A stretch of DNA of 64,000 nt, from assembly GCA_016185125.1 (NCBI GenBank), contig JACPOC010000021.1:124001-188000 (forward strand), in the 5' to 3' direction. The notes below the pieces were generated by a model, which was not told the origin of the DNA, made no database searches, and saw only the letters and a program-made list of their open reading frames with translations. A program made the position numbers and the translations under genes. Shown in pieces: positions 1-64,000 of the stretch. The first letter of the stretch is position 1. Each line of letters starts with the position of its first letter. This DNA comes from Bacteroidota bacterium (GTDB lineage: Bacteria > Bacteroidota > Bacteroidia > B-17B0 > Aurantibacillaceae).

Positions 1-1
1 A

Positions 2-2233
2 CAATTTGGAAAATCTGACAAACCTCTATTAGTTAAAGTGGGCATATCCTCGGTTAGCTCTGAAGGAGCTTTATATAACCTTATTATGGAGGCCGATCAT
101 TGGGATTTTGAAAAGTATAAAAAAGAAGCGGAAGATGTGTGGGAAAAGCAACTGCAAAAAATAAATGTATTTTCTACGGAGAAAGAAAAATTAACGAGTT
201 TTTATACCTCGCTTTATCATTGCTGCATTCATCCATCGTTAAATATGGACTATGATAACAATTACAGAGGACGTGATAATAAAATTCATACTGCGAAAGG
301 ATTTGTAAACTATACTGTTTTTTCATTATGGGATACTTACCGCGCCTTGCATCCTTTATTCACCATCATTGAGCAGAAGCGCACATCTGATTTTATAAAT
401 ACATTTTTAGCGCAATATAAACAAAGCAAACGATTGCCGGTTTGGGAACTTTCAAGTAACGAAACCGATTGTATGATCGGCTATCATTCGGTTTCTGTTA
501 TTGCCGATGCTATAGTGAAAAATATAAAAGGTTTTGATTCTCTTTTAGTGTATGAAGCTGTAAAGGCTGCTGCAACTTATTCCGGTTCCGGAATTCCTGC
601 ATATATTAAAAAAGGATATTTAAGCGCGGACGATGAATCGGAAAGTGTTTCAAAAACATTGGAATATGCTTATGATGATTGGTGCATTTCGCAGATCATG
701 CAGAAACTTAATAAAAAAGATGATTATGAAACATTTATTAAGAGGGCACAGGGTTATAAAAATGTCTTTGATCCTTCTATCGGTTTTATGCGTTCAAGGA
801 AGAATGGGGGTTGGTTATCTCCCTTTGATCCGAAGGAAGTAAATAATCATTATACTGAAGGAAATAGCTGGCAATATTCATTTTATGTGCCACATGATAT
901 AGACGGACTTATTACTTTACTGGGAGGAGAAAAAAAGTTTGAACAGAAACTTGACAGTCTTTTTATTACCGGAAATAAAACTACCGGCCGAACTCAATCG
1001 GATATTACCGGTTTAATAGGCCAATACGCTCATGGCAACGAACCAAGTCATCACATGGCATACCTTTATAACTTTGCCGGTGTCCCCTATAAATCGCAGG
1101 ACAAAATTTCAGAAATACAACAAAAATTTTATAAAAATTCGCCGGATGGACTTATCGGTAATGAAGATTGCGGGCAAATGAGCGCCTGGTATGTTTTCAG
1201 CGCGTTAGGATTTTATCCTGTTTGTCCGGGAAATAATCAATATGTAATCGGAAAACCATTATTTGATTCCTGCGCAATTAATTTAGAAAATCAAAAAACA
1301 TTTTTAATTTCAAATGCTGTTAATAATGTGCATGCAAAATACATCACTTCTTTTATCATTAATAAGAGCGCTAGCCGAAAGCCCATTATTAATCATTATC
1401 AAATTATAAACGGCGGTGCTATAACCTTTTCTTATCAATCAAAATTTGATTCAACAAATAAATTCGGGATCGGAAAATTTCATCGCGCCGGAACAAAAAT
1501 ACGAGTTACTCAGGAGGTTATTACGCCACCTGTTATACAAAGTAATTCCGCTTCTTTTCAAAATAGTCAGCAAATTAGTATTTCATCCTTATTAACCAAT
1601 ACGAATGTAATAGTATATACACTCAACGGCTCTGCACCGGTTAAAAATTCCACCAAATACTCGGGGCCTTTTCAAATTGATAAATCATGCATAGTAAAAT
1701 CCAAAATATATTCAGACAAAGACAGTAGTAAAATTACAGAAGCTGTTTTTTATAAAAAACCTAACGACTGGAGTATAAAATTAAAATCAGCATACAATAA
1801 ACAATACACTGCAGGAGGTCCGGAAGGGCTTATTGACGGCATTAAGGGAGATATAAATTGGCGCAAAGGAGAATGGCAAGGGTATCAATATCAGGATTTT
1901 GAATGCGTGATAGATTTAATTAAGAATCAAGATATCCGCTACGTCAGCTTAAATTTATTGCAAGATACCAGATCGTGGATCGTTTATCCAACGGAAGTAA
2001 ACATATATGTTTCTACTGATAATAAAAAATTTGCTCTTGCCGGAACAATTAAAAGCTCAATACCGGCTAACGATTATACTATTCAAATAAAAAAATGGGA
2101 AAGTGATTTTCAGGTTAAACAAGGCATGCGCTATGTAAAAATAGTCGCCAAAAACTATGGTAAATTACCTGCATGGCACGAAGGAAAAGGCGACGGGGCT
2201 TTTATCTTTATTGATGAAATAGAAATTAAGTAA
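2..2233 (+). CDS. GH92 family alpha-mannosidase, 5' end outside window
   Basis: This is the C-terminal part of a secreted glycoside hydrolase family 92 enzyme; family members are calcium-dependent exo-acting alpha-mannosidases that trim mannose from glycans. The frame is open from base 2, so the GTG at 38 is internal and the N-terminal beta-sandwich is missing. Family hallmarks are VKVGISSVSSEGA at the left edge, WELSSNETDCMIGYH near 450, HGNEPSHHMAYLY near 1030 and GNEDCGQMSAWY near 1160. After the catalytic part comes a chitobiase C-terminal-like domain (about 1520-1760) and then a discoidin/F5-8C-like carbohydrate-binding domain (about 1790-2230). The two accessory domains suggest binding to complex glycans at the cell surface. 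Family assignment is firm; the exact linkage cleaved cannot be read from the sequence. Confidence 0.93.
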   Translation, partial: QFGKSDKPLLVKVGISSVSSEGALYNLIMEADHWDFEKYKKEAEDVWEKQLQKINVFSTEKEKLTSFYTSLYHCCIHPSLNMDYDNNYRGRDNKIHTAKGFVNYTVFSLWDTYRALHPLFTIIEQKRTSDFINTFLAQYKQSKRLPVWELSSNETDCMIGYHSVSVIADAIVKNIKGFDSLLVYEAVKAAATYSGSGIPAYIKKGYLSADDESESVSKTLEYAYDDWCISQIMQKLNKKDDYETFIKRAQGYKNVFDPSIGFMRSRKNGGWLSPFDPKEVNNHYTEGNSWQYSFYVPHDIDGLITLLGGEKKFEQKLDSLFITGNKTTGRTQSDITGLIGQYAHGNEPSHHMAYLYNFAGVPYKSQDKISEIQQKFYKNSPDGLIGNEDCGQMSAWYVFSALGFYPVCPGNNQYVIGKPLFDSCAINLENQKTFLISNAVNNVHAKYITSFIINKSASRKPIINHYQIINGGAITFSYQSKFDSTNKFGIGKFHRAGTKIRVTQEVITPPVIQSNSASFQNSQQISISSLLTNTNVIVYTLNGSAPVKNSTKYSGPFQIDKSCIVKSKIYSDKDSSKITEAVFYKKPNDWSIKLKSAYNKQYTAGGPEGLIDGIKGDINWRKGEWQGYQYQDFECVIDLIKNQDIRYVSLNLLQDTRSWIVYPTEVNIYVSTDNKKFALAGTIKSSIPANDYTIQIKKWESDFQVKQGMRYVKIVAKNYGKLPAWHEGKGDGAFIFIDEIEIK

Positions 2234-2296
2234 GAGGGTAATACTATTTTAAATCTTGTTAACCAAATTCTAAGCTTTTAAATGCTTATAATGTAA

Positions 2297-2304
2297 TATC
2301 TTTG
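2297..2304 (+). promoter_or_regulatory. Putative -7 box of ispG
   Basis: TATCTTTG matches the Bacteroidota -7 consensus TAnnTTTG exactly and ends 14 nt before the ispG ATG. I see no convincing -33 TTG at the usual spacing, so the call rests on the box alone. Confidence 0.45.
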
Positions 2305-2318
2305 GAAGGAAATAAATC

Positions 2319-4262
2319 ATGAACCCCACATTAAAATACTGCAATAGCCTTACTGAATATTCCCGCTTTATAACGCGTGAAGTGAAGATCGGAAATTTAA
2401 CCTTGGGAGGGGATAATCCTATTCGCATTCAAAGCATGACCACTACGGATACGATGGATACGAAGGCCACGGTAGAGCAAAGCATACGCATGATCAATGC
2501 AGGATGCGAATTAGTGCGAATAACTGCTCCCAGCTTAAACGATGCAAAAAATCTTGAGTTAATTAAAAAAGAATTGGTTAAAAGAGGTTATGATACGCCT
2601 ATTTGCGCAGACATACATTTTACTCCTAACGCCGCTGAGTTTGCCGCCCGCGTAATTGAAAAAGTAAGAGTAAATCCAGGAAATTACGCTGATAAAAAGA
2701 AATTTGAAACCATTGATTATACAGATCATGCTTATGAGGCAGAGCTGGAGAGAATCAAATTACGCTTTACTCCTCTGGTAAAAATTTGCAAGGAATATGG
2801 AACGGCCATGCGCATTGGCACCAACCACGGCTCTTTAAGTGATAGAATTCTTAGTCGCTACGGCGATACACCATTAGGAATGGTTGAAAGCGCGCTTGAA
2901 TTTTTACGGATTTGCGAGGAGAACAATTATCACAACATTGTTATTTCTATGAAGGCCAGCAATACACAGGTGATGGTTCAGGCCTATCGATTGTTAGTTG
3001 CAAAGATGATAGAAACAAACCGAAACTATCCTTTACACCTTGGTGTAACAGAGGCTGGGGACGGAGAGGATGGAAGAATAAAATCAGCTGTTGGAATTGG
3101 TACGTTATTGGAAGACGGGCTCGGCGATACCATTCGCGTTTCACTAACCGAAGAACCTGAATTTGAAATGCCTGTAGCAAAAATGCTTGCCGATCGATAT
3201 TCACAAAGAAAAAATCATGTCGCGATCAAAGCTGTAAATCCACCTCTACCCTATAATCCCTTTGAATACAACCGCTATAAAACACAAGAGGTGCTCAATA
3301 TCGGCAGATCTAACGTTCCGTGTGTTGTTGCCGATTATAGTATGAGGGAAGAGGTAACGGCTGCCAGCTTGTACCCTGTGGGATATAATTATTCAATACC
3401 TCTTGATAAATGGAATCTTACAGAGATGGCTGTTGATTTTTTATTTCTTGGCGATAACACAATTGCCTTTGAAATTCCTGGAACTTTAGGGCTGATTTAC
3501 AATTCGGAAACATGGTTAAAAAATAAGGAGCAGGAAAGATCATATCCGCTTTTTTGTGGAGAAGAATATTTTTCATCTGAAAATAAATCCGCTGTTTTAA
3601 ATTTTATAGCCGTTGATATTCATGTTCTCACCAAAGAATTTATTGAAAAAATAAAAAGCGCAAATAATGTATGCATGGTGCTTGATTCATTTAATAAACA
3701 CACTATGCCGGAATTACGCCGCATGGCAATTGAACTGTCTTCTAATAATTGCACTGTACCTTATATCATAAAATGTAATTATAATAATTTGAATGCGGAG
3801 CAATTTCAACTCTATAGCAGTACGGATATAGGAGGTTTATTACTGGATGGATTCGGAGATGGCATCTGGATCAAGCAAAAAGATTGTGTTAATACGCAGA
3901 TCTGTAATTCCACTTCATTCGGAATTTTACAGGCCACCAGAACAAGAATCAGTAAGACAGAATACATCAGTTGTCCAAGCTGCGGACGTACTTTATTTGA
4001 TCTTCAGGAAACAACTCAAAAAATACGAGAGCGCACGTATCATTTAAAAGGCATTAAAATTGGTATTATGGGTTGCATTGTAAATGGCCCCGGAGAGATG
4101 GCGGATGCGGATTATGGCTATGTAGGAACAGGGGTTGGAAAAATAAGTTTATACAAGGGAAAAGAAGTAGTGAAGAAAAATGTAACCAGTGAAACTGCAG
4201 TTGATGAATTAATTAATTTGATTAAAGAAAATGGTGATTGGGTGGAGAAAACGGAAGTCTAA
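2319..4262 (+). CDS. ispG: 4-hydroxy-3-methylbut-2-enyl diphosphate synthase IspG, long form
   Basis: IspG (GcpE) catalyses the reductive conversion of MEcPP to HMBPP in the methylerythritol phosphate route to isoprenoids. The N-terminal TIM barrel is visible (GGDNPIRIQSMTTTDTMDT, ICADIHFTPNAA, RVNPGNYADKKKF). The C-terminal [4Fe-4S] domain carries Cys552 and Cys555 (SCPSCGRTLFD), Cys586 (GIMGCIVNGPGE) and Glu593, the expected three-Cys-one-Glu cluster ligands. At 647 residues it is far longer than the roughly 370-residue enzyme of Escherichia coli; the extra central domain (about residues 310-520) is the known insert of Bacteroidota, Chlamydia and plant enzymes. It converges on folC with 3 nt between the stop codons. 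Confidence 0.97.
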   Translation: MNPTLKYCNSLTEYSRFITREVKIGNLTLGGDNPIRIQSMTTTDTMDTKATVEQSIRMINAGCELVRITAPSLNDAKNLELIKKELVKRGYDTPICADIHFTPNAAEFAARVIEKVRVNPGNYADKKKFETIDYTDHAYEAELERIKLRFTPLVKICKEYGTAMRIGTNHGSLSDRILSRYGDTPLGMVESALEFLRICEENNYHNIVISMKASNTQVMVQAYRLLVAKMIETNRNYPLHLGVTEAGDGEDGRIKSAVGIGTLLEDGLGDTIRVSLTEEPEFEMPVAKMLADRYSQRKNHVAIKAVNPPLPYNPFEYNRYKTQEVLNIGRSNVPCVVADYSMREEVTAASLYPVGYNYSIPLDKWNLTEMAVDFLFLGDNTIAFEIPGTLGLIYNSETWLKNKEQERSYPLFCGEEYFSSENKSAVLNFIAVDIHVLTKEFIEKIKSANNVCMVLDSFNKHTMPELRRMAIELSSNNCTVPYIIKCNYNNLNAEQFQLYSSTDIGGLLLDGFGDGIWIKQKDCVNTQICNSTSFGILQATRTRISKTEYISCPSCGRTLFDLQETTQKIRERTYHLKGIKIGIMGCIVNGPGEMADADYGYVGTGVGKISLYKGKEVVKKNVTSETAVDELINLIKENGDWVEKTEV

Positions 4263-4265
4263 ATA

Positions 4266-5567
4266 TTATGCGGTGAACTCTATTAATGCGTCTGCCACCA
4301 CAAATGTACTTCCGCCAATAAATATCAGATCGTTTTTTTTGTACGCTTTTTTAGCCGCTGCAATTCCGTCCTTAACTGTTGGATAATGCTTTCCGGATAA
4401 TTTTAATTTTTGACCTTTCTCCATTAATTCTTTTTCATCAAAAGCCCTCGGCACATTTGCTTTAACAAAATAATAGGTAGCCTCTTTCGGTAAAAGGCTA
4501 ATTATCTTAGTAACATCCTTATCGTTTACGCTTCCAAATACAAAATGTAGTTTACTGTAACTTAAAGTTTTTAGGTTATCAATAACATGTTTTATACCAT
4601 CCTCGTTATGGCCTGTATCCGCAATTATCCTAGGTTTTTCACTTAACTTATGCCAACGCCCGGATAAACCTGTAAGCGGGCAAACTTTTTGCAAAGCTTT
4701 GTGAATATGTTCTTGTTCAATTAAGAACCCGGCTTTTATTATGTGTTCCATTGTATTTAGAACACCTAATAAATTCTTTGTTTGATAAAAACCGGTAAGA
4801 TCAAGTTCATATACGGTTTCTCTGTTATCACGCCTGCTTAAAACAGAAACGCTTAACATACCGCTGTTTAATTTAGCGCCCGTAACCTTAAATATTTTGT
4901 CAGAAAACTCTATTGGCGATTTATGCTCTTTTGCCAAACGCATAAACAAAGGGCCGCTCTCGCTTTGATATTGACTTACTACCACAGGAATTCTCGGCTT
5001 AATGATGCCCGCTTTTTCAAGAGAGATTTTTTCCAATGTATCGCCTAATAAATTAACATGATCAAAACTGATGTTGGTGATTAAGGATACAATGGGAGTA
5101 ATAATATTTGTAGAGTCTAATCTTCCACCCAAACCCACTTCAATTATTGCAACATCTACTTCTTCATTTGCAAAAAAATCAAAGGCTAGGCCAACCGTCC
5201 ATTCAAAAAAACTAGGCTCTATAATTTCAAGGGATTCTTTATATTTTTCTACAAAATTAACCACATAATTTTTCGGTATCATTTTACCGTTTATTTTTAT
5301 GCGTTCTCTAAAATCAATTAAATGCGGGGAGGTGTACAGTCCGGTTTTATACCCGGCCTGTTGCAAAATAGCGGCGATCATGTGACTACAACTGCCCTTA
5401 CCGTTAGTTCCGGCAACATGAATGCATTTTAATTTTTGATGAGGCTTACCTAATACTTCTGCAATTTTTAAAGTGTTTTTAAGATCGGCTTTGTAAGCAG
5501 ATTCTCCAATACGCTGATACATTGGCAAACGTGCAAATAAATAATCAAGCGTTTGTTGGTAAGTCAT
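4266..5567 (-). CDS. folC: Folylpolyglutamate synthase / dihydrofolate synthase FolC
   Basis: FolC adds glutamate to dihydropteroate and to folates using ATP, in the cytoplasm. The Mur-ligase-type P-loop GTNGKGS lies at residues 53-59, followed by YTSPHLIDFRERIKING, IEVGLGGRLDSTN and the C-terminal motif IADTGHNEDGIKH, all typical of the family. Length, 433 residues, is normal. It is the last gene of the leftward exbB-exbD-tonB-folC run, 32 nt downstream of the TonB-like gene. Co-transcription with an energy-transduction module is inferred from spacing only. Confidence 0.96.
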   Translation of the reverse strand: MTYQQTLDYLFARLPMYQRIGESAYKADLKNTLKIAEVLGKPHQKLKCIHVAGTNGKGSCSHMIAAILQQAGYKTGLYTSPHLIDFRERIKINGKMIPKNYVVNFVEKYKESLEIIEPSFFEWTVGLAFDFFANEEVDVAIIEVGLGGRLDSTNIITPIVSLITNISFDHVNLLGDTLEKISLEKAGIIKPRIPVVVSQYQSESGPLFMRLAKEHKSPIEFSDKIFKVTGAKLNSGMLSVSVLSRRDNRETVYELDLTGFYQTKNLLGVLNTMEHIIKAGFLIEQEHIHKALQKVCPLTGLSGRWHKLSEKPRIIADTGHNEDGIKHVIDNLKTLSYSKLHFVFGSVNDKDVTKIISLLPKEATYYFVKANVPRAFDEKELMEKGQKLKLSGKHYPTVKDGIAAAKKAYKKNDLIFIGGSTFVVADALIEFTA

Positions 5568-5599
5568 TATTTTTTTATTTCGGGTTTTTTATTGATAGT

Positions 5600-6463
5600 T
5601 TAATCAAACGAAAAAATAATTGTTATCGTTCCTTTCTGCTCCTCAAACTTCCCATCAACATTAAACTTAGTGGCCATGGCGGTTTGCCTGGCCTTGGCTT
5701 TTAACAGTGCGCTGCTGGTTGTGGTTCCTCTGCCATTAGGATTAGCTTCAATCACATTTCCTTGGCTGTCAACCGTTATCTCCACCACTACTTTTCCTTC
5801 TTCCTTTGTATCTTTTGGCAACACGGGCGGTTTAACAACTGCGCGACCTTTTAGGTCAATTCCAAACTTTCCGCCTGAGCCAATACCTTTACCGGGCCCT
5901 GAACCAGAACCATCACCTTGGCCATCTCCTCCGCCATTGCCTGTTCCAGTACCCCCGGTTCCATTTTTAAAAGGGTCTCCATCGGGTGAACCGTTTTGAC
6001 CTGCCGTTGAATTATTTCCAATTCCTCCTCCATTATTGCCAGTATTTTTTTTAAATTTTTCCGCTAATTTTTCAGCGGCTGTTTTTTCCTTTTTAATTTC
6101 TTTGGGCTTTACAGGAGTTATAACAGTTGTGTTATTTTTCACCTCGGGCTTATCTTCGGTCTTAATGTTTACATCTTCGCCCCCCGGATCAGTTACTATG
6201 TTTTCCTTAGCAGAAGTAGGTTCTGTTTTTACAACCACATCCGTTGCCTTGCCCATGGTACCAAAATCAATATTGTCATTTCCAACATTCATCATTCCCA
6301 AGGCAAGCTCTTGTCCGCCGCCACCACCGGATTCAGGGAAGGGTGGGTTGGGTGTAATGAGATGAAAAAGAATGAGAAACAATAATAACAAACTAAAGAT
6401 CAAGAGGGTTATTCCTCCCGAGATCATTCTGTTTTTATTTTCTTCTTCCCTTGTAATTATCAT
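5600..6463 (-). CDS. TonB-like energy transducer, Gly-rich linker
   Basis: This is a 287-residue envelope protein with one N-terminal membrane segment (about residues 15-37). A long periplasmic linker is unusually rich in Gly, Asn and Lys (about 140-200, tracts such as GTGGTGTGNGGGDGQGDG) instead of the Pro-Lys repeats of classical TonB. The C-terminal 75-80 residues (KVVVEITVDSQGNVIEANPN, then ALLKAKARQTAMATKFN) have the form of a TonB C-terminal domain. Lying 35 nt downstream of exbD, it should complete an ExbB-ExbD-TonB complex that passes proton-motive force to outer-membrane receptors, possibly the receptor at 10041. TolA is a less likely alternative. Confidence 0.85.
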   Translation of the reverse strand: MIITREEENKNRMISGGITLLIFSLLLLFLILFHLITPNPPFPESGGGGGQELALGMMNVGNDNIDFGTMGKATDVVVKTEPTSAKENIVTDPGGEDVNIKTEDKPEVKNNTTVITPVKPKEIKKEKTAAEKLAEKFKKNTGNNGGGIGNNSTAGQNGSPDGDPFKNGTGGTGTGNGGGDGQGDGSGSGPGKGIGSGGKFGIDLKGRAVVKPPVLPKDTKEEGKVVVEITVDSQGNVIEANPNGRGTTTSSALLKAKARQTAMATKFNVDGKFEEQKGTITIIFSFD

Positions 6464-6498
6464 TTTTTCTTTATTTTATACAGAGGACAAATAATAAA

Positions 6499-6900
6499 TT
6501 ATTTTTGCGTAGCCGCAGTAGCCAAAACTGTTTTACATTTTAATTTATAGCAAATAGTCATAATATCAATTTCATCCTGAATAGAAAGTTCTTTGTCTAA
6601 GTGCATGAGTACCGTTGGCTCAGATTCCTTTGCGGCAAATTTTGCAATTTCAGATTCGAGAGAAGATTGAGGGATTTCTACACTATTCACGTAATACTTT
6701 TTATCCTTGGTAATGGCCACATGAATAGGTTTGTTATTAGTAACAGAAACATTAGAATCTGATTTTGGCAAGTTAACCTTTATAGAGTTAGGGCTTACCA
6801 TGGTGGATAATATCAAAAAGAACAGCAAGAGAAAGAACATGATATCGTTTAACGAATCTGTACTAACCTCAGCGTCTCTGTGTTTTCTGCGTAATGCCAT
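6499..6900 (-). CDS. exbD: Biopolymer transport protein ExbD
   Basis: ExbD is the small inner-membrane stator subunit of the TonB motor. The protein has 133 residues: a short basic N-terminus, one membrane helix (about 19-36) and a periplasmic domain. Asp19 in SLNDIMFFLLLFFLIL is the conserved membrane-embedded proton-carrying aspartate. The sequence then runs into the typical VNLPKSDS region. It is flanked by exbB (71 nt upstream) and the TonB-like gene (35 nt downstream), which fixes its role among the related TolR proteins. Confidence 0.93.
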   Translation of the reverse strand: MALRRKHRDAEVSTDSLNDIMFFLLLFFLILSTMVSPNSIKVNLPKSDSNVSVTNNKPIHVAITKDKKYYVNSVEIPQSSLESEIAKFAAKESEPTVLMHLDKELSIQDEIDIMTICYKLKCKTVLATAATQK

Positions 6901-6971
6901 TTTTTTTAGTGATAAGTTATAAGTTTTTAGTTATTAATGTATATTAAAAACTAAAAACTCAACATTAAAAA

Positions 6972-7703
6972 TTATTTTGCGGGTTCATTTAGCATATCCA
7001 GAAATTTAATCTGAGTATCTTCCATTTTATGAGCTAATTTATCAATTCGTGCATTTAGCCAATGGTAACAAACAAAGGCCAAAACACCAACTACTAATCC
7101 GCCCGCCGAAGTAATCATTTTCTGATATAATCCTTTTGATATGATTTCTATTTCCACTGTTTTAGCAAGAGAAATATCATAAAATATAGTAATTACTCCT
7201 ATAATGGTTCCAATAAAACCAAACATGGGAGCAATTCTTCCAATGATATTTAAAACATTCAGATTTTTTTCAAGTTTACCGATTTCATTAGCCCCGCTTT
7301 TATTCATGGCTTCGCGAATTTCCTGAACAGGCTGTCCAATACGAGCCACACCTTGTTCTATCATTAAACTTTCCGGAGTGTTTGTGTTCTTACACATGGC
7401 TCTAGCGTTAGCAATGTTTCCACTATGAACCATTTCCTTTAAACTTGATACCAAATTAGGACTCTCTTTAGATGCCTTACTCACTACCAATAAGCGCTCT
7501 ACTAACACGTAAATAGAAACAATTAATAGGATGGCTAACGGAATCATAATTGGCCCGCCCTTCATTACCATTTGAATTAATGATATTTTGGTTTCTGTGA
7601 TTTCGGCTCCGGGAGTGGTTACAATGCCTGCAGTACCGGCAGAGTTTAAGGTATCGGCAGCTGTGGCAACCACCGTGTTTATCTGTAAAATAAAATGCAG
7701 CAT
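6972..7703 (-). CDS. exbB: MotA/TolQ/ExbB proton channel protein ExbB
   Basis: ExbB forms the pentameric inner-membrane channel that works with ExbD. The 243-residue protein has three membrane segments: MIPLAILLIVSIYVLVERLL near residue 55, IGRIAPMFGFIGTIIGVITIF near 150, and ITSAGGLVVGVLAFVCYHW near 195. GNANEIG-type and IAPMFGFIGT motifs are family hallmarks. It is the first gene of the leftward exbB-exbD-tonB-folC run. A one-mismatch -7 box (TACTTTCG on the minus strand, 7721-7728) lies 17 nt upstream of the start. Confidence 0.93.
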   Translation of the reverse strand: MLHFILQINTVVATAADTLNSAGTAGIVTTPGAEITETKISLIQMVMKGGPIMIPLAILLIVSIYVLVERLLVVSKASKESPNLVSSLKEMVHSGNIANARAMCKNTNTPESLMIEQGVARIGQPVQEIREAMNKSGANEIGKLEKNLNVLNIIGRIAPMFGFIGTIIGVITIFYDISLAKTVEIEIISKGLYQKMITSAGGLVVGVLAFVCYHWLNARIDKLAHKMEDTQIKFLDMLNEPAK

Positions 7704-7822
7704 AGGAGTAATTTTAATTACGAAAGTAGTTGTTAAAACAAAGTGTAATTTTATTCCATACGCGGTATTTTAAACATTGATTTGTTTATTATAATCAAGA
7801 AAGGGGAAAATGTTACAGAAAT

Positions 7823-8263
7823 TTATTTATCCCGCTTTTGAATACTTTGCGATACAAAGGTTTCAAGACTAGTTTTAAGGAGATTTTTGTGTGAATCTTT
7901 TATCCCGAAAATCACAAATGCCTCCGGATCATCGTCGTTGTAAATAATTTTTAAGCGCCCGCCTTTCACATCCACCACCCTTTTTACATCAATAAAATAA
8001 AGAGTTGAATTGTTAAAAAAACTTTGTTTAAGCTCCAATTTATCTTCAAAAAAGATAGCAAAAGGATTAACTAAGAGCCATAAAGTTAAAAAAGACATTA
8101 AAAGAGCGGGAATCATCACAATAAAGCCCCAAGGATTCATGCTTTTAAATAAAAAATATGTTAAAAAAACCATGCCGCCATTTAAAATTACCCATAAAAA
8201 CATCCAAAAAGGGTTTCTTTCGATGTTAACCAAGGGTATTTCGTCTTTTTCAGGCTTTTTCAC
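7823..8263 (-). CDS. Small membrane protein of unknown function
   Basis: I do not recognise this 146-residue protein. It has two adjacent membrane helices (about residues 17-37 and 45-65) in a hairpin, followed by a soluble beta-rich C-terminal part (KLELKQSFFNNSTLYFIDVK and a basic end) that resembles small PH-like membrane-associated domains. The start is GTG at 8261-8263 because no ATG lies upstream in frame. It is leftward and 119 nt upstream of exbB, so it may or may not share its promoter. Confidence 0.7.
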   Translation of the reverse strand: MKKPEKDEIPLVNIERNPFWMFLWVILNGGMVFLTYFLFKSMNPWGFIVMIPALLMSFLTLWLLVNPFAIFFEDKLELKQSFFNNSTLYFIDVKRVVDVKGGRLKIIYNDDDPEAFVIFGIKDSHKNLLKTSLETFVSQSIQKRDK

Positions 8264-8417
8264 AATGCAAAGTTAAAAATTATTAATCTTAAAATATTAT
8301 CTTTTCTTATTATTTCTTAACTTGTATAACATATTTTAAATATTTATTTTTATTAAATTGTAACGTTTTTAGAAAAATTCCGTTTAATAAGTAAACATAC
8401 CTTTTAACCGCAAGCCC

Positions 8418-9914
8418 ATGAACTCCATCTCAAAATATTATGTTTCGGCATTATTACTTAGCTTCTGCTTATTAGGGAAAGCGCAATCTGTTTCTATCCG
8501 ATCTGATGATCCTATTGCAGCCATGCTCGACAGTATTTCCAATCAAAAAATGTTTGAAACAGCATTTGCAAAACCTGTATTTCCAAAAAACAATAAATAC
8601 AAGTTCACGCAGGATAGCATTCCTAAATATGACGATTATACCTTTCAGGCGCGTTTATCTAAGCTGGATGCTGTATCTCCGTTTGATTTGGTTTACAATG
8701 AACACGTGAAAGGATTTATTAATCTTTATGCCGTTCGCAAACGTGAAAGCGTTAGCCGCATGATGGGCGTGGCTCAGTTATATTATCCGATGTTTGAAGA
8801 AGTTTTTGATCGCTATAATATTCCTTTAGAACTAAAACATTTAGCTGTTATTGAAAGCGCTCTTATTCCTTATGCTAAATCAAAAGCAGGAGCAACCGGC
8901 TTATGGCAATTCATGTATCCTACCGGAAAAATGTTTGGTTTAAATGTTACTTCGTATGTGGATGAACGCTGTAATCCATACAAAGCAACAGTTGCAGCCG
9001 CGGAGTATTTAAAAAGTTTATACGATATGTTTGGCGATTGGCAAATGGTTCTTGCAGCTTATAACGCAGGTCCCGGAACTATTACTAAAGCCATTCGCAG
9101 AAGTGGTGGCAAAAAAACTTATTGGGAAATAAGGCCTTATTTACCTACAGAAACACAGGGCTATGTTCCGGCTTTTATTGCAGCTAATTATGTAATGAGT
9201 TATGGCGCTGAGCATAACATCTATCCTGCTCTTCCGAGAAAAACATATTTTGAAGTGGATACGGTAATTGTAAAAGAGCAAATGAACTTTGATCAATTAT
9301 CGCAGGCACTTGATATTACGAAAGAGGAAATCCTATATTTTAATCCTCAATATCGCAAAAATATTATTCCTGCGGGAGGAAATTCGATGTGCCTTCCTAA
9401 AAATAAAATAGGCGTGTTTTTAACCAATGAACAGGAAATTTACAATGCCATTAATGCTCAGAAAGAAGAAGGGGTTTTGGTAGAAAACATTGAGGAAATT
9501 AAAAGAACACACACTGTAAAATCAGGTGAAAAATTAAGTACCATTGCCCGCCAATACGGGGTAACGGTTACCGACCTTCGCTCGTGGAATTACGTGGGCA
9601 AAAAAGGAGTAAAGGCTGGTAAAAAACTTACTGTTTATGTGCGTGTTCAAAAAACCGAAACTAATAAACTTGAAATTAAAGGAGATAACGTAAACGATAA
9701 AAACATTGCCTCTACTAAAGAGAAAGAGAATAAACAACTTGCCGAAAACAAAACTTCGTCAGGATATTTGTATCATAAAGTAAGAAAAGGTGAAACCATT
9801 TATGCTATTTCAAAAAAATATGGCGTGAGCGCAAAAACCATAAAAGCACTTAACTCTCTTGATGATAACGGCCTTAAAATGGGACAAAAATTAAAGATTA
9901 AAGAAAAACTTTAA
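8418..9914 (+). CDS. LysM-containing lytic transglycosylase, MltD type
   Basis: This secreted or periplasmic enzyme cleaves peptidoglycan glycan strands with formation of anhydro-muropeptides. A signal peptide covers residues 1-22 (cleaved near GKAQ). The SLT domain has catalytic Glu146 in AVIESALIP, then GATGLWQFM and AAYNAGPGTITKAI. Two LysM repeats follow (about 364-409 and 451-495), each with the form HTVKSGEKLSTIARQYGV or YHKVRKGETIYAISKKYGV, for binding the wall. Order and length (498 residues) fit MltD. A one-mismatch -7 box (TACCTTTT, 8398-8405) lies 12 nt before the ATG. Confidence 0.94.
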   Translation: MNSISKYYVSALLLSFCLLGKAQSVSIRSDDPIAAMLDSISNQKMFETAFAKPVFPKNNKYKFTQDSIPKYDDYTFQARLSKLDAVSPFDLVYNEHVKGFINLYAVRKRESVSRMMGVAQLYYPMFEEVFDRYNIPLELKHLAVIESALIPYAKSKAGATGLWQFMYPTGKMFGLNVTSYVDERCNPYKATVAAAEYLKSLYDMFGDWQMVLAAYNAGPGTITKAIRRSGGKKTYWEIRPYLPTETQGYVPAFIAANYVMSYGAEHNIYPALPRKTYFEVDTVIVKEQMNFDQLSQALDITKEEILYFNPQYRKNIIPAGGNSMCLPKNKIGVFLTNEQEIYNAINAQKEEGVLVENIEEIKRTHTVKSGEKLSTIARQYGVTVTDLRSWNYVGKKGVKAGKKLTVYVRVQKTETNKLEIKGDNVNDKNIASTKEKENKQLAENKTSSGYLYHKVRKGETIYAISKKYGVSAKTIKALNSLDDNGLKMGQKLKIKEKL

Positions 9915-10018
9915 TAAAAAGTTTACAGATTTTTAGTTTCGTGTCATTTTTTTGCGTTTTTCATAAAACAAATTTATTCACTTTCAAATATTGCCATAGA
10001 TTATCCTATCTTGCATCG

Positions 10019-10026
10019 TATTTTTG
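10019..10026 (+). promoter_or_regulatory. Putative -7 box of the TonB-dependent receptor gene
   Basis: TATTTTTG matches TAnnTTTG exactly and ends 14 nt before the ATG at 10041. A TTG at 9991-9993 is the only -33 candidate; its 25-nt spacing is slightly long. Confidence 0.45.
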
Positions 10027-10040
10027 ACGCAAATTAATTT

Positions 10041-12485
10041 ATGAAGTTTATAACAATTTTATTGCTTACCATTGCTTGCGGTTTACAAGCACAAATTACT
10101 CAAACCGTTAAGGGAAAAATTGTCGACAAAGAAATTGGCATTGGTTTACCCGGAGCAATTGTTCAATTTAAAACATCTACTGAAAACATTGTAGCTACTG
10201 CTGATAATAACGGCAATTATAAACTTTTAAACGTGCCCGTGGGCCGCCACTCTCTTTTAATTACATACACCGGTTACAAGCCTGTACCTATCAGCGATAT
10301 TATTGTTACTTCCGGAAAAGAAATAATAGTAAACGTAGAGATGGAAGAAAGCACCATTGCCATGGCGGAAGTGGAAGTGAAAGCTTCCAATGATACCGAT
10401 GTAGTTACTACCATGCAATCTGTTAATATGAAAGCCTTCAGCATTGAAGAAACAGAACGTTACCCCGGCTCCAGAAATGATCCTGCGCGTATGGCACAGA
10501 ATTTTGCCGGTGTTCAAGGAACTAACGATTCGCGCAATGACATCGTTATTCGCGGAAATAGTCCGGCCGGATTATTGTGGCGCATGGAAGAAATTGATAT
10601 TCCTAATCCCAATCACTTTGCGGTGGCCGGTTCAGCGGGAGGACCTCAAAGCATTATTAATAATAAATATTTAGCCAACAGCGAATTTTATACGGGTGCT
10701 TTTCCGGCTAATTATGGTAACGCTTTAGGCGGGGTTTTTGATCTTAAACTTCGCAATGGAAATAACGAAAAACATGAACGCACCTTTCAGTTTGGATTTT
10801 TAGGCACCGAGCTAGCTTTAGAAGGACCGCTTAGTAAAAAAACAGGCGCAAGTTATTTAATCACGTATCGTTATTCCACATTAAAATTATTTAGCGCTGC
10901 AAACTTTAACATTGGCACCAGCGCGGTGCCGGGTTATCAAGATATTGGCTTGCGTTTAAATTTTCCTACCAAAAAAGCAGGCGTATTCAGCTTTAGCAGT
11001 ATTGGCGGTTTAAGCGACATAAAAATTATATTAAGTAAAACCAAAGAGCGTCCAAAAGAATTATACGGCGATCTTAATCGCGATCAATATTTTGCATCCA
11101 ATATGGGTGTAGGAATTTTAACACACGTGTATGCACTCAATAGCCGAACCGTTATGAAAACAAGTTTGGCTTATGGCGTTCAAACGCTTAATGTTGATCA
11201 CTTTCTTGTAATGAGAAATAAAAATTTTGTCCCGAAAGATACTTTGCCACAAATAATAGATTATACTTTTTATGAAGGTAAAAGCACACTGGCATGGTAT
11301 GTTAAAAGTAAAATCAATTCTAAAAACAGCGTTAAGGCAGGTTTTTTTGCAAATAGAATTGACGTTGATTTTTACGACCGGGTGAAGATCAATTCATTGT
11401 TTGATACAGTAGCAGCTGCGATTGAAAACAAACCGTTTAAAACAAGAATAAATTCCAAAGAAAGTTTTTATTTGCTGCAGCCTTATGTTAATTATGTGCA
11501 TAAATTTAATGAGCAGCTAACTTTTAATGGAGGGATTTTCAGTCAGTACTTAACCTTAAATAATAAAGCGGTGGTGGAACCAAGGGCAAGTTTACGTTAT
11601 CAACTAAACAACAAACACGCTATTAGTATTTCGTATGGCTTACACAGTCAAATGCAGCCCACATACATTTACTTTGCCATACCGGATAGCCTAGTTAATA
11701 ACGGCGTGCTAATTCCTAACACCGAAAGAAAAACCGCTAATAAAAATCTGGATTTCAGTAGAAGTCAGCATGCAGTTTTAGCTTATGATTTTTTCGCGGC
11801 TAAATATTTACGTTTTAAAACCGAATTGTATTATCAGTATTTGTGGAATGTTCCTGTTTATCAGGTTCCTTCAAGTGTATCACTTTTAAACAGGGGCGCT
11901 ACTTTTAACCGCTTTTTCCCTGTTTACTCTATGCAAAACACAGGCGTGGGCGAAAATTACGGTATAGAATTTACAGTAGAAAAACTGTATCACCAACATT
12001 ATTTTTTAATGTATAGTGCCAGCTTGTTTAACAGCACCTACAGCGGAAGTAACGGCAAAACCAATAATACAGATTTTAACGGAAATTACATGATGAATGT
12101 ATTAAGCGGACTTGAATTTAATGTAGGAAAAAATAACAAAAATATTTTAAGCTTCGGCACAAAAATAACTTACGGAGGCGGCAAACGTTATTCACCAATT
12201 AACATCGCGGCGAGCAACGCAGTAATGGACGTAGTGGCCAAAGATGATTCAGTAAACACAAAACAATTTTCACCTTATAACAGATTAGACTTTAGAATTG
12301 CTTACAAAATAAATTATAAAAAAACCGGAGTTGAAATTGCCCTTGATCTTATAAACTTATTAAGTACCAAAAACGTTCTTGCTTTAAGCTATGCGCCCGA
12401 TCCCGCTAACCTAAATGCCAATCCATTAATAAAAAATTACCAGCTCGGTTTTTTACCCCTGTTTTATATAAAGGTTGATTTTTAA
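10041..12485 (+). CDS. TonB-dependent receptor with carboxypeptidase-regulatory-like domain
   Basis: This is an outer-membrane beta-barrel receptor that imports an unidentified ligand using TonB energy. A signal peptide (residues 1-17, cleaved after LQAQ) leads into a carboxypeptidase D regulatory-like domain (about 22-110, GKIVDKEIGIGLPGAIVQ). The plug follows (about 130-235, with NDIVIRGNSPAGLLWRMEEI and YTGAFPANYGNALGGVFDL), and the barrel runs to the C-terminal aromatic FYIKVDF. No SusD partner is adjacent, so a SusC-type glycan pair is unlikely. At 814 residues it is of ordinary length. The ligand cannot be inferred; the next gene starts 26 nt downstream. Confidence 0.93.
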   Translation: MKFITILLLTIACGLQAQITQTVKGKIVDKEIGIGLPGAIVQFKTSTENIVATADNNGNYKLLNVPVGRHSLLITYTGYKPVPISDIIVTSGKEIIVNVEMEESTIAMAEVEVKASNDTDVVTTMQSVNMKAFSIEETERYPGSRNDPARMAQNFAGVQGTNDSRNDIVIRGNSPAGLLWRMEEIDIPNPNHFAVAGSAGGPQSIINNKYLANSEFYTGAFPANYGNALGGVFDLKLRNGNNEKHERTFQFGFLGTELALEGPLSKKTGASYLITYRYSTLKLFSAANFNIGTSAVPGYQDIGLRLNFPTKKAGVFSFSSIGGLSDIKIILSKTKERPKELYGDLNRDQYFASNMGVGILTHVYALNSRTVMKTSLAYGVQTLNVDHFLVMRNKNFVPKDTLPQIIDYTFYEGKSTLAWYVKSKINSKNSVKAGFFANRIDVDFYDRVKINSLFDTVAAAIENKPFKTRINSKESFYLLQPYVNYVHKFNEQLTFNGGIFSQYLTLNNKAVVEPRASLRYQLNNKHAISISYGLHSQMQPTYIYFAIPDSLVNNGVLIPNTERKTANKNLDFSRSQHAVLAYDFFAAKYLRFKTELYYQYLWNVPVYQVPSSVSLLNRGATFNRFFPVYSMQNTGVGENYGIEFTVEKLYHQHYFLMYSASLFNSTYSGSNGKTNNTDFNGNYMMNVLSGLEFNVGKNNKNILSFGTKITYGGGKRYSPINIAASNAVMDVVAKDDSVNTKQFSPYNRLDFRIAYKINYKKTGVEIALDLINLLSTKNVLALSYAPDPANLNANPLIKNYQLGFLPLFYIKVDF

Positions 12486-12511
12486 TTTGGTAATTAACCT
12501 TACTTTTACAC

Positions 12512-13846
12512 ATGAAAAAGATTTTGGTTATTGGCGCGGGTCGCTCTGCTACTTCATTGATAGATTATCTTTTAAAAAATTCGTCCGCTTATTTGTGGCA
12601 GATTACTGTGGCGGATGTAGACAAAGCACTCGCTGAGCAAAAGATAAATGGCCATGCCAATGGAACAGCCATCAGCATTAACATTAAAGAAGATGAAACC
12701 AGGCGCGCGGTAATTCAGTTACATGATTTTGTTATTTCCATGCTGCCCGCTTTTATGCATGGTGATATTGCAAGAGATTGCGTGGAGTTTGGCAAGCACA
12801 TGGCTACTGCAAGCTATGTAAGCGCCGAAATGAAAGCGCTGAACATTGAAGCCAAACAAAAAAAATTATTATTACTGAATGAATGCGGATTAGATCCGGG
12901 AATAGACCACGCGAGTGCCATGAAAGTTATTGATGAGATAAAACATCAGGGCGGCGAGGTAACTTCTTTTAAATCTTTTTGCGGAGGTTTGGTAGCGCCT
13001 GAGAGCAATGATAATCCGTGGGGCTATAAGTTCAGTTGGGCTCCCAGAAATGTAATTCTTGCGGGCCAAGGCACTGCGCAATATTTACAGGACGGTATCA
13101 TGAAATTTATACCTTACAACCGTTTATTTACTCAAACGGATGTTATAGAAATTGTGCCTTACGGAAAATTTGACGCCTATGCGAACAGAGACAGCATTAG
13201 TTACATTGATGCCTACGGCTTGTATTCGATAAGCACAATGCTTCGCGGCACTCTAAGACAACAAAATTACTGCAAGGCATGGAATGTTTTTATTAAACTT
13301 GGCTTAACCGACGACAGCAGCAAAATAACTCATGCCGGAGAACTTACTTATACTTCTTTAATAGATGCCTTTCTTCCTAACACAAAAAAAACAGTTAAGG
13401 AAAAATTGAAACATTTAATGAAAGATGAGTGGGACAAAGACATTGAAAAAATGTTAGATTCATTGGAATTGTTTGATGATAAAAAAATAACAATACAAGA
13501 AGGTTCTCCGGCAATTTTATTGCAACATTTATTGGAAGAGAAATGGAAATTGAAAGAGAACGACAAGGACATGATTGTGATGCAACATCAATTTGAATAT
13601 AGATTACCTTCAGGCCCCGACATTCAAAAACTAAATTCATCGTTAGGTGTGGTAGGTCGCGATCAGCATCACACCGCAATGGCCCTTACGGTTGGGCTAC
13701 CTCTTGCAATTACCGTAAAAAACTTCCTTAATGGAGAGTTTGAATTATATGGCGTTCAAATTCCAACAAAAAAAGAAATTTACGAACCGCTTTTAAAAGA
13801 ATTGGAAGAACACAACATTCGTTTTCATGAAGAACACGTTCAATAA
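12512..13846 (+). CDS. Saccharopine dehydrogenase-like NAD(P)-binding protein
   Basis: This is a 444-residue cytoplasmic oxidoreductase of the saccharopine dehydrogenase/reductase group, which interconverts alpha-aminoadipate semialdehyde, glutamate and saccharopine in lysine metabolism. The Rossmann motif ILVIGAGRSATSLIDYLL opens the protein, and MLPAFMHGDIARDC plus NECGLDPGIDHASA are typical of the LYS9-like enzymes. The C-terminal part (VVGRDQHHTAMALTVGLPLAI) matches the dimer domain of that family. A -7-like box TACTTTTA (12501-12508) lies only 3 nt before the ATG, suggesting its own leaderless transcript. The exact substrate is an inference. Confidence 0.88.
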   Translation: MKKILVIGAGRSATSLIDYLLKNSSAYLWQITVADVDKALAEQKINGHANGTAISINIKEDETRRAVIQLHDFVISMLPAFMHGDIARDCVEFGKHMATASYVSAEMKALNIEAKQKKLLLLNECGLDPGIDHASAMKVIDEIKHQGGEVTSFKSFCGGLVAPESNDNPWGYKFSWAPRNVILAGQGTAQYLQDGIMKFIPYNRLFTQTDVIEIVPYGKFDAYANRDSISYIDAYGLYSISTMLRGTLRQQNYCKAWNVFIKLGLTDDSSKITHAGELTYTSLIDAFLPNTKKTVKEKLKHLMKDEWDKDIEKMLDSLELFDDKKITIQEGSPAILLQHLLEEKWKLKENDKDMIVMQHQFEYRLPSGPDIQKLNSSLGVVGRDQHHTAMALTVGLPLAITVKNFLNGEFELYGVQIPTKKEIYEPLLKELEEHNIRFHEEHVQ

Positions 13847-13847
13847 A

Positions 13848-13885
13848 AAAAGCGAACCCTTTCCGATTCGCTTTTAATTTTTTTT
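13848..13885 (+). terminator. Rho-independent terminator, probably bidirectional
   Basis: A perfect 9-bp stem AAAAGCGAA / TTCGCTTTT (13848-13856 with 13867-13875) with a 10-nt loop begins just after the stop codon at 13846 and is followed by a T-rich run. It lies between convergent genes, and the A-run on its left side would serve the minus strand. Confidence 0.85.
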
Positions 13886-13898
13886 TTAGAAACTATTT

Positions 13899-14609
13899 TT
13901 ATTTTCCGCCTTTTCCCTCAGATTCCATTTTTTTCATTTCCGCTTTTTGCTCCGCATACGTTTTCATTTTGTAGCCATCAGTGCTTACCGTAAAAACAGA
14001 ATCATCAATATTGGCCGTGCTTACCTCGCTTGTTGAAACCAGCACTTTCATATCCATACCCTGCTGATTCATAGCCATTTCCATTTCCAAAGGATATCCT
14101 TTTAAGTCGCCAAGTTCCATCATTCCGCCACGTCCGCCTTTTGCTTTTTCAGGAGTTTTAATTTTGTCGGTAACCCATGCTATGGTTTTACTTTCTTTTT
14201 TGTCTTTACCAATTGAAGTAATAATGGCTTTTGTACACTCATATCCTGCAATTGTTTTTTTCTCAGAAGTGTATTCTATTTTTGGTTTTGTTTTATCCTT
14301 GTCTTTATCTTTGTCGGCTTCAATTTCTTCTTTAGTAGCGGTATAACCTGATTTATTACCCATTTGCTCGTTAAGAGAAATCAATTTTTTACCATCATAA
14401 ACTGTAATGTTAGAGCCCATCATGCTCGACATTTCCGACTTGCTTTTTTCGCCTTTTAAATAAGTTACTATTTCCTGCTCGCCAAAACCGGCATATTCAG
14501 GAGGAAGGCCTTCTACTTTTACGTTCATTTTAACTGTGATGTTATCCTGCGCGTGAGAGTAAACACAAGCCATTAGGCAAAGTGCGATACATGCAATACT
14601 TTTTTTCAT
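13899..14609 (-). CDS. Secreted DUF4412-type protein
   Basis: This is an exported protein of about 236 residues with a signal peptide MKKSIACIALCLMACVYSHA, which makes the ATG at 14609 the better start than the upstream codon at 14657. The body carries the pattern of DUF4412 proteins: repeated K and E rich strands (YLKGEKSKSEMSSMMG, KKTIAGYECTKAII, KTIAWVTDKIKTPEKA) in which IAGYxCxKA is the recognisable core. The function of the family is unknown. A highly charged stretch with alternating Asp-Lys lies near residue 105. It sits beside a second protein sharing the IAGHxCFK core (14707-15390), suggesting a small paralogous pair. Confidence 0.8.
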   Translation of the reverse strand: MKKSIACIALCLMACVYSHAQDNITVKMNVKVEGLPPEYAGFGEQEIVTYLKGEKSKSEMSSMMGSNITVYDGKKLISLNEQMGNKSGYTATKEEIEADKDKDKDKTKPKIEYTSEKKTIAGYECTKAIITSIGKDKKESKTIAWVTDKIKTPEKAKGGRGGMMELGDLKGYPLEMEMAMNQQGMDMKVLVSTSEVSTANIDDSVFTVSTDGYKMKTYAEQKAEMKKMESEGKGGK

Positions 14610-14706
14610 TCGGTTAATTTTATATATTTTACTTATAGAGTTCAAATATAATGCCATTTATAGATTTTAATCTGTTAAAATAAATAAAATGGATGAGCGG
14701 TAATAT

Positions 14707-15390
14707 TTATTGAAGATTGTCGAAAAACTTCTTCATTTCTTCTTTAGAAACAATTTTTAAGGAAGCCGGGATTTCAAAAGTACTTTCCGGAACCTCAATA
14801 TGCTTCACCGATTTGGCCAAAAAATGCATTTCCATGCCCATTTTTTTTGCTCTGTAATCCATTAACACACCTTTAACTTTAAAATAGGGATTAAGCGCGT
14901 TACTGTTTTCTAATCCCAATTCTTTAGTGTACCAGGCATCAAAAGTAACAGCAGGATTAGCAACCATAGATACTTTTACTTTGAAGCATTTATGTCCCGC
15001 AATTTTTTTGGTTTCTTTGGTTTCTTCAATTTTTAATTCGTACTCCTTGTTTTCCAGCTCTACATCCTTCTCATTTTCTACACAGGCCTGCTTAATATCC
15101 ATAAATTTTACAGTATGGGCCACCGTTTTTGTTTTAAGATTGCCTATAATTGTGGTATTAAACATGCCCATGGTGCTCATTTCCATAATAAAATTATCGC
15201 CATTATATTTGAGTGTGGCCGAACTTGGAGCCAAACCCGCTAGAGGGTGTTTATCGTCAACTGCCTTAGTATCAAACTCAATAATACCTTCCTCTTTACC
15301 GCCCTCTTTATCAGGTGAGCCACAAAAAGTTAGTAATAACGCTAACTGAATTATTAATACTATACGTAATATAAGGGGGAGTTTAGCCAA
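14707..15390 (-). CDS. Putative lipoprotein related to the DUF4412 group
   Basis: This 227-residue envelope lipoprotein has a signal peptide ending in the lipobox LLTFC (Cys23). The body contains KKIAGHKCFKVKVSM and FDAWYTKELGLE, matching the core pattern of the neighbouring DUF4412-like protein (IAGYECTKAII, IAWVTDKIK). The start appears to be TTG at 15388-15390, since no ATG fits the signal peptide. A -7-like box TACTTTAG lies a little upstream. Function is unknown. Confidence 0.75.
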   Translation of the reverse strand: MAKLPLILRIVLIIQLALLLTFCGSPDKEGGKEEGIIEFDTKAVDDKHPLAGLAPSSATLKYNGDNFIMEMSTMGMFNTTIIGNLKTKTVAHTVKFMDIKQACVENEKDVELENKEYELKIEETKETKKIAGHKCFKVKVSMVANPAVTFDAWYTKELGLENSNALNPYFKVKGVLMDYRAKKMGMEMHFLAKSVKHIEVPESTFEIPASLKIVSKEEMKKFFDNLQ

Positions 15391-15475
15391 TTTATTTTTT
15401 AAGATGAGCTAAAGTAACTATTAAATTCAAATAAAAAAATTACAATAAATTTTGTAAAAGAATAAAATTAAAATT

Positions 15476-15844
15476 TTATTTAATAGTCACGGTTTTTTCG
15501 GAGGTTTTACCCTCTTCTAATTTAATGATGCCGGTGCCGGAAAGCGTTTTAGTTCCTACTATTTGTGTTGCTCTGATATCGTAAATGGCCGGTAATTTAA
15601 AGGTAAAGCGAACTTGTCCTTCAGTATCTGTGGTTCCGTCTGCTTTTACATCTGCCTGTACCGTTCCGCCGTTAGATGTTTTTACGGTTGCAAATAAAAG
15701 CACTCTTGCATTGCTAACAGCGTTGCTTGCCGAATCCACACATTTTACGGTAGCTTTACAATCAGTGTTTTTTTGGCAAGATGTTTCTGTAATTAAAAAA
15801 CAGGACAGAAAAAATCCGGCAATTATAATAACTAATGGTTTCAT
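15476..15844 (-). CDS. Small lipoprotein with an Ig/CNA-B-like fold
   Basis: This 122-residue protein has a signal peptide and lipobox TETSC (Cys23). The rest is a single beta-sandwich-like domain (CKATVKCVDSASNAVSNARV, TDTEGQVRFTFKLPAIYDIR) resembling carboxypeptidase-regulatory or CNA-B modules, ending in KTSEKTVTIK. It is probably a surface- or periplasm-tethered lipoprotein of unknown function. It is one of three consecutive leftward genes for small exported proteins. Confidence 0.72.
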   Translation of the reverse strand: MKPLVIIIAGFFLSCFLITETSCQKNTDCKATVKCVDSASNAVSNARVLLFATVKTSNGGTVQADVKADGTTDTEGQVRFTFKLPAIYDIRATQIVGTKTLSGTGIIKLEEGKTSEKTVTIK

Positions 15845-15931
15845 AGGTTGATATTTTTATGTTTTTTAATTGTGATACTGAAATATTACTTCACTATTTC
15901 ACATTCATTAAAATTAGCTTAACAAATATAG

Positions 15932-15939
15932 TAAATTTG
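15932..15939 (+). promoter_or_regulatory. -7 box 4 nt before the cyclophilin start
   Basis: TAAATTTG matches TAnnTTTG exactly and is separated from the ATG at 15944 by only four T residues. If it is the promoter, the transcript is leaderless or nearly so. Confidence 0.55.
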
Positions 15940-15943
15940 TTTT

Positions 15944-16771
15944 ATGAAAAAGTTAATCTGCTTAATATTTTGTTTAAATGGCCTGCTTTGCCACTTAAAA
16001 GCCCAAACTCTAAGCAAAGAAACTGTAATTATTGAAACAGTTTACGGCAAAATAAAGTTAAAATTGTATGAGGAAACGCCTATTCACAAGGCTAATTTTA
16101 TGAAGCTTGTAAAGCAGAGCCTTTTTGATTCTACTTTGTTTCACAGAGTTATTGCCAATTTTATGATTCAGGGCGGCGATACCCTGAGCAAACATGCCAA
16201 AGCGGGAGATTCACTGGGGCACGGAGATTTAGGTTATACCATTCCCGCGGAAATTAATACAAAACTTATTCATAAAAAAGGAGCCTTGGCCGCAGCCCGC
16301 GAAGGAGATGACATCAACCCTAAATTTGCATCCAGTGCCGCGCAATTTTATATTGTTATGGGCAAAAAAAGAACTTTAGAGGATCTTAAAAAATATGAAG
16401 ACAGGATAAACAATAACCATTACACAAATTGTGCGCGTAGTTTTATAAAAACAGAGGAAGGAAAAAACCTTAAACAATATTATAACCGACTAAAAACGGA
16501 AAATAAACCCGACAGCGCCGCTATAGTAAATAAACAAATTGAAGAACTGATTAACGCGCAACATCTAAAAACGCCTCTCTATAAATTTAACGAACATCAA
16601 ATTAAAACTTATACCACCATTGGAGGAACGCCCCATTTGGATGGAACTTATACCGTTTTTGGAGAAGTGATACATGGCTTAGAGCTTATTGATAAAATTG
16701 CGGCAGTTAAAACCGACAAACGCGACCGCCCTTTGGAGGACATCCGCATAAAAATAATACTTATAGAATAA
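15944..16771 (+). CDS. Secreted peptidyl-prolyl isomerase, cyclophilin type
   Basis: This is a 275-residue exported cyclophilin that catalyses cis-trans isomerisation of proline bonds in periplasmic proteins. The signal peptide (residues 1-20) ends at LKAQ. Motifs are LFDSTLFHRVIANFMIQGGD, SSAAQFYIVMGK and GGTPHLDGTYTVFGEV. Between the second and third motif sits an insertion of about 75 mostly helical, charged residues (starting RTLEDLKKYEDRI), which is common in Bacteroidota cyclophilins. Arg in FHRV and the QFYIV segment are expected active-site positions. Confidence 0.93.
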   Translation: MKKLICLIFCLNGLLCHLKAQTLSKETVIIETVYGKIKLKLYEETPIHKANFMKLVKQSLFDSTLFHRVIANFMIQGGDTLSKHAKAGDSLGHGDLGYTIPAEINTKLIHKKGALAAAREGDDINPKFASSAAQFYIVMGKKRTLEDLKKYEDRINNNHYTNCARSFIKTEEGKNLKQYYNRLKTENKPDSAAIVNKQIEELINAQHLKTPLYKFNEHQIKTYTTIGGTPHLDGTYTVFGEVIHGLELIDKIAAVKTDKRDRPLEDIRIKIILIE

Positions 16772-16778
16772 AAATATT

Positions 16779-16786
16779 TACTTTTG
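16779..16786 (+). promoter_or_regulatory. Putative -7 box of the phosphohexomutase gene
   Basis: TACTTTTG matches TAnnTTTG exactly and ends 17 nt before the ATG at 16804, inside the 32-nt gap after the cyclophilin gene. It would let the mutase be transcribed independently. Confidence 0.45.
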
Positions 16787-16803
16787 AAGACTTATTTAAA
16801 CTT

Positions 16804-18210
16804 ATGACAAAAATTAAATTTGGTACCGATGGATGGAGGGCTATTATTGCTCAAGATTTTACCGTAGATAACGTAGCAAGGGTAACAGAAGCAACAGCTA
16901 AATGGCTTTTAAAAAATAATAAAAAACCTAGTGTTGTAGTGGGGCATGATTGTCGTTTTGCCGGAGAATTATTCGCCGAAACAACGGCTAAAGTTTTTAT
17001 CGCACATGGCATTAAAGTATTTCTTGCAAAAGATTTTATTAGCACACCTATGATATCCTTAGGCGCCGTAAGATTAAAAACCAATTTGGGAATCATTATT
17101 ACCGCTTCGCACAATCCTCCCTCGTATAACGGATATAAAATTAAAGCGCATTACGGTGGTCCGCTTGGCCCGGAATTAGTTCAGGAAATTGAAGATATAA
17201 TTGCAGATAAATATACCACCGATTTTAATTCTGTAGATCTTAAAGATGCTCAGTCAAAAGGTTTACTTGAAATGATCGATCTCGAAGACATGTACATTAA
17301 ACATGTAGAAGCAAGTTTTGATTTAAACGCCATTCGTAACGCAAACATGAATTTAGCTTACGATAGCATGTACGGCGCCGGACAACGAGTGATGAAAAAA
17401 TTGTTTCCGGATATTCACCATTTACATTGCGATCATAATCCCGGCTTCCATGGCCAAGCGCCGGAACCCATTCATAAAAATTTAACCGAGTTCAGTAATT
17501 TTATAAAGGAGAAAAAAAATATTTCCTGCGGCTTAGTTACTGATGGAGATGCCGACCGTATTGGGCTTTATGATAACGAAGGTAATTTTGTAGATTCTCA
17601 CCATATTATTTTATTGCTCATTCATTACCTTGTAAAATATAAAAATCAAAAAGGTAAAGTTGCAACAGCCTTTAGCACCACGGTTAAAATTCATAACATG
17701 TGCAAGCACTACAATTTACCTTTAGATGTTGTAAAAATTGGCTTCAAATATATTTGCGGAATAATGGTAACGGAAGATGTTTTAGTTGGCGGCGAAGAAA
17801 GCGGAGGCATTGCTATTAAAGGTCATATTCCTGAACGCGACGGCATTTGGATGGGATTAACCATTTGGGAATTTATGGCCAAAACCCGAAAAAGCTTAAA
17901 GGAACTTATACAAGAAGTTTACGATATTACCGGAACGTTTTGGTTTGAACGCAACGACCTTAGAATTGACGAAGAAATAAAAAGCAAAGTGCTTGCCAAT
18001 TGCAAAGCCGGAGCCTATAAAGAATTTGGAAAATATAAAGTTCAGCGCGTGGATGACCTTGACGGCTGGAAATTCTTTTTTGACGATAACACTTGGCTTA
18101 TGATCCGCGCCAGCGGTACCGAACCTGTTTTACGCACCTACGCCGAAGGAGTCAATAAAAAAATTACAGATGATATTTTAGCTGATGCTAAGAAAGTGTT
18201 GTTGGGGTAG
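16804..18210 (+). CDS. Phosphoglucomutase/phosphomannomutase family protein
   Basis: This cytoplasmic alpha-D-phosphohexomutase interconverts hexose 1- and 6-phosphates. All four domain signatures are visible: the phosphoserine loop TASHNPPSYNGYKIK (catalytic Ser near residue 102), the metal loop TDGDADR near 248, the sugar-binding loop GGEESGG near 328 and the phosphate-binding loop RASGTEP near 435. Length, 468 residues, is typical. Substrate (glucose, mannose or glucosamine phosphate) cannot be settled from sequence. No sugar-nucleotide operon is adjacent. Confidence 0.94.
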   Translation: MTKIKFGTDGWRAIIAQDFTVDNVARVTEATAKWLLKNNKKPSVVVGHDCRFAGELFAETTAKVFIAHGIKVFLAKDFISTPMISLGAVRLKTNLGIIITASHNPPSYNGYKIKAHYGGPLGPELVQEIEDIIADKYTTDFNSVDLKDAQSKGLLEMIDLEDMYIKHVEASFDLNAIRNANMNLAYDSMYGAGQRVMKKLFPDIHHLHCDHNPGFHGQAPEPIHKNLTEFSNFIKEKKNISCGLVTDGDADRIGLYDNEGNFVDSHHIILLLIHYLVKYKNQKGKVATAFSTTVKIHNMCKHYNLPLDVVKIGFKYICGIMVTEDVLVGGEESGGIAIKGHIPERDGIWMGLTIWEFMAKTRKSLKELIQEVYDITGTFWFERNDLRIDEEIKSKVLANCKAGAYKEFGKYKVQRVDDLDGWKFFFDDNTWLMIRASGTEPVLRTYAEGVNKKITDDILADAKKVLLG

Positions 18211-18323
18211 CGTTAAAATTTTTGCGCCTTGATTGGTAGGAGCCCCCTGTCATTTGCATACAGTTTGCAAGCCAAAAGGCTAAATAGGCCCTAGAAAGAA
18301 CCCCTGACCTACTGCCAAAAAGA

Positions 18324-18375
18324 AAGGGTTTTATCTGATTGTCAGTTACTTACTAACTAACCAGAAAAAACCCTT
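18324..18375. repeat. Interrupted inverted repeat next to tRNA-Ser
   Basis: AAGGGTTTT (18324-18332) pairs with AAAACCCTT (18367-18375), and after one mismatch TCTG (18334-18337) pairs with CAGA (18362-18365). The 24-nt loop is AT-rich. It lies just beyond the 3' end of tRNA-Ser, so it may be a terminator-like structure or an old integration remnant. Confidence 0.5.
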
Positions 18376-18386
18376 AAAGCATGCGG

Positions 18387-18471
18387 CGGAGAAATAGGGA
18401 TTCGAACCCCAGGAACCTCACGGTTCAACAGTTTTCAAGACTGCCGCAATCGACCACTCTGCCATTTCTCC
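18387..18471 (-). tRNA. tRNA-Ser (anticodon UGA)
   Basis: The minus strand folds as a class II tRNA of 85 nt. The acceptor stem is GGAGAAA / UUUCUCC with discriminator G. The D arm is GCAGAGUGGUCGAUUGC, the anticodon stem-loop is GCAGU-CUUGAAA-ACUGU with anticodon UGA, the long variable arm is GAACC-GUGA-GGUUC, and the T arm contains GGUUCGAAUCC. CCA is not encoded. The long variable arm and anticodon both say serine. Confidence 0.97.
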
Positions 18472-18498
18472 GAGGGCACAAAATTACTATTTTTTTTT

Positions 18499-20049
18499 AT
18501 GTGGCAATCGGTTTTGAAAAAAATATTACTACCTTTATTTAAGATGTCGAATAATACCCCCCACCGCAAGGGCTTGATTATTTTGTTGCTTTTAATTTTG
18601 ATGAAAGCACCTTTATTATCGCAAATTATATGTTATTTTAACACAGGTGCTTTTAATGTTCCGGGCAAACAGCCCTTTTTAGAAACCTATTTAACACTAA
18701 TCGGCAATTCCTTTTCCTATAAAACGGTAGAAAATCATTACCAAAATTCAGTAAATATTTCTTTTCTTATTTTAAAAGATTCAGTTATTGTAAAGGCAAA
18801 TAAGTATAATTTGATTGGTCAGGCTTTTAATGATACTTTAAAAGCCCCAACTTTTATAGATAATCAACGATATATTTTGGATAATGGAATTTACACATTA
18901 CAGCTAATAATTAAAGATAATTATAATCCTAAACAAAAGCCGGTGGAAATAACCCAGAAATTTGTTATGTCTTTTAATTCTACACAAATTGAATCATCAA
19001 GTATTCAAATTCTAGAGTCTTATAAAAAAGCAATCGCCGTTTCGCCATTAACTAAAAGCGGCTATGATCTCATTCCTTATAATATAAATTACTTTCCTGA
19101 AACACAGAACGAACTCCCATTTTATTTAGAAACCTACAACACAAACGCCGTGCTGGGTAATAACAAACCTTTTATTTATTACTACTATATTGAAGGAAGT
19201 GAAAATCTTAACAAACTGAACAGCTTTGGTTCATTTAAAAAACAAATTACTGCGCAAGTTAACCCTTTACTTACTAAAATTGATATTAGCAAGCTTGGCA
19301 GTGGAAATTATAATTTGGTGATTGAAATTAAAGATGAACAAAATAAAATCCAATTTCAAAAGAAGTACTTTTTTCAAAGATTAAATAAAGCTGTTGATAT
19401 TATATCTCTAATGGGCTTTAGCGAGAAGAAAACCATTGCCGAGTATTTTGGCACTTGTAACAATGCCGATACTCTTAAAATGTTTGTGGAATGCCTCTGG
19501 CCCATTGCCAATGGCACAGATAAAGAACGCGTTATTACACAATCGGTTAAAAAAGATAAAGAGCTGATGAAAAAATTTGTTATTGACTTTTGGCAAAGAC
19601 GCGCTTCAGACTCAGCAAATCCTCTAAAAATGTGGGGGGAATATTACAAGAGTGTGCAGGAAGCCATGGTTCTGTTTAAATGTGGAAAACAACCGGGCTA
19701 TTACACCGAACGTGGCAGAGTTTATCTTCAATATGGCCCGCCTAATCAGCGCTCTATTCAAAACACCGACCTAAATACCTTTCCATACGAAATCTGGCAA
19801 TATTACCGACTAAATGATAAAACAAACGGCCAATTTTTTAGCAACAGGAAATTTGTTTTTGTAAATAAAAACATAGCCGACGATTGCCACACACTCGTTC
19901 ATAGCGATACCCGTGGCGAAATTTATAACGACCGCTGGCGATTCGAAGTAACCCGCCGAAATAATAATGGCATAGCAAATCCTGATAACACAGGGCCTTC
20001 CGGAACACAGTATAACCAATTCGACGATATCTACAGCAACCCCCGTTAA
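18499..20049 (+). CDS. GWxTD domain-containing secreted protein
   Basis: This 516-residue exported protein has an N-terminal hydrophobic segment (about residues 27-42, [17 protein letters not shown]). The N-terminal two thirds is beta-rich. The C-terminal part carries the GWxTD domain ([44 protein letters not shown]). GWxTD proteins are common in Bacteroidota and related phyla; their function is not established. ATG at 18544 would also leave a good signal peptide, but a -7-like TATTTTTT ends 3 nt before the ATG at 18499. The glycosyltransferase gene begins 7 nt after the stop, so the two are probably co-transcribed. Confidence 0.85.
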
Positions 20050-20056
20050 AAAATTT

Positions 20057-21094
20057 ATGAGCGAACTAACGGTTTCCGTAGTAATTCTTAATTATAACGG
20101 CAAATATTTTTTAGAGAAATTTTTAAGCAATATTATTAGGCATTCGGCACCGCATCAAATATACGTGGCGGATAATGGAAGCACCGACGATTCCGTTGCT
20201 TTTTTAAAAACCAATTTTCCGTTTGTTAAACTTATTGAAAATAAATGCAATTATGGCTATGCGCAAGGCTATAATGTTGCATTATCACAAATTCCTACAG
20301 ATTACTTTATTCTATTGAACAGTGATGTTGAAGTTACTCCTAATTGGATCAATCCTGTTATTGAACTGATGCGCAACAATCCCGGCATTGCGGCTTGTCA
20401 GCCCAAACTCATTGATTATAAAAATCATGCTTATTTCGAATATGCGGGAGCTTCAGGTGGTTTTATCGACAAATTTTGTTACCCTTTTTGCCGTGGCCGA
20501 TTATTCACAAGTGTTGAAAAAGATGAAGGGCAATTTAATGATGAAACTGAAATTTTTTGGGCAACAGGCGCGAGCTTGTTCGTTAACGCAAAAGCATTTT
20601 GGAAGGTTGGCGGACTTGATAAGGATTACTTCGCACACATGGAAGAAATTGATTTGTGCTGGCGATTAAAAAATATCGGTTATAAAATTTATGTGGTGCC
20701 AAAATCAATTGTCTATCATATAGGCGGTGGAACTTTAAATAAATTTTCATCTAGAAAAACTTTTTTAAATTTCAGGAACAATCTAATTACACTCACGAAA
20801 AATCATCCGTCCAAAAACTTATTCTTTAAAATTCTTTACCGTATGGTACTCGATGGCGTTGCAGCTTGTCGTTTTTTGTTAGCCGGAACACCAAAACATT
20901 TTTTCGCCGTGATTCGTGCGCATTTTTCATACTACAGCATGATACCTTCCACTCTCCGGAAAAGAAAAGAGATGAAAAACCTGGAAGACTTCCGCTTCAG
21001 CACTTCCTGTATTTACAATGGAAATATTGTGTTTGATTATTTTCTTAAGAAAAAGAAAAAATTCACTTCATTGGATAAAAGGCGCTTCAATTAA
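20057..21094 (+). CDS. Glycosyltransferase family 2 protein, rhamnosyltransferase-like
   Basis: This 345-residue GT-A fold enzyme transfers a sugar from a nucleotide donor to a polysaccharide or lipid acceptor at the inner membrane. Motifs are VVILNYNGKYFLEKF at the N-terminus, ADNGSTDDS, LLNSDVEV (the DXD-like metal site) and the acceptor motif FAHMEEIDLCWRLK near residue 205, typical of WbbL-type enzymes. The C-terminal 80 residues are amphipathic and basic, suggesting peripheral membrane binding. Donor and acceptor are unknown. Its 3' end overlaps the convergent symporter gene by 8 nt. Confidence 0.92.
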   Translation: MSELTVSVVILNYNGKYFLEKFLSNIIRHSAPHQIYVADNGSTDDSVAFLKTNFPFVKLIENKCNYGYAQGYNVALSQIPTDYFILLNSDVEVTPNWINPVIELMRNNPGIAACQPKLIDYKNHAYFEYAGASGGFIDKFCYPFCRGRLFTSVEKDEGQFNDETEIFWATGASLFVNAKAFWKVGGLDKDYFAHMEEIDLCWRLKNIGYKIYVVPKSIVYHIGGGTLNKFSSRKTFLNFRNNLITLTKNHPSKNLFFKILYRMVLDGVAACRFLLAGTPKHFFAVIRAHFSYYSMIPSTLRKRKEMKNLEDFRFSTSCIYNGNIVFDYFLKKKKKFTSLDKRRFN

Positions 21095-22598
21095 CTACTA
21101 CCAATTTTTTTGAAATAAAATATAAACCGGCAAACGTAAATATTCCGTTTATAAGAATAAGCTCCATTCCAATTTTATACCCACTAAAAATTGTTTCTGA
21201 AATAGTTTTTAGTCCAAGGCTCAAGTGAAGTTTTTTCTCATACCATTCCGGACTGCAAAGGATGTCGATACCCAAAACAAGCAAGGGTGCGATAATACAA
21301 ATAGCCCAAATAAATTTTTGATTTAAAACTCTATTAGTCAAAATCCCAAAAGAAAATAAACCAAGAAGCGGCCCGTAGGTGATACTTGCAAACTTAAGAA
21401 TAAAATCAATAATCAACTTATCATTAATAGCTTTAAAAATTAAAACCATAATAAAAAAAACTACTGCAAAACTAAAATGCACTTTTAAACGGATTCGTTT
21501 TTTTTCTTTTTCGGACGCATCATTTTGGTTTAAACCCAGAATATCAAGGCAAAAAGAAGAAGTGATGGAAGTAATTGCGCCATCTACACTGGGAAATAAT
21601 GCCGAGATTAAGGCGATGATAAAGACAATGCCTATCACCCCACTAAATTCATTACTCAGTGCAATGGTAGGAAAAAGATCGTCCGGCGCCATTTTTAAAT
21701 TCCTGCTTTCAGCATAAAGATAAAGTATTCCGCCCAAAAAAAGGAATAAGAAGTTTACAAGAACCAAAACTAAAGAAAATGATAAAATATTTTTTTGCGA
21801 GTCGCGCATGTTTTTTACACTGATGTTTTTTTGCATCATCTCCTGATCCAGCCCCGTCATGGCAATAGCTATAAAAGCGCCACCAATCATTTGTTTAAGA
21901 AAAAATGCACCGGACTTTACATCTGTATTAAAAATTTGAGTGTACCCTTTTTCCGACATTAAACCAAGTGCGCTTGAAAAATCAAGATTCATAGCACGGA
22001 TAATTACAATAATGCAAATAACAAGTCCTGCAAGCATTCCTGTAGTTTGTAATGTATCTGTATAAATAATCGTTTTTACGCCTCCTTCAAATGTGTACAG
22101 TAATATCAACAAAAGAATTACAAGAGCCGTAATTTCAAAAGCAATACCCAATTTATCAAATATAAAAATCTGAAGAATACTGATTACAAGATACAACCGC
22201 GCCGTTGCACCAACTAAACGCGATAAAATAAAAAAGAATGCTCCTGCTTTATGCGCCGACACCCCAAATCGTTTTGCAAGATAAGTATAAATGGAGGTAA
22301 GATTAAGTCGGTAGTATAAAGGAATAAGAACAAAAGCTATTACCATATATCCGAGTAAGTAACCAAGAACGATTTGAAAATAATAAAAATTTCCAGTACC
22401 TACACCGCCCGGTACACTCACAAATGTTACTCCGCTCAAACTGGTGCCAATCATTCCAAAAGCCACAAGCATCCAATTACTGTTCTTGTTGCCTATAAAA
22501 AAAGACTCGTTATTAGAATTTCTTCCGGTATACCACGCCACCAGTAGTAATACAAGAAAATAAGCAATAACAAAAATAAATAACAGCGATGCTGACAT
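21087..22598 (-). CDS. Sodium:solute symporter family protein
   Basis: This 503-residue inner-membrane transporter of the SSS (SLC5) family couples sodium influx to solute uptake. About 13 hydrophobic segments are visible along the length. Family motifs include GRNSNNESFFIGNK near residue 25, GTSLSGVTFVSVPGG near 52 and TMGLDQEMMQKNIS-like text near 245. The substrate is not deducible; relatives transport sugars, amino acids, vitamins or sialic acid. Neighbours are unrelated. Confidence 0.92.
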   Translation of the reverse strand: MSASLLFIFVIAYFLVLLLVAWYTGRNSNNESFFIGNKNSNWMLVAFGMIGTSLSGVTFVSVPGGVGTGNFYYFQIVLGYLLGYMVIAFVLIPLYYRLNLTSIYTYLAKRFGVSAHKAGAFFFILSRLVGATARLYLVISILQIFIFDKLGIAFEITALVILLLILLYTFEGGVKTIIYTDTLQTTGMLAGLVICIIVIIRAMNLDFSSALGLMSEKGYTQIFNTDVKSGAFFLKQMIGGAFIAIAMTGLDQEMMQKNISVKNMRDSQKNILSFSLVLVLVNFLFLFLGGILYLYAESRNLKMAPDDLFPTIALSNEFSGVIGIVFIIALISALFPSVDGAITSITSSFCLDILGLNQNDASEKEKKRIRLKVHFSFAVVFFIMVLIFKAINDKLIIDFILKFASITYGPLLGLFSFGILTNRVLNQKFIWAICIIAPLLVLGIDILCSPEWYEKKLHLSLGLKTISETIFSGYKIGMELILINGIFTFAGLYFISKKLVVVN

Positions 22599-22723
22599 GT
22601 TTAAAACAGGTTTACCTTACAAAGATTTGATTTTTTGGTCTTTCTTCTTTTGTATCAAGGAATAGTTCTAAACATTTATTAAGTGAATAAAAAAATCACC
22701 TAATGTATTTGTAAATTTACGTA

Positions 22724-23341
22724 TTGGAATTCAGCTCTAAAATAATTGAACAGGCAGTTGACGCTTTTGCACAATTACCCGGCGTAGGAAAAAAAACAGC
22801 GCTTCGTTTTGTTTTGCACATTATTAAACAAGAAAAACTTGAAGTTGATAAATTAGGCTTACTTATTGCAAGATTAAAAACCGATCTGAAATTTTGTTCG
22901 CATTGCTATAATATCTCTGAAAATTTAATTTGCGAAATTTGCACAAATCCTTTGCGTGACGCTTCACTTATTTGTGTAGTGCAGGATTACCGCGATATTT
23001 TAGCGATTGAAAAAACCGGCTTGTACAAAGGCCACTACCATGTTTTGGGTGGACTCATTTCACCCATGGAAGGCATCGGACCCTCAAACCTCAACATTGA
23101 ATCTTTAATTGAAAAATTAAAATCCAACACAATTACGGAAATAATTCTTGCCTTAAATGCCACTATGGAAGGTGAAACAACTTCCTTTTACATCTTTCGT
23201 AAAATTGCTCCTTACTCAGTAAAATTGAGTGCCATTGCCCGCGGAATTGCAGTAGGAGACGAATTAGAATATGCCGATGAAGTTACCTTAGGCCGCTCCA
23301 TCACCAATCGAATTCCTTTTGATTCCCTGTTAAAAAAGTAA
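22724..23341 (+). CDS. recR: Recombination protein RecR
   Basis: RecR acts with RecF and RecO to load RecA at single-stranded gaps. The 205-residue protein has the helix-hairpin-helix LPGVGKKTALRFVLH (residues 18-32), a four-Cys zinc finger (CSHCYNISENLICEIC, residues 57-72) and a Toprim domain (ICVVQDYRDILAIEKTG, GLISPMEGIGPSNLNI). The start is TTG at 22724, matching the usual N-terminus; no ATG is available. A -7-like box TAAATTTA (22709-22716) lies 7 nt upstream. Confidence 0.96.
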   Translation: MEFSSKIIEQAVDAFAQLPGVGKKTALRFVLHIIKQEKLEVDKLGLLIARLKTDLKFCSHCYNISENLICEICTNPLRDASLICVVQDYRDILAIEKTGLYKGHYHVLGGLISPMEGIGPSNLNIESLIEKLKSNTITEIILALNATMEGETTSFYIFRKIAPYSVKLSAIARGIAVGDELEYADEVTLGRSITNRIPFDSLLKK

Positions 23342-23378
23342 AATTTTTTCTGCAAATTCGTCCGATTTATTATATCTT

Positions 23379-23400
23379 AATAGCCATTTCGTCAGCTATT
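23379..23400. promoter_or_regulatory. Candidate operator upstream of clpB
   Basis: A 6-bp inverted repeat AATAGC-N10-GCTATT (23379-23384 with 23395-23400) lies in the 138-nt recR-clpB gap; its centre reads CATTTCGTCA. It does not match CIRCE. Its position 80 nt before clpB makes a heat-shock control site possible, but I have no further support. Confidence 0.3.
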
Positions 23401-23479
23401 CTCTGAAAGTGCGGACTTTTTTTCTCAAAAATTAATTGGAACAATTTATGCGTCGCTTTTAGTATACAAGCCCAAACTT

Positions 23480-26074
23480 ATGAATCTGAATAATTATACC
23501 ATCAAATCGCAGGAAGCCATTCAGCAAGCTATGCAGCTCGCCACTATAGGCGGACAACAAGCTATCGAAACCGGTCATATCCTTAAAGGAATTTTAGAAG
23601 TTGATGAAAATGTAACGCCATACATATTAAAAAAATTAAATGTAAATCCCGCTTCCTTTGAAAAAATGGTGGATAGCGTAATTAAATCTTATCCCAAAGT
23701 TACAGGCGGCCAGCCATATCTTTCATCTTCCGCTAACCAAGCTTTAGCTAAGGCAAGTTCTTTTTTAAAAGAATATAAAGATGAATATGTATCCATTGAA
23801 CATCTTTTATTAGGCCTAATAAGCTCCGGCGACAGTATTTCTAACTTAATGAAAGACGCCGGACTTAAAGAAAAAGAAATAAAATCCGCAATTACCGAAC
23901 TTCGAAAAGGAGAACGGGTTACCAGTCAATCACAGGAAGAAACTTATAATTCTTTAAACAAATATGCCATTAACCTCAACGCCATGGCGCGCGATGGCAA
24001 GCTCGATCCCGTTATAGGCCGCGACGAAGAAATTCGAAGAGTTTTACAAATACTTTCACGCAGAACAAAAAATAATCCTATTTTAGTGGGAGAACCCGGA
24101 GTAGGTAAAACTGCAATAGCGGAAGGCCTCGCTCATAGAATTAATAATGGCGACGTTCCTGAAAATCTAAAAAGTAAACAAGTTTTCTCTTTGGATATGG
24201 GTGCTTTAATTGCAGGAGCAAAGTTTAAGGGAGAATTTGAAGAGCGTTTAAAAGCGGTTATTAAAGAAGTTACAGGAAGCAACGGCGAGTTAATTTTATT
24301 TATAGACGAAATCCATACTTTGGTTGGCGCAGGCGGTAGCGGCGAAGGAGCCATGGATGCTGCCAACATTTTAAAACCTGCTTTAGCGCGTGGAGAATTA
24401 AGAGCCATAGGCGCAACAACTTTAAGTGAATTTCAAAAATATTTTGAAAAAGATAAAGCCCTTGAGCGGCGATTTCAAAAAGTGATGGTGGATGAACCCT
24501 CTAGTGAAGATGCTATTTCCATCTTACGCGGTATTAAGGAAAAATATGAAACGCATCATAAAGTTCGCATAAAAGATGAAGCAATAATTGCAGCCGTGGA
24601 GTTAAGTCAGCGCTATATCAACGATCGTTTTTTACCCGATAAAGCCATCGACTTAATGGATGAGGCGGCCTCTAAATTACGTATGCAAATCAATTCCATG
24701 CCCATTGAACTCGATGAGTTGGAGCGTAAAATGATGCAGCTGGAAATTGAGCGCGAAGCCATGAAACGCGAAAATGAAACCTCTAAAGTAAGCGCATTAA
24801 ATAAAGAAATCGCTAATCTTCAGGAATCAAGAGATTCTTTAAAAGCCAAATGGCAATCAGAAAAAGAAGTGATTGAGGGCGTACAAAAAATAAAATTACA
24901 AATAGAAGAACTTAAGCAACATGCAAACAATTTTGAAAAGCAAGGCGACTATGGAAAAGTAGCGGAAATCCGTTATGGAAAAGTTAAAGAAGCCGAAATA
25001 AAATTAGCGGAGTTGGAAAATAAGTTATCGGAATCAAAAGCCAGCGGATTGCAATTGGTAAAAGAAGAAGTAGATAGCGAAGACATTGCCGCTGTGATAA
25101 GCGTGTGGACGGGAGTTCCCGTAAACAGAATGCTTCAAAGCGAAAAAGATAAATTGCTTAGTCTTGAAGATGAATTACACAAACGTGTAGTCGGCCAGCA
25201 CGAAGCAATAGAAAGTATTGCCGATGCCGTTCGCCGCAGCAGAGCCGGCCTGCAGGATAACAAACGCCCAATCGGCTCTTTTATTTTTTTAGGAACCACC
25301 GGCGTTGGTAAAACCGAATTAGCAAAAGCATTGGCCGAATTTTTATTTAATAATGAAAATGCCATGACACGCATTGATATGAGCGAATATCAGGAACGTC
25401 ACGCTGTAAGTAGGCTAATTGGCGCACCTCCCGGATATGTGGGTTACGATGAAGGAGGCCAGCTAACTGAAGCTGTGAGAAGGAAACCGTATAGTGTTGT
25501 ATTGCTGGATGAAATTGAAAAAGCGCACCCCGATGTATTTAATATTTTATTGCAGGTGCTTGACGACGGGCGCTTAACAGATAATAAAGGAAGGGTTGTA
25601 AATTTCAAGAACACGATTATTATTATGACCAGTAATATTGGCGCGCATTTAATCCAGGATAATTTTGAAAAGCTTACAGATGGCAATAAGGATGAAGTGG
25701 TAGCCAAAACAAAAACTGATGTATTTGAACTTCTCAAAAAAACAATACGCCCCGAATTTTTAAACCGAATTGACGAAGTAATTATGTTTGAGCCTTTATC
25801 AAGAGAAGATGTTGCTTCAATTGTCAAGATCCAGTTTCAACACATTAAAAAACGCTTGGCAGAACAGGAAATTGACTTAACTATTTCAGAAGAAGCAATA
25901 GATTGGCTCGCTCAATTAGGTTACGATCCGCAATTTGGCGCAAGGCCGGTTAAACGGGTAATGCAAAAACAGATTTTAAATGAACTATCCAAACAAGTTT
26001 TGGCCGGAAAAATTGATAAAGCCAAGCCAATTACAATTGATATGTTCGAAAAACAATTTGTATTCAGAAATTAA
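23480..26074 (+). CDS. clpB: ATP-dependent disaggregase ClpB
   Basis: ClpB is a hexameric AAA+ chaperone that rescues aggregated proteins together with DnaK. The 864-residue protein has the Clp N-domain (about 1-145), a first AAA+ module with Walker A GEPGVGKT near 204 and Walker [16 protein letters not shown], a coiled-coil middle domain (about 410-525, charged heptads), and a second AAA+ module with GTTGVGKT near 604 and [13 protein letters not shown]. The middle domain separates it from ClpA and ClpC. A C-terminal sensor-2 motif GARPVKRV is present. Heat-shock control is likely from family knowledge. Confidence 0.98.
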
Positions 26075-26230
26075 GCCGCGTTTGTTTAAACCCCTTATTT
26101 TTAGGATTTAATTGTTAAAACATTGGTTTTATCCCAACCAATCTATACTTTTAATCGTTTAATTTGCAACAAATTGCTTAAAGCTTAAAAGTTTGCAGTC
26201 TTTTTGTTACTTTTATTACGATTTAAAACC

Positions 26231-28942
26231 ATGAAAAAAATTTACCTTTTGCTTTTTAGCATTTGCGCTTTTGCATCTTTTTCACAAGCGCCAAAATTAA
26301 TCAACTATCAGGGCGTTGCTCGTAAGCCTTCCGGATTACCCTTCACTAACCCCGTAAAAATTAAATTCGAGATTTTCGACGCTCTCAGCGGGGGGAATGT
26401 GGCATTTACAGAAACACAAAGCACCAATACCAACTCCCTGGGCCTTTTCAGCACCCAAATAGGCAAAACCACAGTTTTATCTTTAAATTGGGATTCAGGG
26501 CCATGGTTTTTGCAAGTTTCTATTGATACCACAAATACAGGATCTTCCTTTATTGTTGTAGGAAGACAACAAATGGTAAGCGTGCCCTATGCTTTATATG
26601 CTCAGGAAGCGGGTTCAGCGCCTGATCCTGCCGTAACTTTTGTAAATGATGTTTTAAGTGTGGGCTCTAATACTGTATCAATACCTTCAGGCCCTGCGTA
26701 TGTGGCAGGATCTGACATTGCTATCTCTTCCGGATCCATCATCAATACCGCTCCCGATAAAACGGTAACTCTCTCTCCGGCAGGAAACGCCTTCATTAAT
26801 GGCTCATATCCCACTTTTACGGTAGGCGCTGCGCCTCAAACTTTAAGTATTACATCTAATGTAATTACATTATCTAACGGGGGAGGAAGCATAGTTCTTC
26901 CCGCAACCTCCAACACGCCTAATACTTTATTAACAGGCTCAGGAGCCGCCACCGTTACCACTTCTGGCACTAATACCTTTAACGTTGCGGTGGCCCCTGT
27001 TACCATTAGCGGCAGCGGCGCAACCAATGTTAGCGGCACTTATCCTAATTTTGTTATCAGTTCTCCAACCCCCAGTGCCGCACCCACACCAACCATCTAC
27101 GGTGCGGGCATTGCTACAGTATCGCCAACTTCCGGCAATAACTTTACAGTAAACGTATTACAGCCCAATTTAGTAGGCACGGGAATTACCACCGTAACCG
27201 GCACTTATCCAACCTATATAATTAATACTCCTGCTCCTAATACCCCCCCGCCTGCTTGGTTAATGCAGGGTAATGCCGGAACAAACACGCTTACCAACTT
27301 TATTGGCACCACCGATAACGTACCCTTTAACATTAGGGTAAATAATCAAAAAGCGGGGCAAATTGATCCTTTGTTATCCAACACTTTTTTTGGATATTGG
27401 GCGGGCAGAGATAATACCAGCGGCACCCAAAATACCGCTTATGGTATAAACTCACTCTTAAAAAATACTGTTGGTGTTAAAAACCTGGCTATAGGAACCC
27501 AGGCTATGGAAAACAATATTGGCGGGAACAACAATACTGCTGTAGGAACAGGCGCGCTTTTCTCAAATACAAATGGAGTGGAGAATGCCGCTACAGGAGC
27601 TAATGCACTTTATATGAATACTAAAAATTTTAACACCGCTTTCGGAAGCGGTGCAGGCTACAATAATAATGGTTTAGGAAACGTATTCCTGGGTTATCAA
27701 GCGGGTTATAATGAATTAGGCTCAAATAAACTTTATATTGCTAACAGTAACACTAACACACCGCTTATTTTCGGAGATTTTGCAACAGGTCGGGTTGGCC
27801 TTGGAACATCGGCGCCGTCCACTGGTAAATTAGAAATTTCAAGCACTACAACAACTTCCGGGCTTTCTTCAGCCATTTACTCTGATTTGATAGGTACCGG
27901 CTCAGGAAACTATTTTGGCATTTATTCGCGTACCGACGGAGCTTCTACAGGCCCTGCGCTAGCAGTAAGAGGCTTTGCCGTTGGCGCCGGATCGGGTACC
28001 AAAACCGGGGTAGAAGGATACGCTATTGGTTCAGCGACCGGAGTACAAAATACAGGAGTAAACGCTTATGCCAGCGGCAGCGGGCAAAACTATGGTGTAA
28101 CCTCAAATGCAGTCGGTAATAATACAACTACCAGTATAAATTATGGTTTATATTCTAATGCTAGCGGCGGCTCCGTCAATTGGGCAGGTTATTTTGGTTT
28201 GGGAAATGTATATGTACAAAATCGTGTAGGCATTGGAACTACCGGGCTTGCTGCGACTTTAGATGTTGCGGGAACAGCACAAATTATAGATAATAACACA
28301 TCAACCGGGTTTTCTGCAATTATTCAAAATAATATTGCATCAGGCATTTCGGGCGGCGCACTTGAAGTTAAAAACACCGGTCTAAGGAGTATCGATAATA
28401 CGGCATTGAGTGTGCAAAACCTGGCCACAAAGGTAGGAGGAAATAATACTACAAAAACGGGGTTATCAATTCAATCAACCGGTTCTTGGGCTCCGGGCAC
28501 AGCACAGCCAAATGTTGGTTTATATGTTAATGTTTCCGGTGCCGATATTAATAATAGCGCCATTTTAATGGGAGGCAACGTAGGTATTGGCACCACAGCA
28601 CCCACCGCGCAATTAGAAGTAAACCAGTTTACCAAATTAGGAAGCAGTGCCCCGGCCATTCAAATGATTAAATTAACCGGAACAAGCGCGGCTACCCAGG
28701 GAGGAAGTGCTAGCATTGTTATTCCGGCTTCCATCGCTACTACTAAAATACTGTCCATTACAGTAATGGTTCAATGGAACAATACCCCGGGCGATTGGAT
28801 ACAACCCGGCTACACCATTAACTCAGGTTACGAATTTAACTGGTACAACATTGGCAATAGCCTTTATGTTACGAACAAAAATGCAACATCCGCAAACATA
28901 CTGTCAAAGCCTATACAGGTTTTAATAACCTATGAGCAGTAA
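26231..28942 (+). CDS. Large secreted surface protein with YadA-head-like repeats
   Basis: This is an exported protein of about 903 residues; the signal peptide MKKIYLLLFSICAFASFSQ favours ATG at 26231 over the upstream codon at 26204. An N-terminal module (APKLINYQGVARKPSG to MVSVPYALYAQEAG) is followed by Ser/Thr/Gly/Pro-rich strand repeats (about 26700-27250). Near 27400-27720 come collagen-like head repeats of the form NTAYGINSLLKNT, NNTAVGTGALFSNT and NTAFGSGAGYNN, as in trimeric adhesin and tail-fibre heads. It ends in a beta module (IPASIATTKILSITVMVQWN). Its first and last modules match those of the protein at 29116. It probably forms a fibrous surface structure; no T9SS sorting tail is visible. 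Confidence 0.85.
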   Translation: MKKIYLLLFSICAFASFSQAPKLINYQGVARKPSGLPFTNPVKIKFEIFDALSGGNVAFTETQSTNTNSLGLFSTQIGKTTVLSLNWDSGPWFLQVSIDTTNTGSSFIVVGRQQMVSVPYALYAQEAGSAPDPAVTFVNDVLSVGSNTVSIPSGPAYVAGSDIAISSGSIINTAPDKTVTLSPAGNAFINGSYPTFTVGAAPQTLSITSNVITLSNGGGSIVLPATSNTPNTLLTGSGAATVTTSGTNTFNVAVAPVTISGSGATNVSGTYPNFVISSPTPSAAPTPTIYGAGIATVSPTSGNNFTVNVLQPNLVGTGITTVTGTYPTYIINTPAPNTPPPAWLMQGNAGTNTLTNFIGTTDNVPFNIRVNNQKAGQIDPLLSNTFFGYWAGRDNTSGTQNTAYGINSLLKNTVGVKNLAIGTQAMENNIGGNNNTAVGTGALFSNTNGVENAATGANALYMNTKNFNTAFGSGAGYNNNGLGNVFLGYQAGYNELGSNKLYIANSNTNTPLIFGDFATGRVGLGTSAPSTGKLEISSTTTTSGLSSAIYSDLIGTGSGNYFGIYSRTDGASTGPALAVRGFAVGAGSGTKTGVEGYAIGSATGVQNTGVNAYASGSGQNYGVTSNAVGNNTTTSINYGLYSNASGGSVNWAGYFGLGNVYVQNRVGIGTTGLAATLDVAGTAQIIDNNTSTGFSAIIQNNIASGISGGALEVKNTGLRSIDNTALSVQNLATKVGGNNTTKTGLSIQSTGSWAPGTAQPNVGLYVNVSGADINNSAILMGGNVGIGTTAPTAQLEVNQFTKLGSSAPAIQMIKLTGTSAATQGGSASIVIPASIATTKILSITVMVQWNNTPGDWIQPGYTINSGYEFNWYNIGNSLYVTNKNATSANILSKPIQVLITYEQ

Positions 28943-29115
28943 ATTTAAAGCATTGGAATGTGCAAAATATATAAAAAATGTAGATTATAAATGGCTACAA
29001 TAGATTATGAGAATATGGATGAAAGCCAGTATTTTTCGCTATTCTTACTTAATTTGTATTATATGAATTTACGTATTTTATACCGTTTGTAATAAATTAT
29101 TTTGATTAAAGGAAA

Positions 29116-31113
29116 ATGAAAAAGAACATAATTGTATTGCTTAGTATTGTTTGGTCAGGCATTTTTGCCCAAGTGCCGCCTACCATTAATTACCAGGGCA
29201 TAGCGCGCAACGCTGCCGGAAGCCCTATAATTAATACCACCATTACTTTACAATTTAAAATTTCAACTTCTGATGACCCTGCCTTTTATCAAGAAATTCA
29301 ATTGGCCGTTCCGGTTAATTCACTTGGCTTATTTAACACTAAAATTGGCAAGGTAACACCTTTGCCGCAAAGCGGATGGGAAGCCTTGCCCGCTATTCTT
29401 GAAGTTTTAATTGATACTAACGGTTCGGGATTTGTTTCTTTTGGCACGCAAACTCTATCAAGTGTGCCCTACGCTTTTTATGCCCTAAATTCAGGAAGCT
29501 CACTGCCACCGGGTACCCGAAACGGACAAACCATGCGCTGGGATAGCCTTAACGGAACCTGGCAAAACAGCGATAACCTTACCAATGATGATTTAAGGGT
29601 GGGCATCGGGGTTTTTCCAAATGAATATAAAAGTAAATTAAGCGTGGCTACAAATAACCCACAAGATACTTCGGTAGTTACCGCCCGGCACTTCGGAGCT
29701 CAAAACCGAACCGCCGGTTTCAGATCTATTGTTGCAGGAAATACAACGCCAACTTCAACAAATACACCACTACCCAGTGCCATATTTGGCGCTCAGAACA
29801 TAGCCTACAATTTAGGAAGTGGCGCTGCTATAGGAGTGGCTGGTTACGGTTCATCTAAAGGTTACGGTGCCGGTTTGGCGGGTTTTGGAAGCACCCAATC
29901 CTCATTAGGTACAGCTGTTGGCCTTTTTGCCAGCGCAGATTCTACCAGCCCGGGCACTAATAAATTTGCCGCCATATTTGATAAAGGCGCGGTGGTAATT
30001 AACGACTCTTTGCTTTTAAATCCTTTTAAAAACCCGGGCACTTTAGGCGATGTGTTAACTCTAACAGGCTATAATGGCCGCGCCACTTGGAAACCTTCAG
30101 TTGGCCCATGGAAAAGGGTTTTCAATTCCGGTTTATTTAATGTTGTATTAACCAACCCTTCCGATAGGGTAAGCATTGGTTTGCCATTAGCTTCCTCGGC
30201 CAACGAAAAACTACATTTACATAATAGCACTGGCGATGCCTATATGCAATTTTCAACAAGCAATAATTCCAACTCGGTGGGCTTGGTTTTTGGCGAATCT
30301 TCCAATATAAGTAAGGGTGTGCTTAAATTTGATAATGGTTCAAACTCATTAACCTATCAATTGTTTAGCAAAAGAATAATTTTTGTTGATGGAAACACCC
30401 GGGCCACCTTAGTTGGAAGAATACCTACCGGGGCGCTTTCACAATCTCCCTTCAATGTTTACGATTCGGTTAATATATCAACAACACCAAAGCCTATACT
30501 TAAAGTTATTAATACCAATGCTGTAGTTAATGCACCTACCGCTTTGTTTTTAGGCCATGATAATAACATTGATGGAATTAATTTGGTGTTCAGAAAAAAT
30601 TCTAATACCACTACTTTTAGCCTTGAAGACAACAGCTTAAGCACAAAATTTCACACCTTTAATACCTACGGCAGATTTTCTCCGGGCAGCGATGGTACTG
30701 CTGGAAAATCGTTTATCCAGGGCGGAAACACTCTTTCTGATGATATTACAATTGGGGCATCCAACAATGGCAACATTGTAAATGCGGGCTTCACCAAACT
30801 GGGGAACAATGGCCCCCCTTATCCCGCCATTCAGGTTTTAGAATTTTTTACCACTATGCCAGCAACTGCCGGCGGAAGCGCGCAAATTAGTTTAGCGTCG
30901 TACATAGCAAATGCAAGTCAAATTGAATCAGTTCAAATATTAGTAACAACCCCTAACAGAATAGTTCCAACAAATTATACCATTACCCCGGGATATGAAT
31001 GTCAATATGAAATAGCCTCCTCTGCTCCAACTATATTTGTGTGGGCTACTGCAGCTAACAGCATCAACTTATTTAGCCAGCCCGTAAAAATAGTGGTAAC
31101 CATTAAAAAATAA
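29116..31113 (+). CDS. Secreted surface protein, paralogue of the preceding gene
   Basis: This 665-residue protein has a signal peptide ending IFAQ. Its N-terminal module (PPTINYQGIARNAAGSP to LSSVPYAFYALNSG) aligns closely with residues 20-130 of the protein at 26231. Its C-terminal module (FTKLGNNGPPYPAIQVLEF, IVPTNYTITPGYECQYEI) aligns with the last 110 residues of that protein. The centre differs: it lacks the YadA-head-like repeats and consists of strand repeats. The shared ends suggest fixed assembly modules flanking a variable stalk. The next gene starts 5 nt after the stop. Confidence 0.82.
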   Translation: MKKNIIVLLSIVWSGIFAQVPPTINYQGIARNAAGSPIINTTITLQFKISTSDDPAFYQEIQLAVPVNSLGLFNTKIGKVTPLPQSGWEALPAILEVLIDTNGSGFVSFGTQTLSSVPYAFYALNSGSSLPPGTRNGQTMRWDSLNGTWQNSDNLTNDDLRVGIGVFPNEYKSKLSVATNNPQDTSVVTARHFGAQNRTAGFRSIVAGNTTPTSTNTPLPSAIFGAQNIAYNLGSGAAIGVAGYGSSKGYGAGLAGFGSTQSSLGTAVGLFASADSTSPGTNKFAAIFDKGAVVINDSLLLNPFKNPGTLGDVLTLTGYNGRATWKPSVGPWKRVFNSGLFNVVLTNPSDRVSIGLPLASSANEKLHLHNSTGDAYMQFSTSNNSNSVGLVFGESSNISKGVLKFDNGSNSLTYQLFSKRIIFVDGNTRATLVGRIPTGALSQSPFNVYDSVNISTTPKPILKVINTNAVVNAPTALFLGHDNNIDGINLVFRKNSNTTTFSLEDNSLSTKFHTFNTYGRFSPGSDGTAGKSFIQGGNTLSDDITIGASNNGNIVNAGFTKLGNNGPPYPAIQVLEFFTTMPATAGGSAQISLASYIANASQIESVQILVTTPNRIVPTNYTITPGYECQYEIASSAPTIFVWATAANSINLFSQPVKIVVTIKK

Positions 31114-31117
31114 TTGA

Positions 31118-31888
31118 ATGAAAAATAGACTCGCGCTTCTGCTAATATTATTTTACGCCTTTTGCCAAGCGCAAACAATACTTCCGCAGGTAATTAATTC
31201 TGCCGGAGATCATCGCACAGTGGGAAGCAGCGGAATAACCCTTACCGATAATGTGGGCGAGCCATTTATTGAAACAATAGGGCCCGCCGGAAATATTATG
31301 ATTACACAGGGATTTCTTCAGCCGGATATTATAAGCATTTTAGGGCCTGGCGTTTCTATTCTTAAAAACGATGTAAGTTGCAGTGATAAAAGAGATGGTA
31401 ATATATCTGTAGCCCTAAGCAATTCAAATTCAAATTATGTAGTTAGTTATAGTTGGTCGCCCGTTTCTGTTTGTCCTACTGGAAATTGCAGTAAGGTTGA
31501 TAGTTTGCTTCCCGGAAACTATTCGGTTATGGTGATCTTTACAAATACTCTCACCTCTAAAACAGACACTATAAAGCCTGCTCCAATACAGATTAACGAT
31601 CAAAACGGCCCTTGCTCTGTAAAAATATATAACGGTATTACTCCAAACGGTGACGGCGAAAATGATGTATGGATAATTGATAATATAAGTGATTTTCCCA
31701 ACAACCATGTGTGTATATTCAATCGCTGGGGTAACAAAGTTTTTGAAACCGATGGATATAACAATTCCTCAAAATCTTGGCCTAAAAAAGACGAAGTTCA
31801 AGGTCTTGTAGCAAGCACCTATTTTTATGTGTTAACCCTTGGTAACGGCACTATATTAAAAGGATGGATAGAAATTTTAAAAAGTTAA
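31118..31888 (+). CDS. Secreted protein with T9SS type B (CHU_C) sorting domain
   Basis: This 256-residue protein has a signal peptide (cleaved after FCQA). An N-terminal segment is typical of small T9SS cargos (VGSSGITLTDNVGEPFIETI, ITQGFLQPDI), and a short Cys-containing SprB-like module follows (VSCSDKRDGNISVALSN to LLPGNYSVMVIF). The C-terminal gliding-motility-associated domain starts at NGITPNGDGENDVWII and continues FNRWGNKVFE to LKGWIEILKS, the type B sorting signal. Type B cargos usually associate with a neighbouring PorP/SprF-like protein, which is the next gene. Confidence 0.9.
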   Translation: MKNRLALLLILFYAFCQAQTILPQVINSAGDHRTVGSSGITLTDNVGEPFIETIGPAGNIMITQGFLQPDIISILGPGVSILKNDVSCSDKRDGNISVALSNSNSNYVVSYSWSPVSVCPTGNCSKVDSLLPGNYSVMVIFTNTLTSKTDTIKPAPIQINDQNGPCSVKIYNGITPNGDGENDVWIIDNISDFPNNHVCIFNRWGNKVFETDGYNNSSKSWPKKDEVQGLVASTYFYVLTLGNGTILKGWIEILKS

Positions 31889-31916
31889 AAGAATCCGAAA
31901 AAAATTACTCGAACGC

Positions 31917-32846
31917 ATGAAAAAATTTTACTTAATACTTTTTTATTTTGTTTTTGCAATTATATGCAAGGGGCAGCAAGACCCGCAATATAATTTATAC
32001 CAGTTTAATCAAATGATAATTAATCCTGCTTACGCCGGTGCCCGGGATGTAGTGGCCGTTGTAGCAAGTGTACGTAATCAATGGACGGGATTTGAGGGTG
32101 CGCCGCGTACAAGTTGCTTAAGCATTCATGGACCGGTTTTGAATAAACATATTGGCTTGGGGTTAACTGTTGTTAGCGATCGTATGGGCCCGCGTAATAT
32201 GCAGGGTGTGTATGGCAACTTTTCTTACATAGCCAAACTCTCTGAAAAATATAAGTTATCGTTTGGATTAAATGCCGGCTACAACCGTTTTCAATTTGAT
32301 TTTAATAAAGTTACTTTCAAAGCCAACGAATCTTCCTCCACGTACTTTAACCAAGTTCAAACATACAATAAGCTTGACATGAATAGCGGACTTTATTTAA
32401 AAAGCAATTCATTTTTTATGGGTTTTAGTGTTACGCATCTTTCAAACTCAAATGTTTATTCGGTAAAAGATACTTCCGGAAAAAACATTTTAAATTACCG
32501 GCTTCGAACGCATCAGTTTTTTACTTTAGGAAAATCATTTATAATAAACGACAATTTTATTTTTGCTCCAACCATTTTATTCAGGCAAGTTAACGGTAAA
32601 GGTAATGGAGATTTAAACCTGAATTTCTTTCTATTTAAAAAATTGTGGTTAGGTGTTATTTATAAGGGTGCTTATGGCCCTGGTTTTTTAATGCAATATT
32701 ATATTACCCAACAATTCAGGGTAGCGTACAGCTATGACACGGGCGCCCAAGACGCTCGCAGATTAGGTGCCAGCCATGAAGTAATGTTTGGATTTGATTT
32801 TGGTAGAAATAATAAGTCAAAAGTAATTTCACCCCGATTTTTATAA
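31917..32846 (+). CDS. PorP/SprF family T9SS outer-membrane protein
   Basis: This 309-residue outer-membrane beta-barrel has a signal peptide (residues 1-20). The family signature QDPQYNLYQFNQMIINPAYAG lies directly after it (positions 21-41), followed by RNQWTGFEGAPRT. Family members PorP and SprF are required for secretion or anchoring of specific T9SS cargos, SprF for the adhesin SprB. Placement right after a type B sorting-domain gene supports the role of dedicated anchor for that protein. The downstream OmpA-family gene starts 2 nt after the stop. Confidence 0.93.
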   Translation: MKKFYLILFYFVFAIICKGQQDPQYNLYQFNQMIINPAYAGARDVVAVVASVRNQWTGFEGAPRTSCLSIHGPVLNKHIGLGLTVVSDRMGPRNMQGVYGNFSYIAKLSEKYKLSFGLNAGYNRFQFDFNKVTFKANESSSTYFNQVQTYNKLDMNSGLYLKSNSFFMGFSVTHLSNSNVYSVKDTSGKNILNYRLRTHQFFTLGKSFIINDNFIFAPTILFRQVNGKGNGDLNLNFFLFKKLWLGVIYKGAYGPGFLMQYYITQQFRVAYSYDTGAQDARRLGASHEVMFGFDFGRNNKSKVISPRFL

Positions 32847-32848
32847 GT

Positions 32849-35512
32849 ATGCTAAATAAAAGGTTTTTCATAGTTTTCTTTACGGTTATTGGCTCATTAC
32901 TTTTTTCGCAAATAAAAAAAGGTGATAAATATGCCCAAAACGCACAATACATTAAAGCCATTCCTTATTATAAAAAGGAAGTTAAAAATAAATCAGGAAA
33001 CAAGCAGGAAGCCTATTTAAAGCTCGCGGATTGCTATAAAAAAATAAATGATTATCAAAGCGCCGAAATAAATTACAAAAATGCTCTTGCCATTAATTCA
33101 AATGTACAACCTGATGTATTTTATAATTACGGGCAGGTTCTAAAAGTAAATAATAAATATACGGAGGCCGCGAACCAGTATAATAATTATATAAAACTAA
33201 AACCCAATGACGCGAATGCTTTAAAAGCACTTAAATTTTGTAAGGAAATAAATTACTATTTACAAAAGCCCATCGAGTACGAAGTAAAAAACATTGACAA
33301 TATTAACACAGAGAAATCAGAATTTTCCCCATTAGTGATTAATAATAAATTAGCATTCGTAGCTGAAAAAGAATCATTTAATTTTGTTGACTATAGTGTA
33401 AACGACTATAATGGCGAGCCTTATCTTAATATGTATATTTCGGAAGTTAAAGGAGCAAGCGCCGGTAAGGCCAAAACATTCGCTAAAAAAATCAATTCAG
33501 ACTTTCATGATGGACCTGCCAGTTTAAGCGCCGATGGCAAGACTTTATATTTTACAAGGGTTAATTACAAATCACAAAAAGATTTTGTTAACACCGCAAA
33601 AATTTACACCGCCACAGGGCACGATAGAAGCTGGAGTAACATCCAAGAATTTGAACATAATAACGACAAGTATTCGGTAGCTCACCCAAGTATTAATGAA
33701 GCAGGAACAATGCTTTTCTTTTGCAGCGATATGCCCGGAGGCCTTGGCGGAAAAGATATATGGATGAGTAAAAAAACAGGGAATGGTTGGGAAAAGCCCA
33801 CTAATCTTGGTCCTGATATTAACACATCGGGAGATGAAATGTTTCCAACCATTAAAAACAACGGCATTCTTTACTACTCATCTAACGGTTTACCGGGTTA
33901 TGGCGGCTTAGATGTATATTCGGCAAAAAGCATTGATGGTAAATGGTTGCTTATAAGAAACGAAGGTTTAAATATCAACAGCAGTTTCGACGATTTTGGA
34001 ATCACCTTTCTTAATGATTCGGTGGGTTATTTTTCTTCAAACAGATTGGGAGGAAAAGGTAAGGATGACATTTACTGGTATAAATTTACCAACCGTTTTA
34101 TTTCAGTTGAAGGCACAGTTTTATTAACCGAAAACAATAATAATCCTGCAAAAGGTGTAAACGTTATACTGGCAGATGCACAAGGAAAACATTTAGATAG
34201 TATGAAAACGAATAACGACGGATTTTTCGAATTCAAAAATTTGGATGGTGATAAAAAATACATGGCCATCATTGATTCTGATGATCCAAAATTTGCTGGA
34301 AAGGCACATTATTTTTTAAGCGATAAAAATAAGATTATCAGCAGAGTAACAAATACGGTTAAAGGAGATAAGTTTGTATTTAAAAACTTACCGGTTGACC
34401 CGAATGGATTACCTGATCTTTTTACCGAGGATGACCTAACTTTGGCCGGTAATTTACTTTATGGAGAAAGTCCGAGCAAGCCCATAAAAAATACACGTAT
34501 TAAAATTGTAAACGACTATGGAGATGTAGTGGAAGAAACAACCACCAACGAGTTTGGCGCTTTTGCTTTCAGAAATATTCCTACTGATCAAAATTATATT
34601 ATTTCAATAGAAGAAACAGACATCAGCCTTCCCGCTAATACCAAAGTTACCTTAACTAATAAAGGCGGAAAAGAATTAAAAACATTTTACACAGGCAACG
34701 AAAAATTTAATTTTAAAATATTAAGCGCTGAAAAAAATCTACTTAAAGAAATGGATGCCGAGGATGCAAACATGATAATGGATATTTATGGTTATATGTA
34801 CGATCAAAATAAAAAACCTATTCCAAACGCTAAGATCCGAATAAAGGAAGAGGGGGGCACCGCAGAACCTCAACTTATAAGTTCAAGCGACAAAGGCAAA
34901 TTTAATTTTAAGAATTTAAAAGGAGATAAAGGTTATTTATTTGAAGCAGATGAGACCGACCCATCAATGAAAGGCGTTACCCGTATTTATATTGCCGACA
35001 GTAAAGGTAAAATTTATAAAGTCATGGATAAAAACGGTGCGGGTAAATTTATTTTTAAAGTGCTGGAGGCTGATAAGGCTGCATTGGGCGAATTTGTGGT
35101 TGACGATCCTTGGTTACAGGTTTTGGAAATGAAGAACAAAGCAAAAGAACTAACTATTATAGAAAGTATTTACTACGCATCAGGCGATTACAAATTAGAT
35201 GCGGCCGGAATTCAAATACTTAACAAAGTTATTGCCGTTTTAAATTCAAATCCAAAATTGATGATAGAGCTTAGTTCACATACCGATTCTAAATCTTCGG
35301 ATGAGTTTAATCTCGTGCTATCGAAAAAACGCGCACAGTTTGCTGTTGATTACATGACCGGAAAAGGTGTCAACAAAAAGCGATTAAAAGCTGTGGGTTA
35401 TGGCGAAACCAGGCTGCTGAATAAATGCTATAATTACGATGATTGTTCGGAAGAGCAACATAAGCTTAACAGGAGAACAGAATTTAAAATTACCGAACAG
35501 CCTAACTTGTAG
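32849..35512 (+). CDS. PorE-like OmpA family protein with TPR, propeller and CRD
   Basis: This 887-residue periplasmic or outer-membrane-associated protein has, in order, a signal peptide (1-20), TPR repeats (about 21-130), a PD40/WD40-like propeller (about 140-420, with FFCSDMPGGLGGKDIWMS and YYSSNGLPGYGGLDVYS), carboxypeptidase-regulatory-like domains (about 425-740) and a C-terminal OmpA peptidoglycan-binding domain (SSHTDSKSSDEFNLVLSKKR near 815). PorE of the T9SS has the same arrangement and links the secretion complex to the cell wall. With the PorP/SprF-like gene immediately upstream it forms the usual pair. Confidence 0.9.
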   Translation: MLNKRFFIVFFTVIGSLLFSQIKKGDKYAQNAQYIKAIPYYKKEVKNKSGNKQEAYLKLADCYKKINDYQSAEINYKNALAINSNVQPDVFYNYGQVLKVNNKYTEAANQYNNYIKLKPNDANALKALKFCKEINYYLQKPIEYEVKNIDNINTEKSEFSPLVINNKLAFVAEKESFNFVDYSVNDYNGEPYLNMYISEVKGASAGKAKTFAKKINSDFHDGPASLSADGKTLYFTRVNYKSQKDFVNTAKIYTATGHDRSWSNIQEFEHNNDKYSVAHPSINEAGTMLFFCSDMPGGLGGKDIWMSKKTGNGWEKPTNLGPDINTSGDEMFPTIKNNGILYYSSNGLPGYGGLDVYSAKSIDGKWLLIRNEGLNINSSFDDFGITFLNDSVGYFSSNRLGGKGKDDIYWYKFTNRFISVEGTVLLTENNNNPAKGVNVILADAQGKHLDSMKTNNDGFFEFKNLDGDKKYMAIIDSDDPKFAGKAHYFLSDKNKIISRVTNTVKGDKFVFKNLPVDPNGLPDLFTEDDLTLAGNLLYGESPSKPIKNTRIKIVNDYGDVVEETTTNEFGAFAFRNIPTDQNYIISIEETDISLPANTKVTLTNKGGKELKTFYTGNEKFNFKILSAEKNLLKEMDAEDANMIMDIYGYMYDQNKKPIPNAKIRIKEEGGTAEPQLISSSDKGKFNFKNLKGDKGYLFEADETDPSMKGVTRIYIADSKGKIYKVMDKNGAGKFIFKVLEADKAALGEFVVDDPWLQVLEMKNKAKELTIIESIYYASGDYKLDAAGIQILNKVIAVLNSNPKLMIELSSHTDSKSSDEFNLVLSKKRAQFAVDYMTGKGVNKKRLKAVGYGETRLLNKCYNYDDCSEEQHKLNRRTEFKITEQPNL

Positions 35513-35516
35513 TTTT

Positions 35517-36692
35517 ATGAATGTTATTTTATTTGATGAAGATGAAGCACGAAAAAATTTACTTCCATTAACCTTCACACGCGCTGTTTGCGATATCCGA
35601 ATTGGCATTTTAACTATCAAAGAGAAGTGGAATCTTTGGTTAAATACACAGTGCGGTTGCAGTACGGAAGATTACTTAGCCCACAAATACCCGGTAAAAG
35701 AAGATGATAATTCATTATACATTAATGCCTCCGTTTGTCCTGACGAAATATTTGTAAAAACCCTTTCTGCCATTTTGCCCGGCCAAAAATTTATGCATCA
35801 AAATAAATTGATTGCCTATTGCGGCAGCCAGGATAATATAGCCGGTGCTGAACAAATTGAATACACGCGGGCTTTAGTTACAGTGAATAATGTTTGGGAA
35901 ATTTTTCAAAAAAACCACGAGGCCTTAATTGCCGATTTTGAACTACTCACTGCAAATAAAATTTCGGAACCTTTAAGCAATACGGTAACCGTTATAGGAA
36001 ATCCTGCTTTAATTTTTCTTGAAGAAGGTGCCAAAGCTGAAGCCTGCATTTTAAATACTCACTCAGGCCCGATTTATCTCGCAAAAGATTCTGAAATAAT
36101 GGAGGGTTCCGCTATTCGAGGGCCATTTTCTTTAGGAGAGCATAGTACAATTAAATTAAATACAAAAATTTACGGAGCTACAACAGTAGGCCCTTATTGC
36201 AAAGTTGGAGGAGAAGTAAACAACAGCGTTATTTTCGGTTATACAAATAAAGGACATGACGGTTTTCTTGGAAACTCAGTTTTAGGTGAATGGTGCAATT
36301 TGGGTGCAGATACAAATAACAGCAATCTTAAAAATAATTACGGCAATGTAAAACTGTTTAATTATAATTTTGATAAACCAATTGATACAGGGTTACAGTT
36401 TTGCGGACTAATAATGGGCGATCATTCAAAAAGCGGAATTAACACTATGTTTAACACGGGCACTGTTGTGGGGGTTGGTGCCAATATTTTTGGAGGTGGC
36501 TTTCCACCTACACACATCCCGAGTTTTAGCTGGGGAGGAGAAAAAGGTTTTGAAGAATATAAGCTCGAAAAATTATTTGAAACAGCGCATAAAGTTTACG
36601 AACGTCGCGGGATAACCTTGGATAAACAGGACAAAGAAATATTACAAAAAGTATTTTCATTAACGCAGAAATACCGCGATGAAAGTTTATAA
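35517..36692 (+). CDS. GlmU-like sugar nucleotidyltransferase family protein
   Basis: This 391-residue cytoplasmic protein starts MNVILFDEDEARKNLLPLTFTRAV; the ATG at 35517 gives the family N-terminus, so the in-frame codon at 35439 is not used. The N-terminal half is nucleotidyltransferase-like but keeps no clear GxG(T/S)xR pyrophosphorylase motif. The C-terminal part is a left-handed beta helix (GPYCKVGGEVNNSVIFGYTN to GDHSKSGINTMFNTGTVVG), the acyltransferase-type fold of GlmU. Annotated homologues are called GlmU family or putative sugar nucleotidyltransferases; the activity is unproven. It starts 4 nt after the OmpA gene and may share its transcript. Confidence 0.85.
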   Translation: MNVILFDEDEARKNLLPLTFTRAVCDIRIGILTIKEKWNLWLNTQCGCSTEDYLAHKYPVKEDDNSLYINASVCPDEIFVKTLSAILPGQKFMHQNKLIAYCGSQDNIAGAEQIEYTRALVTVNNVWEIFQKNHEALIADFELLTANKISEPLSNTVTVIGNPALIFLEEGAKAEACILNTHSGPIYLAKDSEIMEGSAIRGPFSLGEHSTIKLNTKIYGATTVGPYCKVGGEVNNSVIFGYTNKGHDGFLGNSVLGEWCNLGADTNNSNLKNNYGNVKLFNYNFDKPIDTGLQFCGLIMGDHSKSGINTMFNTGTVVGVGANIFGGGFPPTHIPSFSWGGEKGFEEYKLEKLFETAHKVYERRGITLDKQDKEILQKVFSLTQKYRDESL

Positions 36693-36707
36693 AAAATAAT
36701 TTTTGAT

Positions 36708-36744
36708 GCGGGCATAAAAAAAGCGGAACAGGCCCGCTTTCTTT
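36708..36744. terminator. Terminator between convergent genes
   Basis: Two alternative stems fit: GCGGGC / GCCCGC (36708-36713 with 36732-36737) and AAAGCGG / CCGCTTT (36720-36726 with 36734-36740), followed by a T-rich run. It lies between the GlmU-like gene and the convergent peroxiredoxin gene and can serve either strand. Confidence 0.75.
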
Positions 36745-36759
36745 AACAAAGATTTAATC

Positions 36760-37392
36760 TTAATGTTTACTTAAATACTCTGCAACCCCTTTATGCGTGT
36801 CCTTCATGCCTTCAGCGCCTTTTGTCCAATTGGCAGGGCAAACCTCGCCGTGCTCTTCGTTAAACTGTAAAGCATCTACCATACGAAGCGTTTCATCCAC
36901 GTTGCGGCCTAACGGAAGATCGTTTATAAGCATGTGGCGCACCACTCCTTTCTTATCAATAAGGTATAATCCTCTAAAGGCAATCATTGGGCCTGTGGCA
37001 ATCAGGTCGCCTTCTTCATTCACATCATAATCACCAAATAAAGTTCCGTATGAAAGTGAAATAGTTTTAGTAGTATCTGCCACAATAGGATAAGTTACTC
37101 CTTTAATTCCGCCCGCGTTTTTTTCCATCTGTAACCAGCCCCAGTGGCTTTCTTCCGTATCTGTACTACAGCCAACCACGGCAACATCACGACTTTCAAA
37201 ATCTTTCAATTTTTCCTGAAAGGCATGTAACTCTGTTGGGCAAACAAATGTAAAATCCTTAGGGTAAAAAAAGAATACTACATATTTTTTTCCAATGTAT
37301 TGGTCGAGTGAAAAGTTTTCTACTATCTCTCCGCCTTTAATTACTGCGCCCGCTTTAAACGTGGGGGCTTTTTTTCCTACTAAGCTTGTCAT
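36760..37392 (-). CDS. 2-Cys peroxiredoxin (Prx1/AhpC type)
   Basis: This 210-residue cytoplasmic peroxidase reduces hydrogen peroxide and alkyl hydroperoxides. The peroxidatic Cys51 lies in FFYPKDFTFVCPTE and the resolving Cys near residue 185 in GEVCPANW, which defines a typical 2-Cys enzyme. ATG at 37392 (MTSLVGKKAPTFKAGAV) matches the family start; the upstream in-frame ATG at 37449 adds a non-homologous basic stretch. It is divergent from a second peroxiredoxin 104 nt away, sharing that intergenic region. Confidence 0.95.
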   Translation of the reverse strand: MTSLVGKKAPTFKAGAVIKGGEIVENFSLDQYIGKKYVVFFFYPKDFTFVCPTELHAFQEKLKDFESRDVAVVGCSTDTEESHWGWLQMEKNAGGIKGVTYPIVADTTKTISLSYGTLFGDYDVNEEGDLIATGPMIAFRGLYLIDKKGVVRHMLINDLPLGRNVDETLRMVDALQFNEEHGEVCPANWTKGAEGMKDTHKGVAEYLSKH

Positions 37393-37496
37393 ATATTTAA
37401 TTGTTTTAATTTTTAAATTATGTGTAAAAATAGGTATTACTTTTAACATTAAATTAACCTAAATTGCATGTATGTAAAACCTTAACAAAAATTTGT

Positions 37497-37988
37497 ATGA
37501 GTCTTAAAACAGGAGATGCGGCACCGGATTTTAAATTATTTAATACACAAAAAAAAGAGGTGCGTTTAAACGATTTTAAAGGAAAGAACCTTGTGCTTTT
37601 ATTTTACCCTTTTGCCTTTTCAGGCACTTGTACCAAGGAACTGTGTAATATGCGCGATAATTTTTCTGCTTATAACAACTTAAACGCAGAAATCTTGGGG
37701 ATTTCAACCGATTCGATATTTACGCTAATAAAATACAAGGAAGATCAAAAGTTAAATTTTGAGTTACTCAGCGATTTTAACAAGGAGGTATCTAAAGAAT
37801 ATGGTTCTTTGTATGATAATTTTATTTTTGAAACCAAAGGAGTAAGCAAACGATCGGCTTTTGTAATTGATAAAGAAGGAATTATTAAATACTCTGAAAT
37901 ACTTGAAAACGCAAGTGAGCAACCCAATTATGAGGCAATACAGGATTGCTTAAAGAAAATCAGCCACGAATTGCACGAAAAGCACTAA
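37497..37988 (+). CDS. AhpE/Bcp-like atypical peroxiredoxin
   Basis: This 163-residue thiol peroxidase has Cys45 and Cys50 in FAFSGTCTKELCNMRD, the CxxxxC arrangement of AhpE and some Bcp proteins. ATG at 37497 (MSLKTGDAAPDF) is the family start; the upstream ATG at 37464 is less likely. The last codons encode SHELHEKH, and the DNA there (about 37962-37990) matches a repeat found again at 52092, so the natural C-terminus may have been extended by a repeat insertion. It is divergent from the 2-Cys peroxiredoxin. Confidence 0.92.
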   Translation: MSLKTGDAAPDFKLFNTQKKEVRLNDFKGKNLVLLFYPFAFSGTCTKELCNMRDNFSAYNNLNAEILGISTDSIFTLIKYKEDQKLNFELLSDFNKEVSKEYGSLYDNFIFETKGVSKRSAFVIDKEGIIKYSEILENASEQPNYEAIQDCLKKISHELHEKH

Positions 37989-37995
37989 TACACTA
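37962..37995. repeat. Copy of an AGCCACGAATTRCACGAA-type repeat overlapping a gene end
   Basis: The sequence from 37962 matches 52092 onward over about 27 nt with few differences (AGCCACGAATT, then G or A, then CACGAA). Here it forms the last codons of the peroxiredoxin gene and continues past its stop at 37988. The other copy is intergenic. Confidence 0.55.
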
Positions 37996-38067
37996 TTAGT
38001 TTACTCAATTTAAAAAGGTATTGTTACAACGCATAAAGATTGGGGATATAAGTGACTTAAAATAAAA

Positions 38068-38670
38068 ATGGCACTGAAAAAGTTCTTCGATAAAAATTTA
38101 ATTGAAGCCGGTTGCGATGAAGCCGGACGAGGTTGCCTTGCCGGCCCTGTATTTGCGGCGGCTGTAATTTTACCAAAAAATTTCAGGAACAAATTATTGA
38201 ACGACAGCAAACAACTTTCAGAAGCTGAACGTTACCGCTTGAGGCCAATTATTGAAAAGTCCGCAATAGCCTGGGCTGTGGCCGAAGTTGATAATGTGGA
38301 AATAGACGAGATTAATATTTTAAACGCTTCTTTTTTAGGAATGCACAGGGCGCTTGATAAGCTTAACGTTACTCCCGAACTTTTACTCATTGATGGCAAC
38401 CGTTTTAATAAGTATAAAGAGTTTCGTCACGAATGCATTATTGAGGGCGATGCCAAATTTATGAGCATAGCAGCTGCAAGTATTCTTGCAAAAACATACC
38501 GCGACGACTTCATGAAAAAAATGGCGCTCAAATATCCTGCTTACGGTTGGGATACGAATATGGGATATGGAACACGCAAACACCGCGATGCCATACAGCA
38601 ACACGGCCCCAACGAATTGCACCGTATGAGCTTTCGGTTACTGCCTTCGCAAATGGCTCTTGAGTTGTAA
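38068..38670 (+). CDS. rnhB: Ribonuclease HII
   Basis: RNase HII removes ribonucleotides and RNA primers from RNA-DNA hybrids. The 200-residue protein has the catalytic motif CDEAGRGCLAGPVFAAAV (Asp17 and Glu18), LLIDGNRF near residue 108, and SIAAASILAKTYRDDFM near 136, all expected for the family. Length is normal. It stands alone in the same direction as the preceding peroxiredoxin, 79 nt downstream. Confidence 0.97.
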   Translation: MALKKFFDKNLIEAGCDEAGRGCLAGPVFAAAVILPKNFRNKLLNDSKQLSEAERYRLRPIIEKSAIAWAVAEVDNVEIDEINILNASFLGMHRALDKLNVTPELLLIDGNRFNKYKEFRHECIIEGDAKFMSIAAASILAKTYRDDFMKKMALKYPAYGWDTNMGYGTRKHRDAIQQHGPNELHRMSFRLLPSQMALEL

Positions 38671-38741
38671 ACATATTCTTTTAAATAACTCTCTTTTTAA
38701 GAAGTGCTTTTCTCCTCTGTTGTTTGTTACCTTTATCCTGC

Positions 38742-41240
38742 TTGAATAAATTTCAAAAAATAGCCTTCATAATTTTTATTATACTGAGTCTTCTTTTGGG
38801 TTATTTGGGCTATCGCACCCTTCAAAATAACAAGCAGCCCTCCATTAAGGCACTCACTTTAATACCGGACGGTTGTTCGGCATTATTTACCTATGATAAT
38901 TATACGGAGTTTGCCAATTCTTTAAGAAACAAAAATTTACTTTGGCAAGATCTTCGCTCTCTTTCCTCTTTTTCCTCATTTGAAAAACATCTTGCTTATT
39001 TCGATTCGCTTTTAATTCTTCATCCTATGTTAACTGATCTTGTGCAAAACAATCCGGTTTATTTAAGTATTTATCCTGATAAAACTTTTCTAATAAGTCT
39101 CAATTTTAAAGAGCTTTGCGATGAAACAAAATTTAAAAATAAGCTTAGCACAATTTTTCCGCCTAATGGTGCAGTAAGATTATTTGTTCAGGTGAAACAC
39201 GGTGTGCTTGCAGTTTCCGATACTGAAAGTTTGTTATCCAAATTATTTGATGATAAATTTCCTAAATTGGTAGATAATAGCAGTTTTATAACTATAAATA
39301 ATGAAGTAAATTATGGCGGAAACAGCGTTTATGTTAATCATTATGGACTTTTAAATAAATCTTTTTCAAGCATTAATATTAAACCGGAAAGCATAGCCTT
39401 AAATGGTATTAAAAATACAGATTCTCTTTTATTTACGGGCGATAAGCAGGCCGCCGCTCTTACAGGCACAGAACTTTTAAATCATATTCCCTTACTGTGC
39501 AATGCATTTGAAATTTATGCTGTACAAAACGGATTCAGTCTTTCTAAAAAGCAGGAAAATAATAATTGGTGGTTATCTGTTAACGAGCAAGCTTTATTTA
39601 ATGCTGAAAAACAATTTCATGAGAACATAAAGGATTTTGTAATTACAACTTCATTGCCCTCAAAAAATAAAGCGCTTGTTGTTGGTATATCCGATTCTCT
39701 AAAAATTGCTGAATTAATTCCGTATATAAGCGATTCATCTTTTACGCATAAGCAAATAATCAAATTGCAAAAAAAATCATTTTCCTTTAGTAAGTCTACT
39801 TTTCCGGTTCTTAACCTCAGTGAAATAAATTATATGCTAATTTTTAGGGATCACCTTGTATTTACAAGTACAGATCAAGAGGCTGAGGTGTTTTTAAACG
39901 CTTCTATAAACAAGAGTTCTCTATTGGATAATTTATCTTTTAAATCGTACGCTGTTAAAAATTTCGATACAGATTTTCATTACCTGCGCTATTTCACCAT
40001 CAATTCATTAAGCAAAGAACAATTACCTTTTGATAATTCTTTAATAGAGAGCGATCTTAATTATTTAAAAAATATAAGTCACTGTTCGTTTTTAAGTACC
40101 TATAAAAGTGATTTTTTAAATTTTCGCTTTTATACTAAATTTCTTCAGGAAAGCATCAGCGATGATCCAAATTTGTTATGGACGTTGAACGCAGATACAA
40201 CCATAATCACCAGGCCTTGGTTGTTTAAAAACCACATGACACAGGGTGCGGAAATTGTTTTTCAAACGGGCGATAAAATTCTTCAATTACAGAACGCAAC
40301 CGGAAAAATAATCTGGAAAAAGCAAATTGCCGAAGCAGTTCGATCGGATATTTTTATGGTAGATGCTTTCAAAAACGGAAAACTACAACTGTTATTCAAT
40401 ACCGATAATTACATTCATTTAATTGACAGAAATGGTAAATATGTTCAAGGTTATCCTGTAAAACTTCCTTCAAAAGCAACCAATAAATTAAGTGTGCTGG
40501 ACTATGAAAATAAAAAAGACTGGCGACTTTTTATTGCCTGCGCAGATAATAAAATATATAATTACTCTATTTGGGGAATTAGAAATGAGGGCTTTAAACC
40601 GTATTTAACTGCCAATCAAGTTGGTCTTCCAATAAAATATTGCAAGGTAGGCCTAAGTGATTATCTCATAACCGCTGACCACAAAGGTAGGTTATACGCC
40701 TTTAGCAGAAAAGGTGACGGCCGCATTGATTTTAAAAATAAGATGACGCAGGATGTAATTGACTTTGAATTAGTGAGCGGAAATTCTTTAGCCACTACCC
40801 AAATTATTTATTTCGATGAGAAAAATTACTTGTTAAATAAAATTTCTTTAGGCGATAAAAAGGAAATTTTTAAAACTTCTGAAGCACAAGTAAGACCTGC
40901 CTATTGTTTTAATGACGCGGATAAAAATTCAATTACAGATCTTATAATTGCTGGGAAGGAATTAATAGAAGTTTATGATATTAATGGAAATAAAAATTTT
41001 AAACAAAAACTAAAAGAAAATTTTAATCCTAATGTTGTTAATTTTTACAGTGTAAACAACTCATCTTTTATTAACGCGCTTGATAAGGAAAACACTACGC
41101 TGGTGGTGGCAAACATCGACCAGCAAAAAATTAAAGAATATAAGTCCACACAAATTCCTTTAATTTGCGATGTTTTTAACGACGGTAAAACATACTTAAT
41201 ACTTGTTTCAGGCAAACAAATAAGGTGTTATAAGTTATAG
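38742..41240 (+). CDS. Membrane-anchored protein with C-terminal propeller-like repeats
   Basis: I do not recognise a named family for this 832-residue protein. A membrane segment (about residues 6-24, FIIFIILSLLLGYLGY) anchors a large extracytoplasmic part. The first 450 residues are mixed alpha-beta. The last 330 contain blade-like repeats (ILQLQNATGKIIWKKQI, IHLIDRNGKYVQGYPV, KGRLYAFSRKGDGRID, IEVYDINGNKNF) resembling PQQ/YVTN propellers. No ATG precedes this region; TTG at 38742 lies 5 nt after a -7-like box TACCTTTA (38729-38736), while TTG at 38724 would overlap it. The 3' end overlaps convergent purM by 6 nt. Confidence 0.8.
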   Translation: MNKFQKIAFIIFIILSLLLGYLGYRTLQNNKQPSIKALTLIPDGCSALFTYDNYTEFANSLRNKNLLWQDLRSLSSFSSFEKHLAYFDSLLILHPMLTDLVQNNPVYLSIYPDKTFLISLNFKELCDETKFKNKLSTIFPPNGAVRLFVQVKHGVLAVSDTESLLSKLFDDKFPKLVDNSSFITINNEVNYGGNSVYVNHYGLLNKSFSSINIKPESIALNGIKNTDSLLFTGDKQAAALTGTELLNHIPLLCNAFEIYAVQNGFSLSKKQENNNWWLSVNEQALFNAEKQFHENIKDFVITTSLPSKNKALVVGISDSLKIAELIPYISDSSFTHKQIIKLQKKSFSFSKSTFPVLNLSEINYMLIFRDHLVFTSTDQEAEVFLNASINKSSLLDNLSFKSYAVKNFDTDFHYLRYFTINSLSKEQLPFDNSLIESDLNYLKNISHCSFLSTYKSDFLNFRFYTKFLQESISDDPNLLWTLNADTTIITRPWLFKNHMTQGAEIVFQTGDKILQLQNATGKIIWKKQIAEAVRSDIFMVDAFKNGKLQLLFNTDNYIHLIDRNGKYVQGYPVKLPSKATNKLSVLDYENKKDWRLFIACADNKIYNYSIWGIRNEGFKPYLTANQVGLPIKYCKVGLSDYLITADHKGRLYAFSRKGDGRIDFKNKMTQDVIDFELVSGNSLATTQIIYFDEKNYLLNKISLGDKKEIFKTSEAQVRPAYCFNDADKNSITDLIIAGKELIEVYDINGNKNFKQKLKENFNPNVVNFYSVNNSSFINALDKENTTLVVANIDQQKIKEYKSTQIPLICDVFNDGKTYLILVSGKQIRCYKL

Positions 41241-42440
41241 ATATTTATAAGTGCCAAATTCGGATTGAATTGTTACTGTTTTTTCCTCTGCTTTTTCAAC
41301 TCTTCCTATAATTTTTGCATCAACATTAAAAGATTTGGATACTGAAATAATCTCAGTTGCAAATTTTTCATCAACATAAATTTCCATACGGTGCCCCATG
41401 TTAAACACCTTATACATTTCCTGGTAATCGGTATGGCTTTGCTCATGTATCATTTTAAAGAGAGGTGGAACATCAAATAAATTATCTTTAATTATGTGAA
41501 GATTGTCATTAATAAAATGAAGCACCTTTGTTTGCGCCCCTCCACTACAATGCACAATTCCATGGAGGTGATTTCCAAATAACGAAATAATTTTTTTAAT
41601 AATAGGGGCGTAAGTTCTAGTGGGCGAAAGTACAAGTTTGCCCGCATTAATTTTTTCGCTTTTAGGTGATTGGTGCGGATTGATATAATTTACAGCAATT
41701 TTATCCGTTAAAGCGAGGCTGCCGATGTATACCACAGACTCGGGTAAAGCAGGGTCAAAACTTTCCGGATATTTTTTGGCAACAGCTTTTCCAAATACAT
41801 CGTGGCGTGCGCTTGTTAAACCGTTACTTCCCATTCCACCGTTATATTCGCTTTCGTACGTAGCCTGTCCGTAGCTGCATAATCCTATGATCACATCACC
41901 CGCACGAATAGCATCATTGGATATTACTTTATTCCTTTCCATTCGGCAAATTACTGTACTGTCAACAATAACCGTGCGTACCAGGTCTCCCACATCTGCA
42001 GTTTCTCCGCCTGTAGATGAAATAGATATCCCGTTTTCTCTTAAATTCTGAAGCACTTCTTCCGTGCCGTTAATAATGGCGGAAATCACTTCACCCGGAA
42101 TTAAATTTTTGTTTCTGCCAATAGTTGAGGATAATAAAATATTATCGGTGGCACCAACACAAATAAGATCATCTACATTCATAATAACCGCATCTTGAGC
42201 AATTCCTTTCCAAACTGAAATGTCGCCCGTTTCTTTCCAATACATATAGGCAAGAGACGATTTGGTGCCTGCGCCATCAGCATGCATCACCAGGCAATGC
42301 TCATCGCTTCCGCTTAAATGATCAGGCACAATTTTGCAGAATGCTTTAGGAAAAAGTCCCTTATCTAATTTTGAAATAGCCGCATGCACATCTTCTTTTG
42401 AGGCAGAAACTCCGCGGAGATTATATTTATTATCGCTCAT
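41235..42440 (-). CDS. purM: AIR synthase (phosphoribosylformylglycinamidine cyclo-ligase)
   Basis: PurM converts FGAM to aminoimidazole ribotide with ATP in purine synthesis. The 401-residue protein shows the AIRS N-terminal pattern (LVMHADGAGTKSSLAYMYW, DAVIMNVDDLICVGA, ISSTGGETADVGDLVRTV) and C-terminal pattern (VHCSGGAQTKVL, VFNMGHRMEIYV). It is longer than the roughly 345-residue E. coli enzyme, as in other Bacteroidota. ATG at 42440 (MSDNKYNLRGVSASKEDV) matches the family start; the in-frame codon at 42527 does not. It is divergent from mqnA. Confidence 0.94.
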   Translation of the reverse strand: MSDNKYNLRGVSASKEDVHAAISKLDKGLFPKAFCKIVPDHLSGSDEHCLVMHADGAGTKSSLAYMYWKETGDISVWKGIAQDAVIMNVDDLICVGATDNILLSSTIGRNKNLIPGEVISAIINGTEEVLQNLRENGISISSTGGETADVGDLVRTVIVDSTVICRMERNKVISNDAIRAGDVIIGLCSYGQATYESEYNGGMGSNGLTSARHDVFGKAVAKKYPESFDPALPESVVYIGSLALTDKIAVNYINPHQSPKSEKINAGKLVLSPTRTYAPIIKKIISLFGNHLHGIVHCSGGAQTKVLHFINDNLHIIKDNLFDVPPLFKMIHEQSHTDYQEMYKVFNMGHRMEIYVDEKFATEIISVSKSFNVDAKIIGRVEKAEEKTVTIQSEFGTYKYL

Positions 42441-42498
42441 GAATAAATTAAAAGTAAAACTTATTTTTAATTTGATTCTTCTTATTTTTACAGACGTT

Positions 42499-43257
42499 GT
42501 GAACAAAAAGAAAATCAAAATATCCATCGTTAATTACACAAACACGCTGCCATTTAAATGGGCCTTAAAACAAAGCGATTTGATTAAAGAAATAGATCTG
42601 CAGGAGGATATTCCCAGTATTTGCGCTCAGAAGCTAAAGTTTAAACAAGTAGATTTAGCCTTGGTTCCGGTAGCGTTATTACCTGACCTTGAGGAGTATT
42701 TTATAGAAACCGATTATTGCATTGGCACATTGGGTGTGGTAGACAGTGTAAAACTCTATAGTAGTATTCCTCTTAATGAAATTGAAAGCATAACTTTGGA
42801 TTATCAATCTAAATCAAGTATAATTCTTGCAAAAATATTGTGCAAATTTCACTGGAAAATAAAACCTGTTTTTTTTGACGCGAAGCCCGGTTTTGAAAAA
42901 AACGTGGCTGACAACAATGCAAATGTGGTTATTGGTGACAGAACCTTTGATTTGAATGGTACGTTTAAATACGAGTTTGACCTTGCGGCAGAGTGGAAAG
43001 AACTAACAGGGCTTCCGTTTGTATTTGCCGCCTGGGTAAGCACAGAAAAGCTAAACGCAGATTTTGTTTCGCGTTTTAACAAGGTGTTAAAGTATGGGGT
43101 GCTAAATTGCAGCCAAGCCATTAATGCATCTCTCAACGAAATAAAAATTCCTAAGAAAAAAGCAATTGAATACCTCACCCAAAGAATAGATTATCACTTA
43201 GATGATGAAAAACGAAAGGCGCTTGATCTTTTTTTGAATTATATTACAAAGCTTTAA
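42499..43257 (+). CDS. mqnA: Chorismate dehydratase MqnA
   Basis: MqnA dehydrates chorismate to 3-enolpyruvylbenzoate, the first step of the futalosine route to menaquinone. The 252-residue periplasmic-binding-protein-like fold begins KKIKISIVNYTNTLPFKWAL, as in characterised MqnA, and includes DLALVPVALLPDLEEY, VIGDRTFDLNG and LPFVFAAWVS. GTG at 42499 fits the homologous N-terminus; ATG at 42440 would add a hydrophobic stretch that the family lacks. A -7-like box TATTTTTA (42483-42490) lies 8 nt before the GTG. MqnD and other pathway genes are not in the window. Confidence 0.9.
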   Translation: MNKKKIKISIVNYTNTLPFKWALKQSDLIKEIDLQEDIPSICAQKLKFKQVDLALVPVALLPDLEEYFIETDYCIGTLGVVDSVKLYSSIPLNEIESITLDYQSKSSIILAKILCKFHWKIKPVFFDAKPGFEKNVADNNANVVIGDRTFDLNGTFKYEFDLAAEWKELTGLPFVFAAWVSTEKLNADFVSRFNKVLKYGVLNCSQAINASLNEIKIPKKKAIEYLTQRIDYHLDDEKRKALDLFLNYITKL

Positions 43258-44134
43258 AATTTTCACCCACGATTACATTTAAAGATTTAGGTTTACATTC
43301 AAATACCACTTCGGTGTCTTCCATCGCAGGTTCGCCGTCAAAATGCACAGTATCTTTAAACTCTCTGGTGATTGAAATTTTTGAAGCGGTATAGGTTTCA
43401 ATCAACCTGCTTTTGTGTGCGTTTTTACTAAGCACTTTAAGCATTAAGCCAAAGACAAAAATTGGATTGAAGGGTTTTAAAATGGAAACATGAAATATTC
43501 CGTCCTGCATATTTGCCTGCGGGGCAATGTAAAAATCATTTCCATACTGACCCGCGTTTGCTACTGTAATTAAAAAAGCTTTCCGTTTAATCTCAGTGTT
43601 GTTAAACTTTAAAATATAATTCTTAGCCCTGTATTTGAAAATTTCGCGCAGGGTTATTTTTATATAACTGCTTAATCCGCGTTTTTGTGATAAAGCGAAT
43701 AAATTGCCTATGTGTGCATCAAAACCAACGCCGCTTGTGCAAAAGAAGGGCGTTCCATTAATAGTACCATTATCAATAACAGTAGTTTTGCCAACCGCAA
43801 TTTGCTTAATTACTTCTTCAATATTCATAGAAAGCGTAAGTGAACGCGCAAGCCCATTGCCTGAACCCATTGGAACAATGCCCAAATTAATGCCGGTGCC
43901 TAAAATAGCGGATGCCACTCTGTTTACAGTGCCATCCCCACCTACAGCCACCGCATCTGTATACCCTTGTGTTTTTAGTAAAGCCGTAATTTCATTAAAA
44001 TGGGCTTTGTTCTTCCAGATAACAATTTGAAAATAGATGTTTGCCGGAAACTCACGCCTAATTGTTTTTATTATTTGATCCGATATTTTTTTACCCGCAT
44101 TTGGGTTAACTATAAAAAGTATTTTACGAGGCAC
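43244..44134 (-). CDS. Diacylglycerol/lipid kinase, YegS/BmrU-like
   Basis: This 296-residue cytoplasmic lipid kinase phosphorylates diacylglycerol or related lipids. The nucleotide-binding loop GGDGTVNRVASAILG lies near residue 66 and GIVPMGSGNGLARSL near 88, both family signatures; the C-terminal half is the beta-sandwich domain. The start is GTG at 44132-44134, preceded by a -7-like box TAATTTTA (minus strand, 44139-44146) at 4 nt. Its 3' end overlaps mqnA by 14 nt. The substrate is uncertain. Confidence 0.92.
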   Translation of the reverse strand: MPRKILFIVNPNAGKKISDQIIKTIRREFPANIYFQIVIWKNKAHFNEITALLKTQGYTDAVAVGGDGTVNRVASAILGTGINLGIVPMGSGNGLARSLTLSMNIEEVIKQIAVGKTTVIDNGTINGTPFFCTSGVGFDAHIGNLFALSQKRGLSSYIKITLREIFKYRAKNYILKFNNTEIKRKAFLITVANAGQYGNDFYIAPQANMQDGIFHVSILKPFNPIFVFGLMLKVLSKNAHKSRLIETYTASKISITREFKDTVHFDGEPAMEDTEVVFECKPKSLNVIVGENFKAL

Positions 44135-44228
44135 TGGCTAAAATTAATGTTTTTATTAAGGGTTAAAGGCTCTTAAAATTAAATTAATGTTGGCTTAACT
44201 TTAAGTATTAGTAAGATAAGCTTTGAGT

Positions 44229-45536
44229 TTATTTTTTAAAGGAATTTATTTTTTTATAACCGATGAGTTGATCATAATAAGTTCCTATTTTGCGGTGATA
44301 AACATACACGCCGTAATCATTTTCTGTATCCCAATGGTCGCCTTCAATCACCGTTTCATCACCACCCTTTTTGGTATCGTTGCTTAAAACATATATGTAA
44401 TTGTAAAATCCTTGCTTTAAGTATAAGCGGAGTTCGTATCCTAAACGTTTATAATTGTAGGTCATTTTACTTTTTTTATTCATGCGCCAATCGGTTAATT
44501 TACCCATCACATAAAAATTTCCGGCAGATTCGGGAGTGGGGTAAGGAAGAAAAAAATCGACGAAAACATAATCCGCTTCTACGTCCTGATTTCCTCGTGA
44601 ATCACGGTTTTTTATCAAAAAGCTACCGTTAAAATCGTTATAAAATAAATAAGGTTTGGTGGTTCTTAACTCTTCGGGATACAGTACCACGTGGTTTTTT
44701 AATTCGGCATCCTGATAAATTTCCTTCACTTTTTCGGTATAAAACCGCATACTTCGAATATCAAAATACCTGAATTCATTTCCGCCGTTAAAAGTACTGG
44801 CATCATCCAGCGAATAGGTAAACTGACCTCCGCCCATAAACGTTGGCTTTATGCCCTGCACCGCATTGTCCCATCTGTTGTTTTGAGTAAGTACAACTTT
44901 CAGGTCGGAATATGGGTTTGTAATATCGTATCCCGAGTTATAAATTGTAAAGTCAAGATGCTGTTTGTTAAATTGCTCATCACCGCTGCTTGATTGCCTG
45001 AATGTATGCGCCACGGTAACCTTATTATCATAAACCATAATGCGGCGGCTTAAAACCAAATCTTTTTTATCGCCGTTAAGGTAAACATACACCAAATAAT
45101 TTCCGCTTTTAGTAAATTTTAAATTTTGCTGTGGAAAAAGAATGGAGTAGTGAATATATTTTTGAAGGGTATTGGTTGAAAATGTAAAATTGATAATATT
45201 TAAATCAAAAAAGCCGCTCAGGTATTCGCTTATCATTAAATCGCTGGGAGTCCAATCGGCATTGCAATGTATAAACGACAAAGAGTATTGTTTTTGGTCA
45301 CCGTCAATGTCATCAAAACTTAATTCAATTTGTTCGTTTGAATTTAAATTGATGATAGGAGCTGAATATTCCCAGGTGGCTTCATGAATCTGTACGGTTT
45401 TAATAGCCGGCTTATAATTTACATCATCATATTTAAGAACATTATCATTCACATAATCTTCTTCAGCTTCAGAGTTCTGAGAAAATGAAATGTTGGTTAA
45501 ACACAGAAAAATGCAAATTAGCAGTCCTTTAAACAT
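44229..45536 (-). CDS. T9SS plug protein (DUF5103 family)
   Basis: This 435-residue exported protein has a signal peptide ending ISFSQ. Family members plug the extracellular-side lumen of the T9SS translocon SprA. Typical parts are YKPAIKTVQIHEATWEYSAPII near the N-terminus, QYSLSFIHCNADWTPSDLMISEYLSG-like text split over residues 82-107, and FYVMGKLTDWRMNKKSKM near the C-terminus. Length is usual. It stands alone rather than with other T9SS genes. A -7-like box TAAATTTA (minus strand, 45541-45548) lies 4 nt before the ATG. Confidence 0.9.
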   Translation of the reverse strand: MFKGLLICIFLCLTNISFSQNSEAEEDYVNDNVLKYDDVNYKPAIKTVQIHEATWEYSAPIINLNSNEQIELSFDDIDGDQKQYSLSFIHCNADWTPSDLMISEYLSGFFDLNIINFTFSTNTLQKYIHYSILFPQQNLKFTKSGNYLVYVYLNGDKKDLVLSRRIMVYDNKVTVAHTFRQSSSGDEQFNKQHLDFTIYNSGYDITNPYSDLKVVLTQNNRWDNAVQGIKPTFMGGGQFTYSLDDASTFNGGNEFRYFDIRSMRFYTEKVKEIYQDAELKNHVVLYPEELRTTKPYLFYNDFNGSFLIKNRDSRGNQDVEADYVFVDFFLPYPTPESAGNFYVMGKLTDWRMNKKSKMTYNYKRLGYELRLYLKQGFYNYIYVLSNDTKKGGDETVIEGDHWDTENDYGVYVYHRKIGTYYDQLIGYKKINSFKK

Positions 45537-45620
45537 TATCTAAATTTAGTGCAAACCATGTTCCAAAAAGGTAAAAGGATTTTAATTATTGCCAAAAAAA
45601 TTTAAAATGAAGGAAATACC

Positions 45621-46241
45621 TTATTTTTTTATTGAAAACAGATTGATTTTACTTTCCTGATTATGAGCAATGCGAACGATATTTTTGCGGTGCGTAACAA
45701 TAAGAATGGCAGCTACCGCAATAGAGAAGGCTGTTAATACCGGATCAGTATTTCCTAAAACCACATTTAAAAATATGGGAAAAGAAATGCCGGCCACCAT
45801 GGAGGATAACGAAACCATTCGGCTGGCCAATAAAACAATTAAAAATACAATCATGGATAAGGCACAGGATAAGGGTAAAATGCAAATGACAATTCCTAAA
45901 ATGGTAGCCACACCTTTTCCGCCTCTAAAGCCTGCAAACACGGGGAATATATGGCCTAATAAAGCCGCCACGCCTAATCCAAGCTGTAAATTTACAAACT
46001 CGGGGCTTCCAAACTCAAAACCGCTTAAATACGATAAAGCTACTGATAATGTACCTTTTATAATATCGATGATTAGTACCGGAATTCCGGCTTTTCGGCC
46101 AAGTACCCTAAAAGTATTGGTAGCACCTGCGTTTCCGCTGCCAAATTCACGAACATCTATTCCATAAAAAGACTTTCCTATCCAAACCGCGGTAGGAATA
46201 GATCCGATTAAATAAGCAAGCAAAACAAGAACTGCGATCAA
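45621..46241 (-). CDS. plsY: Glycerol-3-phosphate acyltransferase PlsY
   Basis: PlsY uses acyl-phosphate to acylate glycerol-3-phosphate, the first step of phospholipid synthesis, in the inner membrane. The 206-residue protein has five hydrophobic segments and the three conserved loops: GSIPTAVWIGK, GSGNAGATNTFRVLG and FAGFRGGKGVAT. The start appears to be TTG at 46239-46241, because the first membrane helix begins at once and no ATG lies upstream. Confidence 0.95.
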   Translation of the reverse strand: MIAVLVLLAYLIGSIPTAVWIGKSFYGIDVREFGSGNAGATNTFRVLGRKAGIPVLIIDIIKGTLSVALSYLSGFEFGSPEFVNLQLGLGVAALLGHIFPVFAGFRGGKGVATILGIVICILPLSCALSMIVFLIVLLASRMVSLSSMVAGISFPIFLNVVLGNTDPVLTAFSIAVAAILIVTHRKNIVRIAHNQESKINLFSIKK

Positions 46242-46269
46242 TGTTGTTAGATTCTTAAGTTAAGTATAA

Positions 46270-46277
46270 CAAATCTA
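46270..46277 (-). promoter_or_regulatory. Putative -7 box of plsY
   Basis: On the minus strand TAGATTTG matches TAnnTTTG exactly. It lies 28 nt upstream of the TTG start of plsY, a normal leader length, unlike the very short leaders seen at other genes here. Confidence 0.4.
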
Positions 46278-46356
46278 TAAATTATTTTAAATATAAAAGC
46301 AACAACCCGGTTTTTATTACCGTTTATTGTGTAAAATAAATAAAATTTAACAGAAA

Positions 46357-47631
46357 TTAATAGGCTCCTTTAAGCGTAACGGCTTGCTCAATTTTTTGCA
46401 GAGCGGTAATATAAGCAGCAATTCGCATTCCTGTTTTAAAACGGGTGGCATTGTTCCACACGTGTTCAAAAGCAATTTCCATTTTAATATCGTGCTTTGC
46501 ATTTACCTCATCCTCGGTCCAGTAATAGCCCGCTTTGTTTTGAACCCACTCAAAATAACTTACTGTTACACCACCGCTGTTTGCCAAAATGTCAGGCACG
46601 CAAATTATTTTTTTGTCATGAAGAATTGGGTCAGCGTCAGGCGTTGTTGGCCCATTGGCACCTTCTACAATTAGTTTTGCCTGAATTTTTGGAGCGTTTT
46701 CTTCGGTAATTACGTTTTGAAGCGCTGCCGGCACCAAAACATCGCATTTACTGATTAATAACTGATCGGCCGCTATTTCTGTGGCTCCTGTAAAGCCTTT
46801 AAGTACACGGTTATTTTTAATTACATATTCATGCACCGCGGTAATATCTATTCCTTTTTCAGAGTAAAAAGAGGCGGTATGATCGCCAATTCCCACTATT
46901 TTAATGCCTTGTTCAGAAAGTAAACGCGCGGCATGTGAGCCCACGTTTCCAAAGCCCTGAACTACAGCGGTAACTTCACTGGGCTTCAAATTCATTTTTT
47001 TAAGAGCGGCCAAAGTATTTACCATTACTCCGCGGCCGGTAGCTGCATCTCTGCCCAAAGAACCGCCAATGGCCAAAGGTTTGCCGGTTATAACCCCGGG
47101 ATTATCTTCGCCGGTAATTTTATTGTATTCGTCTAATATCCAGGCCATTTCGCGGCCACTTGTGCCCATATCCGGGGCAGGAATATCGCGATTTACGCCA
47201 AAAATATCTTTCATAGAAGCGGCGTAGGCACGGCTTAATCTCTCTAATTCGCCCACGCTCATTGCCCGAGGATCGCATTTAATACCGCCTTTTGCGCCTC
47301 CATAAGGAAGGTTGGCCACAGCGCATTTAAAACTCATCCAGGCAGCCAAGGCCATTACTTCATCTGCATTAACATCCATGGCGTAACGAATGCCGCCTTT
47401 ACTTGGACCTAAATGAGTGCTGTGAATGGTTCGGTATCCTTCAAAAATCTGAATTTTTCCGACGTCCATCATTACAGGTAAACTAACCTTTACTTGCTTT
47501 TGCGGATTGCGTAATACCTGTGCAACCTCTTCGCTCAGGTTCATTATTTTAGCGGCCACATCTAATCGGGCCAATACAGCTTCAAACATACTTTCGTGTG
47601 CCTGAGATGCATTTACTGTTTGTGCTGACAT
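46357..47631 (-). CDS. gdhA: Glutamate dehydrogenase (Glu/Leu/Phe/Val family)
   Basis: The enzyme interconverts glutamate and 2-oxoglutarate plus ammonia. The 424-residue protein has the catalytic-lysine motif AVANLPYGGAKGGIKCDP near residue 105, the GDIPAPDMGTSGREMAW-like stretch, and the Rossmann motif VVQGFGNVGSHAARLL near 215. Leucine and phenylalanine dehydrogenases are related but shorter. ATG at 47631 (MSAQTVNASQAHES) is chosen over 47661; a -7-like TAAATTTT lies 3 nt upstream of it. The coenzyme cannot be read reliably. Confidence 0.93.
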   Translation of the reverse strand: MSAQTVNASQAHESMFEAVLARLDVAAKIMNLSEEVAQVLRNPQKQVKVSLPVMMDVGKIQIFEGYRTIHSTHLGPSKGGIRYAMDVNADEVMALAAWMSFKCAVANLPYGGAKGGIKCDPRAMSVGELERLSRAYAASMKDIFGVNRDIPAPDMGTSGREMAWILDEYNKITGEDNPGVITGKPLAIGGSLGRDAATGRGVMVNTLAALKKMNLKPSEVTAVVQGFGNVGSHAARLLSEQGIKIVGIGDHTASFYSEKGIDITAVHEYVIKNNRVLKGFTGATEIAADQLLISKCDVLVPAALQNVITEENAPKIQAKLIVEGANGPTTPDADPILHDKKIICVPDILANSGGVTVSYFEWVQNKAGYYWTEDEVNAKHDIKMEIAFEHVWNNATRFKTGMRIAAYITALQKIEQAVTLKGAY

Positions 47632-47760
47632 AGTAAAATTTAGTTTAATTAGCTGGGGCACAAATTTAAGGAAATAAATGTAAATGACAACCTTGTGGTA
47701 ATATATAGATATAACCTTTTTTGGGAACGATTAAAATGCACATTCAAGCTTTGAATTGAG

Positions 47761-47768
47761 TAAATTTG
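47761..47768 (+). promoter_or_regulatory. -7 box 5 nt before the start at 47774
   Basis: TAAATTTG matches TAnnTTTG exactly and ends 5 nt before the ATG at 47774. It decides the start: the in-frame TTG at 47756 would lie upstream of the box. Confidence 0.55.
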
Positions 47769-47773
47769 CATTA

Positions 47774-48223
47774 ATGGCCGAGTTTTTAAAGATTTTTTCC
47801 GTTTTTATTACCTGTATATTTTTCTTTGTTAAAATTGGAGTGCCTTCTGCGGTAATTTTATTTAAGTATAATTTCCTAAAGGTGTTTATGGTAACATTTG
47901 CAGGCGGTTTAACCGCTAATATTATTTTTACCTATTTAAGTGCCTCTATTCTTAAATGGATACACAATTACAGGCTTAAAAAAGGCATTATTCATGTCAG
48001 GATTATTTTTACCAAACGAAACCGCAAGATCATAAGAATTAAACAAAAATTTGGCTTGGCGGGCATCGCCTTTTTAACACCACTTTTATCTATGCCTATT
48101 GGGGCTTTTGTGGCCGAAAAATTTTATAAGGATAAAAGAAAGGTGATTATCTATTTAAGTATTTCGGTTATTTTTTGGATAACCAGTATTTACGGGGTTC
48201 TGTTTTTAATTCACTGCTCTTGA
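47774..48223 (+). CDS. Small integral membrane protein
   Basis: I do not recognise a specific family. The 149-residue protein has about four membrane segments (residues 4-24, 35-58, 97-115 and 124-146) and a basic cytoplasmic loop (KRNRKIIRIKQKFG). The last two helices, with FLTPLLSMPIGAFVAEKFY, resemble small membrane proteins of the DedA/SNARE-associated or small multidrug-export type. The next gene starts 4 nt after the stop, suggesting co-transcription with the HAD nucleotidase. Confidence 0.75.
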   Translation: MAEFLKIFSVFITCIFFFVKIGVPSAVILFKYNFLKVFMVTFAGGLTANIIFTYLSASILKWIHNYRLKKGIIHVRIIFTKRNRKIIRIKQKFGLAGIAFLTPLLSMPIGAFVAEKFYKDKRKVIIYLSISVIFWITSIYGVLFLIHCS

Positions 48224-48227
48224 AACA

Positions 48228-48917
48228 ATGTTTTCTAACATCAGTCATATCTTTTTTGATTTGGATGATACATTGTGGGATTTTGAGAAAAACTCGCAAC
48301 ATGTTCTCCAAAATTTGTTTTCGGAATACGATTTAAGTACAAAACTTAAAACAGATTTTAATTCATTTCACACTACTTATAAGTCTGTTAATTCCCAGCT
48401 TTGGCATGCTTATTCAAAAAAACAAATTAACAAACAGTTTTTGCGAAACAACCGTTTTGATATTGTATTCAAAAAATTTTCCTACAATAATTATGATGAA
48501 AATTTAGAGATGACCACTCATTATTTAGAGCGTTCGCCTTACGGAACACATTTAAAGCCCGGATGCATGGATGTTCTCACGTATTTAAAAAGTAAATACA
48601 AGCTGCATATTATAACCAACGGATTTAAAGAAGTGCAGCGTATAAAACTTAACAATTGCGGATTAATTAATTATTTTAGTCAGATCATTATCAGTGATGA
48701 ACACAATCTTTCAAAACCTGATGAAAAAGTTTTCAAGTTGGCCGAAACATTGGCCGCGTGTAAATCGGATAATTGCATAATGATTGGTGACAATTACGAG
48801 AACGATGTGGAAGGGGCGATGAAAGCGGGATGGAAGGCCATTTGGTTTAGCAGTGAACTTAAAAACGGACAAATAAATAAAATTGAACATTTAAATGAAT
48901 TGAAAAACATTTTGTAA
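48228..48917 (+). CDS. YjjG-type HAD nucleotidase
   Basis: This 229-residue haloacid-dehalogenase hydrolase resembles YjjG, which dephosphorylates non-canonical pyrimidine nucleotides. Motif I is FFDLDDTLWDFEKNS (nucleophile Asp11, Asp13), motif II ITNG near residue 127, motif III Lys in SKPDEKVF, and motif IV MIGDNYENDVEGAMKAG. A helical cap lies between motifs I and II. It follows the membrane protein by 4 nt. Confidence 0.88.
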   Translation: MFSNISHIFFDLDDTLWDFEKNSQHVLQNLFSEYDLSTKLKTDFNSFHTTYKSVNSQLWHAYSKKQINKQFLRNNRFDIVFKKFSYNNYDENLEMTTHYLERSPYGTHLKPGCMDVLTYLKSKYKLHIITNGFKEVQRIKLNNCGLINYFSQIIISDEHNLSKPDEKVFKLAETLAACKSDNCIMIGDNYENDVEGAMKAGWKAIWFSSELKNGQINKIEHLNELKNIL

Positions 48918-48963
48918 CCTTATTTTATTAAATTCACCCCACCATTTAGTTTTATTTTATCCT

Positions 48964-51126
48964 ATGAAAAAAATAATTGTATTGTTTTTAATTTTTCCGG
49001 CACTAATTTATGCGCAGGAAAAAATAACCTTGGAAGATATTTGGATCAAGTATGCTTTTTACCCAAAATCGTCTCAAGGCTTTAATGTAATGAACGATGG
49101 AATTCATTACGCAGATGTTGCTAACGAGACCGGATCTTTGATACAATTTGATTTGCTTTCGGGAAGTAAAACTAAAGAACTGGTAAAAGGCTCAGATCTT
49201 TTATTTAATGGAAAACCATTGGATATAAACACTTATCAGTTTAGTCCTAACGAAGATAAAATTATGTTTTATGAAGGCATGGTAACCATTTACCGCCGAT
49301 CATCAAAAGCCGATTATTTCATCTATGATATAGCTACAAAAAAAATCATTAAGCTTAGTGAAAATGGCAAACAAATGTTTCCTCAGTTTTCTCCCGATGG
49401 AAAAAAAGTAGCCTTTGTACGAGATAATAATTTATTTATTAAAACACTTGAGTCGGGTATTGAAGTTCAGATAACACAAGACGGTGAAAAAAATAAAATT
49501 AAAAACGGCTGGGCCGACTGGGTGTATGAGGAAGAATTCAGCAAAGCAGATTATTTTGACTGGAGCAGTAACAGCCAATATTTAGCCTACGTTAAATTTG
49601 ATGAAAGCCTTGTAAAGGAATATACGATGGATATTTATAAAGGCGAATTATACCCCGAAAAATACACTTTTAAATATCCCAAGGCCGGCGAAGATAATTC
49701 TATTGTAAGCGTACATGTTTATGATGAGGTAAATAAAAAAACAGTTAACGTCGATATTGGAACGAATAAAGATATTTACATTCCACGAATTCAATTTACA
49801 AATAATCCTTTAGTGCTGAGCATACAAAGATTAAACCGTTTGCAAAATAAACTTGAACTTTTATTTAGCGATGTTGTTTCCGGAAAAAGCATGGTGACTT
49901 TTACCGATGAAAGTGAAACTTATGTGGATATTACAGACGATCTTAAATTTGTAGGAACAAAAGGCTTTATTATTTCAAGCGAAAAAGATAATTACAATCA
50001 TTTGTATTACTACGATCTCAGCGGCAAACTGATTAATCAGATCACTTCCGGCAAATGGGATGTAATGGAGTTTAAAGGGTTTGATGAAAAAACGAATACC
50101 TTGTATTATGTTTCAACCGAAAACGGCGCCATCAACAGAGATGTATACAGCATTAATTTAACCGGAAAAAATAAAAAACGATTATCCCTTAAAGAGGGTT
50201 CAACCGACTTTGATTTTGCAAATGGTTTTAAATATTACGTTTCCAATTACAGTAATGCCAACACGCCCAATGTGTATGAATTACGGAGTATTGATGGCAA
50301 AGTAATAAAAACACTTGAGGATAATGCCGCGCTAAATATCAAATTAAAAAAATACAATTTATCAACCCGTAATTTTTTTAAATTTAAAACTTCAGAAGGA
50401 ATAGAGCTTAACGGCTGGATGATGAAGCCGCATAATTTTGATTCCACAAAAAAATATCCTGTATATATGTATGCTTATGGAGGCCCCGGCTCTAATGAAT
50501 GCAATAACAGTTGGGATCCTATGGAATATTTATGGCATAATTTTTTGAATCAGGAAGGTTATATGGTAGTGTGTGTGGATGGACGAGGAACCATGGGAAG
50601 AGGCCGCGAATTTAAGCACAGCACTTATCTTCAATTAGGAAAATTGGAAACACAGGATCAAATTGAAACAGCAAAATACCTTGGCAACTTATCTTATGTT
50701 GATAAAACACGCATAGGCTTTCAGGGCTGGAGTTTTGGCGGCTACATGGCAGGGCTAATGATTACTAAAGGAGCCGATGTAATTAAGGCTGCTATTTCTG
50801 TGGCTCCGGTAACCAACTGGAAATATTATGATAATATTTACACCGAACGTTTTATGCGAAAACCTCAGGATAATAAAGAAGGTTATGAAAATAATTCACC
50901 CGTAAATTTCACAAAAAAAATAAAAGGAAAATACTTATTAATTCACGGTTCAGCAGATGATAATGTTCATCTTCAAAACAGTATGGAAATGGCTGACGCA
51001 TTGGTAAAAAATAATATTCCTTTCGATTTTATGATCTACCCAAACAAAAACCATTCTATTGCCGGGGGATATACCCGCTTTCATATTTACAATAAAATAT
51101 TCAAATTTGTGAAAGAGAATTTATAA
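48964..51126 (+). CDS. Dipeptidyl-peptidase IV family serine peptidase (S9B)
   Basis: This 720-residue exported peptidase removes dipeptides, often Xaa-Pro, from peptide N-termini. The signal peptide ends LIYAQ. An eight-bladed propeller region (about 40-450) holds the Glu pair YEEEFSK that binds the substrate amino group. The alpha/beta hydrolase domain has Ser590 in GWSFGGYMAG, Asp665 in SADDNVH and His697 in KNHSI. A -7-like box TAGTTTTA (48947-48954) lies 9 nt before the ATG. The last base of its stop codon is the first base of the sirtuin start. Confidence 0.94.
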   Translation: MKKIIVLFLIFPALIYAQEKITLEDIWIKYAFYPKSSQGFNVMNDGIHYADVANETGSLIQFDLLSGSKTKELVKGSDLLFNGKPLDINTYQFSPNEDKIMFYEGMVTIYRRSSKADYFIYDIATKKIIKLSENGKQMFPQFSPDGKKVAFVRDNNLFIKTLESGIEVQITQDGEKNKIKNGWADWVYEEEFSKADYFDWSSNSQYLAYVKFDESLVKEYTMDIYKGELYPEKYTFKYPKAGEDNSIVSVHVYDEVNKKTVNVDIGTNKDIYIPRIQFTNNPLVLSIQRLNRLQNKLELLFSDVVSGKSMVTFTDESETYVDITDDLKFVGTKGFIISSEKDNYNHLYYYDLSGKLINQITSGKWDVMEFKGFDEKTNTLYYVSTENGAINRDVYSINLTGKNKKRLSLKEGSTDFDFANGFKYYVSNYSNANTPNVYELRSIDGKVIKTLEDNAALNIKLKKYNLSTRNFFKFKTSEGIELNGWMMKPHNFDSTKKYPVYMYAYGGPGSNECNNSWDPMEYLWHNFLNQEGYMVVCVDGRGTMGRGREFKHSTYLQLGKLETQDQIETAKYLGNLSYVDKTRIGFQGWSFGGYMAGLMITKGADVIKAAISVAPVTNWKYYDNIYTERFMRKPQDNKEGYENNSPVNFTKKIKGKYLLIHGSADDNVHLQNSMEMADALVKNNIPFDFMIYPNKNHSIAGGYTRFHIYNKIFKFVKENL

Positions 51127-51821
51127 TGCCAAAAAAACGACTGGTTATATTTACAGGTGCCGGAATAAGCGCCGAAAGCGGTTTAAAAACGTTTCGCGAC
51201 CAAGGCGGGCTGTGGGAAGAATACCGTATTGAAGATGTTGCCACCTACGAGGCCTGGCGAACCAACATGCCGCTTGTAATTGATTTTTATAATCAGCGTC
51301 GCAAGCAGGTAATGGAATCACAGCCAAACGCCGCGCACAAATATATTTCTGAACTTCAAAAAGAGTTTGATGTTCATGTAATCACTCAAAACATTGATGA
51401 TTTGCACGAGCGCGCAGGAAGTAAAAAAGTACTGCATCTGCATGGAGAAATAATGAAAGTAAGAAGCTCTGTGGATGAAAAGCTGGTTTATCCTCTTAAA
51501 AAATCTGAAATAAAAATTGGCGAGTGCTGCGAAAAAGGTTCTCAACTGCGGCCGCACATTGTATGGTTTGGCGAAATGGTTCCTGAAATGGAAAACGCGT
51601 ATTTAATAGCTGAAAAAGCCGATCTGTTTGTTGTCGTGGGAACTTCGCTAAATGTTTATCCCGCCGCGGGATTACTGAATTACGTAAATATGAACACTCC
51701 AAAATGGTTGGTAGATCCCGGCGACTTTAACCTTGATTACATCCGTAATTTAAAACACATTAAGCAAACTGCCGTGGATGGGGTGGAGGAATTAAAGAAA
51801 GAATTATTGAAGAACCCTTAA
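51126..51821 (+). CDS. cobB: Sir2-family NAD-dependent deacylase
   Basis: This 231-residue cytoplasmic sirtuin removes acyl groups from lysine using NAD. Motifs are FTGAGISAESGLKTFRD, TQNIDDLHERAG and the catalytic-His segment HLHGE. Tyr and Arg in EAWRTNMPLVIDFYNQRR resemble class III desuccinylases. The usual four zinc cysteines are missing: only CC in IGECCEKGSQLRPHIVWFGE remains, a form I have seen in Bacteroidota proteins. It overlaps the stop of the peptidase gene by one base, so they are probably co-transcribed. Confidence 0.92.
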   Translation: MPKKRLVIFTGAGISAESGLKTFRDQGGLWEEYRIEDVATYEAWRTNMPLVIDFYNQRRKQVMESQPNAAHKYISELQKEFDVHVITQNIDDLHERAGSKKVLHLHGEIMKVRSSVDEKLVYPLKKSEIKIGECCEKGSQLRPHIVWFGEMVPEMENAYLIAEKADLFVVVGTSLNVYPAAGLLNYVNMNTPKWLVDPGDFNLDYIRNLKHIKQTAVDGVEELKKELLKNP

Positions 51822-51836
51822 GTATTTGTTTGTTAA

Positions 51837-51983
51837 TCACTTCCTCCCCGGGCATTTTTTACAGCGATTGCCTTTCTTGAATTTTTTACAGCACTCTTTT
51901 CTTTTTTTGCAGCATTCGGCAAACACATTGAGTGGACAGTTATTTTCAAAAAATTGTACTTTTTTAGCTTTATCAAAGTCCAT
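51837..51983 (-). CDS. 48-residue Cys- and Lys-rich small protein
   Basis: A short open frame on the minus strand starts with ATG at 51983 and ends with TGA at 51837. The product begins MDFDKAKKVQFFENNCPLNV and has seven cysteines at residues 16, 24, 25, 31, 32, 41 and 44, with 15 lysines, ending RCKKCPGRK. The spacing suggests metal binding. Support for a real gene is the exact -7 box TAAATTTG 3 nt upstream of the ATG, the Cys pattern, and the fact that it fills the gap convergent with the sirtuin gene. Function is unknown. Confidence 0.72.
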   Translation of the reverse strand: MDFDKAKKVQFFENNCPLNVFAECCKKRKECCKKFKKGNRCKKCPGRK

Positions 51984-51986
51984 ATT

Positions 51987-51994
51987 CAAATTTA
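51987..51994 (-). promoter_or_regulatory. -7 box 3 nt before the small Cys-rich gene
   Basis: On the minus strand TAAATTTG matches TAnnTTTG exactly and is followed by AAT and the ATG at 51983. The same eight bases precede the genes at 15944 and 47774 at similar distance. Confidence 0.55.
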
Positions 51995-52089
51995 GCCTGC
52001 TTTTTTAATTTTTTAAATACCATAAAAACGGTAATTTTCGGCGAAATAAACAACCTCGCGGCAAAGCCCACGAGGTATTAGTGAAATAG

Positions 52090-52153
52090 TTAGCCACGAA
52101 TTACACGAATAAACACTAACTGATTGGTGAAAATTGGTGAAATTAGTGGCTAA
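52090..52153. repeat. Imperfect palindromic repeat of the AGCCACGAATTACACGAAT type
   Basis: The element starts TTAGCCAC (52090-52097) and ends GTGGCTAA (52146-52153), an 8-bp inverted repeat, with internal GGTGAAAATT direct repeats. A related copy lies at 37962. I recall similar sequences dispersed in intergenic DNA of diverse bacteria. Its right end reaches the 5' end of the DAHP synthase gene, so it contaminates the apparent upstream extension of that frame. Confidence 0.6.
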
Positions 52154-52160
52154 AAAAGAA

Positions 52161-53276
52161 ATGGAGCTTTGGGAAATTAACCAGAGAAGTTTAAAATTTA
52201 TGCAATTTGCTCCCTTACATATATGGCTTCACTCTATAAATGAGCCACTTTTAATTTCCGGCCCTTGCGGTGCAGAAAGTCTGGATCAGCTTTTAAAAAC
52301 AGCAAAGGGTTTAAATGATTTAAATAAAGTTAGTTTATTCCGAGCCGGAGTTTGGAAGCCACGAACCCGGCCCAATGCCTTTGAAGGCAAGGGTGAAGAG
52401 GCTTTGAAATGGCTGGCGGAAGTAAAAAAACAATTTGGTTTTAAAATTACAGTTGAAGTAGCTAACGCGCAGCATACGGAGCTCGCTTTAAAATATGGCA
52501 TTGATGTTTTATGGATAGGCGCACGCACTACGGTTAATCCTTTTAGTGTTCAGGAAATTGCCGATGTGATTAAAGGTGTTGATATTCCTGTAATGATTAA
52601 AAATCCTATACATGCCGATTTACAATTATGGATTGGCGCAATTGAACGGATTTATAACAGTGGTACCAATAAAATCGCGGCCATTCATCGCGGTTTTTAT
52701 TATTATGGAAAAACCAAATACCGAAACAAGCCCATGTGGCAGTTGCCCATTGAATTAAAAACACATTATCCCGATCTTCCTATTATTTGCGATCCGAGTC
52801 ATATTAGCGGTAAGCGGGAACTCATACCTTTTATTGCTCAAAAAGCATTGGATTTAGGGATGAACGGCTTAATGATTGAATCGCATTACGATCCTTCTAT
52901 TGCTTTGAGTGACGCGGAACAACAGCCCACACCTTTGCAGCTAAATGAATTGCTTTCGAAACTAGTTTTAAGAAAACAAAAGACGGGCGATACTATTGCT
53001 TTGGATAAATTGCAGCAATTCAGGAACATGATCGATGAAATTGATGACGAGCTCATTAACGTGATCAAAAAACGCACGCAGGTTATTGAACAAATTGGCA
53101 CTTATAAAAAAGAGCATAATATCACCATTTTTCAATTAGAGCGTTGGCAGGAAATTTTAAGAACCCGTGCGCAGTGGGCCGAAAAGCTCGGACTATCACG
53201 TTTGCACATTGAACGCTTGTGTCAGTTGCTTCATGATGAAAGTATTAAGATACAAAATGATGTGATGAATGAATGA
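52161..53276 (+). CDS. DAHP synthase-chorismate mutase fusion
   Basis: This 371-residue bifunctional enzyme carries out the first step of the shikimate route and the chorismate-to-prephenate step. The N-terminal class I-beta DAHP synthase domain (about 1-265) has LISGPCGAES, FRAGVWKPRTRPNAFEG, EVANAQHTEL, AIHRGFYYYG and IICDPSHISG. The C-terminal AroQ chorismate mutase domain (about 275-371) has LDKLQQFRNMIDEIDDELINVI-type helices with conserved Arg and Lys. ATG at 52161 (MELWEINQ) is preferred: the upstream frame from 52134 runs through the repeat at 52090-52153. Fusion allows feedback by aromatic products, as known for related enzymes. Confidence 0.93.
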   Translation: MELWEINQRSLKFMQFAPLHIWLHSINEPLLISGPCGAESLDQLLKTAKGLNDLNKVSLFRAGVWKPRTRPNAFEGKGEEALKWLAEVKKQFGFKITVEVANAQHTELALKYGIDVLWIGARTTVNPFSVQEIADVIKGVDIPVMIKNPIHADLQLWIGAIERIYNSGTNKIAAIHRGFYYYGKTKYRNKPMWQLPIELKTHYPDLPIICDPSHISGKRELIPFIAQKALDLGMNGLMIESHYDPSIALSDAEQQPTPLQLNELLSKLVLRKQKTGDTIALDKLQQFRNMIDEIDDELINVIKKRTQVIEQIGTYKKEHNITIFQLERWQEILRTRAQWAEKLGLSRLHIERLCQLLHDESIKIQNDVMNE

Positions 53277-53435
53277 AATTGAAGAAAAGTATGTAGCTAA
53301 ACCAAGATTGGTTGTATTCTTCTGCAACTAATTACGCAGGGTTAGATTCGCTAATTGAGGGTGAAACATTAACGCCGCGGTTGATAACTTTTAATTGATA
53401 AATATGAATTGCAAATTCTTAAACTAATTAATTAT

Positions 53436-53472
53436 TCCGCAGGATTGCAATTTCTGCGGAGCGGTTTTTATG
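53436..53472 (+). terminator. Candidate terminator downstream of the DAHP synthase gene
   Basis: A 7-bp stem TCCGCAG / CTGCGGA (53436-53442 with 53454-53460) with an 11-nt loop is followed by GCGGTTTTTATG. It is 160 nt after the stop and the T-run is short, so it is only a candidate. Confidence 0.4.
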
Positions 53473-53521
53473 ATGTAAAAGGTGTATTCTATAAAAAATT
53501 TAACATTATGGCATATTAGTA

Positions 53522-53555
53522 AATAATGTTTACATTTAGTAATGTAAACATTATT
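53522..53555. promoter_or_regulatory. 34-bp palindrome upstream of the lipoprotein cluster
   Basis: AATAATGTTTACATT (53522-53536) is an exact inverted repeat of AATGTAAACATTATT (53541-53555), separated by TAGT. The half site ATGTTTAC recurs only here in the intergenic DNA I inspected. Symmetry and position before the accessory genes suggest an operator for a dimeric regulator; a cruciform or hairpin with another role is possible. The gap 53277-53641 otherwise holds only the candidate terminator. Confidence 0.6.
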
Positions 53556-53641
53556 ATATGAAAAATACTTCTTTAAACGATGTAAAAAATTTTTATAAAA
53601 AGACAAACATCTACCTAATGTTCCCTCAGAAAAAGAAGTCA

Positions 53642-54145
53642 ATGAAAACGGAATTAACACTGCTGAAATGGGCGCGACTCTATTTTTGTGTAATTCTTTT
53701 ACTGTTTAATTCATGTAAGAAATATCCTGAAAATAGTTTATGGTTTAAAAACCCGGAAAAACTTCATCCCTTTAACGGATATATAACAAAATATAATGTT
53801 AACAGCGTAGACAGTTTAGATTTGTTGAATAATTTTTTCAATAATAAAGTCGGGTTGGAAAAAGACATTAAAAAATCTCAGTTTCACTCGTACTCCGAAA
53901 AAGGACGTTTATATACTGATTTTATTTATCCTAATGGATTTCAAAGCATTCCTATTTCGTATTCATTTTCCAATAAGAAAAAATATATGTTTGTGCAAAT
54001 GATGAATGATACAACAATCTTTAAAAAAAATTTATTTATTAATGAAAGCGTGGAGTGGGAAATTATTCGTTTAGCAAGAAAAGGTTCTTTCAAATTAAAA
54101 ACTACTTTAGCCAATGGTAATTCGTATGAAATTCAGATCAATTAA
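53642..54145 (+). CDS. Putative lipoprotein of unknown function
   Basis: This protein of 167 residues has a signal peptide and lipobox LLFNSC (Cys near residue 23). I do not recognise the family. ATG at 53642 (MKTELTLLKWARLYFCVILL) is preferred since it puts the signal sequence at the N-terminus; the in-frame ATG at 53558, directly after the palindrome, would add 28 unrelated residues. The body has aromatic, Lys-rich strands (KYPENSLWFKNPEKLHPF, ISYSFSNKKKYMFVQMMND). The next frame starts 20 nt before its stop. Confidence 0.65.
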   Translation: MKTELTLLKWARLYFCVILLLFNSCKKYPENSLWFKNPEKLHPFNGYITKYNVNSVDSLDLLNNFFNNKVGLEKDIKKSQFHSYSEKGRLYTDFIYPNGFQSIPISYSFSNKKKYMFVQMMNDTTIFKKNLFINESVEWEIIRLARKGSFKLKTTLANGNSYEIQIN

Positions 54146-54401
54146 AAGTTTCGCAATAATTTTAATCCTATGTGTAGATTTCGGTCAGAACTTCGCTCAG
54201 ACTGATTTGAACAACCATAAAAAATACGGGTATTACAAAACCCGGTTAAATAACGATTTTATAAAAATTGGGCTTGATCCAGGTAATTCTATCCCGGTAA
54301 ATGAGAGAGCATATATTCAAGGAAGTCCTTATGATTTTAATTCTAAAAACACCCAATGGGTGATGCGAGTGCCAGGTTGGGCATATATTTATCAGCCTTA
54401 G
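54126..54401 (+). pseudogene. N-terminal fragment of a secreted T9SS or tail-fibre-like protein
   Basis: This 91-residue open frame starts ATG at 54126, overlapping the lipoprotein gene by 20 nt. It has a signal peptide (to NFAQ) and then KYGYYKTRLNNDFIKIGLDPGNSIP, a segment I associate with the N-terminus of much longer exported Bacteroidota proteins. It ends abruptly at VPGWAYIYQP. About 20 nt on, a second fragment encodes the C-terminal coiled coil of a tail-fibre-type protein (54423-54596). I infer one larger gene with its middle deleted; a short independent gene is the alternative. Confidence 0.5.
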
Positions 54402-54422
54402 CAAAAGAGTTTAGACTTTTAA

Positions 54423-54596
54423 AAAATAAGGGAAGATTTAACCGGAACAAACGAATATAATCTAAACTTATCTGATATGCAAAAGGTGCAAATGGAAAAA
54501 ATTGAGGAGCTTTATTTGCACCTTATACAACAACAAAAAGACATTGAAACCCTTAAAAAAGAAAATAAAGAGCTAAAACAATTAATTAAAAGATAA
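54423..54596 (+). pseudogene. C-terminal coiled-coil remnant of a tail-fibre-like protein
   Basis: The frame is open from 54423 to the TAA at 54594-54596. It reads EDLTGTNEYNLNLSDMQKVQ, then MEKIEELYLHLIQQQKD and KKENKELKQLIKR. The ending with a glutamate-lysine-leucine coiled coil is typical of Bacteroidota proteins with an S74-type or tail-fibre C-terminus. There is no domain ahead of it. An internal ATG at 54477 could start a 39-residue peptide, but a remnant is more likely. Confidence 0.55.
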
Positions 54597-54636
54597 ATTG
54601 AAAACTAAATTTTATATTTTATAAAGTTCTTCGAAA

Positions 54637-55086
54637 ATGAAACATATATTAATATTTAGTTCAATGGCTTTTCTTTTTTTTACGGGATGTAAAAAACCAG
54701 AAAGTAAAACAGATCTATTTAACATTAAGGAGATATTTAAATATTCCTGGACTTTAAAATCTTATTGTATTAATGATGCAGACAGCACGCATATTTCAAT
54801 TTTCGACACGAAAGCTCGTGCAATTTCGTTTCATAACATGCAAAAATCATCTGATCTTATATTAAAGAACTATCCCTACAATTATATAGTTGCCCGGTAT
54901 GATAATAAAATGGCAGTTAAAGGTGGTGAGCTTGCCTGTGAATGCAATTATAAGTTTTGCGGACCTAACATTTTTATGCCGGAAAACAAGCAAGTAGACT
55001 GGCTTATTGAGGCTAAATCTAAAAATACAATAATATTAACCTGCAGTTTAAAAAAAACTTATAAAGTGGAACTTATACTTAACTGA
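54637..55086 (+). CDS. Putative lipoprotein of unknown function
   Basis: This 149-residue protein has a signal peptide and lipobox FFTGC (Cys18). The body contains a Trp-bearing start (IFKYSWTLKSYCIND), a Cys-rich middle (GGELACECNYKFCGPNIFMP, with Cys at about 100, 102 and 107) and a C-terminal beta strand pair. I do not recognise the family; its form resembles small lipocalin-like lipoproteins of Bacteroidota. Its stop shares one base with the start of the next lipoprotein gene. Confidence 0.7.
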   Translation: MKHILIFSSMAFLFFTGCKKPESKTDLFNIKEIFKYSWTLKSYCINDADSTHISIFDTKARAISFHNMQKSSDLILKNYPYNYIVARYDNKMAVKGGELACECNYKFCGPNIFMPENKQVDWLIEAKSKNTIILTCSLKKTYKVELILN

Positions 55087-55592
55087 TGAAACTATTTTAT
55101 TTAAGATACATCTTGCTTTTTTTAGCTCTAACGTTTTCAAACTGTAAAAAGGAGAAACGATTTCCTGAAGACCCTAAAAAAAGCCGAAAGACACCACAAA
55201 GTAGATTTTCAGGAAAGTGGATTATAAGTGCCTATACCTTTAATGGCAATGATATCCGATTTGATTTAAACAAATTATCCAATAAATATAGAATTGATGA
55301 TGTTTATTTTACATACGAATATAACGATTTTTATAGAAGGTGGGACTTTTCATTAAGAACCGATAATTACGGTTTTTTTTATTCAACGGAGGGTTTTAAG
55401 GACAATACCTATATTTATTTAAGTGGGTCAAACGATACTATAGCCAATAAATGGTTCTACACGCCTTTTAAATACATTAAAGGCTCAAGCGTATACTGGA
55501 CTATAACGAAACTTTATGATAAGGACTGCAATCTGATCTTAGACACAGATTCAGGCCAATATAAAATGTTTTTAAATAAAATTAAACTATGA
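55086..55592 (+). CDS. Putative lipoprotein, lipocalin-like
   Basis: This 168-residue protein has a signal peptide and lipobox FSNC (Cys20), followed by a basic linker (KKEKRFPEDPKKSRKTPQ). The body starts FSGKWIISAYTFNGNDI and is rich in Tyr, Trp and Phe on alternating strands (YFTYEYNDFYRRWDFSLRT), suggesting a small beta-barrel or lipocalin-like fold. It overlaps its upstream neighbour by one base and the downstream frame by 4 nt, so the three form an operon. Function unknown. Confidence 0.72.
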   Translation: MKLFYLRYILLFLALTFSNCKKEKRFPEDPKKSRKTPQSRFSGKWIISAYTFNGNDIRFDLNKLSNKYRIDDVYFTYEYNDFYRRWDFSLRTDNYGFFYSTEGFKDNTYIYLSGSNDTIANKWFYTPFKYIKGSSVYWTITKLYDKDCNLILDTDSGQYKMFLNKIKL

Positions 55593-56116
55593 AATTCATA
55601 ATCCCTAAATTAATTGCAGTTTTTTTAATCTTTGTGTCCAATATTATTCAGAGTCAGAACGATTTGGATAACATAGTAATGCTTTTTATAAGCACAATAA
55701 GCTTGGCTCAACAGGGCCAAAAATGGGCCACCGGAGGTAATGCCAACGGAACCGGCGATTTTTTAGGCACCACCAATAACTTTTCTATAGATTTTAAAAC
55801 CAATAACACTTTAAAAATGGTATTGGGTACCGATGGCATCTTAGCAGAATTTTTCGGACAATCAATACTTAAAACAACTCTACTTGAAAACGATATTTTT
55901 CTTTCCCCTAATCCTTCAAGTGGTATTTTTAACCTTATTTTGCCGAAACAGAAAATTGAACCGATGGATATCAATATTTATAATGCTTCCTTACAATACA
56001 TGAAGACAATTACAAGCGAAGGAATAATAGACATACAGACTTACCCTAATGGTATATATTTTATAGAATTTATAATAAATGGGTATAAAACAGTTAGAAA
56101 AGCGGTTAAAGTTTAA
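55589..56116 (+). CDS. Mosaic secreted protein with T9SS type A sorting domain
   Basis: This 175-residue protein appears built from three parts. Residues 1-30 are a signal peptide region (MKFIIPKLIAVFLIFVSNII, then QSQ). Residues 31-82 begin with a second signal-peptide end (LFISTISLAQ) and a tail-fibre-type N-terminus (QKWATGGNANGTGDFLGTTN, then FKTNNTLKMVLGTDGI). From about residue 105 comes a type A T9SS sorting domain (FLSPNPSSGIFNLILPK to GYKTVRKAVKV). The frame is intact, so it may be made and exported. Two signal ends in one frame point to in-frame recombination between genes. Confidence 0.7.
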   Translation: MKFIIPKLIAVFLIFVSNIIQSQNDLDNIVMLFISTISLAQQGQKWATGGNANGTGDFLGTTNNFSIDFKTNNTLKMVLGTDGILAEFFGQSILKTTLLENDIFLSPNPSSGIFNLILPKQKIEPMDINIYNASLQYMKTITSEGIIDIQTYPNGIYFIEFIINGYKTVRKAVKV

Positions 56117-56119
56117 TCT

Positions 56120-56791
56120 ATGCGTGTCGCGATAGTATTTATTACCTTATTCTGTTCTGTTTGCTTTTCGCAAAAGGATTTTATTGTAAAGATTGAGGTG
56201 CTGCCTATAGCCGGATATATAATTTCAAAAAACGTAAGTTTTGGTATAGTGGGCGAGAAAGGTATTGGCAAAAATTATTCCTTAAATTTTGGTGCCGGAG
56301 GAGGACATGCAAAATTAACATATAGTGCAGGTAAGGGAAATAGAATAGATAGAGGTTATCTGTCTACCTTGTTTTTAAAAAAATATTTTAGCAAAACACG
56401 TTATCTTAAAAAGTGGTATTCAGGTATTTATTTAATTAATTCCTTCAGGCGCACAGATGCCAGCTTTATTGATAGTGCTGCGACGTATTCCAATTACGAA
56501 TATGGATATGATATCAATTATTTAAGCACCGGCTTAATAGGCGGATACCAATTATGCACAATAAACTACCTCACAATTGATTTTTACCTAGGTTTTGGAA
56601 TACAATACAGAACGCTTTTAAAAACCAGGTATCAATATAATATTGATGCTGTTAAATCAGAGCGAGCAAGAAGAAGAATAGATCCAAGCCCGGCACTTTC
56701 TTTATCAATTGGTTATAATTTAAGTGGCTTATACGACCGCTATAAAACAAATAAGCAAAAAAAGAAAGGCATTAACAAACAAACACAATAA
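56120..56791 (+). CDS. Putative outer-membrane beta-barrel protein
   Basis: This 223-residue protein has a signal peptide ending VCFSQ. The remainder alternates hydrophobic and polar residues with many Gly and Tyr (YSLNFGAGGGHAKLTYSAG, GLIGGYQLCTINYLTIDFY), the pattern of an 8-10-stranded outer-membrane barrel. It ends in a basic tail. I do not recognise a family. It begins 3 nt after the mosaic gene and probably shares its transcript. Confidence 0.68.
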   Translation: MRVAIVFITLFCSVCFSQKDFIVKIEVLPIAGYIISKNVSFGIVGEKGIGKNYSLNFGAGGGHAKLTYSAGKGNRIDRGYLSTLFLKKYFSKTRYLKKWYSGIYLINSFRRTDASFIDSAATYSNYEYGYDINYLSTGLIGGYQLCTINYLTIDFYLGFGIQYRTLLKTRYQYNIDAVKSERARRRIDPSPALSLSIGYNLSGLYDRYKTNKQKKKGINKQTQ

Positions 56792-56844
56792 ACCCCCACC
56801 ATCAACCGTTATTATCGTATATAAACCCATAAAAACACATAGCC
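56781..56844 (+). repeat. Leader block duplicated at 59418-59480
   Basis: CAATAAACCCCCACC, CCGTTA and ATATAAACCCATAAAA occur in this order just before the ATG at 56845. The same order (CAATAAACCCCACCC, CCGTTA, ATATAAACCCATAAAA) precedes the ATG at 59481. In both places the block starts near the stop of the preceding gene. Confidence 0.65.
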
Positions 56845-57159
56845 ATGCAAAAACCGTGGATATTTACCAGCAACACCTTTGAGGTGAACACACAGGGCAG
56901 TCATAAAAAAATGCTTGCTCTTGCCGCCGATACCGAGGCCAAATTAAAAACCGAAGCTAACGATCTGGCCATTAACGCGCTTTATCAGGCTTACTTTCCG
57001 GTGTATAATATAACCGGTAAAATAGTTCTACATCACGGATTAACTAATACAAATAACGTTTACATAATAAATACTCAGAACCTTACACCCGGTTTATATC
57101 TTATAGGTGTGTTTGCCGATGGTAAAATGGTTGAGCAACAAAAATTTGTAAAAGAATAA
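56845..57159 (+). CDS. Chimeric small protein ending in a T9SS sorting tail
   Basis: This 104-residue frame has no signal peptide. Residues 1-55 (MQKPWIFTSNTFEVNTQGSH, then a helical Lys/Ala/Glu segment) resemble the start of a soluble cytoplasmic-type protein. From about residue 54 (VYNITGKIVLHHG to GLYLIGVFADGKMVEQQKFV) it is the second half of a type A T9SS sorting domain. The usual YPNP start of that domain is missing. I infer an accidental in-frame fusion, possibly at a shared VYN coding stretch. Without a signal peptide the product should not reach the T9SS. Confidence 0.6.
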   Translation: MQKPWIFTSNTFEVNTQGSHKKMLALAADTEAKLKTEANDLAINALYQAYFPVYNITGKIVLHHGLTNTNNVYIINTQNLTPGLYLIGVFADGKMVEQQKFVKE

Positions 57160-57213
57160 ATAAGAAAGAGGGCAATAAAATACCCCCGGTTATAATTAAA
57201 TTAATTTCTATAG

Positions 57214-58323
57214 ATGCCAAAAATAATTATCATTTTATATTTTTTTCTTTCGTGTATTAAAACTAATGCTCAAGTACTTAGCGTGCTCAGCGCCACCAAT
57301 CCTGTTTGTATCGACCAAATGAACGGTTCGATTACTTTCAGTATTAACGGCACAGCTTTCCCATACACTGCTACTGTTAGTGGCATATGTATCAGTTCAA
57401 CCCCCATAATCATAAGCGGCATTACTTCAAATACCTTTACTGTAACAGGCTTGGGTAATTGCAATGCACCTTTTCCACATGCACTCAGTGGGGAGTATAT
57501 TGTTTCTTTATCTAATAACACAAACTCTGTTATAGCTTCTATAACCATATACGTGGCGGGCGTTTACTTTTTTGCTTTGGCAAGTAGCACAGCTAATATA
57601 AGCTGTTACAATGCCGCCGATGCTTACATAAATACATATTTATATGCCTACGGCAATCCGGTACCTGTTTCGCCAAGCTATTTATGGAGTACCGCAACAA
57701 ATACTAATTATGCCACCACGCCTAATATAAGCAATGTGCCACCCGGTACCTATAGCCTAACGGTTACTGATGTTAATGGATGCGTTAACAGTAATTCAGC
57801 ATCAATAACGTTTACCAATCCTACCCCGGTTGTTCTATCACATAGTCTTAATCAACCCGCAACACCCTCCTGTTGCAATGGCAATATCACTTTTTCGGCA
57901 AGCGGTGGCACTCCGGGCGGGGCATCTTCTTATACATTTTCCACCGTTCCGGCAATAGCCTCTTATACTTCGGTTTGCCAAGGTACCTACACATTAACCG
58001 CCGCCGACAATAATAATTGTAAAAATTCATACAGCCTCAGTGTAAGCTGCATTACAAGTATTAAGGAAAGTGAGTTAGAAAGCTCAGGGTTTACACTTTA
58101 CCCAAATCCAACCAACGGTCGCTTTACCATTGAGTTGAGTGATGAAAAACGCTTGCCTACCTTTATAAGCATACAAACAGCTATGGGAGAGGAAATAATA
58201 CGCCTGCCAATAGATACACCTAAAATGGATATATATGTACAAGAACTTCCACCGGGCATTTATTTTATTAAAGTGCTTAATAAAAAAGTTGCCACTCCAT
58301 CTAAAAAACTAATTATTAATTAA
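57214..58323 (+). CDS. Secreted protein with SprB-like repeat and T9SS type A domain
   Basis: This 369-residue protein has a signal peptide ending TNAQ. Two beta modules follow, one with four Cys and one SprB-like (ANISCYNAADAYINTYLYAY to PPGTYSLTVTDVNGCVNS), then a third (PSCCNGNITFSASGGTPGG). The C-terminal type A sorting domain runs from FTLYPNPTNGRFTIELS to the end. It should be exported by the T9SS and attached to the surface. It is a paralogue of the next gene and shares an 87-bp near-identical block with it. Target and ligand are unknown. Confidence 0.82.
   Translation: MPKIIIILYFFLSCIKTNAQVLSVLSATNPVCIDQMNGSITFSINGTAFPYTATVSGICISSTPIIISGITSNTFTVTGLGNCNAPFPHALSGEYIVSLSNNTNSVIASITIYVAGVYFFALASSTANISCYNAADAYINTYLYAYGNPVPVSPSYLWSTATNTNYATTPNISNVPPGTYSLTVTDVNGCVNSNSASITFTNPTPVVLSHSLNQPATPSCCNGNITFSASGGTPGGASSYTFSTVPAIASYTSVCQGTYTLTAADNNNCKNSYSLSVSCITSIKESELESSGFTLYPNPTNGRFTIELSDEKRLPTFISIQTAMGEEIIRLPIDTPKMDIYVQELPPGIYFIKVLNKKVATPSKKLIIN
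57871..57957. repeat. Near-identical 87-bp block shared with 58971-59057
   Basis: From TGTTGCAATGGCAATATCAC the two copies agree over 74 bases, differ at one (C versus T) and agree over 12 more. The genes around them are much more diverged, so the block looks recently homogenised. Confidence 0.9.
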
Positions 58324-58331
58324 AAAACGCT

Positions 58332-59420
58332 ATGAGAAAATTAATTTATTGTATAACCTTATTTTTACTGTGCAGTAAAACTTTTGCCCAGGCAATTACT
58401 TTGCTTGGCACTGCAAGTAACACCTGCACCAATGATTATAACGGCTCAGCAACTTTTAGCCTGGGCATCAATACTTATCCCTATTCGGCAGTGGTGGCGG
58501 GCATTTGTAATACGGTAAATGTAAGTGCCATAAATTCATCTACGTTTACCGTTAATAATCTGGGCACATGCATTTTCAACTCTCAACAAATTGGTCCTTA
58601 TAATCAATATACACTAACCTTAAAAGATAATGCGAATGCCATTGTAGGCAGTTTAACTTTTACAATAGGCTCCACCTACCCTTATTTTCTTTTGCAGCCC
58701 GGTTATTATAATAATATAACCTGTAATAATGCGAATAACGGCAGTACAAGTTTTGCCCCTATATATGGCACCGGCCCCTTCTCCTACCTTTGGGCAAGCT
58801 CTACTAATAGTGCTTATGCCACAACAAATTATATAAATAACGCTTCCCCCGGTTGGTATACACTCACTGCAACCGATGCTTATGGCTGTAAAATGGTGAG
58901 TGGAGTAAGTTTTTATAACCCCACGCCCGTGGTTTTAAGCTATTCTATAAACGCGCCCGGCCAACCCGGGTGTTGCAATGGCAATATCACTTTTTCGGCA
59001 AGCGGTGGCACTCCGGGCGGGGCATCTTCTTATACATTTTCCACTGTTCCGGCAATATCTTCCTATACAGCCGTTTGTCAGGGAACCTACACATTAACCG
59101 CCGCCGATAAAAATGATTGTAAAGATTGGAGCACCGTTATTATAAGTTGTGTTACGGGCATTGCCGAAAACGGAACAGAAAACTCAAGGTTGACGCTATA
59201 CCCCAACCCTAACAACGGCCAGTTCCAGCTTCAACTAAGCGAATATGAAGAGTTACCGGCTTCCATCAGCATTAAAAACATATTGGGTCAGGTTGTTTTA
59301 AATATGGATGTTACATCTAATAATACAAAGGTAGATTTAAACGATTCGCCTAAGGGAATTTATATGGCACTTATCAATTTTAAAGAATACACAATCACCA
59401 AAAAAATAATTAAAGAGTAA
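58332..59420 (+). CDS. Paralogous T9SS type A cargo protein
   Basis: This 362-residue protein has a signal peptide ending TFAQ. Module order copies that of the gene at 57214: an N-terminal Cys-containing beta module, an SprB-like module (NITCNNANNGSTSFAPIYG to SPGWYTLTATDAYGCK), a CCNGNITFSASGGTPGG module, and the sorting domain LTLYPNPNNGQFQLQLSEYE to KKIIKE. The start is 8 nt after the stop of that gene. The pair likely arose by tandem duplication with diverging N-terminal modules. Confidence 0.82.
   Translation: MRKLIYCITLFLLCSKTFAQAITLLGTASNTCTNDYNGSATFSLGINTYPYSAVVAGICNTVNVSAINSSTFTVNNLGTCIFNSQQIGPYNQYTLTLKDNANAIVGSLTFTIGSTYPYFLLQPGYYNNITCNNANNGSTSFAPIYGTGPFSYLWASSTNSAYATTNYINNASPGWYTLTATDAYGCKMVSGVSFYNPTPVVLSYSINAPGQPGCCNGNITFSASGGTPGGASSYTFSTVPAISSYTAVCQGTYTLTAADKNDCKDWSTVIISCVTGIAENGTENSRLTLYPNPNNGQFQLQLSEYEELPASISIKNILGQVVLNMDVTSNNTKVDLNDSPKGIYMALINFKEYTITKKIIKE
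58971..59057. repeat. Second copy of the 87-bp block (57871-57957)
   Basis: See the first copy. The block codes for the CCNGNITFSASGGTPGG module in both genes and is in the same frame. Confidence 0.9.
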
Positions 59421-59480
59421 ACAATAAACCCCACCCATTATCCGTTAAATAAAAATATAAACCCATAAAAATCTAATCTT
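59418..59480 (+). repeat. Second copy of the leader block (56781-56844)
   Basis: CAATAAACCCCACCC, CCGTTA and ATATAAACCCATAAAA lie in the same order as at 56781 and end a few bases before the ATG at 59481. Confidence 0.65.
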
Positions 59481-59987
59481 ATGCCTTACAGCAACCTTTC
59501 GGCAGCTATCAGCGCAAACGCTTTAGCCACCATTAAACAAAAAATTACGGACATTAACAACCTGCTTCCTTTTTTAATTAACCTTACGGAAGAAGAACGA
59601 CAAACCCTCCCTAAAATGGGCGATAAAAGCCTGAGCTTTGTGAATAAAGCCCTGCAGTATGCCGAAGCCAATGCCAGCTTGGTGCCGCCTTATATTAATA
59701 TTGTTGAATTAAAAAAAGACCTAAAGCTTACCGAAGACCTCACTTCTATTTTACAGCCTTTAAGCCAACTGCAGGAAGCCTTGGACGATACAACCATGGC
59801 TGCAGGAAGCGAGAGTTACACGGCCGCCCTTGCGTTTTACGGTTCGGTAAAGCAAGCATCCAAATTAAACATACCGGGTACGCAAACTATTTTTAATGAT
59901 CTAAAAACCCGCTTTGAAAATTCTGGAGTTTCGGGTGATGGAGGCGGAGGAAGTAGTACCAATATTAATACACCACCGTCTGCTTAA
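59481..59987 (+). CDS. Small soluble helical protein of unknown function
   Basis: This 168-residue protein has no signal peptide. It is mainly helical (LATIKQKITDINNLLPFLIN, LTEEERQTLPKMGDKSLSFV, PYINIVELKKDLKLTEDL) and ends in a flexible Gly/Ser tail (GDGGGGSSTNINTPPSA). I recall similar unnamed proteins in Bacteroidota. Its leader matches that of the chimeric gene at 56845, whose first 55 residues may come from a second family usually encoded nearby. A strong terminator follows. Function unknown. Confidence 0.75.
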   Translation: MPYSNLSAAISANALATIKQKITDINNLLPFLINLTEEERQTLPKMGDKSLSFVNKALQYAEANASLVPPYINIVELKKDLKLTEDLTSILQPLSQLQEALDDTTMAAGSESYTAALAFYGSVKQASKLNIPGTQTIFNDLKTRFENSGVSGDGGGGSSTNINTPPSA

Positions 59988-60001
59988 TTATAAAAAGAGT
60001 C

Positions 60002-60037
60002 AAAGCTTGCTGAACTTACAATCAGCAAGCTTTTTTT
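60002..60037 (+). terminator. Strong rho-independent terminator
   Basis: A perfect 12-bp stem AAAGCTTGCTGA / TCAGCAAGCTTT (60002-60013 with 60022-60033) with an 8-nt loop ends in a seven-T run. It follows the stop codon at 59987 by 15 nt. Confidence 0.95.
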
Positions 60038-60118
60038 ATGACCCTCTCGAGGCCCTCAAAAAGTCATTTTTAATTTTTCATTTAGTTACAAAATTGACAT
60101 CACATTTTATTAAAAATG

Positions 60119-60275
60119 TCTCTTTTCTTTTTGCTTGACCAAAAAGAAACAAAAGTTAAGGCAGCATAAAATTTCCCTAAACTCTTTTTTAATGTTTAAG
60201 CCGAGTCTTGGAACTCGCCCATACGGAAACATTTTGGGCTCTAACAGCCAAGCCTCCCGCACAACCTTTCTCAAA
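60119..60275. repeat. Dispersed palindromic repeat (CTTTTTGCTTGACCAAAAAG type)
   Basis: The element contains CTTTTTG-N6-CAAAAAG (60127-60146) and a second imperfect hairpin in which CTTGG and GCCC (60207-60211, 60217-60220) pair with GGGC and CCAAG (60236-60239, 60248-60252). I recall this kind of sequence as a repeat scattered in intergenic DNA of many Bacteroidota. No protein is encoded. It lies between the terminator and the 21-bp array. Confidence 0.55.
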
Positions 60276-60301
60276 GACCGGATGTAAGGCTCCGGTAATC
60301 G

Positions 60302-60658
60302 AGCTTATTAACCTCCGTTTCCAGCTTATTAACCCCCACTTCCCCGTTAAAAACACCGGCAACCTCACTTTTAGGCAGGCACTCCGGGTTATTAACCTCC
60401 CCTTCGGGGTTAAAAGGGAGGCACGCGAGGTTATTAACCCCGTTTGCCAGGTTATTAACCCCGCACGCGCAGTTAAAAGGGAGGCACGCGAGGCTTTTAA
60501 CTCCGTTTGCGAGGCTTTTAACTCCGGCTGTCAGGTTTTTTGGGGGGCGTGTCAGGTTATTAAGCCCGCGTGTCAGGTTATTAACCCCGCCATCGGAGTT
60601 TTGAAGTACCCCCCCCCACCTATATAGGTACCCCCCCCCCACCTCGGAAGTACCCCCC
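60302..60658. repeat. GC-rich 21-bp tandem array, about 17 units
   Basis: From 60302 the sequence divides into consecutive 21-bp units with no length error through 60658. Typical units are AGGTTATTAACCCCGTTTGC and AGGCTTTTAACTCCGTTTGC (first 20 bases). The core GGTTATTAACC is palindromic. Units occur in at least three types: GTTATTAAC, CTTTTAAC and GTTAAAAGGGAGG. The last three units contain C-runs. The period is a multiple of three and both strands stay open (a minus-strand reading gives GVNNLAN-type heptads), but neither frame shows other signs of a gene. The array is far more GC-rich than its surroundings. Confidence 0.85.
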
Positions 60659-60736
60659 CCCGGCTTCATAAATGTTAAATTTGTTAAAGAGTTTTAAAGT
60701 TCGGGTCAGATAAAAGCAAATACATTCATTAGCCCG

Positions 60737-61144
60737 CTACTTCTCCCCCATTTGTATTTTTTCACGAACTTGGTCAGGTATGTTTACTTTGGTATGAAGT
60801 TCGTAATCATAAATAACAAGCACATCGGTTGCTTCCGCTGAAATTTGGTTATTCTGATCCAGTATCAAATGATTTAACTGCAGGCTGGTGTTTTTTATCC
60901 ACTCCACTTTTGTTTTTACAAGAATAGTTCCCGGATAAAATAAAGGTTTTTTAAACCTACAAGAGCTGGCGGCTACGGCAAAGCTTAATTTATCGTGTGC
61001 ATTGTAGGTATTAATGCCTATTAATTGGCAATAATTTACCCGTGCCGCCTGAATGTATTTAAAATAAGCTACATTATTAATATGGCCGAAGAGATCCATT
61101 TCGCTCCAGTCTAATTGTATTTTTAATTCGGTAGTGTGCTCCAT
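60737..61144 (-). CDS. 4-hydroxybenzoyl-CoA thioesterase-like acyl-CoA thioesterase
   Basis: This 135-residue hot-dog-fold thioesterase hydrolyses an acyl-CoA or acyl-ACP. The motif WSEMDLFGHINNVAYFKYIQ carries the catalytic Asp of the 4HBT/YbgC group, followed by a central helix. ATG at 61144 (MEHTTELKIQ) starts 1 nt after the gltX stop and is preferred to 61171, which overlaps gltX. It is likely co-transcribed with gltX. Substrate unknown. Confidence 0.88.
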   Translation of the reverse strand: MEHTTELKIQLDWSEMDLFGHINNVAYFKYIQAARVNYCQLIGINTYNAHDKLSFAVAASSCRFKKPLFYPGTILVKTKVEWIKNTSLQLNHLILDQNNQISAEATDVLVIYDYELHTKVNIPDQVREKIQMGEK

Positions 61145-61145
61145 T

Positions 61146-62660
61146 TTATAATTTGGAAAGCGCCGTTTCAATCCTGTTTAATGTTTCTGATTTTCCAATA
61201 AGGGCGAGCATATCAAATAACTGCGGGCCCCCGGCAACACCGGTTACCAAAACTCTAAGCAACTGCATATCAATTTTACCAAGTTCCGCTTCGGCCTCAT
61301 GAAAACTGGTGGTAATAGTTTCTACCTTCCACTCCTTTACTGTTTTAAATTTGGCGTAAACAGAAGTAAAAAGTGTTTTACTCTCCGGCTTCCATTTTTT
61401 TGCCATTACTTTTTCATCGTAAAGCGTTGGCGATTCAAAAACATATTTTCCCTGCTCCCAAAATTCATGCACAAACTGAACTTTTTCTTTTACCAGTTTG
61501 CAGAATGAAACTACAAATTCATTATCGCGATTATATCCTTTTTCCTGTAACACCGGTTTAAAATAATCGGCCAATTCCTGATCGGTTTTTTTACGCAAGT
61601 ATTGCTGATTAAACCATTTTGCTTTTTCAGGATCGAATTTAGCGCCGCTTTTATGCACGCGTTCAAAATCGAATAACTTTGCAAGTTCGGCTACCGAAAA
61701 TATTTCTTCATTGGTGCCGGGGTTCCAACCTAAAAGCGCAAGAATATTAATAAACGCTTCAGGATAATAACCGGCCTCTTTATAACCAATGTAGGGCGCT
61801 GTTTCCCGGGGATCTTGCCAGCTTAATGGAAATACCGGGAACCTTGCTTCACGCTTTGAAATTTTACCGTTTCCATCAGGATTTAAAATTAAAGGAAGAT
61901 GAGCCAGCTTGGGCATTTGGTCTTCCAATCCTAAATAACGGTATATTAAAATATGGGCCGGAGCGCTTGGCAGCCACTCTTCTCCCCTTACCGCATGCGA
62001 AATTTCCATTTCAATATCATCCACAATATGCGCTAAATGATAGGTAGGCATGCCATCGCTTTTTAAAAGCACTTTATCATCCACCTGAGAAGAATTAACA
62101 GTAACCCATCCGCGAATAATATCGTTGAAACGAATTTCTTCATTGCGCGGAACCTTTAAACGCACCACATGTTTGGTTTTGCTTTCTACTAAATTTTTCA
62201 CTTCATCTTCTGCCAAAGTAAGCGAATTGCGCATATTTTGCCTGGTAACAGCGTTATATTGCGGGGCTGCTACTTTGGCCGCTTCTAATCGCTTTCGCAT
62301 CGCATCCAGTTCTTCTTCGGTATCAAAAGCGTAATAAGCATGCCCCGAAGCAACCAGTTTATCGGCATACTTTTGATAAATACCCAATTCCTTCCTTTCA
62401 CTTTGTCGGTAAGGTTGATGAATACCGTTGCCAAAACCTACCCCTTCATTGGGCTCAATGCCGCACCATTTTAAAGCGGCCACAATATATTCTTCGGCTC
62501 CTTTTACAAAACGATTTTGATCCGTATCTTCTATTCTTAAAATAAAATCGCCGCCATGTTTTTTAGCAAATAAATAATTAAATAACGCCGTTCTTACTCC
62601 GCCCATGTGCAAACCACCTGTGGGACTAGGGGCAAAACGTACCCGAACTCTTTTTTCCAT
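61146..62660 (-). CDS. gltX: Glutamyl-tRNA synthetase
   Basis: GltX charges tRNA-Glu with glutamate. The 504-residue protein has the class I signature FAPSPTGGLHMGGVRTALF near residue 9 (HIGH-type HMGG) and the KISKREA loop (KMSKS-type) near 260. Residues after 370 form the helical anticodon-binding domain. ATG at 62660 (MEKRVRVRFAPSP) is preferred: the upstream TTG at 62669 lies inside the -7 box TATCTTTG. The thioesterase gene follows immediately. Confidence 0.97.
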   Translation of the reverse strand: MEKRVRVRFAPSPTGGLHMGGVRTALFNYLFAKKHGGDFILRIEDTDQNRFVKGAEEYIVAALKWCGIEPNEGVGFGNGIHQPYRQSERKELGIYQKYADKLVASGHAYYAFDTEEELDAMRKRLEAAKVAAPQYNAVTRQNMRNSLTLAEDEVKNLVESKTKHVVRLKVPRNEEIRFNDIIRGWVTVNSSQVDDKVLLKSDGMPTYHLAHIVDDIEMEISHAVRGEEWLPSAPAHILIYRYLGLEDQMPKLAHLPLILNPDGNGKISKREARFPVFPLSWQDPRETAPYIGYKEAGYYPEAFINILALLGWNPGTNEEIFSVAELAKLFDFERVHKSGAKFDPEKAKWFNQQYLRKKTDQELADYFKPVLQEKGYNRDNEFVVSFCKLVKEKVQFVHEFWEQGKYVFESPTLYDEKVMAKKWKPESKTLFTSVYAKFKTVKEWKVETITTSFHEAEAELGKIDMQLLRVLVTGVAGGPQLFDMLALIGKSETLNRIETALSKL

Positions 62661-62666
62661 AGGTGG

Positions 62667-62674
62667 CAAAGATA
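62667..62674 (-). promoter_or_regulatory. -7 box 6 nt before the gltX start
   Basis: On the minus strand TATCTTTG matches TAnnTTTG exactly and ends 6 nt before the ATG at 62660. It rules out the TTG at 62669 as the start. Confidence 0.55.
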
Positions 62675-62756
62675 ATGTTATTTGTTGTTTTAATGAAGCA
62701 AATATCTTAGCTTAGTAAAAAGATGCAGGTTATTGTTTACCATACAAAAAAAATTT

Positions 62757-63719
62757 ATGAAAAATAAAAACGCGGAATTTATTGAAGTTTATTTAAACGA
62801 GCTTGAAACGCTATTCAAAAAAAGCAAGAACGAGCAAAACCCTGCCTATTGGCTTTACACGAACAATGTAAGAACGCCATTGTTTATGCTGGAATCCATT
62901 ACCCGTATTTTTGCAAAAACAACTAACGACCCCTTTGCTAAAACCTGGAACAAATTTTTTAAAAAATTGGAAGATGCTATTGGAGAAATAGATTATTACG
63001 ACGCCTTGATTAAAGAGTTTAAACCTAAAAGATCGGTTAAAAAAGAACAGATAGATTATTTTACAAAAAAGCGCGACAAGACCCTTACCAAGCTAAACGA
63101 AAAATTAATTAATAGAAATTTCTATACTTCGTTTCTTCTGCAATTCCGGGAAGGGAATATTATGAATTTTTCAGATAAGACGGTGCTTAAAAACATTCAT
63201 GATCAAATTAAAACAGAAATACTTTTAACCGAAGAATTTTTTATAGATCATATAAATGGTTTCAAAGATTTTGAGGAAGGCGTTCATACAATGAGAAGAA
63301 AACTGAGATGGATAAGCATTTATGGTATTAGCCTGGGCGGAATAGTTATTTTAAAAAAGAACAGAAAAAATTATGAATGGGAAAAAGAGTTTATTACCAA
63401 AACTGAATTAAATTCGAAATACAATAAATTACCTGTAAAAAAAGGATTGAATTACTACATACCTTTTAATGAAAAAGCTTTTTTAGCCTTAAGCCATGTT
63501 ATAGATCAATTAGGAATTATAAAAGATAAAGGCTTAAGCATAGAAGCATTGGCAAAATCGCGGGAAAAAACGGGTGCGGCTATAAAACCAAATAAGCCTG
63601 TAAATACTAGTATTGCCGGCGAATTAAAAATAAAAGAAGCTCTTTTAAAACAAGCTCACGAGTTGGTTTATAAATTTTTTATTACCTATAAAATTCATAA
63701 TGAACTTTTAAAAGCATAA
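62757..63719 (+). CDS. Possible CHAD-like helical protein
   Basis: This 320-residue protein is almost entirely helical and basic. The segment EEGVHTMRRKLRWISIYG near residue 175 resembles the His/Arg motif of CHAD domains, which bind polyphosphate; the rest is too diverged for me to be sure. ATG at 62757 (MKNKNAEFIEVYLNELE) is preferred to the TTG at 62733. It lies 89 nt upstream of a response regulator gene in the same direction. No signal peptide or membrane segment is visible. An unrelated helical family is the alternative. Confidence 0.65.
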   Translation: MKNKNAEFIEVYLNELETLFKKSKNEQNPAYWLYTNNVRTPLFMLESITRIFAKTTNDPFAKTWNKFFKKLEDAIGEIDYYDALIKEFKPKRSVKKEQIDYFTKKRDKTLTKLNEKLINRNFYTSFLLQFREGNIMNFSDKTVLKNIHDQIKTEILLTEEFFIDHINGFKDFEEGVHTMRRKLRWISIYGISLGGIVILKKNRKNYEWEKEFITKTELNSKYNKLPVKKGLNYYIPFNEKAFLALSHVIDQLGIIKDKGLSIEALAKSREKTGAAIKPNKPVNTSIAGELKIKEALLKQAHELVYKFFITYKIHNELLKA

Positions 63720-63808
63720 CCATCTTTTCACCAACAAAAAACCAATTTTTGATAATTGCATAATTTTTACTAACATTATATTATTAGCTTAAACAAAAAC
63801 ATTTAATC

Positions 63809-64000
63809 ATGAAAAAATACCGTGCAGTTATAATAGATGACGAAGAAGACAGCCGAAGCAATACGAGAAATATGCTTCAGAATTACTGTCCCGAAATTGA
63901 AATAGCCGGAGAAGCGGCCAGCGGCCCCGATGGTAAATTAAAAATACAGGAGCTAAAGCCTCATGTTGTTTTTTTAGATATTAATATGCCCGGAATGAAT
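63809..64000 (+). CDS. Response regulator, 3' end outside window
   Basis: The first 64 residues of a receiver domain are visible: MKKYRAVIIDDEEDSRSNTR, with the acidic pair Asp10-Asp11 and the phospho-acceptor Asp57 in VVFLDINMPGMN. The start (KYRAVIIDDEEDSR) is typical of LytTR-type regulators of Bacteroidota, but the output domain is beyond the window. It would act with a sensor histidine kinase that is not visible here. Confidence 0.9.
   Translation, partial: MKKYRAVIIDDEEDSRSNTRNMLQNYCPEIEIAGEAASGPDGKLKIQELKPHVVFLDINMPGMN

Follow-up and report, generated by a model that had tools for sequence, protein, structure and literature searches.

A 21-bp tandem array of constant period and variable sequence in a Bacteroidota genome, and the two-fold symmetry of such arrays

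What kind of element is the tandem array with a 21-bp phase at 60302-60658 of the window (the whole stretch of DNA analysed, 64,000 nucleotides, G000:C5:124001-188000, from a genome of 3.34 Mb in 59 contigs), and at what level would its period be kept constant? The array is real and well beyond chance, as its best lags are 63 (identity 0.61) and 21 (0.571), followed by 84 and 42, and 5000 mononucleotide shuffles reached a mean of 0.25 and a maximum of 0.352 at lag 21. An earlier note on this DNA had counted 17 units of exactly 21 bp. The exact period in fact holds for only 14-15 units; the last ones advance by 22 bp (44 bp for two GAAGTACCCCCCCCCACCT units). The discrete unit types proposed there are borne out by a count by eye over the 14 core units, with GNTTATTAA[CG]C in seven, GGCTTTTAAC in two, GTTAAAAGGGAGG in two and three poorer units that start at 60345, 60366 and 60534. 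The last type was rightly read as nearly an inverted copy of the second, which fits the dyad symmetry of the array as a whole, whereas the core GGTTATTAACC, described as its own reverse complement, is an odd-length palindrome (GGTTA-t-TAACC) whose central base breaks self-complementarity. The contrast in composition with the surroundings was also correctly seen, with a G+C content of 0.546 in the array and of 0.365 and 0.32 in the flanks.

Table 1 Features of the array and its neighbourhood (positions in the window).
Feature	Position	Strand	Description
Upstream neighbour gene	59481..59987	+	168 aa; without a Pfam match (E<=0.01)
Terminator-like hairpin (both strands), after upstream gene	60002..60033	+	Consensus match only
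Dispersed repeat	60121..60283	.	~163 bp; copies on contigs C16 and C34, 87-88%
Open frame with GVNNLAN-like heptads	60271..60669	-	132 aa; judged a by-product
Core array	60303..60596	.	14 abutting units, each exactly 21 bp; odd palindromic core GGTTATTAACC; CTTTTAAC; inverted GTTAAAAG; dyad-symmetric as a whole
Array tail	60597..60661 (end approximate)	.	Units GAAGTACCCCCCCCCACCT(ATATAGGT), 22-bp step, C runs 9-10
3' flank	60662..60700	.	Contains TGTTAAATTTGTTAAA(G/T)AGTT; also in C22 copy
Downstream neighbour	60737..61171	-	4HBT thioesterase-like gene, convergent

The array sits between two genes that both point at it. The hairpin behind the upstream gene resembles a terminator and, judged from its consensus, would keep the array out of the transcript of that gene; two such hairpins were found and 1.6 were expected in shuffles. 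As had been noticed, a dispersed repeat precedes the array and ends about 20 bp upstream of it. The window copy of this repeat breaks off just short of the array, at a point past which the copies on C16 and C34 run on, and no array stood beside those two in the DNA read; the repeat is probably a separate element. No Rfam family matched at E<=1 over 58000-64000. Farther upstream, at 57214-59420, lie two adjacent and visibly similar predicted secreted proteins, the second of which (the one scanned) carries Por_Secre_tail (PF18962). A homologue of the thioesterase is present in 23 of 40 genomes of the genus, the own genome included, and the 22 homologous loci in the other genomes had no detected tandem array in the fetched DNA (up to 1.5 kb on each side), a comparison that took in the genomes with a thioesterase match and left out the 17 without one.

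One suggestion for the array was the coding sequence of a heptad-repeat protein, with GVNNLAN units on the minus strand. A minus frame is open for 132 aa, and the same frame (GVNNL/GVKSL) is open across the repeats of the window array and of its diverged copy on contig C22 alike. These two arrays differ by 17 substitutions over 177 bp, and the best of the six frames, on the plus strand, has a borderline synonymous excess (9 observed, 5.4 expected, P=0.05, six frames tested). The proposed minus frame itself has no such excess, with 7 of the 17 changes synonymous and 5.2 expected (P=0.24), and no sign of purifying selection, a comparison of low power with 17 changes. The C22 copy also keeps neither the start codon nor the poly-C frame, the heptad frame has no Pfam match, and each of the six frames is interrupted by stops in the array on contig C42 of this genome. 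Open frames are about as frequent as expected: three of the six are open across the 14 units of the window array, 70% of its column-permuted versions also keep one, and 78 of 96 sampled arrays contain one, compared with 71.9 +- 3.5 under column permutation. The 132-aa frame is judged a by-product of a 21-bp period free of stops; a heptad-repeat protein was rejected as the explanation and is, in our estimate, very improbable.

By BLASTN a single one of the 87 family genomes, its own, has the window array (the order-level set consists of the same 87 genomes), and nothing in the phage, plasmid or E. coli collections matched it; an origin from a phage or plasmid was rejected on the lack of a BLASTN match. 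The second copy, on C22, is diverged and shares the 3' units, the poly-C tail and a flank of about 40 bp at 88%; the flank word TGTTAAATTTGTTAAA(G/T)AGTT has two exact places in the genome and one with two mismatches. What recurs beyond these two copies is the period and not the sequence. Three TTAAC words at 21-bp spacing were found in 20 of the 87 family genomes, compared with 3, each with a single match, at 22-bp spacing, and this pattern led to further 21-bp arrays, differing in sequence, on contigs C32 and C42 of the own genome and in relatives. The own genome holds, besides the related pair in the window and on C22, the arrays on C32 and C42, one at L118, two at L123 and one at L124. As to a short signal common to most arrays of a genome, another trait of the published constant-size repeats, TTAAC-like words occur in several of them, partly owing to the search pattern, and L124 also has GGCTTTTAAC; the L123 units and most of the L118 units differ. 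At L118 (13878-14361), 23 units of 21 bp are arranged in a higher-order repeat of nine units, 189 bp, like a eukaryotic satellite; part of it scores as an open frame. Another long intergenic array of this genome, at L173 6318-7079 (C42, ~26.3-27.1 kb), has a 20/60-bp period and a unit near TCCGTCACGATTTAGATTGT and is not of the 21-bp kind.

A census free of any search pattern, over 1.70 Mb from eight genomes, assigned periods of 21, 42 or 84 to 29 of 46 intergenic tandem regions. They comprised 3 of 9 in the own genome, to which L118 would add a further one, 8 of 10 in G060, 5 of 9 in G207, 11 of 12 in G317, 1 of 2 in G315 and 1 of 1 in G058, and none in G003 (0 of 2) and G004 (0 of 1), where the detector reported repeats of 2-3 copies only and no 21-bp array. 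In a further 278 kb, mainly of G317, 48 of 55 tandem regions had a period of 21 or 42 (16 of 20 among the intergenic ones). Among the longer periods, multiples of 21 are frequent (42, 63, 84 and 189, the last being 9 x 21). The sampled stretches were not random, being contigs of known length, contig starts and genomes chosen for having arrays, and the regions counted within open reading frames in both censuses include open frames created by the arrays themselves. Genome G317 (L240-L245, L251-L264) is extreme, with 69 tested 21-bp arrays in about 323 kb, which by simple extrapolation would amount to several hundred.

Across the class, four TTAAC words at 21 bp were found in 18 of 396 genomes, a single-word probe that under-counts arrays of other sequence. 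Inspection by eye of the places listed for these 18 genomes gave 11 true 21-bp arrays in seven families, the own included, and seven arrays of TTAACCA-like heptamers, so that 21-bp arrays of unrelated sequence recur in the own genome, in its relatives and in six other families. The heptamer arrays (G111, G300, G368, G406, G455, G425 and G203, at L205, L208-L211, L213 and L218) are possibly related to published TAACTGA repeats. In a collection of genome contigs a scan gave two matches, one from Nostoc and one from Treponema, both of them 21-bp arrays; these (L086 7182-7431 and L087 1-823, the latter with 39 units) belong to other phyla and have units that resemble GAGTTAAAAG or GAGCTATTAACTC. 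Among viral contigs, GTTATTAAC occurring twice at 21 bp gave 57 matches in 54 stretches, of which 6 (in 5 stretches) had a 21-bp-like surrounding and only L033 a clear array; the remaining matches look like chance. With respect to genes, based on simple ORF calls in five genomes from which array-dominated ORFs were removed, tandem spacers held an array in 18 of 279 cases, convergent ones in 9 of 73 and divergent ones in 9 of 129 (convergent versus rest, p 0.09), and 4 of 50 sampled arrays lay inside called genes.

Besides length, many of the arrays have a symmetry in common. Complementarity was measured about every possible centre and the best phase compared with the same array after permutation of its 21 columns; mirror symmetry, measured identically, was added as a control because arrays of other periods also scored in the column-permutation test. 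A dyad at p<0.05 was present in 22 of 49 arrays of a first sample (48 detected arrays and L118 entered by hand, its short detection being dropped) and in 20 of 47 of a hold-out that came mostly from G317 and lost one of its 48 regions for having fewer than four units. The mirror control reached the same threshold in 3 of 49 and 1 of 47, and the null is therefore calibrated. In paired tests dyad exceeded mirror symmetry with p = 1.5e-6 in the first sample and 3e-4 in the hold-out. Arrays are thus reverse-complement symmetric more often than chance, the window array included, with most of the evidence coming from one genome: G317 contributes 31 of 69 and the other five genomes together 10 of 27. 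Over half of the arrays have no significant dyad (27 of 49 and 27 of 47).

In the window array the dyad has z 3.9-4.1 and p 0.003-0.007 at every range tried, compared with a mirror z of 0.15. Complementarity is 0.514 at the dyad phase, 0.491 at 10.5 bp away and at most 0.342 elsewhere, and the second phase is expected because in a sequence of 21-bp period the first implies it. Three of the eight arrays tested in the own genome are significant, namely the window array, the C22 copy and L118, the latter two only with pairs up to 15-31 bp from the centre and not at 8 bp; the other five (C32, C42, the two at L123, and L124) fall short of significance. A significant dyad is likewise missing from the arrays of Nostoc (p 0.47) and Treponema (p 0.055). 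Arrays of other periods also show a dyad, if a weaker one (12 of 34 at p<0.05, one at p<0.01), and a dyad may therefore be common to tandem arrays in general.

Among 16 arrays with alternating dissimilar units, a second dyad centre lies within 1 bp of a 21-bp distance from the first in seven, where about 10% would be expected (binomial p 4e-4). A phase test on unit pairs failed in the first sample, where 1 pair in 19 agreed to within 1 bp, and succeeded only in the hold-out (13 of 28). The ranks for compensatory change at paired dyad positions are ambiguous (mean 0.517 +- 0.039 for 54 arrays, with 11 ranks >=0.95 and 6 <=0.05; one-sided KS p 0.04): a signal obtained with the centre picked on the same data was rejected as partly selection, and the ambiguous result is the one with the centre taken from column frequencies. 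Mismatches at dyad pairs are equally often G-T (76) and A-C (77), a count that is blind to strand and thus weak; in this test the eight innermost pairs chose the centre, and the fall of complementarity beyond them arises partly by construction.

The period is constant over unrelated sequences, the position is mostly intergenic, the arrays are not conserved between species and two-fold symmetry is commoner than chance. Because the helical repeat and the dyad are kept, and not sequence, frame or strand, the constraint would act on double-stranded DNA. The unit would keep a length of 21 bp, equal to two turns of B-DNA, under a drifting sequence, and new units may arise by local duplication of one or several units per event. 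Our overall leaning is to a DNA-level platform or ruler built on two helical turns and two-fold symmetry, with a putative function. The description of the arrays as mostly intergenic, non-coding satellites locked at 21 bp, with a protein platform as the candidate and likeliest role, is one on which we are evenly divided. The platform role itself we put forward tentatively and at somewhat below even: the arrays may present two-fold sites on one face of the helix to a sequence-tolerant, dimeric or oligomeric protein of nucleoid type. Of the protein-binding array suggested earlier, binding at the DNA level is compatible with the two-fold symmetry, but a single sequence-specific protein is unlikely because the sequence differs from array to array. 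More speculatively still, chromosomes in several families of the class may carry tens to hundreds of lattices of phased dyads in which the geometry and not the sequence is inherited; an architectural protein tolerant of sequence would read this geometry, or a replication or repair machine that measures by two helical turns would write it.

The same geometry could alternatively come about without any function, if a replication or repair step duplicates DNA in 21-bp quanta and preferentially at palindromes, whether by hairpin-promoted slippage or through a complex with a two-turn footprint. Such a mutational ruler, which we consider possible but on the unlikely side, would agree with higher-order units in multiples of 21, with dyads in arrays of other periods, with species-specific arrays missing from homologous loci and with the lack of a clear coding or orientation constraint. 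The seven of 16 arrays in which dyad centres stand 21 bp apart despite dissimilar neighbouring units argue against it, and because the spacing holds there slippage alone is insufficient; nor is any slippage process known to us that would yield a set length of 21 bp.

An action at the RNA level appears improbable. Transcribed hairpins every 21 nt could serve as a small-RNA sponge, as a protein-binding RNA or as protection of a 3' end, and the minus-strand RNA of the window array folds better than shuffles (z -3.67, compared with -2.06 for the plus strand); 52-nt repeats are transcribed in Bacillus coagulans according to the available parts of PMC8625621 and PMC8161180. A series of hairpins would, however, have no need of an exact 21-nt step, nine arrays lie between divergent genes, the preference for 3' positions is not significant, and the equal numbers of G-T and A-C mismatches, weak as a strand-blind count is, point the same way. 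Less probable again is a minisatellite core of a mobile element, similar to the Porphyromonas MITE BrickBuilt. The two diverged copies with their common 3' part of the array, poly-C tail and flank would suit such an element, as would the dispersed repeat upstream, but that repeat exists without an array, no common 5' leader or terminal inverted repeats were noticed framing the window and C22 copies, and most other arrays are unrelated in sequence.

The available text of PMC8161180 gives, for published repeats of constant size, no structural rule beyond length and short signals. Dyad symmetry as a second rule, obtained with a mirror control and a hold-out (mostly G317), would narrow the candidates to mechanisms that sense DNA geometry, and G317, with its dense arrays, is a genome suited to testing function and origin.

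Subirana and Messeguer reportedly described, in 2020, tandem repeats whose sequence varies at a constant size of 20-21 nt. As far as the available text of their 2021 paper goes (PMC8161180), repeats that vary in sequence but keep a size of 20-21 or 52 nt occur in many bacterial groups, are generally non-coding and species-specific, and have a function that is left unexplained; the authors point out that 20-21 nt make two helical turns and propose a part for nucleoid proteins or for RNA. The same part of that text has no words starting with palindrom-, hairpin-, Bacteroid- or symmetr-, and the available part of their general survey (PMC6749651) gives 21 nt no special place. In the literature searched, which took in few subscription papers, no account of dyad arrays with a 21-bp period from Bacteroidota came to light.

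The window array is very probably a member of this constant-size class. Its repeat length is 21 bp, with 22 bp only in the poly-C tail, its genome holds several differing arrays, the coding tests on it and the few sampled arrays inside called genes agree with a generally non-coding nature, and its sequence is species-specific in the family genomes and in the phage, plasmid and E. coli collections. As far as the published description (PMC8161180) was available, a 20-21-nt period, unrelated sequences, a generally non-coding character, species specificity, several arrays per genome and occurrence in many bacterial groups are common to both, whereas the arrays studied here nearly always have a period of 21, their hosts belong to the window's own class (one of Bacteroidota, judging from its T9SS sorting domain) and a dyad symmetry is documented, a property that the published members may have too. 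The earlier expectation of something undescribed holds in part, since a class of constant length and variable sequence is already published (PMC8161180, available text).

Other repeat families are more distant. BrickBuilt of Porphyromonas gingivalis, according to the available part of PMC4596501, is likewise a tandem minisatellite of Bacteroidota with possible dyad stem-loops, but its unit is 23 nt long, has a single sequence and lies within an element that has a leader, a tail and ends in inverted repeats, whereas the window unit is 21 bp and variable and no framing inverted repeats were among those listed. The TAACTGA heptamer repeats (PMC4679880, as far as available) are mostly intergenic direct repeats of some Bacteroidetes and Cyanobacteria, and 3 x 7 is 21; their unit is, however, 7 bp of one sequence, and lags 7 and 14 are not among the best of the window array. 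REP/BIME palindromes (PMC3733652, as far as available) resemble the arrays in being short, extragenic and present in many copies, and differ in having a common sequence and end tags. Y1_Tnp (PF01797) had no match in the own genome, which does not fit a REP/BIME with RAYT. REPs are tied to Y1 transposases, and PF01797 matched in 10 of 13 array-rich genomes and in 9 of 14 array-poor ones (sorted by the class-wide scan for four TTAAC words); a Y1 transposase or REP origin was rejected on this lack of association. Judged on their layout, the abutting window units also lack the spacers of a CRISPR. The repeat kind itself is known and unexplained, and what the analysis adds is its host range within this class of bacteria together with the dyad symmetry.
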